Assembly (NCBI GenBank): GCA_029260215.1
Contig: JAJDDQ010000051.1
Coordinates: 62,001 to 126,000, forward strand
Reading direction: 5' to 3'
Length of the DNA: 64,000 bases
Source: Phycisphaerae bacterium
GTDB lineage: Bacteria > Planctomycetota > Phycisphaerae > UBA1845
Below, piece by piece: positions 1 to 64,000 of this stretch; the first letter of the stretch is position 1; the number at the start of each line of letters is the position of its first letter. The position numbers and the translations under genes are program-made. Under the pieces are notes generated by a model, which saw only the letters and a program-made list of their open reading frames with translations, made no database searches and was not told the origin of the DNA.

Positions 1-3000
1 GTGTTGAAGTGGACGAGCGTATCGACGCGGACGGGATTGTGCTGCGTGGGCTGGACGAGGAGCAAGCGTTTGATGCGTTGGAGCGATTACGCGCGGGGGG
101 TGTCGAATCCGTTGCGATTTGTCTTCTGAATGCGTATCGCAATCCGGTTCATGAGATTCGGCTGGCTGAGCTGGCGCGGCGGTTAGGTTTTGAGTTTGTG
201 TCTACGTCGGCGGGCCTGTCGCCGTCGCAGGGAATGCTGCGGCGGGCTGAGAATTGTGTGGCTGACGCGTACCTTGCCCCTGCGCTTCGGCGGTATGTGG
301 GTGATCTGGAGGGAGCATTTTTCGGTGGTCGGTTGCGTTTGATGACCGGTGCGGGGGGTCTGGTGGGGGCGGACGGTTTCAACGGTTCTTCGAGCATCAT
401 GAGCGGTCCGGCGGGTGGATTGGTCGGGGCGGTGGATGTGGCGAGGCGGGCGGGTTTCGCCAAGACCATTACGTTTGACATGGGTGGTACGAGTACGGAC
501 GTTTCGCGTTTCGACGGGCAGTTCGAGTTGCAACATGAGACTGTCCGGGCGGGTGTGCGGATCGCGTCGCCGATTCTCGCCATCGAAACGGTGGCGGCTG
601 GCGGTGGGAGCGTGTGTTCGTTCGACGGGCAGCGGTTTCTCGTGGGCCCGGAGAGTGCTGGGTCGCATCCCGGGCCTGCGTGCTATGGACGCGGCGGGCC
701 ACTGACGGTTACGGACGCGAACGTGTTGCTCGGTCGCGTGCCGGTGCGTCACTTTCCGTTTCGGCGTGATGCGGAGGCGGTGCGCGTGGGGTTTGAAGCG
801 TTGGCTGACGCGGTGCGCGACGCGACGGGGCGCGCTATGGGGTTGCATGAAATAGCTGACGGGTTTGTGCGCATCGCGAATGAGTCGATGGCGGCGGCTG
901 TTCGGCGTATCACGATCGAGCGCGGGGTCGATCCGAGTGCGTACGCGTTGACGAGTTTCGGTGGGGCGGGTGGTCAGCATGCTTGTGCGGTGGCGCGATT
1001 GTTGGGAATCGAGACGGTGGTTGTGCCGGGGCGGGCGGGGGTGCTGAGTGCGTACGGCATTGCAATTGCGGACGTGAAGCGGTTTGTCGAGCGGGCGGTT
1101 CACTCGGAATATGGGCCTCGGTTGGCTGGTGAGCTGGAGGATTTTTTTTCTGAAATGGAAAGGGAGGGTTTCGCGCTGCTTGAGGCTGAGGGGATTCCGT
1201 CGTCGCGCGTTTTGTGTGATCGCTGGATCGATGCGCGCTACGCGGGCGAAGGCGGGGTGTTGACTGTGCCGGCGGCGGACTTTGCGGTGGCGTTCGAGCG
1301 TTTGCATCGGCAGCGGTTCGGATACATACACGATGATCGGGCGATCGAGGTTGTGTCGTTGCGCGTTGAGGCTGTGGGCGGGAGCGAGGATCGTGAAGCG
1401 TTTCGCGTGTGCCATAATACTGACACTTTAAGCACACCTTCCGATGAGATGGCTGACGTGTGGTTCGACGGCCGACCGCGTGCGTGCCGGATTCTGGATA
1501 TTGGAGCGTTGCGCTGCGGGGAGTTGATCGATGGGCCTGCGGTGATTGCGCATGCGACGAGCACGACGGTAATTGATCCGGGCTGGTCGGCTGAGGTGGG
1601 TGAGGCTGGTGATTTGCTGTTGGCGGACAGTGTCGGGGTTTTGCCGGTTGATGAATCGCAGGCTGGGGCGGACCCTGTGCGTCTGTCGTTGTTCAATCAT
1701 CATTTTGCAGCTGTGGCGGAGCAGATGGGGGCGGCGCTGCGGCGGACGGCTATTTCGACGAACGTCAAGGAGCGGTTGGATTTTTCGTGTGCGGTGTTTG
1801 ATCGCGCGGGTGAGCTTGTGGCGAACGCTCCGCACATTCCAGTGCATCTGGGCAGTATGGGAGTGTGTGTGAAGGCTGTGATGGAGGATGTGGGCAGCCC
1901 TCGCCCGGGCGACGTTGTGATTACGAACAACCCGTTTCGCGGGGGGACGCATCTGCCGGATGTCACAGTCGTGACACCGGTGTTCGCCGACGGATCGCTC
2001 GCGTTTTTTGTGGCCAGCCGGGCGCATCACGCGGAGATCGGTGGTGCGAAGCCGGGGTCGATGCCGGCGGACTCGACGCGTCTGACGGACGAGGGCGTGC
2101 TGATCGACGCGTTCAAGATAGTCGATGGTGGGCGGGCGCGGTTTGACGCGTTGGAACGACTGCTGCGGGGTGGAGCGATGCCGTCGCGCAATCCTCGGGA
2201 GAATCTGGCGGACGTTGTCGCGCAGGTGGCGGCGAATCAGGCTGGTGTGGAGGCGCTGCTTGCGCTGACGGCGCGCTATGGGTGTGAAACCGTCGATGCG
2301 TTCACGCGACACGTTCGGGAGGCGGCTGACGTCAAGATGCGGCGGGCGCTGTTGCGTCGGCCGGCGGGTGTGTTCAAGCGTTGTGATACGCTCGATGACG
2401 GTTCGGCGGTTTGCGTGACGATTACGATTGACAAGGACGAAGCCGTCGTCGATTTCACCGGTACGGGAGGTGTGCATGCGGGGAATTTCAACGCGACGCC
2501 GGCTGTGGTCGCGAGCGCGGTGCTGTACTGCTTTCGCTGTCTGATCGGTGAAGATATTCCGCTCAACGCGGGCGTGCTGGGGCCGATTCGGATTCACTTG
2601 CCGCCGTGCATGTTGAATCCGCCATTGTCGGATGATCCGCCTGCGGTGGCGGCGGGTAACGTGGAAACGTCGCAGCGGATTTTGGATGTTATTCTTGGGG
2701 CGTTGGGTGTTGTCGCAGGCGGGCAGGGGACGATGAACAACGTAATTTTCGGGAACGAGCGATTTGGGTATTACGAGACGATCTGCGGTGGAGCCGGTGC
2801 GGGTGCGGAATTCGACGGGGCTGACGCGGTGCATACGCATATGACCAACACACGGATGACGGACACGGAGATACTCGAAGCGCGCTATCCGGTTCGCGTG
2901 CGTCGGTTCGCCGTGCGTCGCGACTCGGGCGGTGGGGGGCGACATCGCGGTGGGGATGGCTGCGTGCGCGAGATTGAGTTTCTCGCGCCAGTTGAGCTTT

Positions 3001-3200
3001 CACTGATTACGCAGCGGAGAACGGTGTCGCCTTATGGATTGGAAGGTGGAGCGCCGGGGACTGCTGGTGAGAACCGAATCGTGCGTGCCGACGGCGGTAC
3101 GGAGCGGCTGGGTTCTGTTGCGACGGTTCGGATGGCGGCTGGGGATCGTCTGATTGTTGAGACGCCGGGTGGTGGGGGGTTTGGCGAAGTGTTTGGATGA
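1..3200 (+). CDS. Fused hydantoinase / 5-oxoprolinase-type protein (HyuA-HyuB), 5' partial
   Basis: ATP-dependent hydantoinase/oxoprolinase family enzyme that would open a cyclic amide such as 5-oxoproline or a hydantoin in the cytoplasm. The frame is open to the window edge (codons from base 3), and the usual N-terminal phosphate-binding segment is missing, so the start lies upstream. The visible first ~540 residues match HyuA, with [12 protein letters not shown] near residue 155 and the FGGAGGQHA motif near 320. From about residue 555 ([12 protein letters not shown]) the protein matches HyuB, including [14 protein letters not shown] and the glycine-rich end PGGGGFG. HyuA and HyuB are separate genes in many bacteria; here they are one chain, as in eukaryotic-type oxoprolinases. 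The exact substrate cannot be told from sequence. Confidence 0.9.
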
Positions 3201-3223
3201 CTGTAGACTTCGTTTTTGAACTT

Positions 3224-3416
3224 GTAACAGGTCAGCAATCTGCAATCGTGATGTTTCGGTATGAAGGCGTGCTGGTTGAGAATGGTGCTGGATGGGTCCG
3301 GGGGCGTCCGCGCGGACTAAAGTCCGCGGCTCGTGGGGTGCCTTCGAAAATTGTGTAGAATACGGGCGAACGCGGTCCTCGAAGTGGATCAGCATTGCAC
3401 ACGGCTGACTTGTTAC
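3224..3416 (+). repeat. 193-bp dispersed element A, copy 1, with terminal inverted repeats
   Basis: About 80% identical by eye along its whole length to 10161-10352. It starts GTAACAGGTCAGC and ends GCTGACTTGTTAC; the reverse complement of the end matches the start at 12 of 13 bases. It contains a perfect hairpin, CGCGGACT-AA-AGTCCGCG (3311-3328). It fills most of the gap between the oxoprolinase gene and prfB, ending 22 bases before the prfB start. The ends and size suggest a small non-autonomous mobile element. No target duplication is evident. Confidence 0.75.
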
Positions 3417-3438
3417 TTCAACTTGATGGAGAATTCTG

Positions 3439-4552
3439 GTGAACTTTGAAGACCCGACGACTGCTCTCGAACAACTTTCGGCGCGTATTGTGACGACCCG
3501 GGACTCTCTTTGACTTTGCGACCAAGGTTGAGGAATACGGACGTCTTGAATCGGTGATGGGGGCGTCGGATTTTTGGAGTAATCCCGAAGCCGCACAGGA
3601 AACCGTCAAGCAACTCAAGCAGGCCAAGGCTGTTGTGGAGCCGGTGCGCGATTTGCTGTCGCGGCAGGAAGAGCTTGCGACCATGATCGAAATGCTGGCT
3701 GAGGAGGAGGATGCCTCCGTGCGTAGCGAGCTTGACGCGGGTTTGGTGGAGCTTGAAACGCGCGTCGGGCAGGTGGAGACGCTGAGCTACCTCTCCCGCC
3801 CCAACGATTCGCGGGATTGTTATTTCAATATACAAGCCGGCACGGGGGGGGCGGATGCGTGCGACTGGGCGGAGATGATGCTGCGCATGTATCTTCGCTA
3901 TTTTGAAGGACGTGATTTTTCGGTCGAGCAGTTGTCGCGTCGCGATGGCGAGGAGGCGGGCATTCAATCGTGCAACCTGCTTGTTCGGGGAGCGTATGCG
4001 TACGGCTATCTGTCGTGCGAGATGGGCGTGCATCGTCTTGTGCGGATTTCGCCGTTCAGTGCTCAAGGCAAGCGGGAGACGAGCTTCGCGTCGGTGGACG
4101 TTCAGCCGGAGATGGACGACATCGAGATCGAGCTTGACTGGGACAAGGACGTTCGCGAGGACACCTACCGCAGTAGCGGTGCGGGTGGGCAGCATGTGAA
4201 CAAGACGTCGTCGGCGGTTCGGTTGACGCACCTTGCGACCAATACGGTGGCGCAGTGTCAGAACGATCGTTCGCAGCATAAGAATCGCGCGTCGGCGCGC
4301 AAGATGCTCAAGGCTCGACTGTTTCAGCTTGAGGAGGCTAAGCGCGACGCGGAGCTTTCGAAGTATTATGGGGAGAAGGGTCAGATCAGTTGGGGCAACG
4401 CGATTCGGAGCTATTTTCTGTATCCGGAGCAGCGTGTGAAGGATTCGCGGACGGCGGCGATGACGTCCAATACGCAGGGCGTGCTCGATGGGGAGATTCA
4501 GATGTTCATCGATGCGGAATTGTTGCGGCGTGTGGCGGCGCGGGGGAAATGA
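3439..4552 (+). CDS. prfB: Peptide chain release factor 2 (RF2), expressed through a programmed +1 frameshift
   Basis: Recognises UGA and UAA stop codons in the ribosomal A site and triggers peptide release. The main frame (from about 3512) carries the RF2 tripeptide SPF in RISPFSAQGKRETSF and the catalytic GGQ in SSGAGGQHVNK. A short upstream frame starts at GTG 3439, preceded by GGAG seven bases away, and encodes MNFEDPTTALEQL... for 24 codons before an in-frame TGA at 3511-3513. Slipping +1 on CTT-TGA-C gives ...SL-DFATKVEEY, which is the normal RF2 N-terminus. The gene is therefore intact and autoregulated: scarce RF2 makes the ribosome pause at UGA and shift. Automated callers would truncate it to about 3554. 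Confidence 0.95.
3505..3514 (+). promoter_or_regulatory. prfB: prfB programmed +1 frameshift site (TCT CTT TGA C)
   Basis: The slippery CTT codon (3508-3510) is followed directly by TGA C, the conserved arrangement of RF2 recoding sites. The stimulatory Shine-Dalgarno-like sequence seen in Escherichia coli just upstream is weak here; only CGGGAC (3499-3504) resembles it. The two reading frames join only by a +1 shift at this point. Confidence 0.93.
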
Positions 4553-4724
4553 TGTACTCCCGAGGTTGATGCGAATCTGTTCACATTCGCGAGTTCACCG
4601 TACGGACATGGTCGGCCCGGGGGCTTTCGGCTGTGTTGGCGTTACCGATCACTTCAAAACCGACCACCAATAATCGAATCAAGACCGACCTGTGATGTCG
4701 TTTTTTGGGGTGCGTTGGGTTGGG

Positions 4725-4752
4725 CGTGTCGCACGCGACACGGCTAAGCGGG
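4725..4752 (+). repeat. 28-bp palindromic repeat D, copy 1
   Basis: Identical over 28 bases to 15724-15751. The first 18 bases form a palindrome, CGTGTCGC-AC-GCGACACG, followed by GGCTAAGCGGG. It lies in the 225-bp gap between the convergent ends of prfB and mfd, where the hairpin could also act as a transcription stop; no T run follows. Nothing else is recognisable in this gap. Confidence 0.7.
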
Positions 4753-4777
4753 TTTGAGTGAGATGATGGGGGGGGAT

Positions 4778-7700
4778 TCAGGTTGGGATGGGGACTTCTG
4801 CTTTTCCTTTGAGGAGTTTTCGGAGGATGGGGAGGAGGGTTTCGGGTTCGAGGTAGGCTGCGGGCATGCGCAGGTGGATGGTGGCGGGGTCGGGCATGCG
4901 GACGCTGCCGGGGGCGCTTTCGAAGAGGGGTTGGACGTATTTCAGGTCGGCGATGGTGAAGATGAGGTCCGGGGGTTTGAGGACGACTTTCTGGATGGTC
5001 CATGCGGCGGCGAGGATGCGCAGCTCGGCGAGGTCGAGGAGTAGCTGGACGTGTTTGGGCGGGGGGCCGAAGGCGTCGTCGAGGTCGGTTTGGAGGCGTT
5101 CGAGGTCGCTGGTGAGGTGACAGGCTTTGATGCGTCTGTAGACGTCGAGTCTTGTTTGTTCGGAGGCGATGTATCGTCTGGGGATGTGGGCCTGCACGCC
5201 TAGTTCGAGGTGTACGGGTGGTGGGGCGGTGGATGTTTCTCCGCGTGCGCGTCTGACGGCTGTTTCGAGCAATTGACAATACATCTCGTAGCCGACGGCG
5301 GCGATGTGCCCGCTTTGTTCGGGGCCTAGCAGGTTGCCTGCGCCTCGGATTTCGAGGTCGCGCATGGCGATGCGGAACCCTGCTCCGAGGTCGCTGAATT
5401 CTTCGATGGCTTTGAGTCTTTTGGCTGCTTTGGGCTTGATGGGTCTGTCGTGTGGGAGGAGGAAGTAGCAGTAGCCTCTGATGGCTGATCGGCCGACTCT
5501 GCCTCTGAGCTGGTGCAGGTCTGAGAGTCCGAAGCGGTCGGCGTTGTTGATGAAGATGGTGTTGACGGTTGGGATGTCGATGCCGCTTTCGATGATGGTT
5601 GTGGCGAGGAGGATGTCTGCTTTTCTGGCGACGAATGCGCGCATGACTTTTTCGAGTTGTCCGCCTTTCATCTGTCCGTGGCCTATGATGATGCGTGCTT
5701 CGGGGACGATTTGTTTTAGGTCTTCGGCGATGCCATCGATGGAGTGGACTTCGTTATGTATGAAGAAGATTTGTCCTTCGCGGTTGAGCTCGCGCATGAT
5801 GGCGTTTCGAATGGTTTCGGGGTCGTGGATTGAGACGTGGCTTGCGATGGCGCGTCTGTCCATTGGTGGTGTTTGCAGGGCGCTGATGTCGCGGATTCCG
5901 ACGAGGGCCATGTGCAGTGTGCGGGGGATGGGTGTGGCGGACAGGGAGAGCACATCGACCATTGCGCGGACGCGTTTGAGTCTTTCCTTGTGCTCGACGC
6001 CGAAGCGTTGCTCTTCGTCGATGACGATGAGGCCGAGGTCGGCGAAGCCCACGTCTTTGCTGAGGATTCTGTGGGTGCCGATGAGGATGTCGATTCGGCC
6101 TTTCTTGGCCTGTTCGATGAGGATTTTTTGTTCGGCTTTGGTTTTGAAGCGGGAGAGGCAGCCGATGGAGAAGGGGTATTCGGCCAATCGTTCGGTGAAG
6201 GTTCTAAAGTGTTGTTCGGCCAACACGGTGGTGGGGACGAGTACGGCGACCTGTTTTCCGAATTCGATGACTTTGAATGCGGCGCGCAAGGCTAACTCTG
6301 TTTTTCCGAATCCGACGTCTCCGCAGAGCAGGCGGTCCATCGGTTTTTTGCGGATGAGGTCGCCTTTGATGTCGGCGCTGACGACGATCTGGTCTTCGGT
6401 GTCTTCGTAGGGGAATGATTCTTCGAATTCGCGTTGCCAGTTGGTGTCTGCGGGGTAGGCGGTGCCCTCGTTCTGTTCGCGTTCGACCTGGATGCGCAGG
6501 AGTGATTCAGCCAGTTCTGAGACGGCGTCTTCGACGCGTTCTTTGGTTTTCTTCCAGCGTGTGCCACCGAGTTTCGACAGGGTGGGTTTGATTCCACCGG
6601 CGCCGATGTACTTCTGGATGAGGTCGATTTGGGATGTGGTGACGTGTATGGCAGCGTCGTCGGCGAATTCTAGGGTTAGGAATTCCTCGACCTTTTCCGA
6701 CCCGTGCTTCTGCATGGTTTTCATGCCGCGGTATCGGGCGATGCCGTGGGAGATGTGTACGACCCAATCTCCGGGTACGAGGTCGAGGACGGATTCGATG
6801 GGTCGGGCGGCGGCGCTCTTGCGCAGTTTGCGTCCGGGTTTGCGGTGGAAGATTTCGTGATGGGGAACGACGATGGTGCTGGTGGCGCGCCAATCGAATC
6901 CGTGGTGGACAAGTCCTATGACGAGGGTGATGCGTTTGGGGATGGTGCCTGCGTGTTCGGCAAGGAGCTCGTTCATGCGGGCGCGTTCGCCGTTGTTGGC
7001 GCAGTAGACAAGGATGTCGTGGTCCTCGGCTGCGTCGATAAGCGAGCGGAGTGCGTCTTCGGTTTTGCCCTCGAATCGGGCGAGGGAGTGGACGTCGAAA
7101 TGGAAGACGTCGCCTTCGCCTCCGACGGCTGCTCCGATGCGGGAGATGTGCAGATGGGTGAAGTTGGACAGTTGTCGCCAGAGTGCGCTGGGTTCGAGGA
7201 GCTTGGTGGGGCGGTTGACGCGGTTGTAGAAGGTGACGCCGATTTCCTGCACGTCGGCTGGCCGGTCTACGATGACGATGGTGTCTTCGGGGAGGTAGTC
7301 GACGAGGGCTGCCTGACTTTCGCGGGGGAGCGTTTGTTTGTGTGAGACGGTTACGATGGCTACGTGGGCTTCGTGGTGTTTGGCGCGTTGTGTTGCGGGG
7401 TCGAAGGATCGGATTGCTTCGAGATGGTCGTCGAAGAATTCGAGCCGGATGGGGTCTTCGCGATCGTGGGCGTAGATGTCAACGATGTCTCCGCGTCTTG
7501 CGTAGTCACCGGGTGCTTCGACGCGATCGAGACGTTCGAAGCCGCGCTTGGCCAGCCATTCGACGACGTCGTCGGGTGTTTGGGTTTGGTTGGTGGTTAG
7601 TTTGAGTGTGTTGGCGTCGAGCGTGGCGGGGCTGACGACGGGTTGGAGCATGGCTTGTATGGGCGCGACGATGAAGGGTTGGTTCGGGGTTTTCTGCCTG

Positions 7701-8044
7701 GCTGGTTGGGTTTGATTTCGGCGAAGTTTTGCGCAGAGTTGGAGTCGTTCGTCGTGGATTTCGCCGCCTGCGGACCCTTGGCCTGGGATGGTTTCCCACG
7801 CGGGGAGCAGGTCACATTTTCGCTTTGAGAAAGTTTCGATGTCGTCGAGAGTTTCGTCGGCTTCGTCGAGGTGGGCGGTGAGGTAGAGGATAGGCCGGTT
7901 GAGTCGGTCTGCGAGGTCTGCGACGGCCATCGGCGCAGAGGATCCCCACAGGCCCGAGACTCCGACCACCCCGCGTTTGGTGGTGAGTCGTTTGAGGAGC
8001 CTGTCGAATGCGCGGTCCTCGGTGATCTTTTTGACCACGCTCAT
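4778..8044 (-). CDS. mfd: Transcription-repair coupling factor Mfd
   Basis: Superfamily 2 DNA translocase that removes RNA polymerase stalled at lesions and recruits UvrA to start nucleotide excision repair. About 1088 residues from ATG 8044 (MSVVKKITEDRAF), slightly short for the family (about 1150). It has an N-terminal UvrB-like region, a CarD-like RNA polymerase interaction domain near residues 420-490 (PGDWVVHISHGIARYRGM), Walker A GDVGFGKTEL near 575, the DEEQ box near 676, SATPIPRT near 703, the motif V/VI region with LRGRVGRS, and a C-terminal TRCF domain. The reading frame stays open to 8410, but the extra upstream residues are low-complexity and do not resemble Mfd, so ATG 8044 is preferred; no strong ribosome binding site is visible. 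Confidence 0.95.
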   Translation of the reverse strand: MSVVKKITEDRAFDRLLKRLTTKRGVVGVSGLWGSSAPMAVADLADRLNRPILYLTAHLDEADETLDDIETFSKRKCDLLPAWETIPGQGSAGGEIHDERLQLCAKLRRNQTQPARQKTPNQPFIVAPIQAMLQPVVSPATLDANTLKLTTNQTQTPDDVVEWLAKRGFERLDRVEAPGDYARRGDIVDIYAHDREDPIRLEFFDDHLEAIRSFDPATQRAKHHEAHVAIVTVSHKQTLPRESQAALVDYLPEDTIVIVDRPADVQEIGVTFYNRVNRPTKLLEPSALWRQLSNFTHLHISRIGAAVGGEGDVFHFDVHSLARFEGKTEDALRSLIDAAEDHDILVYCANNGERARMNELLAEHAGTIPKRITLVIGLVHHGFDWRATSTIVVPHHEIFHRKPGRKLRKSAAARPIESVLDLVPGDWVVHISHGIARYRGMKTMQKHGSEKVEEFLTLEFADDAAIHVTTSQIDLIQKYIGAGGIKPTLSKLGGTRWKKTKERVEDAVSELAESLLRIQVEREQNEGTAYPADTNWQREFEESFPYEDTEDQIVVSADIKGDLIRKKPMDRLLCGDVGFGKTELALRAAFKVIEFGKQVAVLVPTTVLAEQHFRTFTERLAEYPFSIGCLSRFKTKAEQKILIEQAKKGRIDILIGTHRILSKDVGFADLGLIVIDEEQRFGVEHKERLKRVRAMVDVLSLSATPIPRTLHMALVGIRDISALQTPPMDRRAIASHVSIHDPETIRNAIMRELNREGQIFFIHNEVHSIDGIAEDLKQIVPEARIIIGHGQMKGGQLEKVMRAFVARKADILLATTIIESGIDIPTVNTIFINNADRFGLSDLHQLRGRVGRSAIRGYCYFLLPHDRPIKPKAAKRLKAIEEFSDLGAGFRIAMRDLEIRGAGNLLGPEQSGHIAAVGYEMYCQLLETAVRRARGETSTAPPPVHLELGVQAHIPRRYIASEQTRLDVYRRIKACHLTSDLERLQTDLDDAFGPPPKHVQLLLDLAELRILAAAWTIQKVVLKPPDLIFTIADLKYVQPLFESAPGSVRMPDPATIHLRMPAAYLEPETLLPILRKLLKGKAEVPIPT

Positions 8045-8309
8045 TGAGTTTTTGATGGTAACGTCGCGTTTTTTTTTTGGAAAGTCGCCGGTTGGGGAGA
8101 TTTGATGTTTGGCTGGTTGGCTGTGGCGGGGGGTGGCGACAAGTTTGGACAAGTATCCACAATGGGATTCTGGCCTCTGCCCGATGACGCCCGTAGGCTC
8201 TAATTGGGTCTGGAGCGTTCGAAGTGGGTTCGTATTCGAGCGATGAAGTGGTCGCCTGACGCACCTTTGCCACCGCGTTCCGGACGTTTCTGAGTTAGGA
8301 GTTTTTTTG

Positions 8310-10148
8310 ATGAGATTTTCGCATCGCCTGTTGGGCGTGATGCTGGTGTTTTGCATGTCGCCGGCGGCCCGCGCGGAGCAGGCTGCTCCGTTTACTTTGG
8401 GGCGATTCATTCCTTCGGATGTTTGGTTCTATATCCACGAGGTTCACAACCCGGAGCGCGATTTTATCTGTGCTCATTGGGATAAGGTGATCAAGGCTGC
8501 CTCGGAGTGCGGTGTGGATGTGGAGATCAAGCGTCTCTTGGCGGACTCGATTGACGAGGACCGTCGCGAGGCGTTTGAGGCGAAATGGGATCGTGTGATC
8601 GGGGCGTTGAAGGCGGTCCCGTGGGTTGATGATTTGGGGAGTCGTGAGTTCGCGATGGGTCAGCGTATTGCGCTGCCGATGCCGGAATACATCTTCCTGT
8701 TTCGCAACGATCCCGCGAAGACGGATGAGATTGCGAATTCGCTCAACGCATTGCTGGAGACGGCGGCGTCTCTGACGGATTCGTGCAACATCGTCAAGAA
8801 GGAAGTGTCGGGCGCGCACATATCGTCGTTGTGTATGGGCGAAGTCGGGTCCGTGGTGGAATTGCTGCGGTACAAGGATGTCGTCGGGTTCACGGTCGGC
8901 AAGGGTGTGGCGGCGGAAGTTCTGGCATTGGTGCAATCGAAGGGCAACAAGGGTTCGATCCTTGCGGACGCGACGTTTCAGCGTGCGATTGGGAGTGTGG
9001 AGCCGCCCGAGGATTTTGTACAGTTTTTCAACATTGACGCGATGTTCGATCAAGTCGAGGGATGTTTTGACTATGCGTTCGAGCGTGGCGGCAAGGACGA
9101 CGAGGAATCGCGATCGATTCGCAAGGTGATTGGAAAGGGATTGGACCATTTCAATATTGTGGATTATGTCGTTTCGACGCGCCAGACGTCCGGGTTGAGC
9201 GAGAGGATGACGTCAATTGTGAAGTCGTCGCCGGAGAAATTGAAGAAACCGTTTGGGCGGGCGCTCAGCTCGGGTCGGCCTTTTGAGCGGTTCGACAAGT
9301 TCATTCCGAAGAACGCGACGGGGTTCATGGTGAGCACGACGATCGATTTCAGTATTGTCTACAACACGATTCTGGATTTCATCAGGACGGAAATTCCCGG
9401 CGATGGTGCTGCTGTGCTGGCCAAGTGGGACGGACTTCAGGAACAGTTCGGATTCAATCTGGATCGGGATTTATTCAGTTGGCTTGGCGGGGAGATCATC
9501 TCAGTCACGCTGCCGGGGATGATGGGGTCGCAGGCGAACAATGTGTTCATGATTCGCACGAAGAATGCGAAGGCTGCGTGGGAAAGTGTCAGCAAGCGTA
9601 TCGATCAACTGGGGCAACTGGAGTCCATCACGGTCAGCCCCGCGCCTGGGGTTGAGGCTGAAGGATTCGTGTCGGTGGTCCATCCGATGATGATGATGAT
9701 GCAGGTTCGTCCGGTGCTTGGCATGTATGAGGATTGGTTGGTGATCGGCACGAAGGCGCAGGATGTTAATCTTTGCCTAGCTGTTGCGAAGGGTGATGCG
9801 CCGAGCATTCGCAAGAACGAACGGTTCATGGGTGAAGGGCTCGCACCGGATGGCCCGGTGCATTCGGCGTCGTTCAACGATCTGAGCAACATGGGTCAGG
9901 AGATGGGCATGGTGTTCGGGATGCTCGGGATGGCTGGCGGCATGATGCCGGATTCGCCTGAGACACGGCCTGCCCGTACAGCGTTTATGCTTATGGCGCG
10001 GTTGGCGCCTGTGGCTGCCCAAGTCGATTTTTTCCGTTCCAGTGCGTCGGTGGGGCATTTCGTCGGGGACGGCTGGACGATTGAAGCGGTTATAAACTAC
10101 AAGCCGTATGTGGCGCCTGAGACGGAGGCGGGATTGGCTTCTGAATAG
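8310..10148 (+). CDS. Secreted protein of unknown function
   Basis: A 612-residue protein with a clear signal peptide (MRFSHRLLGVMLVFCMSPAARAEQA). ATG 8310 is preferred over the adjacent TTG 8307 because AGGAG (8297-8301) is eight bases upstream. The mature part is acidic and non-repetitive, with alternating beta-like and helical stretches, no lipobox, no membrane anchor and no catalytic motif that I recognise. A run of five methionines (HPMMMMMQVRP) occurs near residue 455. It is transcribed divergently from mfd and followed by repeat A copy 2. The overall pattern resembles periplasmic DUF3352-like proteins, but I cannot support a family assignment. Confidence 0.8.
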   Translation: MRFSHRLLGVMLVFCMSPAARAEQAAPFTLGRFIPSDVWFYIHEVHNPERDFICAHWDKVIKAASECGVDVEIKRLLADSIDEDRREAFEAKWDRVIGALKAVPWVDDLGSREFAMGQRIALPMPEYIFLFRNDPAKTDEIANSLNALLETAASLTDSCNIVKKEVSGAHISSLCMGEVGSVVELLRYKDVVGFTVGKGVAAEVLALVQSKGNKGSILADATFQRAIGSVEPPEDFVQFFNIDAMFDQVEGCFDYAFERGGKDDEESRSIRKVIGKGLDHFNIVDYVVSTRQTSGLSERMTSIVKSSPEKLKKPFGRALSSGRPFERFDKFIPKNATGFMVSTTIDFSIVYNTILDFIRTEIPGDGAAVLAKWDGLQEQFGFNLDRDLFSWLGGEIISVTLPGMMGSQANNVFMIRTKNAKAAWESVSKRIDQLGQLESITVSPAPGVEAEGFVSVVHPMMMMMQVRPVLGMYEDWLVIGTKAQDVNLCLAVAKGDAPSIRKNERFMGEGLAPDGPVHSASFNDLSNMGQEMGMVFGMLGMAGGMMPDSPETRPARTAFMLMARLAPVAAQVDFFRSSASVGHFVGDGWTIEAVINYKPYVAPETEAGLASE

Positions 10149-10160
10149 GTCGGGCGGAGG

Positions 10161-10352
10161 GTAACAGGTCCGCAATCTGCATTGGCGATCTTTCGGCATG
10201 AAGGTGTGCTGGTTGAGAATGGTGTTGGAAGGGTATGGGGGCGTCCGCGCGGACTGAAGTCCAGGGCTCGTGGGGCGCACTCGAAAACCGTGTGGAATGC
10301 GTGCGAATGCGGTCCTTGAATGGATTGGCATTACACACAGTTGAACTCTTAC
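10161..10352 (+). repeat. 193-bp dispersed element A, copy 2
   Basis: Second copy of the element at 3224-3416, here starting GTAACAGGTCCGC and ending TTGAACTCTTAC; its terminal inverted repeats have decayed to about 9 of 13 matches. The internal stem GGACT-GA-AGTCC is kept. It occupies nearly all of the 210-bp gap between the convergent ends of the 8310 gene and sthA, where the hairpin could also end transcription. Confidence 0.75.
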
Positions 10353-10358
10353 GTTTTG

Positions 10359-11858
10359 TTATGCGACCGGGACGGGTTCGTTGGCTTCGGTTTTTTTCGC
10401 GGTTGCGGTTGATGGTGTTGGCGACGGTGTGCGGGTTGGTTTTGATTGTTCGCATTCCGCGTCGTGGCGACCTGTGGCTGCGGATCGGTTGATGCCGTCC
10501 AGGGCGGCGACTTTGTAGCATTCCGCGAGCGTGGGGTAGTTGAAGACATTCTGGATGAAGTAATCGATGGTCCCGCCGAAGGTGATGACGGATTGGCCTA
10601 TGTGGACAAGCTCGGTTGCGCCTTCGCCCAGGATGTGTACTGAGAGCAGCTTTCGTGTGGTGGGGTCGAACAGCAGTTTGAGCATTCCATTCTGGTCGCC
10701 GACGAGGTGGCCTCTTGCGATTTCGCGGTAGCGTGCGATGCCGACTTCGTAGGGGACCAAAGCTTTGGTCAATTCTTCCTCGGTTTTTCCGATCATTGAA
10801 ATTTCGGGAATGGTGTAGATGCCGTAAGGCATGAGTGCTGGTTTCGCCTGGACGGGCAGTCCAAAGGCGAACGAGGTTGCGCGGCGGCCCTGCTCTGCGC
10901 TGGTTGACGCGAGGGAGGGGAATCCGATGACGTCACCGGCCGCGAAAATGTGGGGGACTTCGGTTCGGAACTGTTCGTCGACTCGGATTCTTCCGCGTTC
11001 ATCTGCGGTGAGGCCTGCGGATTCGATGTCGAGTTCGAGGGTGTTGCCGCCTCGTCCTGTCGAGAACATGAGAGTTTGGGCGTTGATTTCCTTGCCGCTT
11101 TGGAGGATGGCTGTGACGCTGTTTTGTTCGTCTCGTACTTCGGCGACTGCTTCGCCGAGGCGGAGGCGGATGCGCATTTGGCGCATGAGGTACTGGAGGG
11201 CTTCGGAGAGTTCGGCGTCGATGAATTCGAGTAGTCGGGGTCGCTGTTCGATGAGGGTGACGCGCACGCCGAGGGTGGCCATCGTGCAGGCGTACTCCAC
11301 GCCGATGACGCCGCCGCCGACGATAATGATGGATTTTGGCACTTTGGTCAGTTTCAGGACGCCGTCGGAGTCGACCACTCTTCCGTTTTGAAAGGGAATG
11401 TTCGCGGGCCTCGCGGGGACGGTGCCGGTGGCGATAACGATGACGTCGGCTTGGATTTCCTCGACGCCGCCCATAGAGCCGATGCGGATGGTGTTTGCGT
11501 CGAGGAATCTGGCGTGGCCGAAGAGCAGGTGGACGTTGTTGCGTTGCATCTGAGCTTTGACGACATCGACTTCGTGCCGGATGACGTGGGCGCTGCCCTG
11601 GATGAGGTCGGCCATGCTGATGTTGCGTTTGACGAGGTAGCTTGCTCCGTAGACGCCGCGCATGCGGTATCCGGTCAGGTGCATCGCGGCTTCGCGGAAG
11701 GCTTTGGAGGGGATGGTGCCGGTGTGGATGCAGACGCCGCCGACGTAGTTTTCATGTTCGATGGCGACGACGCGTTTTCCATTCTTGGCGGCGTTGATGG
11801 CGGCTTTTTGCCCTGCCGGCCCTGTCCCGATAACAGCCAAGTCGTATTTTGAAGTCAC
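10359..11858 (-). CDS. sthA: Soluble pyridine nucleotide transhydrogenase (Si-specific)
   Basis: FAD-dependent flavoprotein that transfers reducing equivalents between NADPH and NAD+ in the cytoplasm. It has the FAD-binding GTGPAGQKAA near residue 11, the NAD(P)-binding GGGVIGVEYA near 182, the second FAD motif HIFAAGDVIG, and a C-terminal dimerisation domain. The active-site region reads GGVCIHTGTIPSK: only one cysteine where lipoamide dehydrogenase and glutathione reductase have two, which is the SthA signature. A roughly 35-residue Pro/Thr/Ala-rich tail after the normal end is unusual. ATG 11858 has an AGGAGAT ribosome binding site. It lies 75 bases downstream of the ABC permease gene on the same strand and may be co-transcribed. 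Confidence 0.92.
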   Translation of the reverse strand: MTSKYDLAVIGTGPAGQKAAINAAKNGKRVVAIEHENYVGGVCIHTGTIPSKAFREAAMHLTGYRMRGVYGASYLVKRNISMADLIQGSAHVIRHEVDVVKAQMQRNNVHLLFGHARFLDANTIRIGSMGGVEEIQADVIVIATGTVPARPANIPFQNGRVVDSDGVLKLTKVPKSIIIVGGGVIGVEYACTMATLGVRVTLIEQRPRLLEFIDAELSEALQYLMRQMRIRLRLGEAVAEVRDEQNSVTAILQSGKEINAQTLMFSTGRGGNTLELDIESAGLTADERGRIRVDEQFRTEVPHIFAAGDVIGFPSLASTSAEQGRRATSFAFGLPVQAKPALMPYGIYTIPEISMIGKTEEELTKALVPYEVGIARYREIARGHLVGDQNGMLKLLFDPTTRKLLSVHILGEGATELVHIGQSVITFGGTIDYFIQNVFNYPTLAECYKVAALDGINRSAATGRHDAECEQSKPTRTPSPTPSTATAKKTEANEPVPVA

Positions 11859-11933
11859 GGTCCGATCTCCTTCGCGCGTTTTGATCCTACGGAAGAAGTA
11901 TCGGTAGGGGCGGCGCGTGGACTGAGCGGCGGG

Positions 11934-12785
11934 TCAGTCTGCGTCCGAGTTTGGCGAAACGGCGTCTGGAAAGAACCGTTGTCCCATAAGGAAGATTGCC
12001 AGGAGCGGGATTGTGGAGATGACGGTGGCGGCCATGAGCAGATTGATCCACGTGCCGGCGAGGGTCTGGTACATGCGAAGCCCGAGGGAGACGGGGAAGG
12101 TGTTGAAGTCTGACAGGTACATCAAGGGTCCGAAAAAAAATCGCCAGTGGAGCATGAAACTGAGCGAGGCGGCTGTGACGACGACGGGGCGGGCGGTGGG
12201 CATCATGACGTATCGGTAGCACTGCCACGGCGAGGCACCGTCGAGTTCGGCGGCTTCGGCGAGCGGTTTGGGGATTGATTTGAAGAATTGGCGGAAGAGG
12301 AAGATGTTGAACGCGCCGCCGCCGAGCCACGCGGGCACGATCAGGGGTTTGTATGTGCCGATCCAGCCGAGTGCGTCGAAGAGCATGAATTGCGGGATGA
12401 AGAGGATTTGGGACGGGAGGATCAACGTCGCGATCAGTGCGGTGAACCAGAGGCGCCGGTAGGGCAGGTTCAGGTTCGCGAGGGCGTAGCCGGCCATCGA
12501 CGACGTGAGGACTGCGCCGAAGGCGGCTGTTGTGCTGATGAGGGTGGAGTTGACCATGAATCGGGCGAAGGGCAGGGTGCGGAATACTTCGACGTAGTTC
12601 GTCCAGCGAGGTTGCGACGGCAGGAGTGGTGCGTTGGCGTCGTAAACGCGCTCGAGCGGTTGGAGCGAGGTCAGCAGGCAGGCGATGAGCGGCAGGGCGA
12701 ACAGCGTCGCCACCACGCACAGGGCGGTATAGGTTAGCACTGTGCGCCATGATCGGTTTGGTTTTGTGTTGACTTCAATTTTCAT
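11934..12785 (-). CDS. Carbohydrate ABC transporter permease (MalG-like)
   Basis: Inner-membrane subunit of a CUT1-type sugar importer. The 283-residue sequence has about six hydrophobic segments and the cytoplasmic EAA loop (EAAELDGASPWQCYRYVMMP) that docks on the ATPase. It is the last gene of a leftward operon after a MalF-like permease and a binding protein; repeat B lies in the gap before it. No MalK-type ATPase is encoded nearby, so a shared ATPase from elsewhere in the genome is presumed. The transported sugar is unknown. Confidence 0.88.
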   Translation of the reverse strand: MKIEVNTKPNRSWRTVLTYTALCVVATLFALPLIACLLTSLQPLERVYDANAPLLPSQPRWTNYVEVFRTLPFARFMVNSTLISTTAAFGAVLTSSMAGYALANLNLPYRRLWFTALIATLILPSQILFIPQFMLFDALGWIGTYKPLIVPAWLGGGAFNIFLFRQFFKSIPKPLAEAAELDGASPWQCYRYVMMPTARPVVVTAASLSFMLHWRFFFGPLMYLSDFNTFPVSLGLRMYQTLAGTWINLLMAATVISTIPLLAIFLMGQRFFPDAVSPNSDAD

Positions 12786-12845
12786 GTTGCGTGCATGGAG
12801 TAATTCGACAGTTTTGTGGGGAAACGGTTTTCTGCGGAAGAGCAG

Positions 12846-12873
12846 ACCGCTCCCTTACGGTCACGGCTCTGAT
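12846..12873 (+). repeat. Dispersed palindromic repeat B, copy 1
   Basis: Reads ACCGCTCCCTTACGGTC then ACGGCTCTGAT, differing from 14841-14868 at two positions. It can fold with GACCG pairing to CGGTC around an 8-base loop. It lies in the 108-bp gap between the two permease genes. Confidence 0.65.
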
Positions 12874-12893
12874 AGGGAGTTTCGGACAGGTTC

Positions 12894-13877
12894 TTAGTAA
12901 ATTGGTGCATGTTGTGATTGCGATACGTAATAGATTCGCTTGCGCGTGAAGACGAATAATGAGCCGGCGGTGATCGCCAGAATGCAGAATAGAATCCAAC
13001 AGAGTGCGGCTGCGTAGCCCATGCGGTAGGGCGCGTCGAACGCGGTTCGGTAGACGTTAAGCATGTAGAACAGCAGGCCGTCGCGTTGGGAGCGGTTGTA
13101 GAGCAGGTAGCTTTGGTCGAAGGCCTGCATGGCGAATACCCATCCGACGATAAGGTTGAAGAGAATAGCCGGCGAAAGATGCACGAGGGTCACGTGTCGG
13201 AAGCGTGAGGCTGTTCCCGCGCCGTCGAGTCGGGCTGCTTCGTGCAGCGAGCGGGGGATGCGTTGCAGTGCTGCCAGGAAAACGAGCATGCTCCCGCCGC
13301 CGAGCCAGAGATGCAGCAGAACGAGTGCGGGCTTGCAGGCTGTGGGGGAATAGAGCCAATCGGGTGTGGGCCAATCGGTGGTGCCGGTCGTGTTTACGAT
13401 CCTGACGACGGGGTCAAGCACGGCGTAGGCCAGGTTCATGCAGCGGTTCATCAGGCCGAAGCGCGGATTGAATATCCAGCCGGCGATCATGATGGTGGCG
13501 ACTCCGCCGAGCATGTAGGGGAGCATCAGGATTGTTCGGAAGATTCGGATGCCGCGGAGGCGTGCGTTGGCCAACAGGGCGAGTGCGAGGGAGACGATCA
13601 GTCCGAGGGGAACCGCCAGAGCGGAGTAGACGAGGCTGTTGGTGAGGGATTTTGTGAATTCGTCGTCCAATTCGTGATAGTTGGCTGTCCCGACCCACTC
13701 GATGCCGTCGCTGAAAGACAGCCCGTCCCAGCGTGTGAACGAGAGTATCAGCGATGCGAACATGGGTCCGATTGAGAGGATCACCAATCCCGCAAGCCAC
13801 GGGGCGGCGAAGAGCAGGGCGTGCCGCTTACGGCTGTGCGGTTCGGGCTTCGTTGGTCGGCGTTTTGAAGCGATCAT
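12894..13877 (-). CDS. Carbohydrate ABC transporter permease (MalF-like)
   Basis: Partner permease of the MalG-like protein. The 327-residue sequence has a basic N-terminus, six or more membrane segments and an EAA loop (HEAARLDGAGTASRFRHVTL). Its ATG overlaps the stop of the upstream binding-protein gene as ATGA (13874-13877), so translation is coupled. The periplasmic stretch between residues 140 and 200 is longer than usual for the family. Confidence 0.88.
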   Translation of the reverse strand: MIASKRRPTKPEPHSRKRHALLFAAPWLAGLVILSIGPMFASLILSFTRWDGLSFSDGIEWVGTANYHELDDEFTKSLTNSLVYSALAVPLGLIVSLALALLANARLRGIRIFRTILMLPYMLGGVATIMIAGWIFNPRFGLMNRCMNLAYAVLDPVVRIVNTTGTTDWPTPDWLYSPTACKPALVLLHLWLGGGSMLVFLAALQRIPRSLHEAARLDGAGTASRFRHVTLVHLSPAILFNLIVGWVFAMQAFDQSYLLYNRSQRDGLLFYMLNVYRTAFDAPYRMGYAAALCWILFCILAITAGSLFVFTRKRIYYVSQSQHAPIY

Positions 13878-15346
13878 GGTTCAAACGACTCGCGAATTGC
13901 GTCATCTTCGGCCAATGCGCCGAGAAATGCGTGGGCGTCTACGTGTTCCGGTTCTCCGATCCATTTTTCGAGGTGTCTCCCGATGGCACGGTCGACACGG
14001 ACGAACTCAGGCCAATCCGGTTGAAGGCGCGCGTAGCTCAGGGCGGTGATGAACGATGTTCTTCGATCGTCGGTTGGTTGACCGAGAAACTCCGGCAGTG
14101 ATTCGTTTAGCGCGGGGAGTGCTCGGCCGGTGCGCGCGATGATTCCCTGGGCCTCTGATGAGAGGCAGAAACGCACGAATGCCCGCGCGTTGCGTTGAGC
14201 AGCCTGACCTCGCGTGCCGCTGATGCACAGGCCGTCCCACGTGATGCGTGTTGCCCGGATTCCGTTCGGGCCTGTGGGGATGGTCATGACGATGTAGCGA
14301 TCTCGCAAGCGTGTTTTGGCGAGGAACGGCTGAAACCAGGGGCCGTTGACGCACATGCCGACTTTTCCGGAGAGGAATCCGACGTCCTGAATGATTTGCG
14401 GTAAGTCTGACGGCTTCGGGCACACGCGGCGTGTGGCGGCTAACTCGCGGTAGAAGTCGAAGGCGTGTTCGGCGTTGGGGCCGATCAGTTGCCATGTTGT
14501 TGTGGCGTCGTTGGTGAGTCGCGCGTCGAAGGACCAGATGAATGGTATGTAGTACAGCCATCGCGGTCGCCAGAATCCGAAACGGTCGAGTCGGCCGTCG
14601 TTGTTTTCGTCGTAGGTCATGGCCTCCGCCAACTGTTGAAAGTCGGTCATGGTCCAGTCGTCGGGGGGTGACGGGTTGAGGATTCGTCCTCGGCGGACGG
14701 CTTCTTCGTAGCAGTCGAGGTTGAGGTAGATCAGGAGGTTTCCGCCGGAGACGGGCAGGGCGTGGAGTGTGTTGTCGCGTGTATGGGGGGTTTCTTGCGC
14801 GTTGGGTTTGTTTGGCGTTGGTTTTCTTTTACTTGCGAAACCGCTCCCTGACGGTCGCGGCTCTGATTGGTTTGTTGTGTGCGTTGGCGCTCTCTTGCTT
14901 TTTTCGCTTTTGAATTGAAAGGCTTGGATCGCGGTTGGTGCGAAGTTTTCGAGTCCGATTGCATCGGCCAAGTCGTCGATGGGTTGAAAGTGGGGGGCGA
15001 GTCTGCGGTAGGGTGCCAATTGCATGAGGACTATGTCGGGCAGTGTTTTGGAGAGAATCTGCCGGCGGATTTTCGAATCGTATCGGCCGTACCATCCGGG
15101 GATGAATTCCTGTTTGATGGTGATTGTCGGGTTCGCGGTTTCGAATGCGTCGATGAGTTTCCGCCAGAGGGTGTAGTCCTCGTGGCTGCCGAAATGTGCG
15201 AAGCGGATTTGGTTAGGATTTTCAGTGGGCCTGTAGCGGGCGATGGTGTCCGCGAACAGCCACCAAGTCGCGGCGGCGATCAGGATGAGTTGGGCGGTTC
15301 GCCGCAGCACGGGGATCAGTTTTCGAGAACCTCGATGCGCGTGCAT
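13874..15346 (-). CDS. Extracellular sugar-binding protein of an ABC transporter, with a repeat-derived insertion
   Basis: Type 1 solute-binding protein that should capture a sugar for the downstream permeases. The N-terminus has one hydrophobic helix (residues 15-32) without a lipobox cysteine, suggesting an uncleaved anchor. Family features include FETANPTITIKQEF, the hinge region HALPVSGGNLLIYLNLDCYEEAV, and GKVGMCVNGPWF. Between the normal ...PTAIQAFQF and NTLHALPV there is an extra segment of about 45 residues (146-190), rich in K, P, S and T, encoded by 14777-14911. That segment contains repeat B copy 2 in frame. The start overlaps the end of the small upstream gene by 31 bases. Confidence 0.85.
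   Translation of the reverse strand: MHAHRGSRKLIPVLRRTAQLILIAAATWWLFADTIARYRPTENPNQIRFAHFGSHEDYTLWRKLIDAFETANPTITIKQEFIPGWYGRYDSKIRRQILSKTLPDIVLMQLAPYRRLAPHFQPIDDLADAIGLENFAPTAIQAFQFKSEKSKRAPTHTTNQSEPRPSGSGFASKRKPTPNKPNAQETPHTRDNTLHALPVSGGNLLIYLNLDCYEEAVRRGRILNPSPPDDWTMTDFQQLAEAMTYDENNDGRLDRFGFWRPRWLYYIPFIWSFDARLTNDATTTWQLIGPNAEHAFDFYRELAATRRVCPKPSDLPQIIQDVGFLSGKVGMCVNGPWFQPFLAKTRLRDRYIVMTIPTGPNGIRATRITWDGLCISGTRGQAAQRNARAFVRFCLSSEAQGIIARTGRALPALNESLPEFLGQPTDDRRTSFITALSYARLQPDWPEFVRVDRAIGRHLEKWIGEPEHVDAHAFLGALAEDDAIRESFEP
14841..14868 (+). repeat. Dispersed palindromic repeat B, copy 2, inside a coding sequence
   Basis: Same 28-base unit as 12846-12873 with G for T at the loop and G for A in the distal part. 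It lies in frame within the ABC binding-protein gene and is translated from the minus strand as NQSEPRPSGSGF. The wider foreign segment is about 14777-14911. Confidence 0.75.
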
Positions 15347-15567
15347 CGGTCGAGTATCAGCCGGGAGATTTCACCGTCGTCCTTTTGGATTTCGATTCGC
15401 AGGAGCCAGAGTTTACTGTCTTTGGCGTGGGTGAACCATGAGCCTGTGGTTTGGGGTTCGGCTGACAGGATCGTGCCGACGATTTGCGTATCCCAGTTTT
15501 CGTCGCGGCTTTCGATGCGTTGGGTTACTTTGATGCGCATTCCGGGGCGTACGTCGGTTTCGATCAC
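15316..15567 (-). CDS. Small conserved protein of unknown function
   Basis: A compact 83-residue protein beginning MIETDVRPGMRIKVTQRI, with regular beta-like strands and no membrane segment or signal. GTG 15567 is chosen because AAGGAG lies seven bases upstream; a longer start at GTG 15591 would place that ribosome binding site inside the gene. The charged, strand-rich sequence ending in RCTRIEVLEN looks like a small beta-barrel fold. It is the first gene of the leftward ABC operon and overlaps the binding-protein gene by 31 bases. I do not recognise a named function. Confidence 0.75.
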   Translation of the reverse strand: MIETDVRPGMRIKVTQRIESRDENWDTQIVGTILSAEPQTTGSWFTHAKDSKLWLLRIEIQKDDGEISRLILDRCTRIEVLEN

Positions 15568-15723
15568 GGGCGTTCTCCTTGCCTTGGACACCGTGTTGCG
15601 GTTTGGGCGATATTATACTCAGGTGATCGACTTATGAATACCGGGGTCCGTTTTGGTGTCGCGATGCATGAATTCCGTGTTTTTCCGAATCTTCGCTTGA
15701 TGGGGTTGCTTGTGGGTTTGGGA

Positions 15724-15751
15724 CGTGTCGCACGCGACACGGCTAAGCGGG
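15724..15751 (+). repeat. 28-bp palindromic repeat D, copy 2
   Basis: Identical over 28 bases to 4725-4752, with a similar GGGTTTGGGA-type lead-in. The palindromic part is CGTGTCGC-AC-GCGACACG. Confidence 0.7.
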
Positions 15752-15813
15752 CGGGGGTGATACGGGATGCGAACGGCGTGACTTGCTACATCGGGAATGT
15801 TTTCAGGCGATCC

Positions 15814-15856
15814 AAGAACCCCCCTCGATCCCCCCTTTGCAAGGGGGGAAGGAAGT
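15814..15856 (+). repeat. 43-bp palindromic repeat C, copy 1
   Basis: Nearly identical to 23192-23234. The core is CCCCCCTTTGCAAGGGGGG, a perfect inverted repeat around TGCA, preceded by AAGAACCCCCCTCGAT. An inverted, shorter copy lies inside alaS at 47041-47070. Confidence 0.8.
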
Positions 15857-15903
15857 CGGGCGAGTGTAGCAGAAGGGGCGATGGGATTGCGGGTCGGGTT
15901 GCT

Positions 15904-18753
15904 GTGGGACGTGGCGGGTTTGTGATTGTTTGCGTTGTTTTGTTTCTTGCGACGATGTGTTGTGCGGCTGGCGAGGGTGATTCTCGTCGGGCGCTGGAAC
16001 GTGCGGACGGGTTGCGCATGGCTGGTGGTTATGCGGAGGCTGTCGAGGCCTATGGGGAGTTGGTGGGCGATTCGTCCGTTGGCCTGCGTGCGACTTGTGG
16101 TCGGGCTTGGTGTCTGCTTGAGACCGGTCGATACGCGGAGGCTGCGGAGGGATTGGAATCCGTGGGCGCGCGGGGGAAGGCTGACGCTCTTTGGCTGCGG
16201 ACTTCGGCGGACGTTGCGTTCACGCTTGGGCGTTACGATGAGGCGATTGAGCATTTGAAGTCGGCGGTGGAGACGGGCGGCGCGGATGTTCAGTCGTTGC
16301 AGAAGCTCGGCGAGGCGTTTGAGTATGTCGGTCGGCGTGAGGCGGCTGTGGCGGTCTATGCGCGAATTGACAAGCGCGTCGGCAGGGGTTTGCCGGAGCG
16401 GGCTGACGAGCTTGCTTCGGCTGCGGTGGGGTTTCTTCGGTACAGTGCTCTGACGCGGCATGCGCAGTTGACGGAGCGTACGCGTTATGCGTTGCAGGAT
16501 ATGTTGCAGCGGGCTTATCAGACGGTTGATCGTGGGTATTGGCCTGCGCGTGTGATGGCGGGGGAGATTCTGCGATCGAAATTTCGCGGGGATGATGCCG
16601 CGAAAGATTTTGAGGCTGCGCTGCGTATCAATCCGAATCTGGCTGCCGCGCAATTGGGTTTGGCGCGGGTGGCGTTGGATCGTTGGAATTTCGAGCGTGT
16701 GGAGAAGCATCTTGCGCTTGCGCGGGAGGCGAATCCCAATTCGCCGGAAGCGCATCGCGTTGAGGCGGCTTTGCGGCTTATCGAGCGACGCTATGTTCCG
16801 GCGACTGAGTCGGCGGCGCGGGCGCTGGCGATCAATGGGCGGGATATTGAAGCGCTGGGCTATGCTGCGGCGGCTGCGTATTGCGTGAACGATTCCGCGG
16901 TGGTCGAGGCCTATCGCAAGCGAGCGGAGAAGGTCAGTGCGTGTCCGTCGGCGTTTCACCGCATTATGGGTGATACGCTGGGGGGGCTGCGGCAGTACGC
17001 GGAATCGGAGTCTGCTTATCAGCGGGCGATCAAATGCGACCCAACCGATCCGCACACGCACGCGGAACTCGGTTTGATGTACATGCAGTGGGGCGAGGAG
17101 GCGAAGGCTGAGGCTGCGCTGGCTGCTGCCTGGGAGCTTGACGAGTTCGACGCGCGCACGCTTAACACGCTGAACCTGCTTCGGGAAATCGCAACGCTCG
17201 AAACGCTTGAGACAGCTCACTTCGTCATCAAGTTTCGCGAAGAGACCGATGCGGTGCTGGCTCCGTATTTGGCCGAGTATCTTGAGGGTATTCACGCGGA
17301 GTTGAGTGAAGATTTCGCCTGGGATCCGAAGCAGAAGACCATTATTGAATTGCTGCCGACGCATCGGATGTTCGGCGTGCGCATCACGGGTAAGCCGTGG
17401 ATTCATACGGTCGGTGCCTGCACGGGTCGGGTAATCGCGCTGGAGTCGCCGCGTGTCGATGTGGCGACGCAGGGGCGGTACAACATCGCCCGTGTTTTGC
17501 GACACGAGTTTACGCATACCGTCACGCTCGGGGCTACGGGCAACCGTATTCCACATTGGCTTACGGAGGGGTTGGCTGTCATGCAGGAGGATACGCCTCG
17601 TTCGTGGGTCTGGCGACTGCTGCTCGTGGATGCGCTTCGCCGTGAGGAGCTTTTCACGCTGGCATCGATCGATTGGGGGTTCATGCGCCCGCGAAAGCCG
17701 ACCGATCGCTCGATGGCGTACGCGCAGAGCGAGTGGATGTGCCAGTTCATTGTGGATCGGTTCGGGTATGCGTCGGTTGATCGTATGCTGGCTGGCTATG
17801 CGGAGCGACTGTCGCAGCCGCAGGTGTTGAAGAAGGTGCTCGGGCTGACGCGGGAAGCGTTTGACTCTGCGTTTGTCGAGTGGGCGCGGGAGGATGCTCT
17901 TGCGTGGGGGCTTGATTTGACGCCGGTGGAGGATGTCGCCGCGCTGGCGTCGACGATCGATGAGTCGGTGGCGGACGCGGTCGCGCGTTTGGCGAAGGCG
18001 CATCTGGACGCGGGGGATTTACCATCCGCGCTTGCGTCAGCCAGTCGCGCTGTCGAATTGGACGACGGTAGTGTGCTTGCGGCGCGTGTGCTGACGGAAG
18101 TTTTGTGGGCGCTTCGGGAGTCGGCTGAGGACGATGCGTCGCGCGATCGCGTGGACGAGCGATTGGCTGTTGCGGCTGATCGTTTGCTGAAATTGGATGA
18201 GTCGAAGTGGATCGCGTCGAAGGCGTTGGGGACGATCGCGTTGCGACGGCAGCGGTTCGATGAGGCGGGGACGCACTTTGAGCGATCGAAACGATTGCTG
18301 CCGCTCGATCCGTCTTCCGACAAGTCGCTGGCGGGTGTGCGTCTCTCGCAGGGGCAATCGGACCGTGCGATCGAGTCTCTTCGTGCGCTCGCCGCAGTCG
18401 AGGAGGACGACCCGGAAATCCCGGCGTACCTGGCGCGTTTCCTGGTTGTTGACGGGCGGTTGGCTGAGGGGCGGTATTGGTACAAGCAGGCGATTTACAT
18501 CGATGCGTTCAACGCGGGATTGCATCGGTGCTTGGCCGACGTTTGTGTAAAGTTCGACGATCACGCGTGTGCTGCGATGGAGTATCGTGCTCTTTCCGTG
18601 CTGGAGCCTGATGTTTTGTCGCATCTGGAAAACGCGGCCCGGTCGTATCTTGCGGCGGGGGACACGGTGCGGGCGCGCGAGTTTGCGCGTCGCGCGATTG
18701 CGAAGAATCCCGAGTCGATTGTGGCTGACCTCGCGCGGGAGGCGGAGCAATAG
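15904..18753 (+). CDS. Secreted TPR protein with an embedded HExxH metallopeptidase-like domain
   Basis: A protein of about 949 residues that should be exported: GTG 15904 gives GRGGFVIVCVVLFLATMCCA followed by AGEGD, a good signal peptide. The frame is open to 15484, but the upstream part is repeat DNA, so 15904 is preferred although no ribosome binding site is evident. Residues ~25-420 and ~650-949 are tetratricopeptide repeats (RYDEAIEHLKSAV, YAESESAYQRAIKCDPT). Between them lies a gluzincin-like domain with HEFTH, followed 22 residues later by the likely third zinc ligand in WLTEGLAV; this is the pattern of MA-clan 'peptidase MA-like' domains. It may be a periplasmic protease or scaffold; the substrate is unknown. 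Confidence 0.85.
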   Translation: MGRGGFVIVCVVLFLATMCCAAGEGDSRRALERADGLRMAGGYAEAVEAYGELVGDSSVGLRATCGRAWCLLETGRYAEAAEGLESVGARGKADALWLRTSADVAFTLGRYDEAIEHLKSAVETGGADVQSLQKLGEAFEYVGRREAAVAVYARIDKRVGRGLPERADELASAAVGFLRYSALTRHAQLTERTRYALQDMLQRAYQTVDRGYWPARVMAGEILRSKFRGDDAAKDFEAALRINPNLAAAQLGLARVALDRWNFERVEKHLALAREANPNSPEAHRVEAALRLIERRYVPATESAARALAINGRDIEALGYAAAAAYCVNDSAVVEAYRKRAEKVSACPSAFHRIMGDTLGGLRQYAESESAYQRAIKCDPTDPHTHAELGLMYMQWGEEAKAEAALAAAWELDEFDARTLNTLNLLREIATLETLETAHFVIKFREETDAVLAPYLAEYLEGIHAELSEDFAWDPKQKTIIELLPTHRMFGVRITGKPWIHTVGACTGRVIALESPRVDVATQGRYNIARVLRHEFTHTVTLGATGNRIPHWLTEGLAVMQEDTPRSWVWRLLLVDALRREELFTLASIDWGFMRPRKPTDRSMAYAQSEWMCQFIVDRFGYASVDRMLAGYAERLSQPQVLKKVLGLTREAFDSAFVEWAREDALAWGLDLTPVEDVAALASTIDESVADAVARLAKAHLDAGDLPSALASASRAVELDDGSVLAARVLTEVLWALRESAEDDASRDRVDERLAVAADRLLKLDESKWIASKALGTIALRRQRFDEAGTHFERSKRLLPLDPSSDKSLAGVRLSQGQSDRAIESLRALAAVEEDDPEIPAYLARFLVVDGRLAEGRYWYKQAIYIDAFNAGLHRCLADVCVKFDDHACAAMEYRALSVLEPDVLSHLENAARSYLAAGDTVRAREFARRAIAKNPESIVADLAREAEQ

Positions 18754-18774
18754 ACTATGCGTGGCGGTGCGTTG

Positions 18775-19206
18775 TTATATTTTGGTGCCGCACTCGGGGC
18801 AGCGTGGTTCGGTCAGTCCCTGGAGGATTTGCCCGCACTGATTGCAGCGAATGTGTCCGTCACGCATGTATTTGAACGTCAGGCGGTCGTAAATGACGAT
18901 GGCCAACACGAACGCCGGGACGATGAGGACCGTATAAAGTACGCCCTCGGTGACGTAGCGGAGCGTGCCGGAGATTGGTGGTCTCTCTGTGCGGGCGGAT
19001 CGGGCGGGTCTGTTGACGGGAGTTGGATCGTATAATCCGGTCAGTGCCCAGAAACTCCCCGCGCTGTTGTAGATTTTTCGCGGCGTGCCGGTTGCGGCGA
19101 TACCGATACCGATGGCCAGCGGAATCGCGACTGAGATGATGACGCGCGTGGGCCAAGTCATCGTGCGGCGGATGGCCTGCCTTGGAGGTTTTTGATCGGC
19201 TGTCAT
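18775..19206 (-). CDS. Membrane protein with C-terminal zinc ribbon
   Basis: A 143-residue protein with two hydrophobic segments (about residues 20-42 and 88-108) and a C-terminal zinc ribbon, CNQCG...GLTEPRCPECG. The ribbon is the same type as in the proteins at 21364 and 22259. It is convergent with the TPR gene (21 bases between stops) and divergent from the 19327 gene. Such short membrane-plus-ribbon proteins are common in planctomycetes; the function is not known. Confidence 0.82.
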   Translation of the reverse strand: MTADQKPPRQAIRRTMTWPTRVIISVAIPLAIGIGIAATGTPRKIYNSAGSFWALTGLYDPTPVNRPARSARTERPPISGTLRYVTEGVLYTVLIVPAFVLAIVIYDRLTFKYMRDGHIRCNQCGQILQGLTEPRCPECGTKI

Positions 19207-19326
19207 GGTATAAGTTTAACCGTGACAGGCCTGGGGGAGCAAAGGGGCGCTGTGGGGCTGGACGGGACACGTGGGCGTTGGACAATGGGTAGCGGCGGAC
19301 GACGTTTCATTCGCACGGGGAGCACG

Positions 19327-20004
19327 ATGCGTTTTCGCGATATTTTGCACCGGGTATCGATTTCTGTTCAGCCATCGCGATGGTTGAATTCGGCGGCGCG
19401 TGCGCGAATTGTGCCGGCGACTTCATTATTGATTGTGTTGAACGCGGCTTGTGCGGCTGTCGGGACGACGGTTGTCAGGCGGACTTTTGACGATGTTTGC
19501 GCGCGGGCGGAGTTCATTTTCAGCGGCAAGGTGACGACGGTCGAATCTCGGCGTGATGGCGAAACGGGCGCTATCCACACCTTTGTTACGTTCGACAGCC
19601 TTGAGTGGGTTCACGGTGCGGGGGGTGAGACGTTCACGTTGCGAATTCTCGGCGGCGAGGTGGACGGTGAGAAACTGGAAGTCGGCGGTATGCCTCGATT
19701 CACCGTGGGCGAGCGTTACGTCGCATTCGTGCGCGGCAATGGCCGAGTGGTGTGCCCGTTGGTCGGGTGGCGACAGGGATGCTTTCATGAATCGGCAGGC
19801 GGTCAATCGCAGCCGCAGCGGGTGGTTAAGACGTTCGATGGTCGAGAAGTATTGGCCGTCGCGAACGGTCGGCTGGTGACGGGTTCGGTTGACTCGACTA
19901 CGCGGTCTGCGCGTGTGTCGCCGATGACGGTCGATGCGTTCTTGGCGGCTGTGCGCGAACGTGTGGCGACGGACGATGCAACCAACGGAGTGACGCAGCC
20001 ATGA
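19327..20004 (+). CDS. Secreted protein of unknown function, coupled to the matrixin
   Basis: A 225-residue exported protein. ATG 19327 is chosen from several in-frame starts because GGGGAG precedes it closely; the frame is open from 19192. The signal peptide is long, with the hydrophobic part IVPATSLLIVLNAACAA. The mature part has an N-terminal region with two cysteines and a beta-rich domain (RTFDDVCARAEFIFSGKVTTVES...FTVGERYVAFVRGNG) that resembles the OB-like fold of TIMP/netrin-type domains, though that is only an impression. Its stop overlaps the start of the matrixin gene as ATGA (20001-20004). The pairing suggests a chaperone or inhibitor role for the protease, which is an inference. 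Confidence 0.75.
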   Translation: MRFRDILHRVSISVQPSRWLNSAARARIVPATSLLIVLNAACAAVGTTVVRRTFDDVCARAEFIFSGKVTTVESRRDGETGAIHTFVTFDSLEWVHGAGGETFTLRILGGEVDGEKLEVGGMPRFTVGERYVAFVRGNGRVVCPLVGWRQGCFHESAGGQSQPQRVVKTFDGREVLAVANGRLVTGSVDSTTRSARVSPMTVDAFLAAVRERVATDDATNGVTQP

Positions 20005-21332
20005 GGGCGACGGTGGCTGCGATCGTGTTGGCTGTCGTGCTCAGCCCGTTCGGGCTGCGGGCGTGGTCCTACTGCACGCTGCCGTCGAGTTGGCCTGGCG
20101 GGCAGATCACCATGTCGTACAACCTTGGCCCCAGCGGTCAACTCATCAACGGCACGACGTCTTGGGCGCAGAACGCTGAGTCAGCCATGTCGGAATGGTC
20201 GTCGGTATCGTCCTCTTTTCGATTCATCAGCGGTGGCGACAGCGGGGCTGGCGGGGGGAGCAACGATGGCATTAACAACATCATTTTCGCCGACCGGGCC
20301 GGTGGTGATCCGTTCGAGGAGGACGTGCTGGCTCTGACGCTGACGCGCACCGTGCGCCCAGGCGAATCTTCCGAGAGCGATATTATTCTCAATCGCGATG
20401 TGCAATGGAACGCTTACGACGGGCCTTTGCGTGTGAGCAATGATGGTACGGCGATTTTCGACGTTCGGCGTGTGCTGTTGCATGAGTTGGGGCACGTGCT
20501 CGGCTTGGCCCATCCCGATGACACATGCGATCAAACGCTGGACGCTGTGATGAACGCGCAGACGTCCGACACGGATCGCCTTACCACCGACGATCGCAAC
20601 GGGCTTAGCTTTATCTATGCCGGTGGGAACGTTCCGCCCATCGCCAACGCAGGCCCGGACAAGTTCGGCGTGGGTACGGATCCGATTTTGCTGAACGGCG
20701 GCGGGTCGAGTGATTCGGACGGTTCGATCATTTCGTATGACTGGTTTCTCAACGGTGATTTGATCGCGCGCGGGCGTGTGGTCGAGATCGATCTTCGACG
20801 CGGCGAATACGATATCGAGCTGATTGTTTCCGACAACGACGGAGCTTCGTCATCCGATCGCGTCATGGTCTTCATCGGCTCGGAATTCATTCCGCCCCTG
20901 CCGGGCAACGACAGGCCGACTGCCAACGCGGGCGGCGACACGACTGTTCAAAGCGGGCGCATCATCCTGCTGGACGGGTCAGCCTCAATCGACCCTGACG
21001 GTGAGATCGATCGTTACGTCTGGGCGCTGGGCAACACGGTGCTGGGCAGGGATGTGACGTTGCGCGTTTCCCTGCCGCAGGGTGTCCACGAGATTACGCT
21101 GACCGTTTTCGACGATCGTGGCGATGCCGATACGGATTCGGTTTTGGTCACGGTCACCGATTCCGAGACGACGGAAACTCCGGACGTTGCTCCGCCCGTC
21201 GTCGTTACGCCGCCCGCCCAACAAGAGCCGGTGGACGGGGCCGTTCCCTGCGGTGCGACCGGGTTGGTTCCGCTCGTCGCGATGCTCATCTTTCCTTCCT
21301 TCGCCAAGCGCCGCTTGCGGACAGTCGCTTGA
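20001..21332 (+). CDS. Secreted matrixin-type metalloprotease with two PKD domains
   Basis: A 443-residue exported zinc protease. It has a signal peptide (MRATVAAIVLAVVLSPFGLRAWS), then a catalytic domain with the metzincin zinc site HELGHVLGLAH near residue 160 and a downstream Met-turn (DAVMNAQTS). Two PKD domains follow (near 212-300 and 307-390), each with the VPPIANAGPDK-type start and the GSSDSDGSI / GSASIDPDGEI motif. The C-terminus reads PCGATGLVPLVAMLIF...AKRRLR: a cysteine/glycine motif, a hydrophobic helix and a basic end, the layout of CTERM protein-sorting tails. It is likely retained at the surface by sorting. Translation is coupled to the preceding gene. Confidence 0.88.
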   Translation: MRATVAAIVLAVVLSPFGLRAWSYCTLPSSWPGGQITMSYNLGPSGQLINGTTSWAQNAESAMSEWSSVSSSFRFISGGDSGAGGGSNDGINNIIFADRAGGDPFEEDVLALTLTRTVRPGESSESDIILNRDVQWNAYDGPLRVSNDGTAIFDVRRVLLHELGHVLGLAHPDDTCDQTLDAVMNAQTSDTDRLTTDDRNGLSFIYAGGNVPPIANAGPDKFGVGTDPILLNGGGSSDSDGSIISYDWFLNGDLIARGRVVEIDLRRGEYDIELIVSDNDGASSSDRVMVFIGSEFIPPLPGNDRPTANAGGDTTVQSGRIILLDGSASIDPDGEIDRYVWALGNTVLGRDVTLRVSLPQGVHEITLTVFDDRGDADTDSVLVTVTDSETTETPDVAPPVVVTPPAQQEPVDGAVPCGATGLVPLVAMLIFPSFAKRRLRTVA

Positions 21333-21363
21333 CCTGTCGGTCCGCCGATGCTCTGCTCAGTGC

Positions 21364-22188
21364 ATGTCCGATGTGAAAACGGTGGCGGTTGTTACTTCTT
21401 CAGTGGACCTTGTCCTGCTTCGCCGGTTGCGGCGCATGCAGGGGTTTGGCGGGCTGTTGGTGGCCGTTTGTTTTTTTCTGCCGGCGGTTGATAGCTGCAA
21501 AAAACCCCTCTACCCGTACAGGATGGTTAACAAAGCTATCATGAGTGCCGCTGACGGACATTTCATGGATCGGCCGGAGCAAGTTGTCGAACTCGCGTTT
21601 GCATTCGCGATATGTTGCGCATGCTACCTGTCGGGCCTGATTATCGCTGTCATCGGCATGATGCGAGTTCGGGAGGGAGCACTCGAATCACTGAGACTGC
21701 ATAAAGTGCTGTTGTCGTGCGTCATTGCCTGGCTCATTGGAGGGGTTTTCTTATTCGGAGGCGAAGCGCTCAGGAGTGGTCTCGGCGAGTGTGCGGCTTG
21801 GACGACTCTCGCCATTCTCACGGTGGGTTATTGCCTATTCTTGCTGCGATGTGAAGCTTGGTCGATTCTGGCCCGCTGGATTGCATCTCTGTGGATTATT
21901 GCATGGAGCGTTTTTTGGATAGTTTTCGAAAGCGGGCGGTACGGCATGTACCTGACACTTGCAGGGGGATGCATCATCGCGGTGTCTTGCACCCTCGAAG
22001 CCAAACATCGCAGCCGGTTGACTTGGGGGAGGCTTGTTCCTGCGTTGGTTCTTGCGCGGTTGAATCTTGCGGATGACGGCTTGCCGCGCTGTGCGGGCTG
22101 CGGATACTTGTTGATCGGGTTGGAGTCGGCGCGGTGTCCGGAATGTGGGCGGGCGTTCGCAACGGTATCGGTTGCGATGACCAATTGA
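21364..22188 (+). CDS. Multi-pass membrane protein with C-terminal zinc ribbon (tandem copy 1)
   Basis: A 274-residue protein starting MSDVKTVAVV; the frame is open further upstream but overlaps the matrixin gene, so ATG 21364 is chosen. It has about six hydrophobic segments, followed by a cytoplasmic-type zinc ribbon CAGCGYLLIGL...CPECGRAF. It is a tandem paralogue of the next gene: N-terminus (LRRLRRMQGFGGLLVAVCFFLP) and C-terminus are almost the same, while the middle has diverged. The 35 bases before both start codons are also duplicated. Function unknown. Confidence 0.82.
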   Translation: MSDVKTVAVVTSSVDLVLLRRLRRMQGFGGLLVAVCFFLPAVDSCKKPLYPYRMVNKAIMSAADGHFMDRPEQVVELAFAFAICCACYLSGLIIAVIGMMRVREGALESLRLHKVLLSCVIAWLIGGVFLFGGEALRSGLGECAAWTTLAILTVGYCLFLLRCEAWSILARWIASLWIIAWSVFWIVFESGRYGMYLTLAGGCIIAVSCTLEAKHRSRLTWGRLVPALVLARLNLADDGLPRCAGCGYLLIGLESARCPECGRAFATVSVAMTN

Positions 22189-22258
22189 GCATCCGGTGAA
22201 TGTTGTCATCGGTAGAATCCTGCTTGACCTGCCGGCCTGCTGATACTCTGCTCGTTCC

Positions 22259-23110
22259 ATGTCTCAAGAGAAAGCAGTGCCATCCCTGTCAGTGAACATA
22301 GTCCTGATTCGCTGGTTGCGGCGTATGCAGGGGCTTGGCGGGTTGTTGGTGGCCGTTTGCTTTTTCCTGCCCGGTTTTCGACCCTATAGGGCATTCAATC
22401 ATCCATATGAGTTCGTCAGTGAGTGCATCGTGCGTCTTTTTCATCGCACGCCTCCGGACTGGCCGGGTCGGGCTACGCTCATATTGGAAAACGTCGTGCC
22501 TTGCCTATTTTATCCGGCAGGCTTGAACTTCGCGATCATCGGTGTCTTGCCGATTACGGCGGACTGCCTCGATTCACGAAAATGGCATCGACTGCTATTC
22601 ATGTATGTCATCGGCTGGATGGTCGGAATTATTGCGCTAGTGGGATACCTCGTGATCAACATGATCAACCCGATCGACAGTGCTGGCTTCTTGGCTTCTG
22701 TGTTAGCACCGGTGGTGTTGGTATTGGTGTATTGCAACGCGTTGAGACGCCATCGAGACCCTCCGATTCTCATTCGATGGGTTGCGGGGATGTGCATGGT
22801 CGGTTGGTGTGTTCTCTTTGCTCTTCGAACGAGCTATGGATTGTACGGACTATACCTTCCGGTGGCAGGATCGCTTACGATTGTGGTTTCTTGTACTCAC
22901 GAAGCCAAACATCGAAGCTGGCTGCCGGATGGGGAGTTTGGCGATGCGCTCATGCTCGCTCGGTTGCCGCTCGCGGATGACGGCTTGCCGCGCTGTGTGG
23001 GTTGCGGATACTTGCTCATCGGGTTGGAGTCTGCGCGTTGTCCGGAGTGCGGGCGGGCGTTCTGTGTGGAGCCCGGTGCGGTGACCGAGGGCGAATCACG
23101 CGATCAATAA
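22259..23110 (+). CDS. Multi-pass membrane protein with C-terminal zinc ribbon (tandem copy 2)
   Basis: A 283-residue paralogue of the preceding protein, with the same order of about six membrane segments and the ribbon CVGCGYLLIGL...CPECGRAF. The ATG lies 70 bases after the previous stop, within a duplicated leader (CTTGACCTG..GG.C.GC.GAT.CTCTGCTC). It has an extra acidic tail (EPGAVTEGESRDQ). The conserved ends and diverged transmembrane middle suggest that the ends carry a common role and the middle a different partner or ligand. No name is known to me. Confidence 0.82.
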   Translation: MSQEKAVPSLSVNIVLIRWLRRMQGLGGLLVAVCFFLPGFRPYRAFNHPYEFVSECIVRLFHRTPPDWPGRATLILENVVPCLFYPAGLNFAIIGVLPITADCLDSRKWHRLLFMYVIGWMVGIIALVGYLVINMINPIDSAGFLASVLAPVVLVLVYCNALRRHRDPPILIRWVAGMCMVGWCVLFALRTSYGLYGLYLPVAGSLTIVVSCTHEAKHRSWLPDGEFGDALMLARLPLADDGLPRCVGCGYLLIGLESARCPECGRAFCVEPGAVTEGESRDQ

Positions 23111-23191
23111 TTGCGTGAGATTCAGCGGGCGGCTGTTTTCGTGCTCTCCACCATTGTCGAGGAGGGGTTGCGGGAAGTTTCTTTGGGAATG

Positions 23192-23234
23192 AAGAACCCC
23201 CCTCGATCCCCCCTTTGCAAGGGGGGAAGAAAGT
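23192..23234 (+). repeat. 43-bp palindromic repeat C, copy 2
   Basis: Nearly identical to 15814-15856, with the inverted repeat CCCCCCTTTGCAAGGGGGG. It lies between the second zinc-ribbon gene and the Nudix gene; the rest of that 170-bp gap shows nothing recognisable. Confidence 0.8.
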
Positions 23235-23280
23235 CACGTAACCTTTGTAGAAAAGGCAGCGCGTATTCAAGAACTTGGTT

Positions 23281-23844
23281 ATGCATCGACAGCCGCTATT
23301 GAAACTTCTGGAAGACTTCACGCCGACTGAGGCTGAGCGGGTGAGCCATGCGCGGACGGTCGAGTTGGTGAAGACGCAGCCGCTTTGTTTTGAGCGATCG
23401 CTTGCGGCTGGGCATATTACCGCTTCGGCGTTGGTGGTTGACGAAGGTGGAATGCGGGCGTTGCTGGTGCATCACAAGAAGCTGGACCGCTGGCTTCAAC
23501 CGGGCGGGCATGCGGACGGCGATCCGGACGTGCTCGCGGTGGCCATGCGCGAGGTTCGCGAGGAGACCGGGCTGACGCGTATCGAACCCGTCCACCGAGG
23601 AATCTTCGACGTCGATGTGCATCCCATGCCGGCGCGTCCGAATGAGCCGGGCCACGATCATTACGATGTACGATTTCTGCTTCGAGCGACGGGCGACGAA
23701 GCGATTCAGATCAGCGACGAATCGCACGCCGCCGCCTGGTTCGAGGGGCGGTACTTTGACGAACTCCGCACCGACGATTCCGTGTGCAGGTTGTGGCGAA
23801 AATGGTTGGCGGGCACGCACGCGGGCGAGCGGCAGGCGGATTGA
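23281..23844 (+). CDS. Nudix hydrolase
   Basis: Cytoplasmic pyrophosphohydrolase of unknown nucleotide substrate, 187 residues from ATG 23281 (an upstream TTG at 23275 is less likely). The Nudix box reads GGHADGDPDVLAVAMREVREETGL: the REVREETGL catalytic helix is intact, but the first glutamate of the GX5E part is replaced by proline. The WLQPGGHADGD-type box fits a known Nudix subgroup. The gene stands ahead of the CDF gene on the same strand with a 47-base gap. Confidence 0.87.
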   Translation: MHRQPLLKLLEDFTPTEAERVSHARTVELVKTQPLCFERSLAAGHITASALVVDEGGMRALLVHHKKLDRWLQPGGHADGDPDVLAVAMREVREETGLTRIEPVHRGIFDVDVHPMPARPNEPGHDHYDVRFLLRATGDEAIQISDESHAAAWFEGRYFDELRTDDSVCRLWRKWLAGTHAGERQAD

Positions 23845-23891
23845 GATGCGTCAGCCATGACGATTCCGTCGTGAGCGGTTAAGTTTCCCTC

Positions 23892-24779
23892 ATGCAAAAG
23901 CTCGGCGCCATTCGCGTCACGCTGATCGGCATGGCCGCCAGCGCGCTGCTCGCGACCGTCAAACTGATTGCCGGCCTGTTTGGGCATTCGTACGCTTTGG
24001 TGGCCGACGCGATCGAATCCTTCGCGGACATCGCGGGGTCCGCCGTGGTGTGGAGCGGGCTGACGGTGTCAGCCAAGCCGCCCGACGAGAAGCATCCGTA
24101 CGGACACGGCAAGGCTGAGTCGCTGGCGTCGCTGACGCTGGGGTTGATGCTGATCGCAGCCGCCGTCGGCATCGCAGCCAAGGCAGTTCACGAGATCATC
24201 TCGCCCCAACTGGCACCTGCACCCTTCACGCTGTGGGTGTTGATCGGCGTCATCATTGTCAAAGAGGGGTTGTATCGCCTTTCGTCACACGTCGGGCAGG
24301 CCATCGACAGCACGGTTGTCCGCGCCGATGCGCTTCATCATCGAAGCGACGCACTGACGTCAGCCGCAGCCGCTGTCGGCATTACGATCAGCCTGTACGC
24401 CGGGCCGGGGTACGAAGCCGCCGACGACTATGCCGCGGTTTTCGCGTCATTCATCATCGCGTACAACGGGCTGCGATTCGTGCGATTGTCCGTGGCAGAG
24501 CTTATGGACGAGCGACCTTCGCACGAAGTGCTGGCGGCGATGAAACAGGCGGCTGAAAGCGTTGACGGTGTGTCCGCGGTGGAGAAGGTTCTCGCCCGGC
24601 GAAGCGGAACGTTCCTGCTGGCGGACATGCACATTGAGGTGGACGGTGGTATTTCGGTGCGCGAAGGGCATGAACTGGCACACCTCGTTAAGGACGCGGT
24701 GCGACAACACAATCCGCGTGTGGCCGACGTGCTGATTCACGTCGAGCCGTTTGACGCGCAAGTCGAGCGATCAGGATGA
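23892..24779 (+). CDS. Cation diffusion facilitator family metal transporter
   Basis: Inner-membrane antiporter that exports divalent metals such as Zn, Fe or Mn in exchange for protons. The 295-residue protein has the family motifs ALVADAIESFADIAGS (first metal-site helix), HPYGHGKAES, and DALHHRSDALTS in the fifth helix, with about five to six membrane segments and a C-terminal cytoplasmic domain (residues ~210-290). Metal-site residues D and H/D are present in both helices, so it should be active. Its stop overlaps the next start as ATGA (24776-24779). Confidence 0.92.
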   Translation: MQKLGAIRVTLIGMAASALLATVKLIAGLFGHSYALVADAIESFADIAGSAVVWSGLTVSAKPPDEKHPYGHGKAESLASLTLGLMLIAAAVGIAAKAVHEIISPQLAPAPFTLWVLIGVIIVKEGLYRLSSHVGQAIDSTVVRADALHHRSDALTSAAAAVGITISLYAGPGYEAADDYAAVFASFIIAYNGLRFVRLSVAELMDERPSHEVLAAMKQAAESVDGVSAVEKVLARRSGTFLLADMHIEVDGGISVREGHELAHLVKDAVRQHNPRVADVLIHVEPFDAQVERSG

Positions 24780-27007
24780 TGCGTCGCCGTTTGGAAGGTG
24801 CTTGTTTTCTCGTCCTCGCGGCGGTCGTCGGTCTGCGGCCGTTGATTCTGGAGCGTTACGATTCCGCCGTTCACGATCTCACGCGAGCACTCGAGGTCGT
24901 GAGTGATCCGTCGCCCGTTTGGCCTCTCGTGCTGGATTTTGTCATTCTTTTGGTGGCAGCCTTGTGGTGGTCGTTTGGTTCGTCGCATCGGCGGCGGGGT
25001 TACGTGCGATCGGGGTTGGAATGGGGCTTGCCGTTTCTGGTGATCGGAGTGGTCGTTTCCAGTGCGTTCGCGGGCAACAAGCGACTCGCGGCCAACGGGG
25101 CAGCCGATTGGCTTTGCTGTTTGCTGCTGGCGGTGATGCTCGTGCAGATGCTGAATCGTGCTTGGCGCGTGCGGCTTCTGGTCAGCGTCATTCTTGCGAG
25201 CGGGGCGGCGCAAGCGGTGGAATGCATTCATCAGGTGGCGCTTGTTTTTCCCGAGACGGAGGCGATGTATCGGGAAAATCGCGAGGAACTGTGGTCGCGG
25301 CAGGGCGTTGCGCTCGACTCTGCCCATGTTGAAATGTTCGAAGCGCGCATGGCCAGCCGCGAGGCGTTCGGCTACCTCGCGCACAGCAATGTGACCGGTG
25401 CGCACCTTGCGATGTGCGTTGCGTTGGCCGTCGGGGTGGTCGTGTCCGTGACAGGCTCTCGCCCGCGCACAGTCGGTCGGTACGTCGGCCCGGTGGCGCT
25501 CACGGTCTTGCTGGTCGCTGCTTTGGTTGCGACGCGAAGTCGTGGGGCGATGTTGGCGTGCGCGATTGTGGTCGTGCTGGCTGGCGGACGTTTTGTTTAT
25601 GCGCAATTGATAGATCGCAACAAGGCGCGGATTTTTCGATGTGCATGGATGGTTGCGGCTGTCGTTCTGCTCGCGGTCGTCGGTCATGGGTTGTATCACG
25701 GATCGCTCCCCGGGCGTTCGCTCGATTTTCGATGGAATTATTGGACCGCATCGGCACATATGTTCGGTGAGCACGCGCTTACCGGGGTAGGCAGCGGTAA
25801 CTTCGGGCGACACTATCTGAGTCATAAGACCATCGATAGCCCGGAGGAGGTTCAGACCCCGCACAATTTTCTCGTGTCAGCCGCCGTTGACTGGGGCGTG
25901 CCGGGCCTGTTGGCGATGGGACTTTTTCTGTGGTTCGGTTCGCGCAGGATTTTCGTGGAATGCGAAGATTTCGCGAATGATGGTGAGGGTGATACCGCGC
26001 GCGGCACTGTTGTCCGGGCGGGTGCGATCGTGGCGTTTATGATATTCGTCGCCCGTTTGCCGCTGCTGGGAAGCAGTGACCCGAACCTGCTCTATTTCGG
26101 AACGATGCTGCCGTTGATCGCGTGGGCCGTTGGGTTTCTGGGCGTGACGTTTGCGGACATTCGACAGTTGCGTCCGGTCGCATCGTTGGGGGCATTTGCG
26201 CTGTTGGCGTTCCTGTTGCAGGATACGATCAATTTCGCTTCGATTGTGCCAGGTACGCTGGTCACGGCGGCTGCCTGTTTCGCGGTGGCGATTTCGCCAT
26301 TTTCGCCGGCAGGCGAGGTTTCGGAATCAAAACCGCAGCCGTTGCGTCACATGACACAATTCCGGCTGGCCCGGATTCTCGCGGACGTCGCGTGGCTGGG
26401 GTCGCTCACGCTGAGTGTTGTGGGTCTGGCACCGGTCTGGCGAGCCGATCGAGCGATTGCGTCAGCCCGCGCGACGAGCGATCCCCGCGCTGCGATCGAT
26501 GCCTACTTGCACGCCGCCACGGCTGACCCGCTCGATCCAACGCCTCTGATTGAGGCTGCGGAGCGTTTGCTCGCAAATTCGGCGACGGGGGTGATCGGTG
26601 CTTCGACCTTGGATCAAGCCATCGACTTATTGCGTCGGGCTGAGGTGCGTGATCCGTACGCCGTCGAGATTCCGCGATTGCTGACGCGATGTTACCTCCA
26701 CCGTGCGTCACGCACGAATCAGCCGGTGGACCGGGATGCCGCCGTCGCATCCGCGCGTCGCGTACTCGAAATATACCCGATCGAATCCCAAAGCCACGTT
26801 TTGCTCGGCGATGCGTTGACCGCACGCGGTGTGGCGACCGATAATCGCGATGATCTGAGTCAGGCTGTAGCGCACTTCGCGCGGGCGATCGAAATCGATC
26901 AGGCAAGGCCGGCATGGGAGACGATCCGCCGCTTGCGTCCCGTACAAATTGATGCCATCCGGCGGCGTATTGAGAATGCGGGTCGCAAGCTGAGCGAGAC
27001 TCGATAG
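24776..27007 (+). CDS. O-antigen ligase / polymerase-like membrane protein with C-terminal TPR region
   Basis: A 743-residue protein with about a dozen membrane segments over residues 1-540. The Wzy_C-type periplasmic loop is visible: RWNYWTASAHMFGEHALTGVGSGNF followed by TPHNFLVSAAVDWGVPGL. Such proteins join or polymerise lipid-linked glycans at the periplasmic face. The last 200 residues are soluble and helical with tetratricopeptide-like repeats (AIDLLRRAEVRDPYAVEIPRL, AVAHFARAIEIDQ), a combination seen in planctomycete and myxobacterial relatives. Translation is coupled to the CDF gene. No other glycan biosynthesis gene is nearby, so the sugar polymer is unknown. Confidence 0.85.
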   Translation: MMRRRLEGACFLVLAAVVGLRPLILERYDSAVHDLTRALEVVSDPSPVWPLVLDFVILLVAALWWSFGSSHRRRGYVRSGLEWGLPFLVIGVVVSSAFAGNKRLAANGAADWLCCLLLAVMLVQMLNRAWRVRLLVSVILASGAAQAVECIHQVALVFPETEAMYRENREELWSRQGVALDSAHVEMFEARMASREAFGYLAHSNVTGAHLAMCVALAVGVVVSVTGSRPRTVGRYVGPVALTVLLVAALVATRSRGAMLACAIVVVLAGGRFVYAQLIDRNKARIFRCAWMVAAVVLLAVVGHGLYHGSLPGRSLDFRWNYWTASAHMFGEHALTGVGSGNFGRHYLSHKTIDSPEEVQTPHNFLVSAAVDWGVPGLLAMGLFLWFGSRRIFVECEDFANDGEGDTARGTVVRAGAIVAFMIFVARLPLLGSSDPNLLYFGTMLPLIAWAVGFLGVTFADIRQLRPVASLGAFALLAFLLQDTINFASIVPGTLVTAAACFAVAISPFSPAGEVSESKPQPLRHMTQFRLARILADVAWLGSLTLSVVGLAPVWRADRAIASARATSDPRAAIDAYLHAATADPLDPTPLIEAAERLLANSATGVIGASTLDQAIDLLRRAEVRDPYAVEIPRLLTRCYLHRASRTNQPVDRDAAVASARRVLEIYPIESQSHVLLGDALTARGVATDNRDDLSQAVAHFARAIEIDQARPAWETIRRLRPVQIDAIRRRIENAGRKLSETR

Positions 27008-27203
27008 GCGATCGGTGAATGCGTGTTCGCGTGCTGTTTGCGAGCGTGTTTTTGGCGGGACCGGGGTAATGCACGCTATTGACCGTCATGCGGTTTTCGT
27101 TTCTAAACAAGCCGTCGAGCCTGTGCGATCCACACGAAGAGTGCCAGAAGTCCGCCGTCGCACAATCTGACGCGAGCGATCTTACCCACGGGAGTTATTG
27201 ACG

Positions 27204-27551
27204 ATGCCTACACAAGCTCAACACGGATCAGATTTCAAGGGAACTTACGCGGTGCATGCTGCCCTCAAAGCTGCTCTAAAGGCTAAGCTTTTTGCCAGCG
27301 ATGCTGATGCCAAGAAGGCGGCTGAAGCGGTTGTGAAACGATTCGAAAGCGACAAAACCATCTACGGCCGCCAGTGCAAAATGATCCGGCTGATGGAAAA
27401 AGGTGCGTCCCTCGATCAACTGCGCAAAGGCCTGAACTCCTCGCGCAGGACCATCTTCCGATATTTCCTTGAATTGGAGCAGGCCAACATCGATATCGTG
27501 CTGGACGGCACCTCTTACCGCGTGTCGAAGGGGCTGTTGCGGCTGGTCTGA
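27204..27551 (+). CDS. Small protein with a DeoR-type helix-turn-helix
   Basis: A 115-residue basic, soluble protein from ATG 27204 (GGGAG about nine bases upstream). The second half, GASLDQLRKGLNSSRRTIFRYFLELEQAN followed by YRVSKGLL, looks like a DNA-binding helix-turn-helix with a wing of the DeoR type. The first half is helical and lysine/alanine-rich. It could be a regulator or nucleoid-associated protein; targets are unknown. The 196 bases upstream contain no recognisable gene. Confidence 0.7.
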   Translation: MPTQAQHGSDFKGTYAVHAALKAALKAKLFASDADAKKAAEAVVKRFESDKTIYGRQCKMIRLMEKGASLDQLRKGLNSSRRTIFRYFLELEQANIDIVLDGTSYRVSKGLLRLV

Positions 27552-27687
27552 TGCCCGGTTCGCCTCCCGCAGCCCGATTTCCAGCCCCCATCGTTTGGGC
27601 GGGAACCTGCGGGCGTTCGCGAATATTGCGTCGGAACCGACGAATACACCCATAGGTTCGGTCGCAACACACCAAAGGTGAGTCGTT

Positions 27688-28089
27688 ATGAGAAATGTCG
27701 CCGTCGGGTATATTCTTTGGCTGTTTTTCGGTGTGCTGGGTGCGCATCGCTTCTACTGCGGCAGGATCGGCACGGGAATCCTGTGGGCGCTGACGGGGGG
27801 GCTTTTCGGTATCGGCTGGCTGATCGACGTGTTCCTGATCCCGGGGATGGTCGAGGATGCGAATCGCGAGGCATTTCTCGCACACGACGAAGCTGCGTAC
27901 GGTCCGCCCGCCGCGTCTGCGGGACGACAAGCCTTCGCGACGCCGCCTGCGTACCAAGGAAACCCAACCTCGGACGCCAGAGTGATTTACTGCACGCAGT
28001 GTGGGGCTGCCATGCGCGTGCCGCCTCAATCGACGGGCGCACCTTACGCGTGCCCCGCCTGCCAAGCCGTCATGCGCGTGCCCGCGTAG
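27688..28089 (+). CDS. TM2 domain protein with C-terminal zinc ribbon
   Basis: A 133-residue membrane protein. Residues 1-50 form a TM2 domain: two hydrophobic helices joined by the short turn GVLGAHRFYCGRIGTGI and ending with a GIGWLIDVFLIPGMV segment. A Pro/Ala-rich linker leads to a C-terminal zinc ribbon CTQCGAAMRVP...CPACQAVMRVP. ATG 27688 follows AAGGTGA. The cellular role of TM2 proteins is not established. Confidence 0.85.
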   Translation: MRNVAVGYILWLFFGVLGAHRFYCGRIGTGILWALTGGLFGIGWLIDVFLIPGMVEDANREAFLAHDEAAYGPPAASAGRQAFATPPAYQGNPTSDARVIYCTQCGAAMRVPPQSTGAPYACPACQAVMRVPA

Positions 28090-28327
28090 GCGCGCCCCGG
28101 TGAACAGCCTACCCTCATTTTCGCCCCAGGCTCATCGGCTTGTCCGCTCGTAAGTATCGTGGCGTCATGCGGTTACGCCGTTCGCCGTGTCTACCCAGTC
28201 GCGTGAATCACAAAACTTTCAGACAGGACTTGACACGTTGTCGCAATGTGTCATCTTGGCCGCGCGCTGGCACGGAGAGTGTTCAGCTCTTGTAATTTGC
28301 GAACAGGTCATCGAGAAAGGAGCAGCG

Positions 28328-28567
28328 ATGGTCAGGGTGATTACACCTTCATCGATCGCCGATTACGACGGCGAGTTTGCGGAGCAGCCTTCGGCGTCTC
28401 CGTTGTGGTCGAGCGGCGGCTTGGCGACGATGAGCAAGGAGTACGACGACGAATTCGAGGATGATGACGACGCCGACGACGATATCGACGATGCCGACAT
28501 CGATGATGACGACGACGACGATGATGACGACTTCGACGAGGAGCTTGATGACGACGACGATATCTAG
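28328..28567 (+). CDS. Small highly acidic protein with a poly-Asp tail
   Basis: A 79-residue protein. ATG 28328 is chosen because AAGGAG lies five to six bases upstream; an open frame extends to 28187 without such a site. The first 40 residues (MVRVITPSSIADYDGEF...) are ordinary, but the last 40 are almost entirely Asp and Glu, with one run of ten Asp. The tail resembles the C-terminus of RNA polymerase delta and of nucleic-acid mimics, but no domain can be assigned. The surrounding 238 and 205 bases hold nothing I recognise. Confidence 0.7.
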   Translation: MVRVITPSSIADYDGEFAEQPSASPLWSSGGLATMSKEYDDEFEDDDDADDDIDDADIDDDDDDDDDDFDEELDDDDDI

Positions 28568-28772
28568 GCTCTGTACCTGATGCGACCAGCGGTTCCTTGG
28601 CTTCGCCTTCAAGAGTTCTTGCGACGCGCGTCGATGGATATTCGCCGCGCAGGATGCCTTGGTTAAGGCATAACGTTATATTGGGGAGTAGTTTAGGCGT
28701 TCGTGCGGCAGGTCCGCAGCGATGTCGTGACGCCACTCAAATCAGTCCTTAAGAACTCCGCAGGGGGTGCCG

Positions 28773-29468
28773 ATGCACTTATCGGCCTTCGTGGCGAATC
28801 GTCGTCTCGGACCGCGGAGTTTTGCATTGACGCTTGGCAACCTCAGAACCGTGCTTGTGCTTGCGCCGCACCCGGACGACGCCGAGCTTGGTTGCGGCGG
28901 TACGATTGCACGGTTGGTTGAAGAGGGCGTGCAGGTTTATTCCGCCACGTTCAGCCTGTGTGAGGATTCGTTGCCGCCGGGTTGGCCCAAGGGGGTTCGC
29001 GAGATTGAGGCCCGCAAGGCGATTACCGAGCTACCCATGCCGACGGAGAATCTTCTAATCTACCGATATCCGGTGCGGCGATTGGCGGTTTATCGGCAGG
29101 AGATTCTTGACGATCTCGTGCGGCTGAATGCGGAACTCAAGCCGGACATGGTTTTCATGCCGTCTACCGACGATCTGCATCAGGATCACACGACGGTCGC
29201 GAACGAGGGCCTGCGGGCGTTCAAGCACACAAGCATTTACGCCTACGAAATGCCGTGGAACAACATACGTTTTCGTACGACCGCGTTCGTGGCGCTGAGC
29301 GAAGAACACCTGGAACGCAAGATTTGTGCGCTGTCGCATTACGAAACGCAGCGCGACCGACCCTACATGTGCGAGCGATTCACGAGAGGCCAAGCGCGAA
29401 CACGCGGTGTGCAGATCGGGGCTGAGTACGCTGAGACGTTCGATGTTATCCGGACGGTCTACCGCTGA
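28773..29468 (+). CDS. LmbE / PIG-L family deacetylase
   Basis: Zinc-dependent N-acetylglucosaminyl deacetylase family, cytoplasmic, 231 residues. The zinc-binding motif APHPDDAELGCGG is near residue 35 and the distal part of the site, STDDLHQDHTTV, near 130. Family members deacetylate GlcNAc conjugates (MshB, BshB, PIG-L), but the substrate here is not clear. ATG 28773 follows AGGGGG closely; GTG 28767 is an alternative. The gene converges on lysC with only 11 bases between the stops. Confidence 0.87.
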   Translation: MHLSAFVANRRLGPRSFALTLGNLRTVLVLAPHPDDAELGCGGTIARLVEEGVQVYSATFSLCEDSLPPGWPKGVREIEARKAITELPMPTENLLIYRYPVRRLAVYRQEILDDLVRLNAELKPDMVFMPSTDDLHQDHTTVANEGLRAFKHTSIYAYEMPWNNIRFRTTAFVALSEEHLERKICALSHYETQRDRPYMCERFTRGQARTRGVQIGAEYAETFDVIRTVYR

Positions 29469-29479
29469 CCGCTTCCCGG

Positions 29480-30841
29480 TCAGCCGCCGAGATTGAACGC
29501 TCTGTGCAAAGCTCGGACGGCGCTCGGGCCCGATGCGCCGTCCACGACGAAGCAGATGCTCAGTTCGCTGGATCCCTGTGCGATGGATTCGACGTTGATT
29601 TTCTCGTTCGCGACGGCTGAGAAAACCTGGGCTGCGATGCCTGGGCTTCCGCTCATGGCCGACCCCACCGCCGCCACGACGGAAACGCCTTCTTCGACAT
29701 CGACGCGACGGGCGATTTTGGTCCGCAGCAAGCCGGCATCAACGGCGGCGCGCGCACGGGCCAATTGACTGCCGGCTACGACGACTGAAATCCCTGCCTC
29801 CGAAACGGTCTGAGAGATCATCTGGATATTGACGCCGGCGTCGGCGAGCGCGCCGAAAACTTTTGCGGCTGTTCCGGGTCGCCCGACCATGGCTGCTCCG
29901 GCGATGGTCAGCAGCGCGCAATCCTTGAGCATCAGGACGGATCGCACAGGCCCGTGGTCGGCGGCGTCCGCTTCGTCGATCAGCGTGCCGGGGCAGTCCT
30001 TGTTGAATGTACTGCGAATCCGCACGGAGATGCGATGTTCAGCTGCGGGTTCCAGGGCACGCGGGTGCATCGACTTGGCTCCGAATTGTCCCATTTCCAG
30101 CGATTCCTCGAACGAAATGGCTTCGAGCAGGCGGGCTTCGGGGACGATGCGCGGGTCGGCGGTCATAAGTCCGTCCACATCGCTGCAAATCCAGATTTCG
30201 TCAGCATTCAGCGCGGCACCGAGGATTGTGGCTGTGTAATCCGACCCGCCCCGCCCGATCGTCGATGTAACACCGTGCTGCGTGGCGGCCATGAAACCGG
30301 TCACGACGACGTGTTCGCCTCGTTCGACGAGTGGCTGAAGCGTTTCCTTGACCTGATAAAGCGAGAGGGCCATCAACGGTTCTGCCTCGCCGAATTCGTC
30401 GTCGGTAACGATGCCGACTTCCTGCCCGGTCATTGCGCGCCCGTCGAGGGCGGCGGCGCTCAGCACAGACGACAGGCGTTCGCCGAACGAGACCACGGCG
30501 TCTCGCGAACGGGCCGTCAATTCGCCGACGGCTGCGACACCGGATACGAGGGTGTCGAGTTGATCGAGCAGGGGGCCTATTGTCTCGGAGCACTTGAGCG
30601 TCGCGGCTGCTCGTTCATGGCGGCTGCGTAACTCGCTGAGAAGCTGGTACTTCACGGCGCGGTTCCCCGCTGCGGCTGCGTCTGCCAATTCGAGCAGCAT
30701 ATCGGTCACGCCGCCCATTGCGGACACGACGGTCACGACGCGGGCTGTCTCACTGGTTTGCCGAACGAATTCCGCGCAGTCGGCGATGCGTTCCTCGTCG
30801 GCTACGGAGGTTCCGCCGAATTTCATGACGATGGTCTTCAT
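29480..30841 (-). CDS. lysC: Aspartate kinase
   Basis: First enzyme of the aspartate pathway: phosphorylates L-aspartate with ATP toward lysine, threonine and methionine. The 453-residue protein starts MKTIVMKFGGTSVADEERI, has the GRGGSDYTAT motif near 215, and two C-terminal ACT domains (from about 315 and 395; GVNIQMISQTVSE, KINVESIAQG), where feedback by threonine and/or lysine normally acts. Its ATG overlaps the hom stop by four bases (ATGA), making it the last gene of the threonine operon. Confidence 0.95.
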   Translation of the reverse strand: MKTIVMKFGGTSVADEERIADCAEFVRQTSETARVVTVVSAMGGVTDMLLELADAAAAGNRAVKYQLLSELRSRHERAAATLKCSETIGPLLDQLDTLVSGVAAVGELTARSRDAVVSFGERLSSVLSAAALDGRAMTGQEVGIVTDDEFGEAEPLMALSLYQVKETLQPLVERGEHVVVTGFMAATQHGVTSTIGRGGSDYTATILGAALNADEIWICSDVDGLMTADPRIVPEARLLEAISFEESLEMGQFGAKSMHPRALEPAAEHRISVRIRSTFNKDCPGTLIDEADAADHGPVRSVLMLKDCALLTIAGAAMVGRPGTAAKVFGALADAGVNIQMISQTVSEAGISVVVAGSQLARARAAVDAGLLRTKIARRVDVEEGVSVVAAVGSAMSGSPGIAAQVFSAVANEKINVESIAQGSSELSICFVVDGASGPSAVRALHRAFNLGG

Positions 30842-31857
30842 GCGTGCTCCCTGTCCGTCCGCCAGATATCCAACACGTCGCGCAGGATGGCGGTGGCAGT
30901 CTCGGGTCCGCCGGCGCCTCGGCCTATCAAGGTGATGTCCCCGCTGGATTCGAGCGTAATTTGTAGTGCGTTGAGGTTGGCATCCACATCGAGCGCGTCG
31001 CCCGCGGTGACCGTTTGCGGCCTGACAGACAGTTCGTCGCCTATCTCGCCGATCAGTTTGACGCGTTCGCCCTTGGCGGCGGCCTCATCGATGCGCGCAC
31101 GCGGCAGATCGCGAATGCCTTCGATCGATACGTCACTCAGCGTGGCGCGGCGGTTGAAAATGTAGTTGGCGATGATGACGACCTTGGTGGCTGCGTCGAT
31201 CCCGTCGATGTCCGCGCTGGGGTCGGTCTCCGCGTATCCCAGTCCGACGGCTTCAGCCAGAACGCTCTGGAAATCGGCGCCGGCGTCGTGCATTCTGGAG
31301 AGGATGAAGTTGGTCGTGCCGTTCAGGATGCCGCGAATGCGCACAACTTCGTCGCCCGTGGCTGCGTTCTTGGCCGTCGTGAGCATCGGTGTGCCGCCGC
31401 CGACCGTGCCGCTGAAGCGGAATTGGACCTTGTTGTACTCAGCCAGCTCCATCAATGCGGGCATCGCGACGGCGAGCGGACCTTTGTTGACGGTTACAAC
31501 GTGATTCCCGTGGCGAAAGGCGCATTTCATGGCGCTCATCGCGTCCGACGGATCGTCCACGCAGGTCGGTGTGGCTTCGATGACGATGTCGGCGTCGCTG
31601 TCAGCAATCAAATCCTCGGCTCCGAGACCATCCGTGCCGTGCTCCGGCACGCTTGCGACCGTGCCATGCTCGTTCTTGGTGGCCAATAGTTCCGACGGTG
31701 ACAGCCCGTGTTCGGAAACAGCCGCACCGCCACGATCCGCCACGCCGACCAGTCTCGGGGTCAGGCCGAACTCGCGATAGAGCATGCCCGCCTTTTCTTC
31801 GAGCAATTCGACGAAGGATCGCCCCACGACACCGAAACCAAAGAGTACGATACGCAT
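30838..31857 (-). CDS. hom: Homoserine dehydrogenase, short form without ACT domain
   Basis: Reduces aspartate semialdehyde to homoserine with NAD(P)H. It starts MRIVLFGFGVVGRSF with the nucleotide-binding GFGVVG. Family motifs are VVTVNKGPLA, the catalytic region GGGTPML and NGTTNFILSRM, and YAETDPSADIDGIDAATKVVI. At 339 residues it ends where the catalytic domain ends, lacking the roughly 90-residue ACT domain of the common form, so it is probably not inhibited by threonine through that domain. ATG 31857 overlaps the thrC stop in TAATG. A longer open frame to 31965 lies inside thrC and is not used. Confidence 0.94.
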   Translation of the reverse strand: MRIVLFGFGVVGRSFVELLEEKAGMLYREFGLTPRLVGVADRGGAAVSEHGLSPSELLATKNEHGTVASVPEHGTDGLGAEDLIADSDADIVIEATPTCVDDPSDAMSAMKCAFRHGNHVVTVNKGPLAVAMPALMELAEYNKVQFRFSGTVGGGTPMLTTAKNAATGDEVVRIRGILNGTTNFILSRMHDAGADFQSVLAEAVGLGYAETDPSADIDGIDAATKVVIIANYIFNRRATLSDVSIEGIRDLPRARIDEAAAKGERVKLIGEIGDELSVRPQTVTAGDALDVDANLNALQITLESSGDITLIGRGAGGPETATAILRDVLDIWRTDREHA

Positions 31858-33035
31858 TACAAACGCAACGCCTCCCGAATAGAGCCAAGCGTCGGTTGAC
31901 ATTGCGTCAGTTTCGGTGCGCTGCTGAGAATCGCGTCGGGATCCTTCAAGCCATGCCCGGTGCATACGCAGACGACGGTGTCCGCCTCGATGCCGAATTT
32001 GCGAAGGTATGCGATGGGTGCCGCCGACGCCGGCTCGACGAATCGGCCTTCCATTCGGGCGAGATCACGCTGCGCCCGCAGGATTTCCTCGTCTGAAACG
32101 ACGCCCGCGCGACCGCCGGAATCGCGTACAGCGGTTACAGCCTTGGTCCAGTTGACCGGGGCACCGATGCGAATAGCCGTCGCGACGGTTTCCGGATGTT
32201 CGACGCGGCAGGATTCGTTCGTGCCACCGAGATGCTCAACAATCGGCGCAGCCCGCTCCGCTTGTGCGCCGAACATGCGTGGCAGAGATTGGCTGAAACC
32301 GGCTGACTTGAATTCCCGAAAACCCTTCCAGATCGCGCTGATGTTTCCCGCGTTGCCCATCGGGAGCACGACGGCGTCCGGTGCTCGGCCCAGCGATTCG
32401 CACACCTCGAACGCGAGCGTTTTTTGCCCTTCGAGACGGAACGGATTGATCGAGTTGAGGAGATAAACCTCGCCGCTGTCCAGCGAAAGCTCGCGCACGA
32501 GTTTCATGGCTACGTCGAAGTTGCCCTCGACCTGAATAATCTCAGCCCCATGCACGACGGCTTGGGCGACTTTACCCATTGCGACTTTTCCGCCGGGAAG
32601 CACCACGATCGTCCGAAGACCGGCCCGAGCACCATACGCCGCCATCGACGCGGACGTGTTACCCGTTGAGGCGCAGGCGACGGCTGACGCACCGAGTTGG
32701 ATCGCCTTGGTCACGCCGACGGTCATGCCGCGATCTTTGAACGAACCCGTCGGATTCTCGCCCTCGTTCTTGACGTAAAGTTCCGCGATTCCGAGGTCTT
32801 TGCCAAGTCGCTCGCAACGATGCAGGCCTGTATCTCCCTCAGCCAAGCTCACCGCATCGCCCGCGTCGACCGCGAGAAACGGCGCGTATCGCCAGACTCC
32901 CGCACCTGTCAGGTTCGCCCGGTTGAGGCATTCCGCTTCCACCGCGATTTCCAGCACGCCGTCACAAGACGCGCACGTGTAGAGAATCTCATCGAGCGGA
33001 TAGCGAGCGTCGCATTGAAAGCAGCGTTGAATCAT
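31857..33035 (-). CDS. thrC: Threonine synthase
   Basis: PLP enzyme that converts O-phosphohomoserine to L-threonine in the cytoplasm. The 392-residue sequence starts MIQRCFQCDARYPL with a rubredoxin-like C-x2-C ... C-x2-C motif, then NPTGSFKDRGMTVG with the PLP lysine, STGNTSASMAAYGA, and the phosphate-binding PMGNAGNISA. This is the short bacterial type. Its ATG overlaps the thrB stop (ATGA, 33032-33035) and its stop overlaps hom. Confidence 0.95.
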   Translation of the reverse strand: MIQRCFQCDARYPLDEILYTCASCDGVLEIAVEAECLNRANLTGAGVWRYAPFLAVDAGDAVSLAEGDTGLHRCERLGKDLGIAELYVKNEGENPTGSFKDRGMTVGVTKAIQLGASAVACASTGNTSASMAAYGARAGLRTIVVLPGGKVAMGKVAQAVVHGAEIIQVEGNFDVAMKLVRELSLDSGEVYLLNSINPFRLEGQKTLAFEVCESLGRAPDAVVLPMGNAGNISAIWKGFREFKSAGFSQSLPRMFGAQAERAAPIVEHLGGTNESCRVEHPETVATAIRIGAPVNWTKAVTAVRDSGGRAGVVSDEEILRAQRDLARMEGRFVEPASAAPIAYLRKFGIEADTVVCVCTGHGLKDPDAILSSAPKLTQCQPTLGSIREALRL

Positions 33036-33976
33036 GCATTTTCATCCACAATGGTCGCACAGCCGGCTACGTTCGCCACATGCGTATCGGATCGCAGGCC
33101 TGCATTGCTGAAACCGGCTTGCATCGCATTTGCCACGGCGTCTGCATCGACTGAATCATCGACCACCGCAGCCACCGTCGGTCCCGCTCCGCCGATGGTA
33201 ACACCGAATGCCCCCGCGTCGCGAGCTCGTTCGCAAACGTCGTCAAATCCGGGTATCAGCGGGCCTCGAGCTTTGTCAACGAACGAATCTTCAATTGCCC
33301 GGCCAAGCGACCTTGCGTCACCGGAATTGATTGCAGCCACAATTTCCGCGACGCGCGAACACCCCTTCGAATAATCACCCAGCGAGATTGTTGGCGGCAT
33401 CGCTCGTCGCGCTTGTTCCGTCGGAACGTGCAAGTCTGGCAAAGCGAGCACGAAGCGAATCGACGCGCTCGGGCTTGTCAGTCGTGTGACGCGACATGCG
33501 TCGTCCGGTGCGCAGACTACGAAGCCGCCAATGAGCGAAGCTGCGACGTTGTCGGCGTGGGCTGTCCCTGCGGAAGCCCGCTCGCCCTCGGCGGCGAATG
33601 CGACGAGTTCCCCGACGGTCACGGGCAGGCCGAACAATTCGGCGGCTGCCTTGACGGCGGCTGCCGCGCTGGCTGCGCTGGACCCCATCCCGCTGCCGCA
33701 ACGAATCCCCTTGTCGATCTTCATGTGAATCGGTGATTCGATTTCGAATTTCCGTCGCAGCGCCGACACAGCCAGCCCCGCAGTGTTACGCGCCGGTTCG
33801 GTGGGCACGAGTTCGGCAAATCGACCAGCTACGATGATTTCGTCACAACTGGTTGCCAAGCTTACGGTAACCAGGTCGAACCCGGCTTCGACAGCCACGC
33901 CCAGAGCGTCAAAACCGTGCCCGAGGTTGGCGACGGATGCGAATGCTTTGGCTGTTACGCGTCGTTTTTCACTCAT
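33032..33976 (-). CDS. thrB: Homoserine kinase
   Basis: GHMP-family kinase that phosphorylates homoserine. The 314-residue protein starts MSEKRRVTAKAFASVANLGHGFDALG, typical of ThrB, and has the GHMP ATP loop IRCGSGMGSSAASAAAAV near residue 90 and the C-terminal GAFGVTIGGAGPTV. ATG 33976 is chosen because upstream residues do not match. It is the first gene of the thrB-thrC-hom-lysC unit. A 143-bp gap separates it from the divergent CoA-binding gene, so the operon promoter should lie there. No leader peptide with a threonine run was found. Confidence 0.94.
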   Translation of the reverse strand: MSEKRRVTAKAFASVANLGHGFDALGVAVEAGFDLVTVSLATSCDEIIVAGRFAELVPTEPARNTAGLAVSALRRKFEIESPIHMKIDKGIRCGSGMGSSAASAAAAVKAAAELFGLPVTVGELVAFAAEGERASAGTAHADNVAASLIGGFVVCAPDDACRVTRLTSPSASIRFVLALPDLHVPTEQARRAMPPTISLGDYSKGCSRVAEIVAAINSGDARSLGRAIEDSFVDKARGPLIPGFDDVCERARDAGAFGVTIGGAGPTVAAVVDDSVDADAVANAMQAGFSNAGLRSDTHVANVAGCATIVDENA

Positions 33977-34119
33977 GATGACGTTGCCGGTCACGAATGC
34001 AATCCAATTGTCACGTCCGCAGCCGCCGATTATAAGGAGCTTCTTCCCGATTGCGAACGCGACCGGTCGCGCGACGCAAGCTGGCATGAACAACGGCAGG
34101 AAAAGGAGCGACGTCAGCC

Positions 34120-34509
34120 ATGACCGATCCCATCAAGACATTTCTGGATTTGACGTCGGTGGCTGTTGTGGGGGCATCCGCCGATCGCTCCAAGTTTGGC
34201 AACATCGTCTTCAGAGACTTGCGCGAGAAGGGCTACGATGTGTACCCGGTGAATCCCAAAGCGGAGACCATCGAGGGCGACGTCTGCTACGCCGATTTGC
34301 AGTCGCTCAGCAGCCGAGTCGAGGGAGCGGTGATCGTGGTCCCGCCAGCGGTCAGTCTGTCGGTCGTTCAGCAAGCGCACGCGGCTGGGATTGGCCACGT
34401 CTGGATGCAGCCGGGCGCGGAATCTGCGGATGCGGTACAGTTTTGCGAACAGAACGGCATCAATGTCGTTCATCAGGCCTGCGTCATGATTCACGCGATC
34501 GCCAGGTGA
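34120..34509 (+). CDS. CoA-binding domain protein (YccU-like)
   Basis: A 129-residue single Rossmann domain: VAVVGASADRSKFGNIVFRDL, VYPVNPKAETIEGDVCYADL and HVWMQPGAES are the conserved parts of the CoA_binding family. These proteins bind CoA or acyl-CoA in the cytoplasm; the physiological role is undefined. It is divergent from thrB. Confidence 0.88.
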   Translation: MTDPIKTFLDLTSVAVVGASADRSKFGNIVFRDLREKGYDVYPVNPKAETIEGDVCYADLQSLSSRVEGAVIVVPPAVSLSVVQQAHAAGIGHVWMQPGAESADAVQFCEQNGINVVHQACVMIHAIAR

Positions 34510-34654
34510 CGCCAGTTACATTCAGCACGTTTCTTTATAACGCTCATCCGATTGAAGTCCGCAGAATGAATCCGTAGACTGTGAACATCGGCGGAGTTTT
34601 TGGTGCAATTGCACTGAGGCCGTCACGGGTTTCCAGTTCACCGGATTGCTTATC

Positions 34655-35731
34655 ATGCCTGTTCAAACCTGTACGTGTGGTGCTCAATATCGGGTCAAAG
34701 AGGCTGCGTTTGGCAAGGAGGTCAAGTGCAAGAAATGCGGCGAAACCATGACATTGGGCGAAGCGCCGGCCGAGCGCGACGAAGGCATTATCGCTTTTGC
34801 CGACGACGGGTTGATGGATGAGTTCGCTGCGGCGGCTGAGCGCGGCCGTGTCGAGGAGGGCGACTCCAGCCAGGAGAATATCAGATTCGATACCAGGTCC
34901 GACATCAGCAAGCCCATCTTGCAGGAACGCGGCGGGAAAACCGGCGGAACGAGCTTCGCGCAGGCGGTCATTAAATCGTTTCTGTTCCCGCTTACGATAA
35001 AGGGGTTTTTAACGTGGCTGGGACTTTGTATCGCGCTCTTTCTGGGCGCGCTTGTTAAGGTTGTTTTCTTTGGTTGGATTCTTTCATTGCTTGTCAGTGG
35101 ATGGTATGCCGCCTATCGATTTGAGGTCATCGGATCAGCCGCAAACGGTGAGGATGATCTGCCGCCGATGGGATTTGAGGATGGATTGTGGGATGGTGTT
35201 CTTGCCCCGTTCTTCGCCTGGACGTTCAGTTGGATTGTCGTAATGTCTCCTGCTATGGCGTACGCATGGTTCGATTCGTCGGTAGGGATGGATGGTCTCC
35301 GGGCCTTGATCATCGGAAGCACATCCGCAATGACTGCGGGAAGCTCGAGCGTGGCAGCGTTTACGGTGTGTTTGTTGATTGGGCTGTTCTTTTGGCCCAT
35401 CATCGCGTTGTGCATTTCGATCGGCGGCGTCGATTCGCTCACTCGTTTTGATTTGATTGTCAAGACTGTATTCAGGACGTTTCCCGCTTATTTTATGGTT
35501 GTTGCGGTGGTTTTCGGTGCGTTCGCCATCAACGCCCAGCTGGTTGCGGACGTGGCAGATAAGATCGTCCCCGCAGATTCAGACGCGGGCATCTCCGCTC
35601 AAGTTAGTGCAGGGCTGTTGATGAAACTCGTCGCCGCTGTCGTGGGTGTCTATTTCCAGATCGCGACCGTCCGTGTCATAGGAACGTACTATCACCATTA
35701 CAAGAGTCGGTTCGCCTGGGACTGGGGCTGA
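34655..35731 (+). CDS. Multi-pass membrane protein with N-terminal zinc ribbon
   Basis: A 358-residue protein from ATG 34655. Residues 1-35 form a zinc ribbon (CTCGAQYRVKEAAFGKEV then CKKCG), followed by an acidic linker and from about residue 115 five to six hydrophobic segments. The membrane part is rich in phenylalanine, tryptophan and glycine. The ribbon-linker-membrane layout is common in planctomycetes. No function is known to me. Confidence 0.8.
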   Translation: MPVQTCTCGAQYRVKEAAFGKEVKCKKCGETMTLGEAPAERDEGIIAFADDGLMDEFAAAAERGRVEEGDSSQENIRFDTRSDISKPILQERGGKTGGTSFAQAVIKSFLFPLTIKGFLTWLGLCIALFLGALVKVVFFGWILSLLVSGWYAAYRFEVIGSAANGEDDLPPMGFEDGLWDGVLAPFFAWTFSWIVVMSPAMAYAWFDSSVGMDGLRALIIGSTSAMTAGSSSVAAFTVCLLIGLFFWPIIALCISIGGVDSLTRFDLIVKTVFRTFPAYFMVVAVVFGAFAINAQLVADVADKIVPADSDAGISAQVSAGLLMKLVAAVVGVYFQIATVRVIGTYYHHYKSRFAWDWG

Positions 35732-35915
35732 TCGCGCCGCCGCGTCAGGACTTGTCGTTTTACGATCAGCCCGCTTGTGATCGGGCGAGCCAATCGATAG
35801 ATCGGTCGTCGCGCGGTCTTGGATACGATCAGAACCAACACACGACATTGCCAAGGGTGCGGAGAAGTTCTTTAGCGAATGCAGCGGAAAATAATCGCTC
35901 GGAGTTGCGTGAACG

Positions 35916-36140
35916 ATGCAAAAAAAATTGATGATTCTCGCCGCGATGTGCTTTGCGTCGTCGGTATTTTCAAGGCCATCCGCCGCCGATGAGGGCATGT
36001 GGCTGCTCACCGATCCGCCGTCGAAACTGCTCAAGGAGAAGTACGGTTTCGACGTGAAGGATGCCTGGCTGGAGCACGTGCAGAAATCGTGCGTGAAGTT
36101 CGGGCGATCCGGCTCGTCCTCGCTCGTGTCGTCGAACGGC
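35916..36140 (+). pseudogene. 5' remnant of an S46-family dipeptidyl-peptidase gene
   Basis: Encodes a signal peptide (MQKKLMILAAMCFASSVFSRPSAA) and then DEGMWLLTDPPSKLLKEKYG, followed by VQKSCVKFGRSGSSSLVSSNG. This matches the N-terminus of S46 dipeptidyl-peptidases (DPP7/DPP11 type), which continues with TNHH carrying the catalytic histidine; that part is absent. Homology ends at about 36140 where it meets the IS66 remnant; the frame stops at 36152. Only about 75 of 700 or more residues remain, so no enzyme can be made. Confidence 0.8.
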
Positions 36141-36489
36141 ACATCGGTGTAATCCAAGAACGTGAAGAGGTACTCCGCGTATTTGCGAAGACGTTTTGTC
36201 AAGCGCCGCGCGTCACCGTCCACGTGCTCTTCGGCGGCAAGTTTCGCGAGTCGCTGATTCAGCCGATCGATGCGGCTGCGATACTTGTCGGGTGCAAAGG
36301 CATCCTGCTTACGCAGACGAATCCCGTCACGCACCAAACACCGTAGCTTCTTCGCAAAGGCCTGCCACTCGGCCGAGTCATTCTTCAGATCGACCTTTTC
36401 CAGTTCACGCAACAGGTGCACGAGACAGTATCGCCGGTCCTCGGCACAGACCGATTCGTAGGCCGACCAGAAGTCGGTAATCAACACCA
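36131..36489 (-). pseudogene. Fragment of an IS66-family transposase
   Basis: About 119 codons in the leftward frame (LITDFWSAYESVC, RRYCLVHLLRELEKV, RRLTKRLRKYAEYLFTFLDYTDVPFD). These match the DDE-domain middle and late part of IS66 transposases, which normally continue VPFDNN-AER. The 5' side is cut at 36489 by the ISAs1 element, the 3' side at 36131 by the peptidase remnant; the last 10 bases fit both homologies. The frame runs on antisense through the peptidase remnant by chance. Confidence 0.8.
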
Positions 36490-36512
36490 GAGCCAGCGCG
36501 TATAAATAGGCG
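36490..36512 (+). repeat. Left inverted repeat of the ISAs1 element
   Basis: Starts CAGAGCCAGCGCGTATAA; matches the right end at 16 of 23 bases. Confidence 0.75.
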
Positions 36513-36607
36513 GTTTGATTTGCTTGGCGCGGTTCGCCTCGATCGGGTATTTCTGTTGCAGGCTCGCCGAATGGATTGGCGAGGATCGCTCACGAAATGG
36601 ATTCTCG

Positions 36608-37756
36608 ATGTCCGATCGCACAGTATCGTTGGACTCGATCGTCAGACACTTCGGGTCGCTACCCGATCCACGTCACACGCGCAATCGTGGTCACTTGCTT
36701 GTCGATGTGATCACCATCGCGGTGTGCGGCGTGATCGTTGGCTGTTCCGGCCCGACATCCATCGAACGTTGGGCCAAAGCCAAAGCGGATTGGCTGGCGG
36801 AATTGCTTGCACGTCAAAACGGCATTCCATCGCGAGATTGTATTCGCCGTGTTTTGTCGGCGCTCAAACCCGAAGCGTTTCAAACTTGTTTTCGATCATG
36901 GATGATGGGTCTGGTGCACAAAGACGAAGCGGCACGACCGACGATCGCCATCGACGGCAAGACGATGCGCCGTGCGCATGATCGAGGTCGCGGGCTTGGC
37001 CCGTTGCATCTGGTCAGCGCCAGGGCAAATGAACACGGCTTGTCGCCTGGACAGGTTGCGACCGAGGAAAAGTCCAACGAAATCACTGCTATTCCAGAGT
37101 TAATCGATCGGATCGACGTCAAGGGCGCGATCGTGACGATCGACGCGATGGGTTGCCAAGAATCAATCGCCAGGAAGATCGTCGATGCCAAAGGGGACTA
37201 TGTGTTGGCCGTCAAAGACAACCAACCCAAGTTGTACGAGGCGATCAAGAATGTGTTCAGTGATGAACGTCAAGGCGATCTTCTGAAGACGCCGCACCGC
37301 CAACACCAGACCTCCGAGAAGGGACATGGCCGCAGCGATGAGCGATGTTATGTGCTGGCGAAAATCCCCGTCGATTTCCCATTGAAGGATCAGTGGCCGA
37401 GTGTCAAGGCCGTCGGCATGGCGGTTCGTATGACGCAGGCGAACGAGGGAACGGAAAGCGGTGACGTGCGCTATTTCATCAGCAGTTGTTATCTCAGTGG
37501 CCAACGATTCGCCCAAGCTGTTCGTGGCCATTGGAGAATTGAGAATTCACTGCACTGGGTGCTCGATGTGACGTTTGACGAGGACCAGAGTCGCACGCGC
37601 GAACGCTTCGCGGCGAACAATCTCTCGTGGTTACGCCGCATCGCGATCAGCCTGCTGAAATGCCATCCCTCTAAGCACAGCATCAAAGGGAAAAGCGAAA
37701 TAGCCGGCTGGAGCGACGAGTTCTTCATGCAAGTCCTGATGACACAAGCCACTTAA
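36608..37756 (+). CDS. ISAs1-family transposase
   Basis: A DDE transposase of 382 residues from ATG 36608 (MSDRTVSLDSIVRHFGSLPDPR); the frame is open to 36515 but the upstream part looks non-coding. Family motifs: GIPSRDCIRRVL, TIAIDGKTMRRAH (first catalytic Asp), the EKSNEITAIPELI block, TIDAMGCQ (second Asp) with YVLAVKDNQ, and RGHWRIENSLHWVLDVTFDED (catalytic Glu). All catalytic regions are present, so it may be active. The stop lies 15 bases inside the right end. Confidence 0.92.
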   Translation: MSDRTVSLDSIVRHFGSLPDPRHTRNRGHLLVDVITIAVCGVIVGCSGPTSIERWAKAKADWLAELLARQNGIPSRDCIRRVLSALKPEAFQTCFRSWMMGLVHKDEAARPTIAIDGKTMRRAHDRGRGLGPLHLVSARANEHGLSPGQVATEEKSNEITAIPELIDRIDVKGAIVTIDAMGCQESIARKIVDAKGDYVLAVKDNQPKLYEAIKNVFSDERQGDLLKTPHRQHQTSEKGHGRSDERCYVLAKIPVDFPLKDQWPSVKAVGMAVRMTQANEGTESGDVRYFISSCYLSGQRFAQAVRGHWRIENSLHWVLDVTFDEDQSRTRERFAANNLSWLRRIAISLLKCHPSKHSIKGKSEIAGWSDEFFMQVLMTQAT

Positions 37757-37771
37757 TGTGCGCTGACCCTG
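37749..37771 (-). repeat. Right inverted repeat of the ISAs1 element
   Basis: Read from the minus strand it starts CAGGGTCAGCGCACATTAAG, pairing with the left end. Confidence 0.8.
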
Positions 37772-37957
37772 GGGGCTGGGTGAGTCGCGCCATAATAACG
37801 GGCTACACTCCTTTCGGGCCGTTGGGAAACTGTGGTTTGGGTTTTGAACCTTTGCTCTTGCGGGTCCAAACTCGGTGTCAATTCGAACACTGTTGACTAC
37901 AACGCTCGAAAAACTGTGCCACACGTGAGGCCGGTAATCGACGCTGGACATCTACAG

Positions 37958-40900
37958 TTACTCGCCGAATCTGAGTTGGAATTCCGACCAGTCGACCAAG
38001 TCGATCGTGCCGTCGAAATTGAAATCGAAGCCGGCGCAGGAGGCTGGCGCGTTGCCTGCGGATTGGCATTCGACAAAGATCGCAAAGTCTTCGAGATTGA
38101 TGTTTCCGTCACAATTGCCGTCGGCCGGTGCGGAGCAGGTCAGGATCATTCCGGTAATCGTGCGGTTGAGGTTGCCCGTGGCGACGATCGGCCCCAGCAC
38201 GGTGTGGGAGAAGGTCTGGAGGTCGATCTGCCACAATTCGCTGGGGGCGGCTCTCCGGGCGGCGAGGAAGAGGTCGCCTCGGATGGCCATCGAGGCCCAT
38301 TTTGTGAACGTGGGGTACGTTTGGACCGGCAGGGGTGAGAGCGGCGATTGATTCATGTTGACCGTGCTCAGGCGCGACAGGCCGTTGATGTCCCAGGCTT
38401 GGTGGTAGAGCGTTCCGTTTTCGTCAAAGGTGATGTTGTTCTCGAAGAGGTCGCCGAAAGCGAATGGGGGATCGAGTTGGGCGAGTTGGCCTGTGGTCAG
38501 ATCGACGGTGTAAAGCTCGCCTGATTGTCCTGCGATGCAGGGTACGCAGGTGTCGTTCGTTCGCACCGCGTAAAGCGTTCCGTCGGGATGGAAGGCGATG
38601 TCCTCGATCGGGGCCATCATGGTGTTGCCGCCTGTATCGACCGGGTCGGATGTGCCGGTGACGGGATTGACCGAGACGAGTTGGATATTGTGGGCCTGGT
38701 TGATGTTGGTGAGAAGCGATGCGTACAAGACGCCGGTTTGCGGGTGCTTGGCGAGGCCTGTGGCACGCTGGTAGTTCTCGCCCATCGTGCCGACGTCGGT
38801 GAGGTCACCGTCGTAGATGCAGCCGGCGGGGTCGAAGCCGCGCAGGATTGCGTCTTCGCGGCTGGTGGCGAGCAGTGCTACGTCGATGGGTGGATCGACG
38901 GTGAGCTGAGCTGACGTGGAGGTGACGGACTCGCAGCCGTTGGACACGACGCAGGTATACAGGCCTGCATCGGTGAAGACGACCGACCCGATCTGTAACG
39001 CAGAGGTTGTCGCGTCTTCGACTTCAATGCCGTCCTGCCGCCATTGGTACGAAAGGAATTGGCCTTGGGCGGTGACGGTGAATTCGACTTCCTCGCCGAC
39101 GCAAACCGTGAGCGGGTCGGGGGGCTGGTCGATGGTCAGGCCTGCGGCGGCGACGTTGATGGTTGTTTGGCCTGAGACGGTAGGCAGCAGACCCGCCGGA
39201 TCGGAGACGCTGACTTGCAGTGTGTAGGCGCCGGACATGGCTGGCGTGAACGTGGGATCGGCGGTGTCTGTGTTGTCGAACTGTGACGGGTCTGTGTCAG
39301 GCCCGGCGGTCACTGTCCATGCGAAGTCGAAACCCGAGAAATCCCCGACGATGCCGGCGTCCAATTGGGTCGAGTTGTTGGCGGCGGTGGTGCAGAGGTC
39401 GGGGGCGGCGGCGGTGGGTTGGGCGGTGAACAGGATGGATTCGACCTGGAGGAATTCCGACACGACGCCGCATACCGAATCCGTCGCGACGAGGGTGAGG
39501 CGGTACGTTCCGGTGCATTCGGCTGTGAATTCCGGGTCTTGTACGTTTGCGTCGGCGAAGGGTTGGTGCGGTGTGCAGTCCGTGGGGAAGAGTAGGACTG
39601 TCCAGGTGTAGGTTGGGTTGGTTCCGCCGACGGGGTTGGCGTGGAGCGTGGTGGACTCGTTCAGGATGACCTGGTCTTCGTCGGTGGCGGTGTCGGTGAT
39701 GGAGGAATCGGGATTGATGGTGAGTGGGGCTTTGACGCTTAGTTGCACGTCCGCCTTGCCGATGTCGTTGCAGTTTTCGTCGTTGGCAGCGAGGGCAAGG
39801 GTGAATGTTCCCGGGCCGGCCAATGGTGTGAAGGTGGTTTCTTCGGCGGTGGGGTCGTCAATGGTTGATGGGGGGTTGGACGGGCCTCCCGCGACGATCC
39901 AGTTCAGGACGTAGTCGCCGTCTCCGCCGGTCGCGTTGGCGGTCAAAGTGACTTCGACGCCGACGCAGGTTTCGGGCGGGTCAGCCTGCGGGTCTACATC
40001 GACCGGCGGGTTGACGGTGATCTCGGTTTGGCCAGCGAGCTTTGTGTTGCATGTGTTGTCGATGACGGAGACTCCGACGACGTAGCGGTTGCCGGGGGTG
40101 GTCGACTGCGTGGGGGTGAACGTGGGTGTGGCGGTGGTTGGGTTGGTGAGTTGTGTCGCGCTGGTGTCCGGTCCGGAGAGGATGGACCATTGGATGTTCT
40201 GCATGCCCGGTCCGCCGCCTCCGGTGACGACGGACAGTGGTGTGTTTTCGCCGAGGCAGATGGTCGGTCGCTCGGCGTCGGGGTCGGCTGATGGTTCGTC
40301 GAGCGCGGTGATGGCCAAGGTGTCTGTGGCGGATGGGCAGGTTCCGCTGGTGACTTCGATTTGCAGCACGTAGTCGCCGGACATCGAGGGATCGAATCTC
40401 GTAGCGGATTGATTGGGGCTGACGAATTGGTCGCTGCTAAGGTCCGGTCCTTCGAGCACGGACCATGTGTATCCGGTGAGCGTGCCCGGCTGGGCTGACA
40501 CGATGACGCCGTTGCCGACGCAGACGCTGTCCAAGCCGGAGCTTGCGATGACCGCGATGGCGGCTGATACGTTTACGGTGACGGATTGAAGCGTCGCGTC
40601 GTCGCAGCCGGCGGCGGACACGACGAGGTCAAGTATGTATTGGCCTGCGTGCGTGGGGGAGAAGGATGGGTCGGCGGTGGTGTTGTCGGGTGAGAATGTG
40701 GCGGTGCTGCCGGGGGGCGCGTTTGCGATGGTCCATGCGTATTGATATTGCCCGGTCCCGCCGGAGGGGTTGGCGGTGAGCGCGACGGGGGAACCTATGC
40801 AGGCGTCGGCGGTTGTAGGTGTCGGGCTGGCGGTCAATCCGGGGTGGACGATGATTTCCAGCGTGTTGTCTGCATTGTTTTCGCAGGTGAATTCGAAGAG

Positions 40901-42400
40901 CTGGGCCTTCACGACGTATGTGCCTTCGATGTTGGCGGAGAAGGTTGGATTTTCGACGGTTGGAGTCGGGTCGAATTGTGCGTCCCCGCCGTCCGGGCCT
41001 GTGTCGATCGACCAGAAGAAGGATTGCATGTCGCTGCCCGTGGGGTTGGCGGCGAGTTGGACGGAATGGCCTGCACAGACGTCGGACTGGTCGGCGGCGG
41101 GGGCGATGTCTGGTTCGTTGAATACGACGATCTCAAATTCCTGCACCGCGTTGGAGCAGAAAGGCCCGCCGACGGTGACCTGCAAGCGGTAGGGCTGATC
41201 GACTTCGGTGGCGGTGGTGGGCATGAATGTTGGCGATTGGGTGTCGGCGTCGGCGAGTTGTCCGGGGTCGGGGTCCGGTCCATCGAGGATGACCCATGAG
41301 AATTGAAAGACGCCTTGTGGGGGATCGACGGTGGTGTCGATGGACATTGACTCGCTGACGCACATTTCGTTGTCGGCCATGACTTCGACGGTCGGAGCGC
41401 TGGTGACGTTGACGGTGATTTCCTGTGTTTCGGACAGTACGCATTGCGTGCTGGATTCTTCGGGCGTCGTGACGAACACAGCCAGGGTGTAGTTGGCCTG
41501 CTGCGTCGGATGGAACGACGGATTGGCGACGGTCGCGTTTGGCAGGAATGAGGACTGCGTGCCCAGCGGCGAGACGATCGACCACTGATATTCGTATTCA
41601 CCAGCGCCGCCGGAGGGGTTGGCGGTCAGGGGGACGTCCAGGGCGACGCAGGTTGATGAGTTCGGGGGCAACGGGGCGACGGTGAGTTTGGGGAAGACTT
41701 CCAGATCGAGCGTGTCGAGGGCGGACTGGTTGCACAGGGGGTCCACGGTTTCCGCGCGGAGGACGTAGGTGCCGGTTGCGGTGGGCGTGAAATCGACGTC
41801 GGCACCGGTTGAACCTGATGTGAACTGTGCCGAGCTTTGGTTGGGGCCGCTGATGAGAACCCAGGTGACGGTTTGATTTTGCGGATCGCTGCCCTGGGGA
41901 TTGGCTGACAGGAGGACGGTGTCGTCTTCGCACGTGCTTTCGGGATCGGATGTGGGTGTGACGGAGGGTTCATCCTCGAACATGAGCGCTGCCACGGCGA
42001 AGACGCCGCTGGTGTCGGTTTCAGCCCAGCAGCGGTAGAGGCCCGCATCGACGGCGGAAACGGTGTCTGTCAATGTCAGTGTTGTTGTGACGGCTGAGAG
42101 GTCTGTGTTGTCGGTGGTGATGGAGACGCGACCTCCGCGATCGCCGTCGACGAGGAATTGGCCGTTGTGCTGCCAGCGGACGAGTGGATTCAGGCTTCCG
42201 GGGGCGAAATTGATCGTGATGACGGGAGAGCCGGCGGGGTTTATGGAAACGTCGTCGCCGGGGCAGAGCATGCTGCCGATGGGGAGGACGGTGAATTGCG
42301 GCGTTTGAGCCTGCACTTGCGTCGCGGTTGTGAGTGTGGCGATGAAGATTGACGAAACAACGATGTGACGTGCGTTGCGGTTCGCGTAGACCCCTCGCAT
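37958..42400 (-). CDS. Giant secreted PKD/Ig-like repeat protein with dockerin-like C-terminus
   Basis: 1480 residues with a strong AAGGAGG ribosome binding site before ATG 42400 and a signal peptide ending near VQAQ. The bulk is about eleven to twelve beta-sandwich repeats of roughly 90-100 residues. Most start with a C-x-G-x2-V-x-L-TANPSG-type strand and hold a second cysteine some 70-80 residues later, suggesting one disulfide per domain. The first and last repeats look more like immunoglobulin domains (QWRQDGIEV...AGLYTCVVSNG). Then comes a beta-propeller-like region of about 200 residues (LLTNINQAHNIQLVSVN, DGTLYAVRTND) and two Asp-rich loops, DGNCDGNINLEDF and FDFNFDGTIDLVDW, as in type I dockerin-like modules. 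It is probably a surface or extracellular adhesion/structural protein. Confidence 0.85.
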   Translation of the reverse strand: MRGVYANRNARHIVVSSIFIATLTTATQVQAQTPQFTVLPIGSMLCPGDDVSINPAGSPVITINFAPGSLNPLVRWQHNGQFLVDGDRGGRVSITTDNTDLSAVTTTLTLTDTVSAVDAGLYRCWAETDTSGVFAVAALMFEDEPSVTPTSDPESTCEDDTVLLSANPQGSDPQNQTVTWVLISGPNQSSAQFTSGSTGADVDFTPTATGTYVLRAETVDPLCNQSALDTLDLEVFPKLTVAPLPPNSSTCVALDVPLTANPSGGAGEYEYQWSIVSPLGTQSSFLPNATVANPSFHPTQQANYTLAVFVTTPEESSTQCVLSETQEITVNVTSAPTVEVMADNEMCVSESMSIDTTVDPPQGVFQFSWVILDGPDPDPGQLADADTQSPTFMPTTATEVDQPYRLQVTVGGPFCSNAVQEFEIVVFNEPDIAPAADQSDVCAGHSVQLAANPTGSDMQSFFWSIDTGPDGGDAQFDPTPTVENPTFSANIEGTYVVKAQLFEFTCENNADNTLEIIVHPGLTASPTPTTADACIGSPVALTANPSGGTGQYQYAWTIANAPPGSTATFSPDNTTADPSFSPTHAGQYILDLVVSAAGCDDATLQSVTVNVSAAIAVIASSGLDSVCVGNGVIVSAQPGTLTGYTWSVLEGPDLSSDQFVSPNQSATRFDPSMSGDYVLQIEVTSGTCPSATDTLAITALDEPSADPDAERPTICLGENTPLSVVTGGGGPGMQNIQWSILSGPDTSATQLTNPTTATPTFTPTQSTTPGNRYVVGVSVIDNTCNTKLAGQTEITVNPPVDVDPQADPPETCVGVEVTLTANATGGDGDYVLNWIVAGGPSNPPSTIDDPTAEETTFTPLAGPGTFTLALAANDENCNDIGKADVQLSVKAPLTINPDSSITDTATDEDQVILNESTTLHANPVGGTNPTYTWTVLLFPTDCTPHQPFADANVQDPEFTAECTGTYRLTLVATDSVCGVVSEFLQVESILFTAQPTAAAPDLCTTAANNSTQLDAGIVGDFSGFDFAWTVTAGPDTDPSQFDNTDTADPTFTPAMSGAYTLQVSVSDPAGLLPTVSGQTTINVAAAGLTIDQPPDPLTVCVGEEVEFTVTAQGQFLSYQWRQDGIEVEDATTSALQIGSVVFTDAGLYTCVVSNGCESVTSTSAQLTVDPPIDVALLATSREDAILRGFDPAGCIYDGDLTDVGTMGENYQRATGLAKHPQTGVLYASLLTNINQAHNIQLVSVNPVTGTSDPVDTGGNTMMAPIEDIAFHPDGTLYAVRTNDTCVPCIAGQSGELYTVDLTTGQLAQLDPPFAFGDLFENNITFDENGTLYHQAWDINGLSRLSTVNMNQSPLSPLPVQTYPTFTKWASMAIRGDLFLAARRAAPSELWQIDLQTFSHTVLGPIVATGNLNRTITGMILTCSAPADGNCDGNINLEDFAIFVECQSAGNAPASCAGFDFNFDGTIDLVDWSEFQLRFGE

Positions 42401-42459
42401 GGTCGGCCTCCTTGCCTTGATAGATGGACCCCTGTTTTGTTTATCGACACGTGCGCGGG

Positions 42460-44979
42460 CTAATCTTCACGCGGAATGAGGGTGGACCGGTGCGAAGCGT
42501 ACCCTTCGATGGTCAAGGCGGTTGGACTGATGACGACGGTGACCGCTCCGTCGTCGGCCGTGCTGAATAGTGTGCGGTTTTTGATGGCGGCTTGGGTGAT
42601 GCGCGGCAATTTGTCGGCCCGGCGGGAGGTCGAGCAGATGCAGACGGTCGGGGCGACGGATTCGACCAGGCGGGCGATGTTGCGTTCAGCCCCGCCGTGG
42701 TGCGGGAGGACGAGTACGCTTGATGCGATGCGTTTGGTTCGCAGCAGCGTTTCGATGCCACTGTATTCGACATCGCCGGTGAACAGGATGCTGTGGCCCC
42801 AGGTGCTGAGTCGCAGGACTGTGGAGGCGTCGTTGGCTGAGGGTGGTTTCGATTGCGATGCGGCTGGATGAAGAAATTCGAGTTCAACTTGGCCGACGTT
42901 TTGCGTGAAGGGTTCGTTCCAGATTTGGACAGGGATGTTGCGGCGGCGGGATTCGTCCAATAAAGCCCACGAAGCGCCGCCCCGGTAGGCGAACGCGTCG
43001 AACCAGCCGTTGACCACGATTTCGGCGACGGGCAGTGCGTCGGCTACGGAGAAGAATCCGCTGAAGTGGTCGGTGTTGGCGTGGCTGATGATGACGCGGT
43101 CGAGGCGGTCGCTGCCGCGCGTGCGACAGAACGGGACGATTGCGCTCGCCCCGACATCGAACGAGCGGTTCGTGCCGCAGTCGTACAGCCACGTTTGGCC
43201 GTTGGGGAATTCGATGACGGCCGCTGTCCCGCTGCCGACGGCCAGGTGTGTGACGCGAAGCTCTTCTGTCGAAGCTTTTCCGGCGAATGAAATTCCCAGG
43301 CAAACGGCGATGCCGACGACCAGCGCGAGCCAGTGCCGGAGTTTCGGCGTCCCCAGCGGTGGAAACAAAGGGACGCTGTCGGGGTTGGATTGGACGATGC
43401 GACTTAGGCATCTGCGCATCGAGAACCCGCTGTGGAATACGAAAAGCGACGCGACCAACGCAAGGCTGAGTGCGAGGAAGCCGTGCAGTTGCGGTGAATT
43501 CGAATCGAGCAACGCGACGGCGTCGAGCAGCAAGCCAGCGGTGAATCGTGCGATCGGCTGGGCGACGATTGAAAATGCGGGACTTATTGAGCCGGCCACC
43601 AAAGCGGCGAATCCGACGAGCACGGTTAGCACGAAGAGCGGGGTGAGCAGGAGAGAGAAGGGGAAACCGAGCAAGGCGATGCGTCCGAAGTGGAAGCCGA
43701 CGATCGGTGCGGTCGCCGCCCACGCGACCAGCCCGACGACGGTCCACTGAACAATCGTTGTGACGATGCGATGCAGCATGGCACGCGGCGGTGAGACGTA
43801 GGGCACGGGATCGTCGTAGTTTTCCGTCGAGGGCGTGCGACGATTGATCGTTTCGGCAATGACGGTCATGAAGGGTCGATAGAGATACGCGATGCCGAAC
43901 GTGCCCGCGAATGAGAGTTGGAAGCCGACGTCAAATACCGCCGTCGGTTGCATGCACAGGAGCACGATGGCGGCCAGCGACAGCATGTTGAACGTGGACG
44001 GTGCGCGACGTAGCATGACCGCGACGCACAGGGTCAGCCCGATGATCGACGCACGCACGACGGGCGGTCGGGCGTCGACGATGAAGGCGTAATAGATGAT
44101 CGTCGCGGCGGCTAGAATGGCGGCGGAGCGTCTTGAGCCGAACAGCCAGCCGCCGATAAGCCAGGCTGCTCCCGCGACGATGCCGACGTGGGCACCGCTC
44201 ACCGCAAGGAAATGCGTGGTGCCGGTACGCGTGAAGCGTTGTTCGATTTCCCGATCGACGGAGCGCCGCCGGCCCAGGACGAGTGTTTCGAGAAGCGTGG
44301 ATTCATCGACGGCGGACAGCGTCGGGTCGATCAGCATTCTTCGCGACCACCGGCGAATACGCTCGCGAAACGACCGCACACCGCCGCCGTCGGATTCAAC
44401 CGTGACGAGGTCGGGATTGCGGCAGCTCAGTCCGACCCGCACGCCGCGGCGGGCGAGCCATTCTTGATAGTCGAATTGTCCGGGGTTGGCTGGCGGGGTC
44501 GGTCTGTACAGTCGGCCCAGGATCGAGACGGTTGCGCCGACGGGCAGTGCGTCGATTTCTCTGTTGACGTAGACCATTACCGTGCCCGAAACAGGGATCG
44601 CCCCGCCGGGGGCTTGGATTTCGATCGCGCGCAGGAGGAAGCGGGTTGAATCAGAGCGGTGCATCCACCCGCTGAAGAAATGTTCCGTTCGCGAGCCGCT
44701 GGGTTCCGAAATCACCTCGCCCCGGACGTCGGCCAACACCGGATCGGCGGGCACGTGGTTGACGATGTGGTTGACGTCGATGGTGCGGAATGAGCGATGG
44801 TGCATGGCGGCACCGAGTGCGGCGGCGGCCAGCAGAACGGGCAGGATCGTTCGCCGGAGCGGAGGTGCGAGAATCACGACGACGGCTGCCGCACCGAGAA
44901 TCGCGATTGCACGCAGGCCGACATCGAACTGTCCGTCGAGCGTGATGCCAGCCACCATGCCGACGGCGGCTGGCATCAA
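42460..44979 (-). CDS. comEC: ComEC/Rec2-type DNA uptake channel
   Basis: Inner-membrane protein that would carry single-stranded DNA into the cytoplasm during natural transformation. The 839-residue layout is typical: N-terminal membrane segments and an OB-like soluble domain (DUF4131, residues ~80-200), the competence domain with helices starting at THFLAVSGAHVGI (~235), and a C-terminal metallo-beta-lactamase domain (~590-839) with ISHANTDHFSGF and FTGDVEYSG. The start is uncertain: the frame begins TTG-ATG (44979/44976), and upstream codons could also be coding. Followed 59 bases later by the PKD giant on the same strand. No other competence gene is in view. Confidence 0.9.
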   Translation of the reverse strand: MMPAAVGMVAGITLDGQFDVGLRAIAILGAAAVVVILAPPLRRTILPVLLAAAALGAAMHHRSFRTIDVNHIVNHVPADPVLADVRGEVISEPSGSRTEHFFSGWMHRSDSTRFLLRAIEIQAPGGAIPVSGTVMVYVNREIDALPVGATVSILGRLYRPTPPANPGQFDYQEWLARRGVRVGLSCRNPDLVTVESDGGGVRSFRERIRRWSRRMLIDPTLSAVDESTLLETLVLGRRRSVDREIEQRFTRTGTTHFLAVSGAHVGIVAGAAWLIGGWLFGSRRSAAILAAATIIYYAFIVDARPPVVRASIIGLTLCVAVMLRRAPSTFNMLSLAAIVLLCMQPTAVFDVGFQLSFAGTFGIAYLYRPFMTVIAETINRRTPSTENYDDPVPYVSPPRAMLHRIVTTIVQWTVVGLVAWAATAPIVGFHFGRIALLGFPFSLLLTPLFVLTVLVGFAALVAGSISPAFSIVAQPIARFTAGLLLDAVALLDSNSPQLHGFLALSLALVASLFVFHSGFSMRRCLSRIVQSNPDSVPLFPPLGTPKLRHWLALVVGIAVCLGISFAGKASTEELRVTHLAVGSGTAAVIEFPNGQTWLYDCGTNRSFDVGASAIVPFCRTRGSDRLDRVIISHANTDHFSGFFSVADALPVAEIVVNGWFDAFAYRGGASWALLDESRRRNIPVQIWNEPFTQNVGQVELEFLHPAASQSKPPSANDASTVLRLSTWGHSILFTGDVEYSGIETLLRTKRIASSVLVLPHHGGAERNIARLVESVAPTVCICSTSRRADKLPRITQAAIKNRTLFSTADDGAVTVVISPTALTIEGYASHRSTLIPRED

Positions 44980-45088
44980 GGGCGCGGGCGGCGGGCGAAT
45001 GTCGAGGTGGTCGTTGTCGATGTTCCGTGATGGTGCGAAAATGGGACGACCCCAAAACTGAAATCAGGCATGCTCGCGACACGTTCCC

Positions 45089-45113
45089 CACAGCCTGGCT
45101 GCGCCAGACCGTG
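45089..45113. other. Intergenic hairpin
   Basis: CACAGCCTGGC-TGC-GCCAGACCGTG can form an 11-bp stem with two mismatches around a 3-base loop, containing perfect CTGGC/GCCAG. It lies between the PH-domain gene and comEC. No T run follows on either strand, so a terminator role is doubtful. It may be a member of another repeat family seen only once here. Confidence 0.4.
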
Positions 45114-45154
45114 TCACCCGTTCCACCGCGCACGGCTGAACGCCAACGCGCCCG

Positions 45155-45739
45155 CTACAAGCTTTCGATGAAGAGCGATTTCTTGCGGGCGGAGCGCATG
45201 TGGGAACGAATCAGCTCAGCCACGCTGTCGGGATCGGCGACGGCGACGATAACCTGGTTGCCGTGAGACAGGTCGGTCGAAAGCACGTCGATGGAGCCGA
45301 GGTTAAACAGGCGCTCGACGAATAGTTGACGCACGCGCACGTCGTCCACGCGTATCAACTCGGTCTGATCCTTGGTCAGGCGGACGACGCCCCTCTGAAT
45401 GAACAGGCGCTCGGTGGTCAGTTCGTACTTCGTGCCGTAGACGAACAACCCGACGCGGCTGGCTTCGATCAGGCCGCCGATTATCGCGACGATGAAGATC
45501 ACCCTGAACGCTCCGGGGAACCAGACTGCGGATGCGATAAGGATCGCGCCCGCGACGAGCGTCAAAACCGCGATCTCGGCGACGTAGTGTTTCCAGTTAG
45601 GCCGACCGGTCCAGAGCGTTTTCTCCGGGGCTGCCGATTCCTGGTCGGCGGCGGTCAGGCTTGCGGCTGCCTCCGGCAAAGCGGACTCTTCGGTGTGCTT
45701 ATGGGCGTTCGATGCGTCTGTGGGGTCTTGCGTGGACAT
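45155..45739 (-). CDS. PH domain (bPH_2/DUF304) membrane protein
   Basis: A 194-residue protein from ATG 45739 (MSTQDPTDAS...), with GGGAG about eleven bases upstream. It has an acidic N-terminal region, two adjacent membrane helices (AVLTLVAGAILIASAVWF and VIFIVAIIGGLIEASRV) and a bacterial pleckstrin-homology domain (YGTKYELTTERLFIQRGVV...RVDDVRVRQ.FVERLFNLGSIDV). Related YdbS/YdbT proteins are inner-membrane proteins of unclear role. An upstream extension to 45829 is open but has no ribosome binding site. Confidence 0.85.
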   Translation of the reverse strand: MSTQDPTDASNAHKHTEESALPEAAASLTAADQESAAPEKTLWTGRPNWKHYVAEIAVLTLVAGAILIASAVWFPGAFRVIFIVAIIGGLIEASRVGLFVYGTKYELTTERLFIQRGVVRLTKDQTELIRVDDVRVRQLFVERLFNLGSIDVLSTDLSHGNQVIVAVADPDSVAELIRSHMRSARKKSLFIESL

Positions 45740-45906
45740 ATTACGGACAACTCCCGTCGTGTGTTTCGCCCCGGAATGTCGGGTGCGAGAGCAGCCGATG
45801 ATGATACTGAAAAGTCGCCGATGGGTCACGCGACGGACGGAACACTTGACAAAACGACGGGGACATGATGACGTTTCAATGTGAATCAGGCACGGCGGAG
45901 CTTTTG

Positions 45907-46257
45907 ATGGGCGAAGATCAACAGGAACAGGACAAGCGGCAGTCCGACGGTGATCGTCGCGGTAGTGACCGCCGCGACCGCGTCGACCGGCGTGTGGGGC
46001 TGGATCGTCGACGAGGCCCGGGGCGTCGTCGGGCGGAGCTGCGCAAGGAAGCCGAAGAAGGCGAGATGAGTGGCGAGCTCCTCGAGTTCGTGATGGCCAT
46101 CGACGAATACAAACGCCTCAACGATCGCCCGTTTCCCGCGTGGTCGGAGATTTTCGAGATTATCCAATACCTGGGCTACCGCCGCGTCGCGCCTCAGGCT
46201 GAGCATATCAATCACCCGACCGACTCACCCGGTTCCACGAATGCGTTGGACGACTGA
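45907..46257 (+). CDS. Small basic protein with conserved C-terminal domain, unknown function
   Basis: A 116-residue protein from ATG 45907, with GGAG seven bases upstream. The first half is a run of Arg/Asp repeats (DRRGSDRRDRVDRRVGLDRR), probably disordered and possibly nucleic-acid binding. The second half, MSGELLEFVMAIDEYKR then RPFPAWSEIFEIIQYLGYRRV, looks like a compact helical domain. Divergent from the PH-domain gene and convergent with alaS. No function is known to me. Confidence 0.72.
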   Translation: MGEDQQEQDKRQSDGDRRGSDRRDRVDRRVGLDRRRGPGRRRAELRKEAEEGEMSGELLEFVMAIDEYKRLNDRPFPAWSEIFEIIQYLGYRRVAPQAEHINHPTDSPGSTNALDD

Positions 46258-46375
46258 TCGTCCGCGTGGCTGCGCGCCGCGTTCAATCTTGATTGACGGT
46301 TCTCGGCGATCCGGTTGTTTCGCGAACGCGGCTTTGTTGTGTGTTCGATCACGTGCGACCTTGCGGCCGTGAAAG

Positions 46376-49300
46376 CTACCCGCCGATTTTCTCTTTGATC
46401 CATTCAGCTGCGCGCTGCAGCGCCGTTTCGATGCCGTCGGCGTTGGTCCCACCGCCCTGGGCCATGTCCGGGCGACCGCCGCCTCTGCCGCCGACCAGCG
46501 GAGCGATTTCCTTGATGACGTCGCCCGCTTTGACGCCCATCTTGTTGACATCCTTGCTCATGCCGGCCAGCAGCGTGACCTTGCCTTCGTCGTCGCGACA
46601 GGCGAGCACCACAGCCGTCGAGTCGGCTTTTTGACGGAACCAGTCGATCGCGCCGCGGAGTGCGTCGGCTTTGGCGGAGGGTACTTCGCCGACGATGACC
46701 TTCACGCCGCCGACGGTTTCCGCCTGTTCCAGAAGCTTGGCTGACGTGTCGAGGACCGCATCGGCGCTGGCGCCAGCGGCTTGCTTGTTGAGTTCTTTGA
46801 GCGTTTTCTGAATTTCGGTCACGACTTCGCGGATGTCGTTTCGAACCGTGACGGGGATGACAGCCTCAGTCAGGCGGGATTGGAGGTCGGCGAGTTTGGT
46901 AGCGAGGTTTGCGCCGGTTCCCTGCTCCGCTTCCTTCGTGCTCCCGCATTGGTCGCTCTCAGGGTCGCGGCTCTGATCGGTTTCTCCCGTCGACGCGCGC
47001 GTTCCGTCTTCCTCCGCCGTCGGAGGTTCTTGATTCTCTCCCCCCCTTGCAAAGGGGGGGCTGGGGGGGGTCCGACCGGCGAGACCGCATGCTTCGGCCA
47101 GAAACTCATAGCCCAGCCGTCGCGCGTCGCGGGCGGCGTCACCGGTGATGCCGACGAGCCGACGCACGCCCTTGGCCACCGCTTCCTCGCTGGTCAGAAC
47201 GAAGTCGCCGATGTCCCTGGTGTTGGCTACGTGCGTCCCACCGCAGAATTCGACGGAGTATTTCATCCACTCGTCGTTCTTCGGGTCTTTCAATATCTCA
47301 TCGATGTCGGCCCCTACGGAGACGACACGCACGCGATCGGGATACTTCTCGCCGAATACAGCCCGCAACGTGTTGATCTCGCGGGCGGCGGATTGCTCGA
47401 CTTCTTTGGTGTACACCGTTTGACTTGTCGCGATCTGCTCTGCGCAAAGCGCTTCGATTCGGGCCAACTCGTCCGCCGTCACGGGCTTGTTGTGCGAAAA
47501 ATCGAATCGCGTCTTTTCGGGATCGACGAGTGAACCCTTCTGCTGGACGTGATCGCCAAGCAGGTTCCTCAACGCAAGGTTTAGAATGTGCGTGGAGGTG
47601 TGGTTGAATGTGATCTTGTCGCGTCGAGCACGGTCGACACGCATTCGAACCTCCAATCCCGAATTAATTGTACCCCGACGCACGGTGCCTCGATGAAGTA
47701 TTTGTTGCCCGCGTTTCTCCACTGCATATATGTCGACGATATCACCTTTTTCGGTTTCCAGAACACCGGTGTCAGAAACCTGGCCGCCTTGTTCTGCGTA
47801 GAAAGGCGTTCTATTTGTACCGACCGTAACATGCTCGCCTTCCTTGGCCGAATCGGAGTCGAACAGCTTTACCATGCGCGCACCAATCGAATGCAAGAAT
47901 GCTCCGCATTCGAATGGTGCGACATATTTGAGAGAATCATCACAGGTCTTACCGCCTGTGAGGTTTCGATAGGTATCTTCGTCGAACGCGTCATCAAGAT
48001 TCCGCGTAATGCCCCGCGCCTTTTCGCGAGCTTCGTCCATCAACCGCTCGTACTCCCCAATATCCACCTTCATCCCGCGTTCTTCTGCCATCAGTTCGGT
48101 CAAGTCGATGGGGAAGCCGTAGGTGTCGTGGAGTTTGAAAGCGTCTTCGCCGCTGATGCGTCCGTGGTGATGAGTCTCGGCGTACTTGGCTGCGTCGTTG
48201 AATAATTTGATCCCGCGGTCCAGCGTCTTGAGGAATGACGCCTCCTCATCTCGCAGAATCTCGGCGACGTATTGGACATTGTCGCGGGTGTGCTGCGGGT
48301 TGGGACCGGTCTTGAGTTCCGGGAAGAAGTCGCCCATCTGCTCAACGACGGATGGGACGAGGTCGCAGAGGAAGGGCTCGTGCATGTCGAAGTACTGTCT
48401 GCCGTAGCGCACTGCGCGGCGAAGAATGCGACGCAGGACGTACCCTCTGCCCTCGTTGGAGGGCATCGCGCCGTCGGTTATGGCGAAGGTCAAACAACGC
48501 AGGTGGTCCGCGATGACGCGGTAGGTCACGTCGGACTTGATTTGAGCGTCGGGAGCGTCGTCGCCCGGCAACGTTCTCTTGTAGTCGATCGCACTACAGC
48601 GTTTTTGAATAGCCGCGAAGAGCGTTGTGAATACATCGGTGTCGTAATTGCTGAATTGACACAGGCGATCATGCTGCATGCCCTGAAGGACAGAGCAGAT
48701 ACGTTCAAAACCCATGCCCGTATCGACGTGTTGAGACGGCAGCGGCGTGAGTGTGCCGTCCGGGCTTCGGTTGAACTGAATAAAAACGAGGTTCCACAGT
48801 TCGATGGCCCGCGCGTCGCCGGCGTTCACGAGCTTTGCGCCCGACTTGTCCGGCGTCAGGTCGATGTGGATTTCACTGCAAGGCCCACAAGGCCCCGTGT
48901 CGCCCATTTCCCAGAAGTTATCCTTCTTGTTGCCGGGGTGGACGCGCTCGGGCGGAAGATGCTGTAGCCACAGGTCGCGAGCTTCGTGGTCAGGGTCCAG
49001 ACCCTCAGTCGCGTCGCCTTCGAAATACGTCGCGTGCAGCCGCGTGGGGTCGATTTTCCACAGGCCGGTCATGAGTTCCCACGCCCAGTCGATGGCCTCC
49101 TTCTTGAAATAATCGCCGAAGGACCAGTTGCCGAGCATCTCGAAAAACGTGTGGTGGTAGGTGTCTTGCCCGACATCGTCGAGGTCGTTGTGCTTGCCGC
49201 CGGCTCGGATGCATTTCTGAGTGTTGGCTGCCCGACGGACCGCTGGCGTTTCGGTGCCCAGAAAATAGGGCTTGAACTGGTTCATGCCCGCGTTTGTGAA

Positions 49301-49408
49301 CATGAGCGTGGGGTCGTCGTGGGGGACGACGGGCGACGACGGCACGAAGGCGTGCCCCTTGCCCTTGAAGAATTCGATGAATTGTTGGCGTATTTCGCGT
49401 GATGTCAT
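46376..49408 (-). CDS. alaS: Alanyl-tRNA synthetase with a repeat-derived insertion
   Basis: Charges tRNA-Ala and edits mischarged Ser/Gly. 1010 residues from ATG 49408 (MTSREIRQQFIEFFKGKGH), longer than the usual ~875. The class II core has RAGGKHNDLDDVGQDTYHH and GDTGPCGPCSEIH. The editing domain has HTSTHILNLAL near 605 and CGGTHVANTRD near 725, so the four metal ligands are kept. The C-Ala domain ends with GGRGGGRPDMAQGGG. Between the editing domain and the coiled coil, residues ~777-829 are a foreign segment (GRTPPSPPFARGGENQEPP... QSRDPESDQCGS) made of repeats C and B in frame. The open frame before 49408 is not coding. Confidence 0.95.
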   Translation of the reverse strand: MTSREIRQQFIEFFKGKGHAFVPSSPVVPHDDPTLMFTNAGMNQFKPYFLGTETPAVRRAANTQKCIRAGGKHNDLDDVGQDTYHHTFFEMLGNWSFGDYFKKEAIDWAWELMTGLWKIDPTRLHATYFEGDATEGLDPDHEARDLWLQHLPPERVHPGNKKDNFWEMGDTGPCGPCSEIHIDLTPDKSGAKLVNAGDARAIELWNLVFIQFNRSPDGTLTPLPSQHVDTGMGFERICSVLQGMQHDRLCQFSNYDTDVFTTLFAAIQKRCSAIDYKRTLPGDDAPDAQIKSDVTYRVIADHLRCLTFAITDGAMPSNEGRGYVLRRILRRAVRYGRQYFDMHEPFLCDLVPSVVEQMGDFFPELKTGPNPQHTRDNVQYVAEILRDEEASFLKTLDRGIKLFNDAAKYAETHHHGRISGEDAFKLHDTYGFPIDLTELMAEERGMKVDIGEYERLMDEAREKARGITRNLDDAFDEDTYRNLTGGKTCDDSLKYVAPFECGAFLHSIGARMVKLFDSDSAKEGEHVTVGTNRTPFYAEQGGQVSDTGVLETEKGDIVDIYAVEKRGQQILHRGTVRRGTINSGLEVRMRVDRARRDKITFNHTSTHILNLALRNLLGDHVQQKGSLVDPEKTRFDFSHNKPVTADELARIEALCAEQIATSQTVYTKEVEQSAAREINTLRAVFGEKYPDRVRVVSVGADIDEILKDPKNDEWMKYSVEFCGGTHVANTRDIGDFVLTSEEAVAKGVRRLVGITGDAARDARRLGYEFLAEACGLAGRTPPSPPFARGGENQEPPTAEEDGTRASTGETDQSRDPESDQCGSTKEAEQGTGANLATKLADLQSRLTEAVIPVTVRNDIREVVTEIQKTLKELNKQAAGASADAVLDTSAKLLEQAETVGGVKVIVGEVPSAKADALRGAIDWFRQKADSTAVVLACRDDEGKVTLLAGMSKDVNKMGVKAGDVIKEIAPLVGGRGGGRPDMAQGGGTNADGIETALQRAAEWIKEKIGG
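46951..46977 (+). repeat. Dispersed repeat B, copy 3 (diverged), inside alaS
   Basis: GGTCGCTCTCAGGGTC then GCGGCTCTGAT; the second half is identical to the copy at 14841-14868, the first half diverged. Translated from the minus strand in a different frame from the copy in the ABC binding protein. Confidence 0.6.
47041..47070 (-). repeat. Palindromic repeat C, copy 3, inside alaS
   Basis: On the coding (minus) strand it reads CCCCCCCTTTGCAAGGGGGG preceded by a C-rich arm, the same orientation and core as 15814-15856. Translated as TPPSPPFARGG. Confidence 0.72.
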
Positions 49409-49429
49409 GGTGCGCTCGTCAAAACTCTT

Positions 49430-49460
49430 GCGTCCGCGCGAGCTGAAGCTCGCGGCTCGT
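49430..49460 (+). repeat. Core hairpin of element A, isolated copy
   Basis: GCGTCCG-CGCGAGCT-GA-AGCTCGCG-GCTCGT corresponds to the core of element A (3304-3334), but two stem positions have changed on both arms, so the pairing is kept. It lies just upstream of alaS in a 193-bp gap; the remainder of the gap shows nothing recognisable. Confidence 0.6.
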
Positions 49461-49601
49461 TGTTTGGGGAGCAAAATCGCTCCGAATTCCCTTTGTGCGA
49501 AAGGGTAACGCGAAATGCGCTGCGAACCAAATCGGACCCGTATCGGGTGAACCCGCATCGGGCAGGGGCATGTCAGGGAGTGGGGGGGCAAACGCCCGGA
49601 A

Positions 49602-49838
49602 TCAGACGAGCAGCGTGTAAACGACCCACAGCCCCACACCGACGGCGTACATGCCGACGACGATGGTGACCCAGAGGTTGAGCACCGCCCGGATCATGTG
49701 GCGAAGGTTTTCGAGGCGCGTAACTTTGTACACGATGGCGATGCTCAGGCAGATCGGCAGGATCAGCACAGCCTTCTGCAACCCGCCGAGGGCGATGGGC
49801 GTGACGAAAAACTGAGCGATTAGCGAAGAGACCGTCAT
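49602..49838 (-). CDS. Small two- to three-helix membrane protein
   Basis: A 78-residue hydrophobic protein, MTVSSLIAQFFVTPIALGG..., with helices near residues 20-38 and 55-77 separated by a basic loop (KVTRLENLRHMIR). Its ATG shares one base with the stop of the preceding gene (TAATG at 49838), so translation is coupled. The role is unknown; likely works with the preceding membrane protein. Confidence 0.8.
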   Translation of the reverse strand: MTVSSLIAQFFVTPIALGGLQKAVLILPICLSIAIVYKVTRLENLRHMIRAVLNLWVTIVVGMYAVGVGLWVVYTLLV

Positions 49839-50353
49839 TAGGTCGCTCCCGTGCCAGGGGCGGCGGTGACCACAGCCATACGCCGATGCGCGGGGTCAGC
49901 CCGGACAATGGCGTCGAGAATCGCCAGCAAATTGAGCAGGCCTGCCACCCCCGTGTAGACGAGGGCTAGCTCCGCACTCCGCCAGTTGGCAGTACTGAGC
50001 AGATCGGATTTCAGCCGCTGGGTCACGCGCTTGTCGCGCTGGTAGCTGGCGTCGGGGACGTTGGCTTTGAAGTGCTTTGATCGGCTCGATTCGCCGAGAC
50101 CGTAGGCGGCCAGCGTATGCCCGCCCGCGCAAATCTGAGCCATGAACCAAAGATAGTTGCGTTGCGGGTCAACCGTCGAGCGCACGCCGCCGATGGCGAT
50201 CCCGCCCCAGAAGGTCAGCGAGACGGTTATCAGCAGAATCAGTCCGCGCGTGCGTTCGCCGATGAAAAGGTGCCCCACACCGGGGACGAGCCAAGCCAGG
50301 AGGCCCGCCAGTGGAATGCGAATTGCGGGTGAAAGTTCGTTCGGGTTGGGCAA
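49838..50353 (-). CDS. Membrane protein of unknown function (DUF6677-like)
   Basis: About 171 residues with a first helix LAGLLAWLVPGVGHLFIGERTRG followed by further hydrophobic segments; the PGxGHLFxGxRxRG motif is characteristic of small conserved planctomycete membrane proteins that I associate with DUF6677. TTG 50353 is proposed as the start because GGAG lies seven bases upstream and it falls just after the fmdB-like stop. A longer start at 50422 would overlap that gene by 47 bases. Coupled to the next small membrane protein. Confidence 0.72.
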   Translation of the reverse strand: MPNPNELSPAIRIPLAGLLAWLVPGVGHLFIGERTRGLILLITVSLTFWGGIAIGGVRSTVDPQRNYLWFMAQICAGGHTLAAYGLGESSRSKHFKANVPDASYQRDKRVTQRLKSDLLSTANWRSAELALVYTGVAGLLNLLAILDAIVRADPAHRRMAVVTAAPGTGAT

Positions 50354-50375
50354 AGCGTCGCTCCGGCGATGGCGG

Positions 50376-50597
50376 TTACATTTGACAGGGACCGTTGGGA
50401 TCGCCGCATCGCCCGCAGCCACCTTGTGGGAGCGGATCGGGCGTGCCCTCGGTCGCTCTGGCTGCGAATACGCTCATCAGCCGTTCGGTCGATTTGGAGG
50501 CACATTCGGGGCAGGCCGGTTTCTGGGCACGATCCGAACGCACCAGCTCATCGAAGCGATGCTCGCATTTCGTACAACGATATTCGTAGATCGGCAT
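50376..50597 (-). CDS. FmdB-type zinc ribbon protein
   Basis: A 73-residue protein beginning MPIYEYRCTKCEHRFDELV, the FmdB/CxxC_CXXC_SSSS family signature, with the second CPEC knuckle and a Gly/Cys-rich tail (GGCGRCGDPNGPC). Family members are small putative regulatory proteins of unproven function. It is the first gene of a small leftward cluster and divergent from truB (244-bp gap without a recognisable gene). Confidence 0.88.
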   Translation of the reverse strand: MPIYEYRCTKCEHRFDELVRSDRAQKPACPECASKSTERLMSVFAARATEGTPDPLPQGGCGRCGDPNGPCQM

Positions 50598-50841
50598 CTG
50601 AAAATCCCAACTCGCCGAATCCGAACCACAAGCCAAAGGAAACGACGCATCCCGCCGTTTCAAAACGATCGTTTCGACGCACAACCGAGTATAGATCGCG
50701 CCGCCGCAGGTCGCAACCCGATGTTGACATCGACGAATCGCTTAGGATACTTGCCCAGGTCATGCCTTTTTCATGCATACACAGTCGGCGACCGGTCGGC
50801 ACGGATCGCTCGATTGGGCGGACTCGTGGTTTTAGGGTCGC

Positions 50842-51597
50842 ATGAACGGTCAGCCACCGCCGCCGGCGGGAATAATCAATCTCAACAAGCCCAAGGGCAT
50901 CACCTCCGCCAAGGCGCTCTACCGCGTGCGGCGAACGACGCGCGTAAAAAAGAGCGGCCACGCAGGCACGCTCGATCCGATGGCGACGGGTGTGCTGCTG
51001 CTGTGTCAGGGGCGGGCGACCAAGCTGGTCGAGCGTCTCATGGATCAGCCAAAAGTCTACCGGACAACCGCCCGTCTCGACGTCACCAGCGACAGCTTCG
51101 ACGCGGAGCAGCCGTTGATCGACGTACCCATCCGCGCCACGCCGACCCTCGCCCAAATCCACGAGATTCTGGCCGGCTTCGAGGGCACGATTTCACAGAT
51201 TCCGCCTCGCTACAGCGCGATCAAGCTCGGCGGTCTGCCCGCGTACAAGACTGTCGGCATGGAAAACGCACCCGAGATCAAGCCGAAGTCGGTAACGGTC
51301 TATTGGATGCATTTGCACGCATTCGATTGGCCGACGATCGATTTCGAAGTTGCATGCGGGCGCGGCACGTACATCCGCAGCCTGATTCGCGACATCGGCG
51401 AACGACTCTCGACCGGCGGCTGTCTCACGTCGCTCGCCCGTACCGCCGTCGGGCCGTTCAACCTTGAAAACGCCTGGACGTTTGATGGCATTGAGTCCGC
51501 CGCCGAGGGCGATCCCTACCTGACGCCGATCGAAAAAGTCATCGAGTGGCTGGACGTGCCGATCATCATCCCCGACCGCCCCGTGCGTACGACGTGA
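50842..51597 (+). CDS. truB: tRNA pseudouridine-55 synthase
   Basis: Isomerises U55 in the T loop of tRNAs. The 251-residue protein has GIINLNKPKGITS near the N-terminus, the catalytic KSGHAGTLDPMATGVLL with the essential Asp, the PPRYSAIKLGG segment and CGRGTYIRSLIRDIGE. It lacks most of the C-terminal PUA domain of the longer form. An overlapping long open frame on the same strand (from 50157) is a shadow. Confidence 0.94.
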   Translation: MNGQPPPPAGIINLNKPKGITSAKALYRVRRTTRVKKSGHAGTLDPMATGVLLLCQGRATKLVERLMDQPKVYRTTARLDVTSDSFDAEQPLIDVPIRATPTLAQIHEILAGFEGTISQIPPRYSAIKLGGLPAYKTVGMENAPEIKPKSVTVYWMHLHAFDWPTIDFEVACGRGTYIRSLIRDIGERLSTGGCLTSLARTAVGPFNLENAWTFDGIESAAEGDPYLTPIEKVIEWLDVPIIIPDRPVRTT

Positions 51598-51610
51598 CAG
51601 ACCGGGCCGT

Positions 51611-51629
51611 GGCAGGCGGGCTGCCTGCC
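51611..51629 (+). terminator. Stem-loop after truB
   Basis: GGCAGGC-GGGCT-GCCTGCC forms a perfect 7-bp GC stem with a 5-base loop, 13 bases after the truB stop. No T run follows, so if it stops transcription it is not a classical intrinsic terminator. Confidence 0.4.
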
Positions 51630-51890
51630 GAGTCATCCCCGCTCATTCGCTTTGATTCGCTGCACTGCGTACGCAACTCTTCAGCGAACAATGCACCTGA
51701 TTGACTGCCTGATCGTGGCCCGAGGGTGAGTGGGAACACCCCAGGCGTCCGATAATTCGATCGTGTCAAGCTCAGGGATTGCCGTCGCGGAAGGACCACA
51801 CGGACCCATATTCACCGGCGCGTCGCGATAACCGACCTAATTGTAGTGAGTTCGCTTCTTTTGTTCCGTGTTGGTTGGACGTGGTCCGCC

Positions 51891-51983
51891 ATGTCTTTCG
51901 AGCTTCTGACAATCAGTGACGTGGCTGCGCTGCTTCGCGTGTCGCGCGATGAGGTGTACCAGCTGCGGACGAAGACGCAACGG
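51891..51983 (+). pseudogene. Remnant of an excisionase-type (HTH_17) DNA-binding domain
   Basis: MSFELLTISDVAALLRVSRDEVYQL closely resembles the first two helices of MerR/excisionase-like HTH_17 proteins, which normally continue with a short wing such as GxLPAxRVGR. Here the frame continues with unrelated residues (RTKTQRLEHELR) and into the next gene. It may be the scar of an excised or decayed element. Confidence 0.35.
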
Positions 51984-52062
51984 CTGGAACATGAATTACG
52001 AAGCTTGTGTACTTTTCGGAGTGCAACGAACCGGACTGACCGGACGGTCCAAAGAGAGGACG

Positions 52063-53208
52063 ATGAACATGGACGCGGCACGACTTTCTTCGGTGGCTTG
52101 GTTTGTTGGTGTCCTGGTGACCGGAGTGGCCTCGGCGCAAGACACCCCGGCCGCTGCGGCTGGGGCACAGTCGGGCGGTTTGGACAGGCAAGTCATCAAG
52201 GCGGCTTACATTCCATTGGCAGACCACTACGCGGGCATCATCGCGTATGAGAAATACCGCGATGAGATGAAGCACGCCGACTACCAGATCGAGCGGATGA
52301 AGAGTTGGCCTCTGCTTCGCGCTTACTTCATGTCCGGTGAAGCAGACTTGGCCTATGTCATGTGCCCGCTGGCGATGGACATGTTCCTGGAGAAACCCAA
52401 TTTCCGCTGGGTGGGCCTGATGCACCGCGACGGAAATGCTCTAGCCATCAACGATTTGATCAACACCTACGTGAATTTGCCGACTGAGCGAATCGATCGA
52501 AAGCCCGATGCGAAGGTGGCCACCGCCTTCGCGAAAGCCAGAGGTGAATTCGATCGACCCACGGAGTGTGGCGTCCCGCACTTGTTGGCTACGCACACAG
52601 TCGTTCTCTACAAGTATTTGAAGGAACATGGCAAGACACTGGGGCTTGGTCGGGGGCCTGACAAGGATGTGGTAGTCATCGAAGTGCCGCCGCCGAAGTC
52701 GCCAGCGTTTATCAAGAAGAACAACAGTCGGGGCATACCTGCCTCGTTCGAGCAGTCGCTCCCGTGGGCGGATGTTGTGGAGACGATGAATTTCGGCCAC
52801 GTCGCGTGGTATTCCAAAGATGTCATGCCGTGGCCCAACGGTCACGTCGAGTGCATTACGCTCGCCTCCGACGAATGCATCAAAAACAAGCAGGCAGCGC
52901 TGAAGGAAGTGATCCACTACATCCACAAAGCCGGGATGGACATCGAGGCGGCTCGTTTGGAGGGGGGCACGGCGATGAAGGCGATCGCGGACATGATTCG
53001 CAAGCACATTCCAGAGCATAACGAGGAGGCGATTATTCAGAGTCTGCGGCCGGACCTGATGGTGATCGGCTATCGGCACCTCAATGTCGATCAGGCGGGT
53101 CTGAAGCAGATCATGGACCTGGCTGTTGAAGGCGGGATTCTGCGCGCACCGGTCGACATAGACGAATTCGCGGATACGCGCTTCGCCACGAAGATTACCG
53201 ACGAATAG
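52063..53208 (+). CDS. Periplasmic substrate-binding protein (NitT/TauT-like), without transporter
   Basis: A 381-residue exported protein: MNMDAARLSSVAWFVGVLVTGVASAQ is a signal peptide and ATG 52063 follows GAGAGGA. The mature part starts QVIKAAYIPLADHYAGIIAYEKYRD, the start of NrtA/SsuA/TauA-type binding proteins, with YFMSGEADLAYVMCPLAMDMF and later TMNFGHVAWYSKDVM, where such proteins contact small anions or amines. No permease or ATPase gene follows; instead a hybrid histidine kinase starts 33 bases later. It probably presents its ligand to that kinase's extracytoplasmic domain. The ligand is unknown. Confidence 0.82.
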   Translation: MNMDAARLSSVAWFVGVLVTGVASAQDTPAAAAGAQSGGLDRQVIKAAYIPLADHYAGIIAYEKYRDEMKHADYQIERMKSWPLLRAYFMSGEADLAYVMCPLAMDMFLEKPNFRWVGLMHRDGNALAINDLINTYVNLPTERIDRKPDAKVATAFAKARGEFDRPTECGVPHLLATHTVVLYKYLKEHGKTLGLGRGPDKDVVVIEVPPPKSPAFIKKNNSRGIPASFEQSLPWADVVETMNFGHVAWYSKDVMPWPNGHVECITLASDECIKNKQAALKEVIHYIHKAGMDIEAARLEGGTAMKAIADMIRKHIPEHNEEAIIQSLRPDLMVIGYRHLNVDQAGLKQIMDLAVEGGILRAPVDIDEFADTRFATKITDE

Positions 53209-53241
53209 GGGTCAGACCCCTTTTTCCAGGCAAGCACACAG

Positions 53242-56769
<3,528 letters not shown>

Positions 56770-56817
56770 CGCAGATCGGATTTTCGTCGGGCTGGCGTTT
56801 CGTGGAAGGCTGTAGAT

Positions 56818-58941
56818 ATGACTTGGCATGGATACTCGAACGTGGTGGATTCAAACGGCCGTGTACGGTGGCGGTGGACCGGTGCATTGATCGTGCTCGC
56901 TATTCTGTCGCCGCTCGCCGTCGCCCAGGAAATGGCCGAAGACGCCCGACTGCATGGCGAATCCGTCGTTGTCGGCGATGACGCCGCGTCCGGCAGCCCG
57001 GAAGACTCGTCCGATCAGGGTTCATCCGAACAGGGTTCGTCCGAACAGGACGATGATTTCGCGGACCTCAGCCTCGAAGAACTCATGGACGTGCAGGTCG
57101 TCGTTACGGCATCGCGTCGTGAGCAGAAGATTTCGTCTGTTCCTTACGCAGTCAGCGTAATCACGGCGGCGGACATTCGGGCGTCCGGTGCCAGATCCAT
57201 TCCCGACGCGATCCGCCTCGTGCCGGGTGTGGATGTTGCGGACATAGCGTTTGGTGTTTCTGCAGTGGCCCCGCGAGGATTTCACGGATTCGTTGCCAGT
57301 CAGGTTCTGGTGCTGGTCGATGGGCGACAGATATTCGATTCGCTTTTCGGAGGAACTCTTTGGGGTTCCTGGCCTTTCCAATTGGAAGATATTGATCGCA
57401 TCGAGGTCATTCGCGGTCCGGGAGGTGTCACCTGGGGTGCCAATGCGGTAAATGGTGTGATCAACATCATCACCAAGGATCCCGCCGATCAACTCGGCCT
57501 GACGTTGTCATCCCGCGGGGGTTCCCGGGGAACCTTCAAGCAGCACATCGGCTACGGTTTGCAAGAGGGGAAGCTCCGGATGCGTATCTCCGGTGAGTAT
57601 GAAGCCAGTGACGGCTTTCGCCAGGGCGGGTCAATTCTGCGCAATCTCGACGACGACTACAAGGCCGGCCGATTAACGCTCCACGCTATCTACGACAAAG
57701 ACGAGGATAACTCATTCACGTTCTCCGCAGGCAGTTCCATCGTTGACGGTGCGTACCCGCCAACGCCCATGTCGGGGTTTGGATTGCGGCGAAACTCCGG
57801 TTCGCAGGCTTCATACATAATGGGTACCTGGCAACACCGGACTGCGGAGAACGGGGTTTACAATTGGACCGCATTCGTAAACGACTTCCAGGTGTCGCCC
57901 GGTTTGTCCCAGGTCGATTACCGTTACCAGCAGTTGGGTTTTCAGTTTTCTCACACGCTCGAATACGGCGAGAATCACACGCGTACATGGGGGATGGATT
58001 CGCGCCTTGATCTACTCGATACGGGCAACTCGGATCCGTTTCTGTTGACCAAAGACTTTGTCGCCACAGGCATCATCGGATTGTATCTCCAAGACGAATG
58101 GCGATTCGCTCCGCGCTGGACGCTTAACCTCGGTGGCCGGATCGATTACGAATTCTATGGAGGCTTTCAGCCGAGTACGCGAGGTTCGCTTTCCTACGAG
58201 ATTTCCGACACCGCCGCAATCTACGGAGCCATTTCCCGGGCTTTTCAAATGCCGCCAGCATCCCTGCGGTTCTTGGATCTTCCTCTGATCAACGGTTTGA
58301 GTCGCGTTACTGCCAATCGCGGATTCGATGCGACGAATCTAATGGCTTATGAAGTGGGCTATCGAGGGAGGGTGTTCGGGAAAGTCGACACCAGCCTCAG
58401 TATTTTCTGGCACCAGTTCGACGAGCTTGCGACGTTGAGTCCTCGCCCCGGACCTCCGGGGCTGCTGCGGTATCAATATGACAATCAGTCAGGAACTGCT
58501 TCTTTGTATGGCGTAGAGTTCGATGCAAAGTACAGGGTTTCGGACAAGCTCACATTGATTGGGAATTATACGTACCAGCAGCTGAATTGGAATGTTGGCA
58601 TACCATTCTCCGACAGCGATTACATCTCGCCTCCGGAACACAAGGCGATGGTCGGCGCCCGCTACGCAGTCAACGACGACGCACGTCTTGCAGGTCAGTT
58701 GTACTATGTCGACGCCGTCCAATCCACAAATCCAGGCAACCCGTTCGCCTCACGCCGAATCGATCCCTACCTGCGGCTGGATTTGAATGCCGAGGTGGAT
58801 TTTTGGGAAGATCAAGCGTCAATGACTGTGGGCGTGAGCAATCTTCTCGACGCGGGACATTACGAGGGCGGTACACAGTTCATAAATGACGCGCAAGTTC
58901 CGCGGATGTTCTTTGTGGAATTACGATTGAGAGTCAAGTAG
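56818..58941 (+). CDS. TonB-dependent outer-membrane receptor
   Basis: A 707-residue receptor that should import a bound ligand through the outer membrane using TonB energy. ATG 56818 follows GGAAGG. Signal peptide to about residue 37, then an acidic, serine-rich stretch (PEDSSDQGSSEQGSSEQDDD), the LSLEELMDVQVVVTASRREQ segment that includes the TonB-box-like region, plug ~100-220 (VEVIRGPGGVTWGANAVNGVINIITK-type motif), and a beta-barrel to the end. The C-terminal residues are FFVELRLRVK, lacking the usual final aromatic. The nature of the ligand is unknown. Lies 48 bases after the kinase. Confidence 0.93.
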   Translation: MTWHGYSNVVDSNGRVRWRWTGALIVLAILSPLAVAQEMAEDARLHGESVVVGDDAASGSPEDSSDQGSSEQGSSEQDDDFADLSLEELMDVQVVVTASRREQKISSVPYAVSVITAADIRASGARSIPDAIRLVPGVDVADIAFGVSAVAPRGFHGFVASQVLVLVDGRQIFDSLFGGTLWGSWPFQLEDIDRIEVIRGPGGVTWGANAVNGVINIITKDPADQLGLTLSSRGGSRGTFKQHIGYGLQEGKLRMRISGEYEASDGFRQGGSILRNLDDDYKAGRLTLHAIYDKDEDNSFTFSAGSSIVDGAYPPTPMSGFGLRRNSGSQASYIMGTWQHRTAENGVYNWTAFVNDFQVSPGLSQVDYRYQQLGFQFSHTLEYGENHTRTWGMDSRLDLLDTGNSDPFLLTKDFVATGIIGLYLQDEWRFAPRWTLNLGGRIDYEFYGGFQPSTRGSLSYEISDTAAIYGAISRAFQMPPASLRFLDLPLINGLSRVTANRGFDATNLMAYEVGYRGRVFGKVDTSLSIFWHQFDELATLSPRPGPPGLLRYQYDNQSGTASLYGVEFDAKYRVSDKLTLIGNYTYQQLNWNVGIPFSDSDYISPPEHKAMVGARYAVNDDARLAGQLYYVDAVQSTNPGNPFASRRIDPYLRLDLNAEVDFWEDQASMTVGVSNLLDAGHYEGGTQFINDAQVPRMFFVELRLRVK

Positions 58942-59020
58942 GGGTGAGAGGGGATACTAAGTATCGATCAGTGAGGGTCGCGTAGGCGAAGCTGGAGCGC
59001 AGTAAAGACCGGAAATTGAT

Positions 59021-59665
59021 GTGTTAAGTCACAAGGCGACAACTTGGTTTCTCTCAATGGCGTTGGCCGGAACGGTCTTGCTGGCGTTCACGCATGCAGT
59101 GCGCGCGCAGGAAATCGACCAAGCCAAGGCGATCAAGGTGAAAGCTGCCTACTTGTATAACTTCGCCAAGTTCATCGAGTGGCCCGAAGACACATTTGAA
59201 GAGGAAAAAGCACCGTTCATTATTGGTGTGCTTGGCAACGGTCCATTCGGACGAGTTCTCGACGATACCGTTCGGGGGAAAAAGATTGCGCAACGGCCGG
59301 TTAAGATTCGGCGGTTCCGAACGAGTGAGGTGGCGGATCGGACGAAACTCAAGGGCTGTCATATTCTATACGTCTGCAGTTCTCAACGTAATCGTCTCAA
59401 GGAGATCCTCTTGGAAGTGAACGCTCGGCCCATCCTGCTGGTATCCGATATTCCGGAATTCGCGCGCAACGGTGGGATGATTGGGTTTCTGATTGAGAAG
59501 CAGCGCATAATCTTCGAGATCAACCGCGATGCCCTTGCAAAAGCGAAACTGAAAGCTCGTGCCAAATTGCTCAAATTGGCCCGGATCGTGAATTCGAGAG
59601 GACGGCGGTCCGGCAGGATCACCGAAAGCCGGGGGCACCCCATTTTGACACGGACAGAGGAGTAG
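59021..59665 (+). CDS. YfiR family (DUF4154) periplasmic regulator
   Basis: A 214-residue exported protein with signal peptide LSMALAGTVLLAFTHAVRAQ. It matches the DUF4154/YfiR family: VKAAYLYNFAKFIEWPED, VLGNGPFGRVLDD, CHILYVCSSQRNRLKEIL, VSDIPEFARNGGMIGF and a final helix. In Pseudomonas, YfiR is a periplasmic repressor of the diguanylate cyclase YfiN (TpbB); here its partner would be the CHASE8 kinase starting six bases after its stop. GTG 59021 is the best start; the ribosome binding site is weak. A basic tail of about 25 residues is extra. Confidence 0.9.
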   Translation: MLSHKATTWFLSMALAGTVLLAFTHAVRAQEIDQAKAIKVKAAYLYNFAKFIEWPEDTFEEEKAPFIIGVLGNGPFGRVLDDTVRGKKIAQRPVKIRRFRTSEVADRTKLKGCHILYVCSSQRNRLKEILLEVNARPILLVSDIPEFARNGGMIGFLIEKQRIIFEINRDALAKAKLKARAKLLKLARIVNSRGRRSGRITESRGHPILTRTEE

Positions 59666-59671
59666 GCGGAG

Positions 59672-62212
59672 ATGCTTTCGATCAGGAACATGTCGTTCAA
59701 GGGCAAGTTGATGCTGTACGCGGCGTCGGCTACCGGGACGGCGCTAGCGCTGTGCTGTGTGGCCGTGATGACAGCCGAGTGGGTCGAATCGCGCAAGGAA
59801 CTGCCTCGAAACCTGAGCATCCAGGCCGATGTCATTGGCATGAACGCCAGTGCCGCATTGACGTTCGACGATCGGGAGTCTGCCGAGGAAGCACTTCGTG
59901 GTTTGAAGGCGGATGAAAACATCGTTCTCGCCTCTGTCGGTTTGCGTGACGATGTGGAGTTTGCCAAGTACACCCGTGCCGGGTCGGCGGATGCCAAGGC
60001 CATGCACGTCAAGCCGGGCGACTACCGTTTCTCCGGTGACCGGCTCCACCTCCGTCGCCCGATCATGCTCGACGGGGAGCAAATTGGTTCAATCTACCTG
60101 CAATACGATCTTCAGGAATTCTACGCGGAAATGAAGGCGTTGGCCGCGATCTTGGCGGTCTGCATGCTGATTTCACTCGCGGGCGCAGCCCTTGTATCGT
60201 CAAGAGTGCAGCGCGTGCTGACGCGACCGGTCACCGAGCTTGCCAACACTGCGCAGGCAGTCACCCAAGGCAGCGACTACTCAGTGCGCGCGGTCAAGTA
60301 TTCCGCAGACGAACTTGGCACGCTCACCGACGCCTTCAACGGCATGCTCTCGCAGATCGAACAGCGCGACGCCGCATTGCAAGAATCCCACGACACCCTT
60401 GAGCGCCAAGTTCAGGAACGCACCGCGACCCTCGCTCAGCGTGAACGACAGCAAGCCGCCGTCGCCGAGCTTGGCCAGAAGGCACTTGGCGGAGGAGATC
60501 TGACAGAGCTTTGCGAACAGGCTGTGCAACTTGTGGCCACGACGCTTGAGGTGGAGAACACCAAAGTACTCAAACTCCTGCCGGAAGAGGAAATGCTGCT
60601 TCTCTTGGTCGGCGTTGGCTGGAAGGAAGGTTTGGTCGGCCAAGCTAAGGTGAGCACGAATCGTGGCTCACAGGCTGGCTTCACGCTCCTGGCCGAGGAT
60701 CCGGTCATTGTCGAAGATCGTCATAGCGAGAAGCGCTTCGAATATCCGCCATTGCTTCTGGATCACGAAATTGTCAGCGGAATGAGTGTGGTGATACCTG
60801 GGAAAAACCTTCCGTTCGGTGTTTTTGGGGTACACACAACCCAGCGGCGAGAGTTCAGCCGCGATGACACTCACTTTCTTCAAGCCGTTGCAAACGTTCT
60901 TTCGGAAGCAATTCAACGCCGAAACGCCGAAGCCGGGCTGGAGTCCCGCGGACAGGAACTGCTCGAAATCAATCGTGATCTTGAACAAGCGAGACGTGTC
61001 GCCGAAGCCGCCAGCCAAGCCAAAAGCGAATTCCTCGCCAACATGAGCCACGAGATTCGTACACCAATGACGGCCATCCTGGGGTTTGCCGACGTCTTGC
61101 TTGAATACGGTGATTTGGAAAAAGCCCCACCGGAGCGAATCGACGCTGCCAAGACGATCAAGCGCAACGGCGAGCACCTAGTCGCAATCATCAACGATAT
61201 CCTTGATCTGTCCAAAGTCGAAGCGGGTAAAATGGTTGCAGAATCGGCTCCATGCTCGCCGTTGCAGATTGTCCACGACGTGATCTCGCTCCAACGCGTG
61301 CAAGCCGAGCCGAAGGGACTGTCTCTCGAAATCCGTTTCGAGACGCCAATTCCGGAGACAATCCAGACAGACAGCAAACGCCTGCGGCAGATTCTCCTCA
61401 ATCTGATTGGAAACGCGATCAAGTTCACAGCAAGCGGTAGCGTGCGCGTGGAGGTAAGCCAACACGGAGATGGGGTCGCTTCTCTCTTGCAATGCGACGT
61501 TGTGGATTCAGGCAAGGGCATGACTGAGGAGCAGGTGTCGAAACTGTTCCAGCCGTTCACGCAGGCCGATACGTCGACGACACGAGATTTCGGAGGGACC
61601 GGACTTGGTTTGACCATCAGCAGGCGTTTCGCGGAGCTTCTCGGCGGAGACGTCACGATGGTTGAAAGCGCGCCGGGAGTCGGGACGCGCGTGCGCGTCA
61701 CCGTGGCAACCGGCCCGCTTGACGGCATAAGAATGGTTGACGGCCCCTCAACAGCCGTTTCCGGGGACAGTAAGTTCGAGAAACCACAGCCAGCCGCAGT
61801 CCCTGCGAGCCTCGTCGATTGTCACGTCCTGCTGGCAGAGGATGGGCTGGACAACCAGCGACTTATCGCCCACATACTCAAAAAAGCCGGAGCCGAGGTC
61901 ACGGTTACTGAAAACGGAAAACTCGCACTCGACGCAGCGCTGGCTGCCCGCGAACAGGCCCCCCCCTTCGACGTCATCCTGATGGACATGCAAATGCCCG
62001 TCATGGGCGGCTACGAAGCCACAGGTCGACTTCGTCAGGCGGGCTACACCGCACCGATCATCGCACTGACAGCCCACGCAATGGACGGTGATCGAGAGAA
62101 ATGCATTGATGCCGGCTGCGACGACTACGCTACGAAACCCATCAGCCGAGCCGATCTGATTGCCACCATCAGCAAGCACATTTCAAAGAGCGAAACAGCA
62201 CTGCCGTTGTGA
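59672..62212 (+). CDS. Hybrid histidine kinase: CHASE8-like sensor, HAMP, GAF, HisKA, HATPase, REC
   Basis: An 846-residue inner-membrane kinase. TM1 ~12-32, a CHASE8-like periplasmic domain ~35-150 ([19 protein letters not shown]) of the kind found in YfiN, TM2 ~157-178, HAMP ~180-235, coiled coil, GAF ~270-420, HisKA with [13 protein letters not shown] near 457, HATPase ~560-680 ([28 protein letters not shown]) and receiver ~715-838 with [13 protein letters not shown]. The YfiN output GGDEF is replaced by kinase and receiver. Six bases separate it from the YfiR gene; ATG 59672 follows GGAG. Confidence 0.92.
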
Positions 62213-62267
62213 GAGTTCGCACCCGGTGCATTGGTAAGCGAGCTAAGCGACCGCGAAATGCTTAATT

Positions 62268-62285
62268 CCACCAAGATGTTGGTGG
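62268..62285. terminator. Stem-loop between convergent kinase and GGDEF/HD-GYP genes
   Basis: CCACCAA-GATG-TTGGTGG is a perfect 7-bp stem with a 4-base loop in the 223-bp gap between the two stops. There is no T run on either side, so it could be a bidirectional stop only with help from Rho. Confidence 0.4.
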
Positions 62286-62435
62286 CTGAGTTGCCCGATC
62301 GCGTTGCCTCAATCGAAGAGACGGTCGGTGAACGAAATCTGTCCGCAACTCGACACAGCGCACAGCCGAGTTGTTGTGAACACACAATGGTGTCGATTGG
62401 CAGTGAAGCTGAATGTGAGTGGTTGCCAAGCGAAC

Positions 62436-64000
62436 CTAATAAACGCTGCTTGGCGTGCGAATAGCATCCGCGGTCGCCCGAATGCATTGGGTGACCTCAG
62501 CCCGATTGGTGCGAATGTAACCGAACAGTGCATCCACAACTCTGGAATCGAACTGCTTGCCGGATGCCAGCTTAAGCTCCGCGAGTGCGTCGTCGATGGA
62601 GCGGCAAGCACGGTAAACGCGGTCTGTAGTCATTGCGTCAAAGGCATTGGCCACCAGAAGAATACGCGACCCGATCGGGATTTGATCCCCAACCAAGCCC
62701 GACGGATAACCGCTGCCGTCGTAAAACTCCCGCTGATGCCGGATGAACATAATCTCGCTGTCGAGAATGCGAAGATGATCCAGAATACGCACACTGATTT
62801 CAGGCACCTGCTGAATCACGACCGCCTCAACCTCCGAGAGGCCTGCGGGCTTCATCAGGATTCGATCCGGTATCCCCACCTTGCCAACGTCGTGAAGCAA
62901 CCCCGCGTTACGCACACTCTGCGTCAAAGCCTCATTGCAACCCATAACAGAAGCCAGTTTCTCGCAATAGAAGGCCACGTTGATCGCATGCCGGGCGGTA
63001 AAGGGATCCTTCTCCTCCAGCGCCTGTACCAGCGAGGCAACGCTCTGCATGTATATCTCTTTGGCCTGCACGCTCATGACCGCGACGCGCTTGCGAAGGG
63101 CTTCGACTTCCTGACTCTCAAGCCCCACGAAGGATTCAGTGGACGACATCTCCGCCGACGAAACCACGCGGTTGCGGCCCTCGCGTTTCGCGGCGTACAA
63201 GGCTCGGTCCGCCCGGTCGATCAAATCGGCGGCTGACCGCACCGTCACGTCATCCATCGTCGCGACGCCCAGCGAGGCCGTTATCTGGTGGCCGTGAAGC
63301 TCCGGCAGGCAAATCGTATCCGCGATGGCAAGACGTATCCGTTGGCTGACGGTCGTCGCGTCGCTCAGCGGTGTTTCGGGCGCAACGATTGCGAACTCCT
63401 CGCCACCGAATCGGCCCACCGTGTCGATATCGCGAACACTCTGACCCAGAATGCGAGCTACCTCGATCAGCGTCTTGTTGCCGGTCAGGTGCCCGTACGT
63501 GTCGTTGACCGCCTTGAAAAAGTCGAGGTCGAGCATGATGAGCGCAAGCTGCCCACCATAACGACGCACTCGGTTGAACTCACGATCGATTATCGTTGTC
63601 AGATAGTCGTGATTGTACAGCCCTGTGAGACCGTCCGTAATCGCTGCTTTGCGCAACTGTTCTGTCGTGTCCCAAAGACGCTGCCCAACGCGCACACGCG
63701 CAAGAAGAAGGCTGTGATCGACCGGCTTGGAGATGACGTCATCCACGGATGATGTCAGTGCTTTCGCGTGGCTTATTTCATCTGTAACACCCGTTACCAT
63801 CAAGAAATAGGTGGACGCGAGAATGGGGTCGGCCCGCATTTTTTGAGCCAGATCCAACCCGTTAATTCCCGGCATGATCCAGTCGCAGACCACAACCTTG
63901 GGATGATGTTTCCTGATCAGCTCCCAGCCGGATTCTCCGTCGGAAGCGATGACGCAGCTATAGCCCGCATTCTCAAGGATGCGGCGAATTAGCTTGGCGT
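62436..64000 (-). CDS. Response regulator with GGDEF and HD-GYP domains (c-di-GMP turnover), 5' partial
   Basis: The frame runs off the window edge and begins inside a receiver domain (AKLIRRILENAGYSCV... VVCDWIMPGING with the phospho-acceptor Asp). Then a GGDEF domain with LTGLYNHDYL, LDLDFFKAVNDTYGH and the active signature FGGEEFAIV, followed by HD-GYP with NAGLLHDVGKVGIPD and REFYDGSGYPSGL. Both c-di-GMP synthesis and hydrolysis motifs look intact, so it may be bifunctional, with phosphorylation setting the balance. It converges on the kinase operon (223-bp gap) and is a candidate output for one of the two kinases. Confidence 0.92.
   Translation of the reverse strand, partial: AKLIRRILENAGYSCVIASDGESGWELIRKHHPKVVVCDWIMPGINGLDLAQKMRADPILASTYFLMVTGVTDEISHAKALTSSVDDVISKPVDHSLLLARVRVGQRLWDTTEQLRKAAITDGLTGLYNHDYLTTIIDREFNRVRRYGGQLALIMLDLDFFKAVNDTYGHLTGNKTLIEVARILGQSVRDIDTVGRFGGEEFAIVAPETPLSDATTVSQRIRLAIADTICLPELHGHQITASLGVATMDDVTVRSAADLIDRADRALYAAKREGRNRVVSSAEMSSTESFVGLESQEVEALRKRVAVMSVQAKEIYMQSVASLVQALEEKDPFTARHAINVAFYCEKLASVMGCNEALTQSVRNAGLLHDVGKVGIPDRILMKPAGLSEVEAVVIQQVPEISVRILDHLRILDSEIMFIRHQREFYDGSGYPSGLVGDQIPIGSRILLVANAFDAMTTDRVYRACRSIDDALAELKLASGKQFDSRVVDALFGYIRTNRAEVTQCIRATADAIRTPSSVY

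Follow-up and report, generated by a model that had tools for sequence, protein, structure and literature searches.

A 45-codon segment inside the gene for an ABC sugar-type solute-binding protein (SBP) of a Phycisphaerae bacterium is best explained as a lineage-specific loop insertion that stands in frame, carries a single REP with a CnGA foot, was spread by TnpA-Y1 activity and is tolerated by its host protein, a reading to which we would give a probability of about 0.8. The gene belongs to a stretch of 64,000 nucleotides, here called the window, in which the following features surround the insert:

11934..12785, minus strand: permease gene of ABC sugar type, from its open reading frame and gene order, with the family read from the sequence
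12847..12871, minus strand: second F1 REP copy, an exact core match, lying in the intergenic gap 12786-12893 that separates the two permease genes
12894..13877, minus strand: permease gene of ABC sugar type, adjoining the SBP gene and assigned in the same way
13874..15346, minus strand: SBP gene, 490 aa with an N-terminal hydrophobic helix, the first of an SBP-permease-permease set
14777..14911, minus strand: in-frame 45-codon lineage-specific insertion at the AFQF/DNTLHALPV turn
14841..14865, minus strand: REP core of subfamily F1 in the insert, 5'-CAGAG-CCGC-GACC-GTCA-GGGA-GCGG-3', read as ..SEPRPSGSG..
14861..14865, minus strand: 5' foot CAGA(G), which fits CnGA in the survey with a CnGA-anchored pattern

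The SBP matches Pfam SBP_bac_8 at 1.1e-15 in a profile search, and its top Foldseek matches are MalE-type sugar-binding proteins and their relatives. The insert peptide, KSEKSK...PHTR, comprises 45 residues between AFQF and DNTLHALPV, which correspond exactly to nucleotides 14777-14911, so that the original prediction of 45 extra residues between AFQF and NTLHALPV was precise in its coordinates. No Pfam domain was found in the insert by profile search. A search for orthologues in 51 genomes from this family gave a match in 31, and in each of the 26 orthologues that were aligned only one to five residues stand opposite the 46 query residues 146-191. The segment is hence present in one of 27 genomes (the query and the 26 orthologues), which makes the insertion specific to the lineage of the window genome, and a homologous, conserved segment lacking the repeat was not found in this comparison. 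The AlphaFold2 model of the SBP, built from 25 aligned sequences, has a mean pLDDT of 87.9 and reaches about 90 outside the insert, whereas residues 153-189 fall almost entirely under 50 and are flanked by the strands 144-146 and 192-194. The insert is thereby predicted to be a disordered surface loop at the tip of a beta-hairpin, in keeping with the surface loop that had been proposed for checking by structure prediction, and as modelled such a loop is a natural place for an insert to be tolerated. Separately, an SBP orthologue from another genus (L097, genome G007) has a G/C-rich palindromic insertion in a neighbouring loop.

It is very unlikely that the SBP gene is decaying and that the insert is a pseudogene lesion. 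The unusual residues do occur in one copy only, but the open reading frame is full length with a two-sided coding signal, the fold outside the insert is modelled with high confidence, and the protein retains 39-55% identity to its orthologues with the conserved residues kept.

The REP core at 14841-14865 of the SBP insert is CCGCTCCCTGACGGTCGCGGCTCTG. Within the window the repeat core CCGCTCCCTNACGGTCRCGGCTC occurs with 0 mismatches at 12847-12869 and 14841-14863, where 0 are expected (100 shuffles), and the first of these copies, between the two permease genes, substantiates the claim that the repeat is also intergenic at 12846-12873. The window genome (4.97 Mb in 88 contigs) holds 92 core matches at <=3 mismatches and none to the reversed pattern, and a scan of retrieved genome regions gave 94 REP copies in three subfamilies, F1 (55), F2 (31) and F3 (8), nearly all of them single. 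Read from the opposite strand it is 5'-CAGAG CCGC GA CC GTNA GG GA GCGG, and in its consensus, CnGA-N-CCGC-GA-CC-GTNA-GG-GA-GCGG, a foot is followed by a stem of four pairs, an internal mismatch of G.A type and two inner pairs that close a loop of four bases. Like REPs in general, it is an imperfect palindrome of 20-40 nt with many dispersed copies. Beyond 25 nt several flank contexts can be told apart (A, B, C and others), and in one copy the left flank is of type B but the right flank of type A; from these varied and recombined contexts the conserved unit is taken to be 25 nt.

By folding energy the stability of the hairpin is unremarkable (z -0.8), and because this makes folding energy weak evidence covariation was used instead. 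Among 73 distinct copies drawn from every retrieved locus, a set biased towards F1 since many loci were retrieved with the F1 pattern, 98.4% of cells are paired. The covariation score is 0.130, compared with 0.033 for shuffled copies, and none of 500 shuffles reaches it. The outer stem is fixed by the search pattern and is by itself uninformative; the inner pairs covary, as C-G/G-C and C-G/A-U/U-A/U-G, and the G.A is kept as the outermost mismatch in 69 of the 73 copies. A 22-nt pattern for the hairpin whose spacing was incorrect was discarded, as it gave background only (12 matches versus 11 in the control). The survey anchored on CnGA returned 393 copies with the feet CAGA (288), CCGA (73), CGGA (27) and CTGA (5), and its reversed-pattern control gave 0-1 per genome; the 94 copies of the window genome (G000), found without the CnGA anchor, likewise have a CAGA foot with few exceptions. 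The repeat is a REP-type hairpin with a 5' CnGA foot, which corresponds to the guide tetranucleotide that REPs carry 5' of the hairpin.

A codon-usage test of the 94 copies, which is not a full annotation, found a two-sided coding signal for only two, namely the copy in the SBP gene and another within an Fe-S protein of 719 aa, and the repeat thus lies mostly between genes. Long open reading frames that span further copies, such as C35:2798 and C67:17105, were rejected as genic, there being no Pfam match near the repeat. A third coding context within the window is partial:

46376..49639, minus strand: alaS open reading frame, 1087 aa, with a repeat-rich loop near residues 885-930
46958..46983, minus strand: degenerate F1 REP fragment inside alaS in another frame (QSRDPE), an 88% match over 26 nt

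The original prediction had placed the same repeat in AlaS in another frame; the frame does differ, but what AlaS contains is a degraded piece of the repeat. Translation of the REP gives EPRPSGS for the SBP, QSRDREGA for the Fe-S protein (C33:129892) and QSRDPE for AlaS, and since the reading frames differ between host genes it is the DNA element that is conserved and not the peptide, as had been argued. These differing frames, and the lack of a Pfam domain at the sites, make a protein-level domain or motif common to the SBP, AlaS and others a negligible prospect, even though similar DNA does occur in several genes.

If the variable base of the loop is a purine, the frame used in the SBP meets a stop codon there (TAA or TGA). 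This base is A or G in 54 of the 55 F1 copies and C only in the SBP copy, by which the frame is kept open. A loop base of C is what would be expected of a translated, maintained reading frame, and this codon is a direct reason to believe that the inserted DNA is translated. The same frame-opening base might be taken as a sign that the segment is under selection, either because it modifies the SBP or through a role of the hairpin in the part of the mRNA that links the SBP and permease genes, and effects of REPs on the stability of mRNA are described for other genera (PMC3733652). Purifying selection on the host protein is, however, sufficient to account for an open frame, and the segment is present in a single genome, is predicted to be disordered and yields peptides that differ between genes. 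The Fe-S protein speaks for this alternative, as its orthologue in G038, from another genus, carries a perfect REP at the equivalent loop and in an identical frame, an arrangement that reflects either one old insertion common to both or two separate ones. All in all, a selected function is improbable, and most likely the segment does nothing for the SBP and is merely tolerated. The Fe-S protein itself is heterodisulfide-reductase-like, and the one loop and frame are represented by L015:1501-1525 (G000 C33:129892) and L158.

The proposal that the SBP segment holds the repeat stands for one core copy, but of the insert's 135 bp the repeat accounts for no more than about 33. The other roughly 100 bp match no other copy, and BLAST matches of the insert are limited to about positions 36-86 of the 135-bp query. 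The insert is thus not simply a standard element as judged by its sequence. A kinship between the flanks of the insert and those of other copies was rejected, as 234 of 300 shuffles were as good, and no target-site signature could be read at the insert. The 135 bp may therefore represent either an element whose own flanks have since decayed or a REP that landed in an already grown linker. In the latter case the beta-turn would first have grown a low-complexity linker rich in K, P, S, T, N and Q, by slippage or another insertion, and a bare REP of 25-33 bp would have landed in it later. Such a two-step origin agrees with the observation that only the core matches other copies and with the Fe-S protein, whose REP adds about 9 residues in a loop already variable among relatives. 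Against it, none of the 26 aligned orthologues has the linker without the REP, and an apparent internal duplication around the core (SKRAPT/SKRKPT), which was itself rejected as a feature, is not significant, with 249 of 2000 shuffles as good. The two-step origin is a little short of an even chance; it concerns the unit of insertion only, is compatible with the identity of the REP, and its likelihood does not exclude that of the main reading.

For the insertion of a CnGA-foot REP into the SBP, the mechanism envisaged is that a TnpA-Y1 enzyme would have spread REP-bearing single-stranded DNA through the genome and that insertions into genes would mostly have been eliminated. The SBP copy would have survived because the frame was kept, no stop was introduced and the landing site was one where the fold tolerates a loop.

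The tie of the repeat to a transposase family goes beyond what the original prediction had read. The REP occurs in 37 of the 51 family genomes, with a maximum of 356 copies (G036), and a pattern search recovered the F1 core from named records of Phycisphaerae, Gemmataceae, Solibacter, Bryobacterales, Verrucomicrobiia and Deltaproteobacteria. By phylum, the MAGs with this core belong to Planctomycetota, Acidobacteria, Verrucomicrobia and Deltaproteobacteria, a distribution close to the class-3 phyla listed in PMC6006769. Class-3 tnpA genes flanked by the REP, with the motifs NHVH, then W, then Y....Q, are found in G040, G036, G013, G015, G034, G004, G002, G038 and G131. The window genome has four TnpA-Y1 genes, which NCBIfam assigns to REP-associated transposases (three below the curated cut-off); they belong to a different group, none being class 3 by motifs. 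A search of this draft, which is 97% complete, found no class-3 tnpA that closely resembles the REP-flanked genes, the best frame being 24% identical and having no adjoining REP. The copies of the window genome may be relics; alternatively, the genome may have lost the enzyme, or its gene may lie in an assembly gap. One RAYT-type gene of the window genome (L067:2576-3274, C34) has an F3 REP about 65 bp downstream, at 3340-3364, a link that is only suggestive, since it is a single instance when there are 94 copies and four genes. Tandem REPs with a 33-bp spacing, which is a multiple of three, are seen in L320 (G004 C230) and L321 (G004 C413), and those of L321 adjoin a class-3 tnpA.

The alaS genes of relatives are a more remarkable lead than the SBP insert. 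Class-3 TnpA is encoded in frame within alaS at two places, site 1 (TLP/QIMTDVSYRVIADH) in G034, G015, G036, G016 and G013, and site 2 (before VISGEDAF) in G040 and G009, at the following loci:

L307:950-3583 (G040, JAJDDS010000055.1), L340 (G009), L334 (G034) and L335 (G015): alaS-embedded class-3 TnpA
L336 (G036), L337 (G016) and L338 (G013): further alaS-embedded class-3 TnpA

The embedded TnpA is bracketed by the REP-derived peptides SRDRKEA and LPYGRGSV, and Pfam finds tRNA-synt_2c interrupted by Y1_Tnp within a single continuous open reading frame (four such frames scanned, that of G036 just under the curated cut-off). Each AlaS part was found once in G036, G009, G013 and G034, which are 94-97% complete, so the transposase-bearing alaS is the only alaS found there. 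The transposases at site 1 group together in a single, moderately supported clade (86/93; 88% of bootstrap trees), consistent, as far as the sequences go, with one insertion followed by vertical descent. By eye, the HUH motifs and a candidate tyrosine are retained in the embedded copies. Another TnpA-Y1 group is in frame in valS-type genes (L346 in G018, L347 in G012) and in an mmeI-type methylase gene (L345 in G014), with repeated peptides on both sides of the transposase in each; these cases, like those in alaS, come from draft assemblies, and some frames run to the end of the retrieved piece. No report of a transposase in frame within such host genes was found in the literature searched, which is not proof of novelty. 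The AlaS loop equivalent to window residues of about 885-930 has the REP peptides QSRDRKGA and QSSDRDGA in L360 (G036) and L367 (G038).

Two further repeats were noted in the window. A second palindromic repeat, CCCCCCTTTGCAAGGGGGG, lies at 15820-15851, 23198-23229 and 47041-47059, the first two sites being outside the studied genes and the last within alaS, in frame (TPPSPPFARGG). An exact 28-nt repeat, CGTGTCGCACGCGACACGGCTAAGCGGG, partly palindromic, is found at 4725-4752 and 15724-15751.

A broader idea, which is held tentatively and as somewhat against the odds, is that in this family of Phycisphaerae-type bacteria the coding sequence of the host serves CnGA REPs and their class-3 HUH transposase as a refuge. 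The alaS-embedded TnpA would be made as a host fusion and shielded because its imprecise loss would kill an essential gene, with related TnpA-Y1 in valS- and mmeI-type genes and the SBP loop as a minimal non-autonomous case. How an essential enzyme works with an internal transposase domain, and whether that transposase is still active, are testable questions.

With respect to known systems, the closest likeness is to the REPs associated with class-3 TnpA-Y1. A CnGA foot has been described for atypical repeats flanking class-3 TnpA-Y1 (HUH) genes in Planctomycetes, Acidobacteria and Proteobacteria, and about 600 copies of class-3-type repeats occur in Solibacter (PMC6006769). The present repeat shares with these the short imperfect hairpin, the 5' CnGA foot, the high copy number, the occurrence in Planctomycetes and Acidobacteria and, in relatives only, the flanking of class-3 tnpA. 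It differs in being found in frame inside genes and in that the copies of the window genome have no adjoining class-3 tnpA. Relatives have inverted pairs at a fixed spacing, as in REPINs or REP doublets, with starts 140 bp apart in G131 and a spacing of 45 bp in G036, whereas the window-genome copies stand alone and in several flank contexts. An intein was rejected, since the segment of 45 residues begins with K and is followed by D, in disagreement with both the splicing junctions and the length of inteins. The intragenic GTAG and CGTC REPs (PMC3733652) are similarly short palindromes that are mostly intergenic, with some encoding extra residues of open reading frames, but the feet here (CAGA/CCGA/CGGA/CTGA) are neither GTAG nor CGTC, which places the repeat outside those superfamilies, and the hairpin sequence is unrelated. 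Rickettsia palindromic elements (RPE; PMC3733652) are likewise palindromic repeats in frame in unrelated proteins, and an in-frame insertion absent from orthologues is what the SBP gene has. Compared by description, RPEs belong to another bacterial group and have a CGTC end that the conserved core here lacks. We read the insert, by analogy, as a tolerated in-frame REP akin in behaviour to the Rickettsia palindromic elements and not as a member of that family. Entry into protein-coding genes in frame, already known for GTAG/CGTC REPs and the Rickettsia elements, can thus be attributed also to the little-studied CnGA-foot class, and the in-frame CnGA REP adds to the known intragenic REPs.
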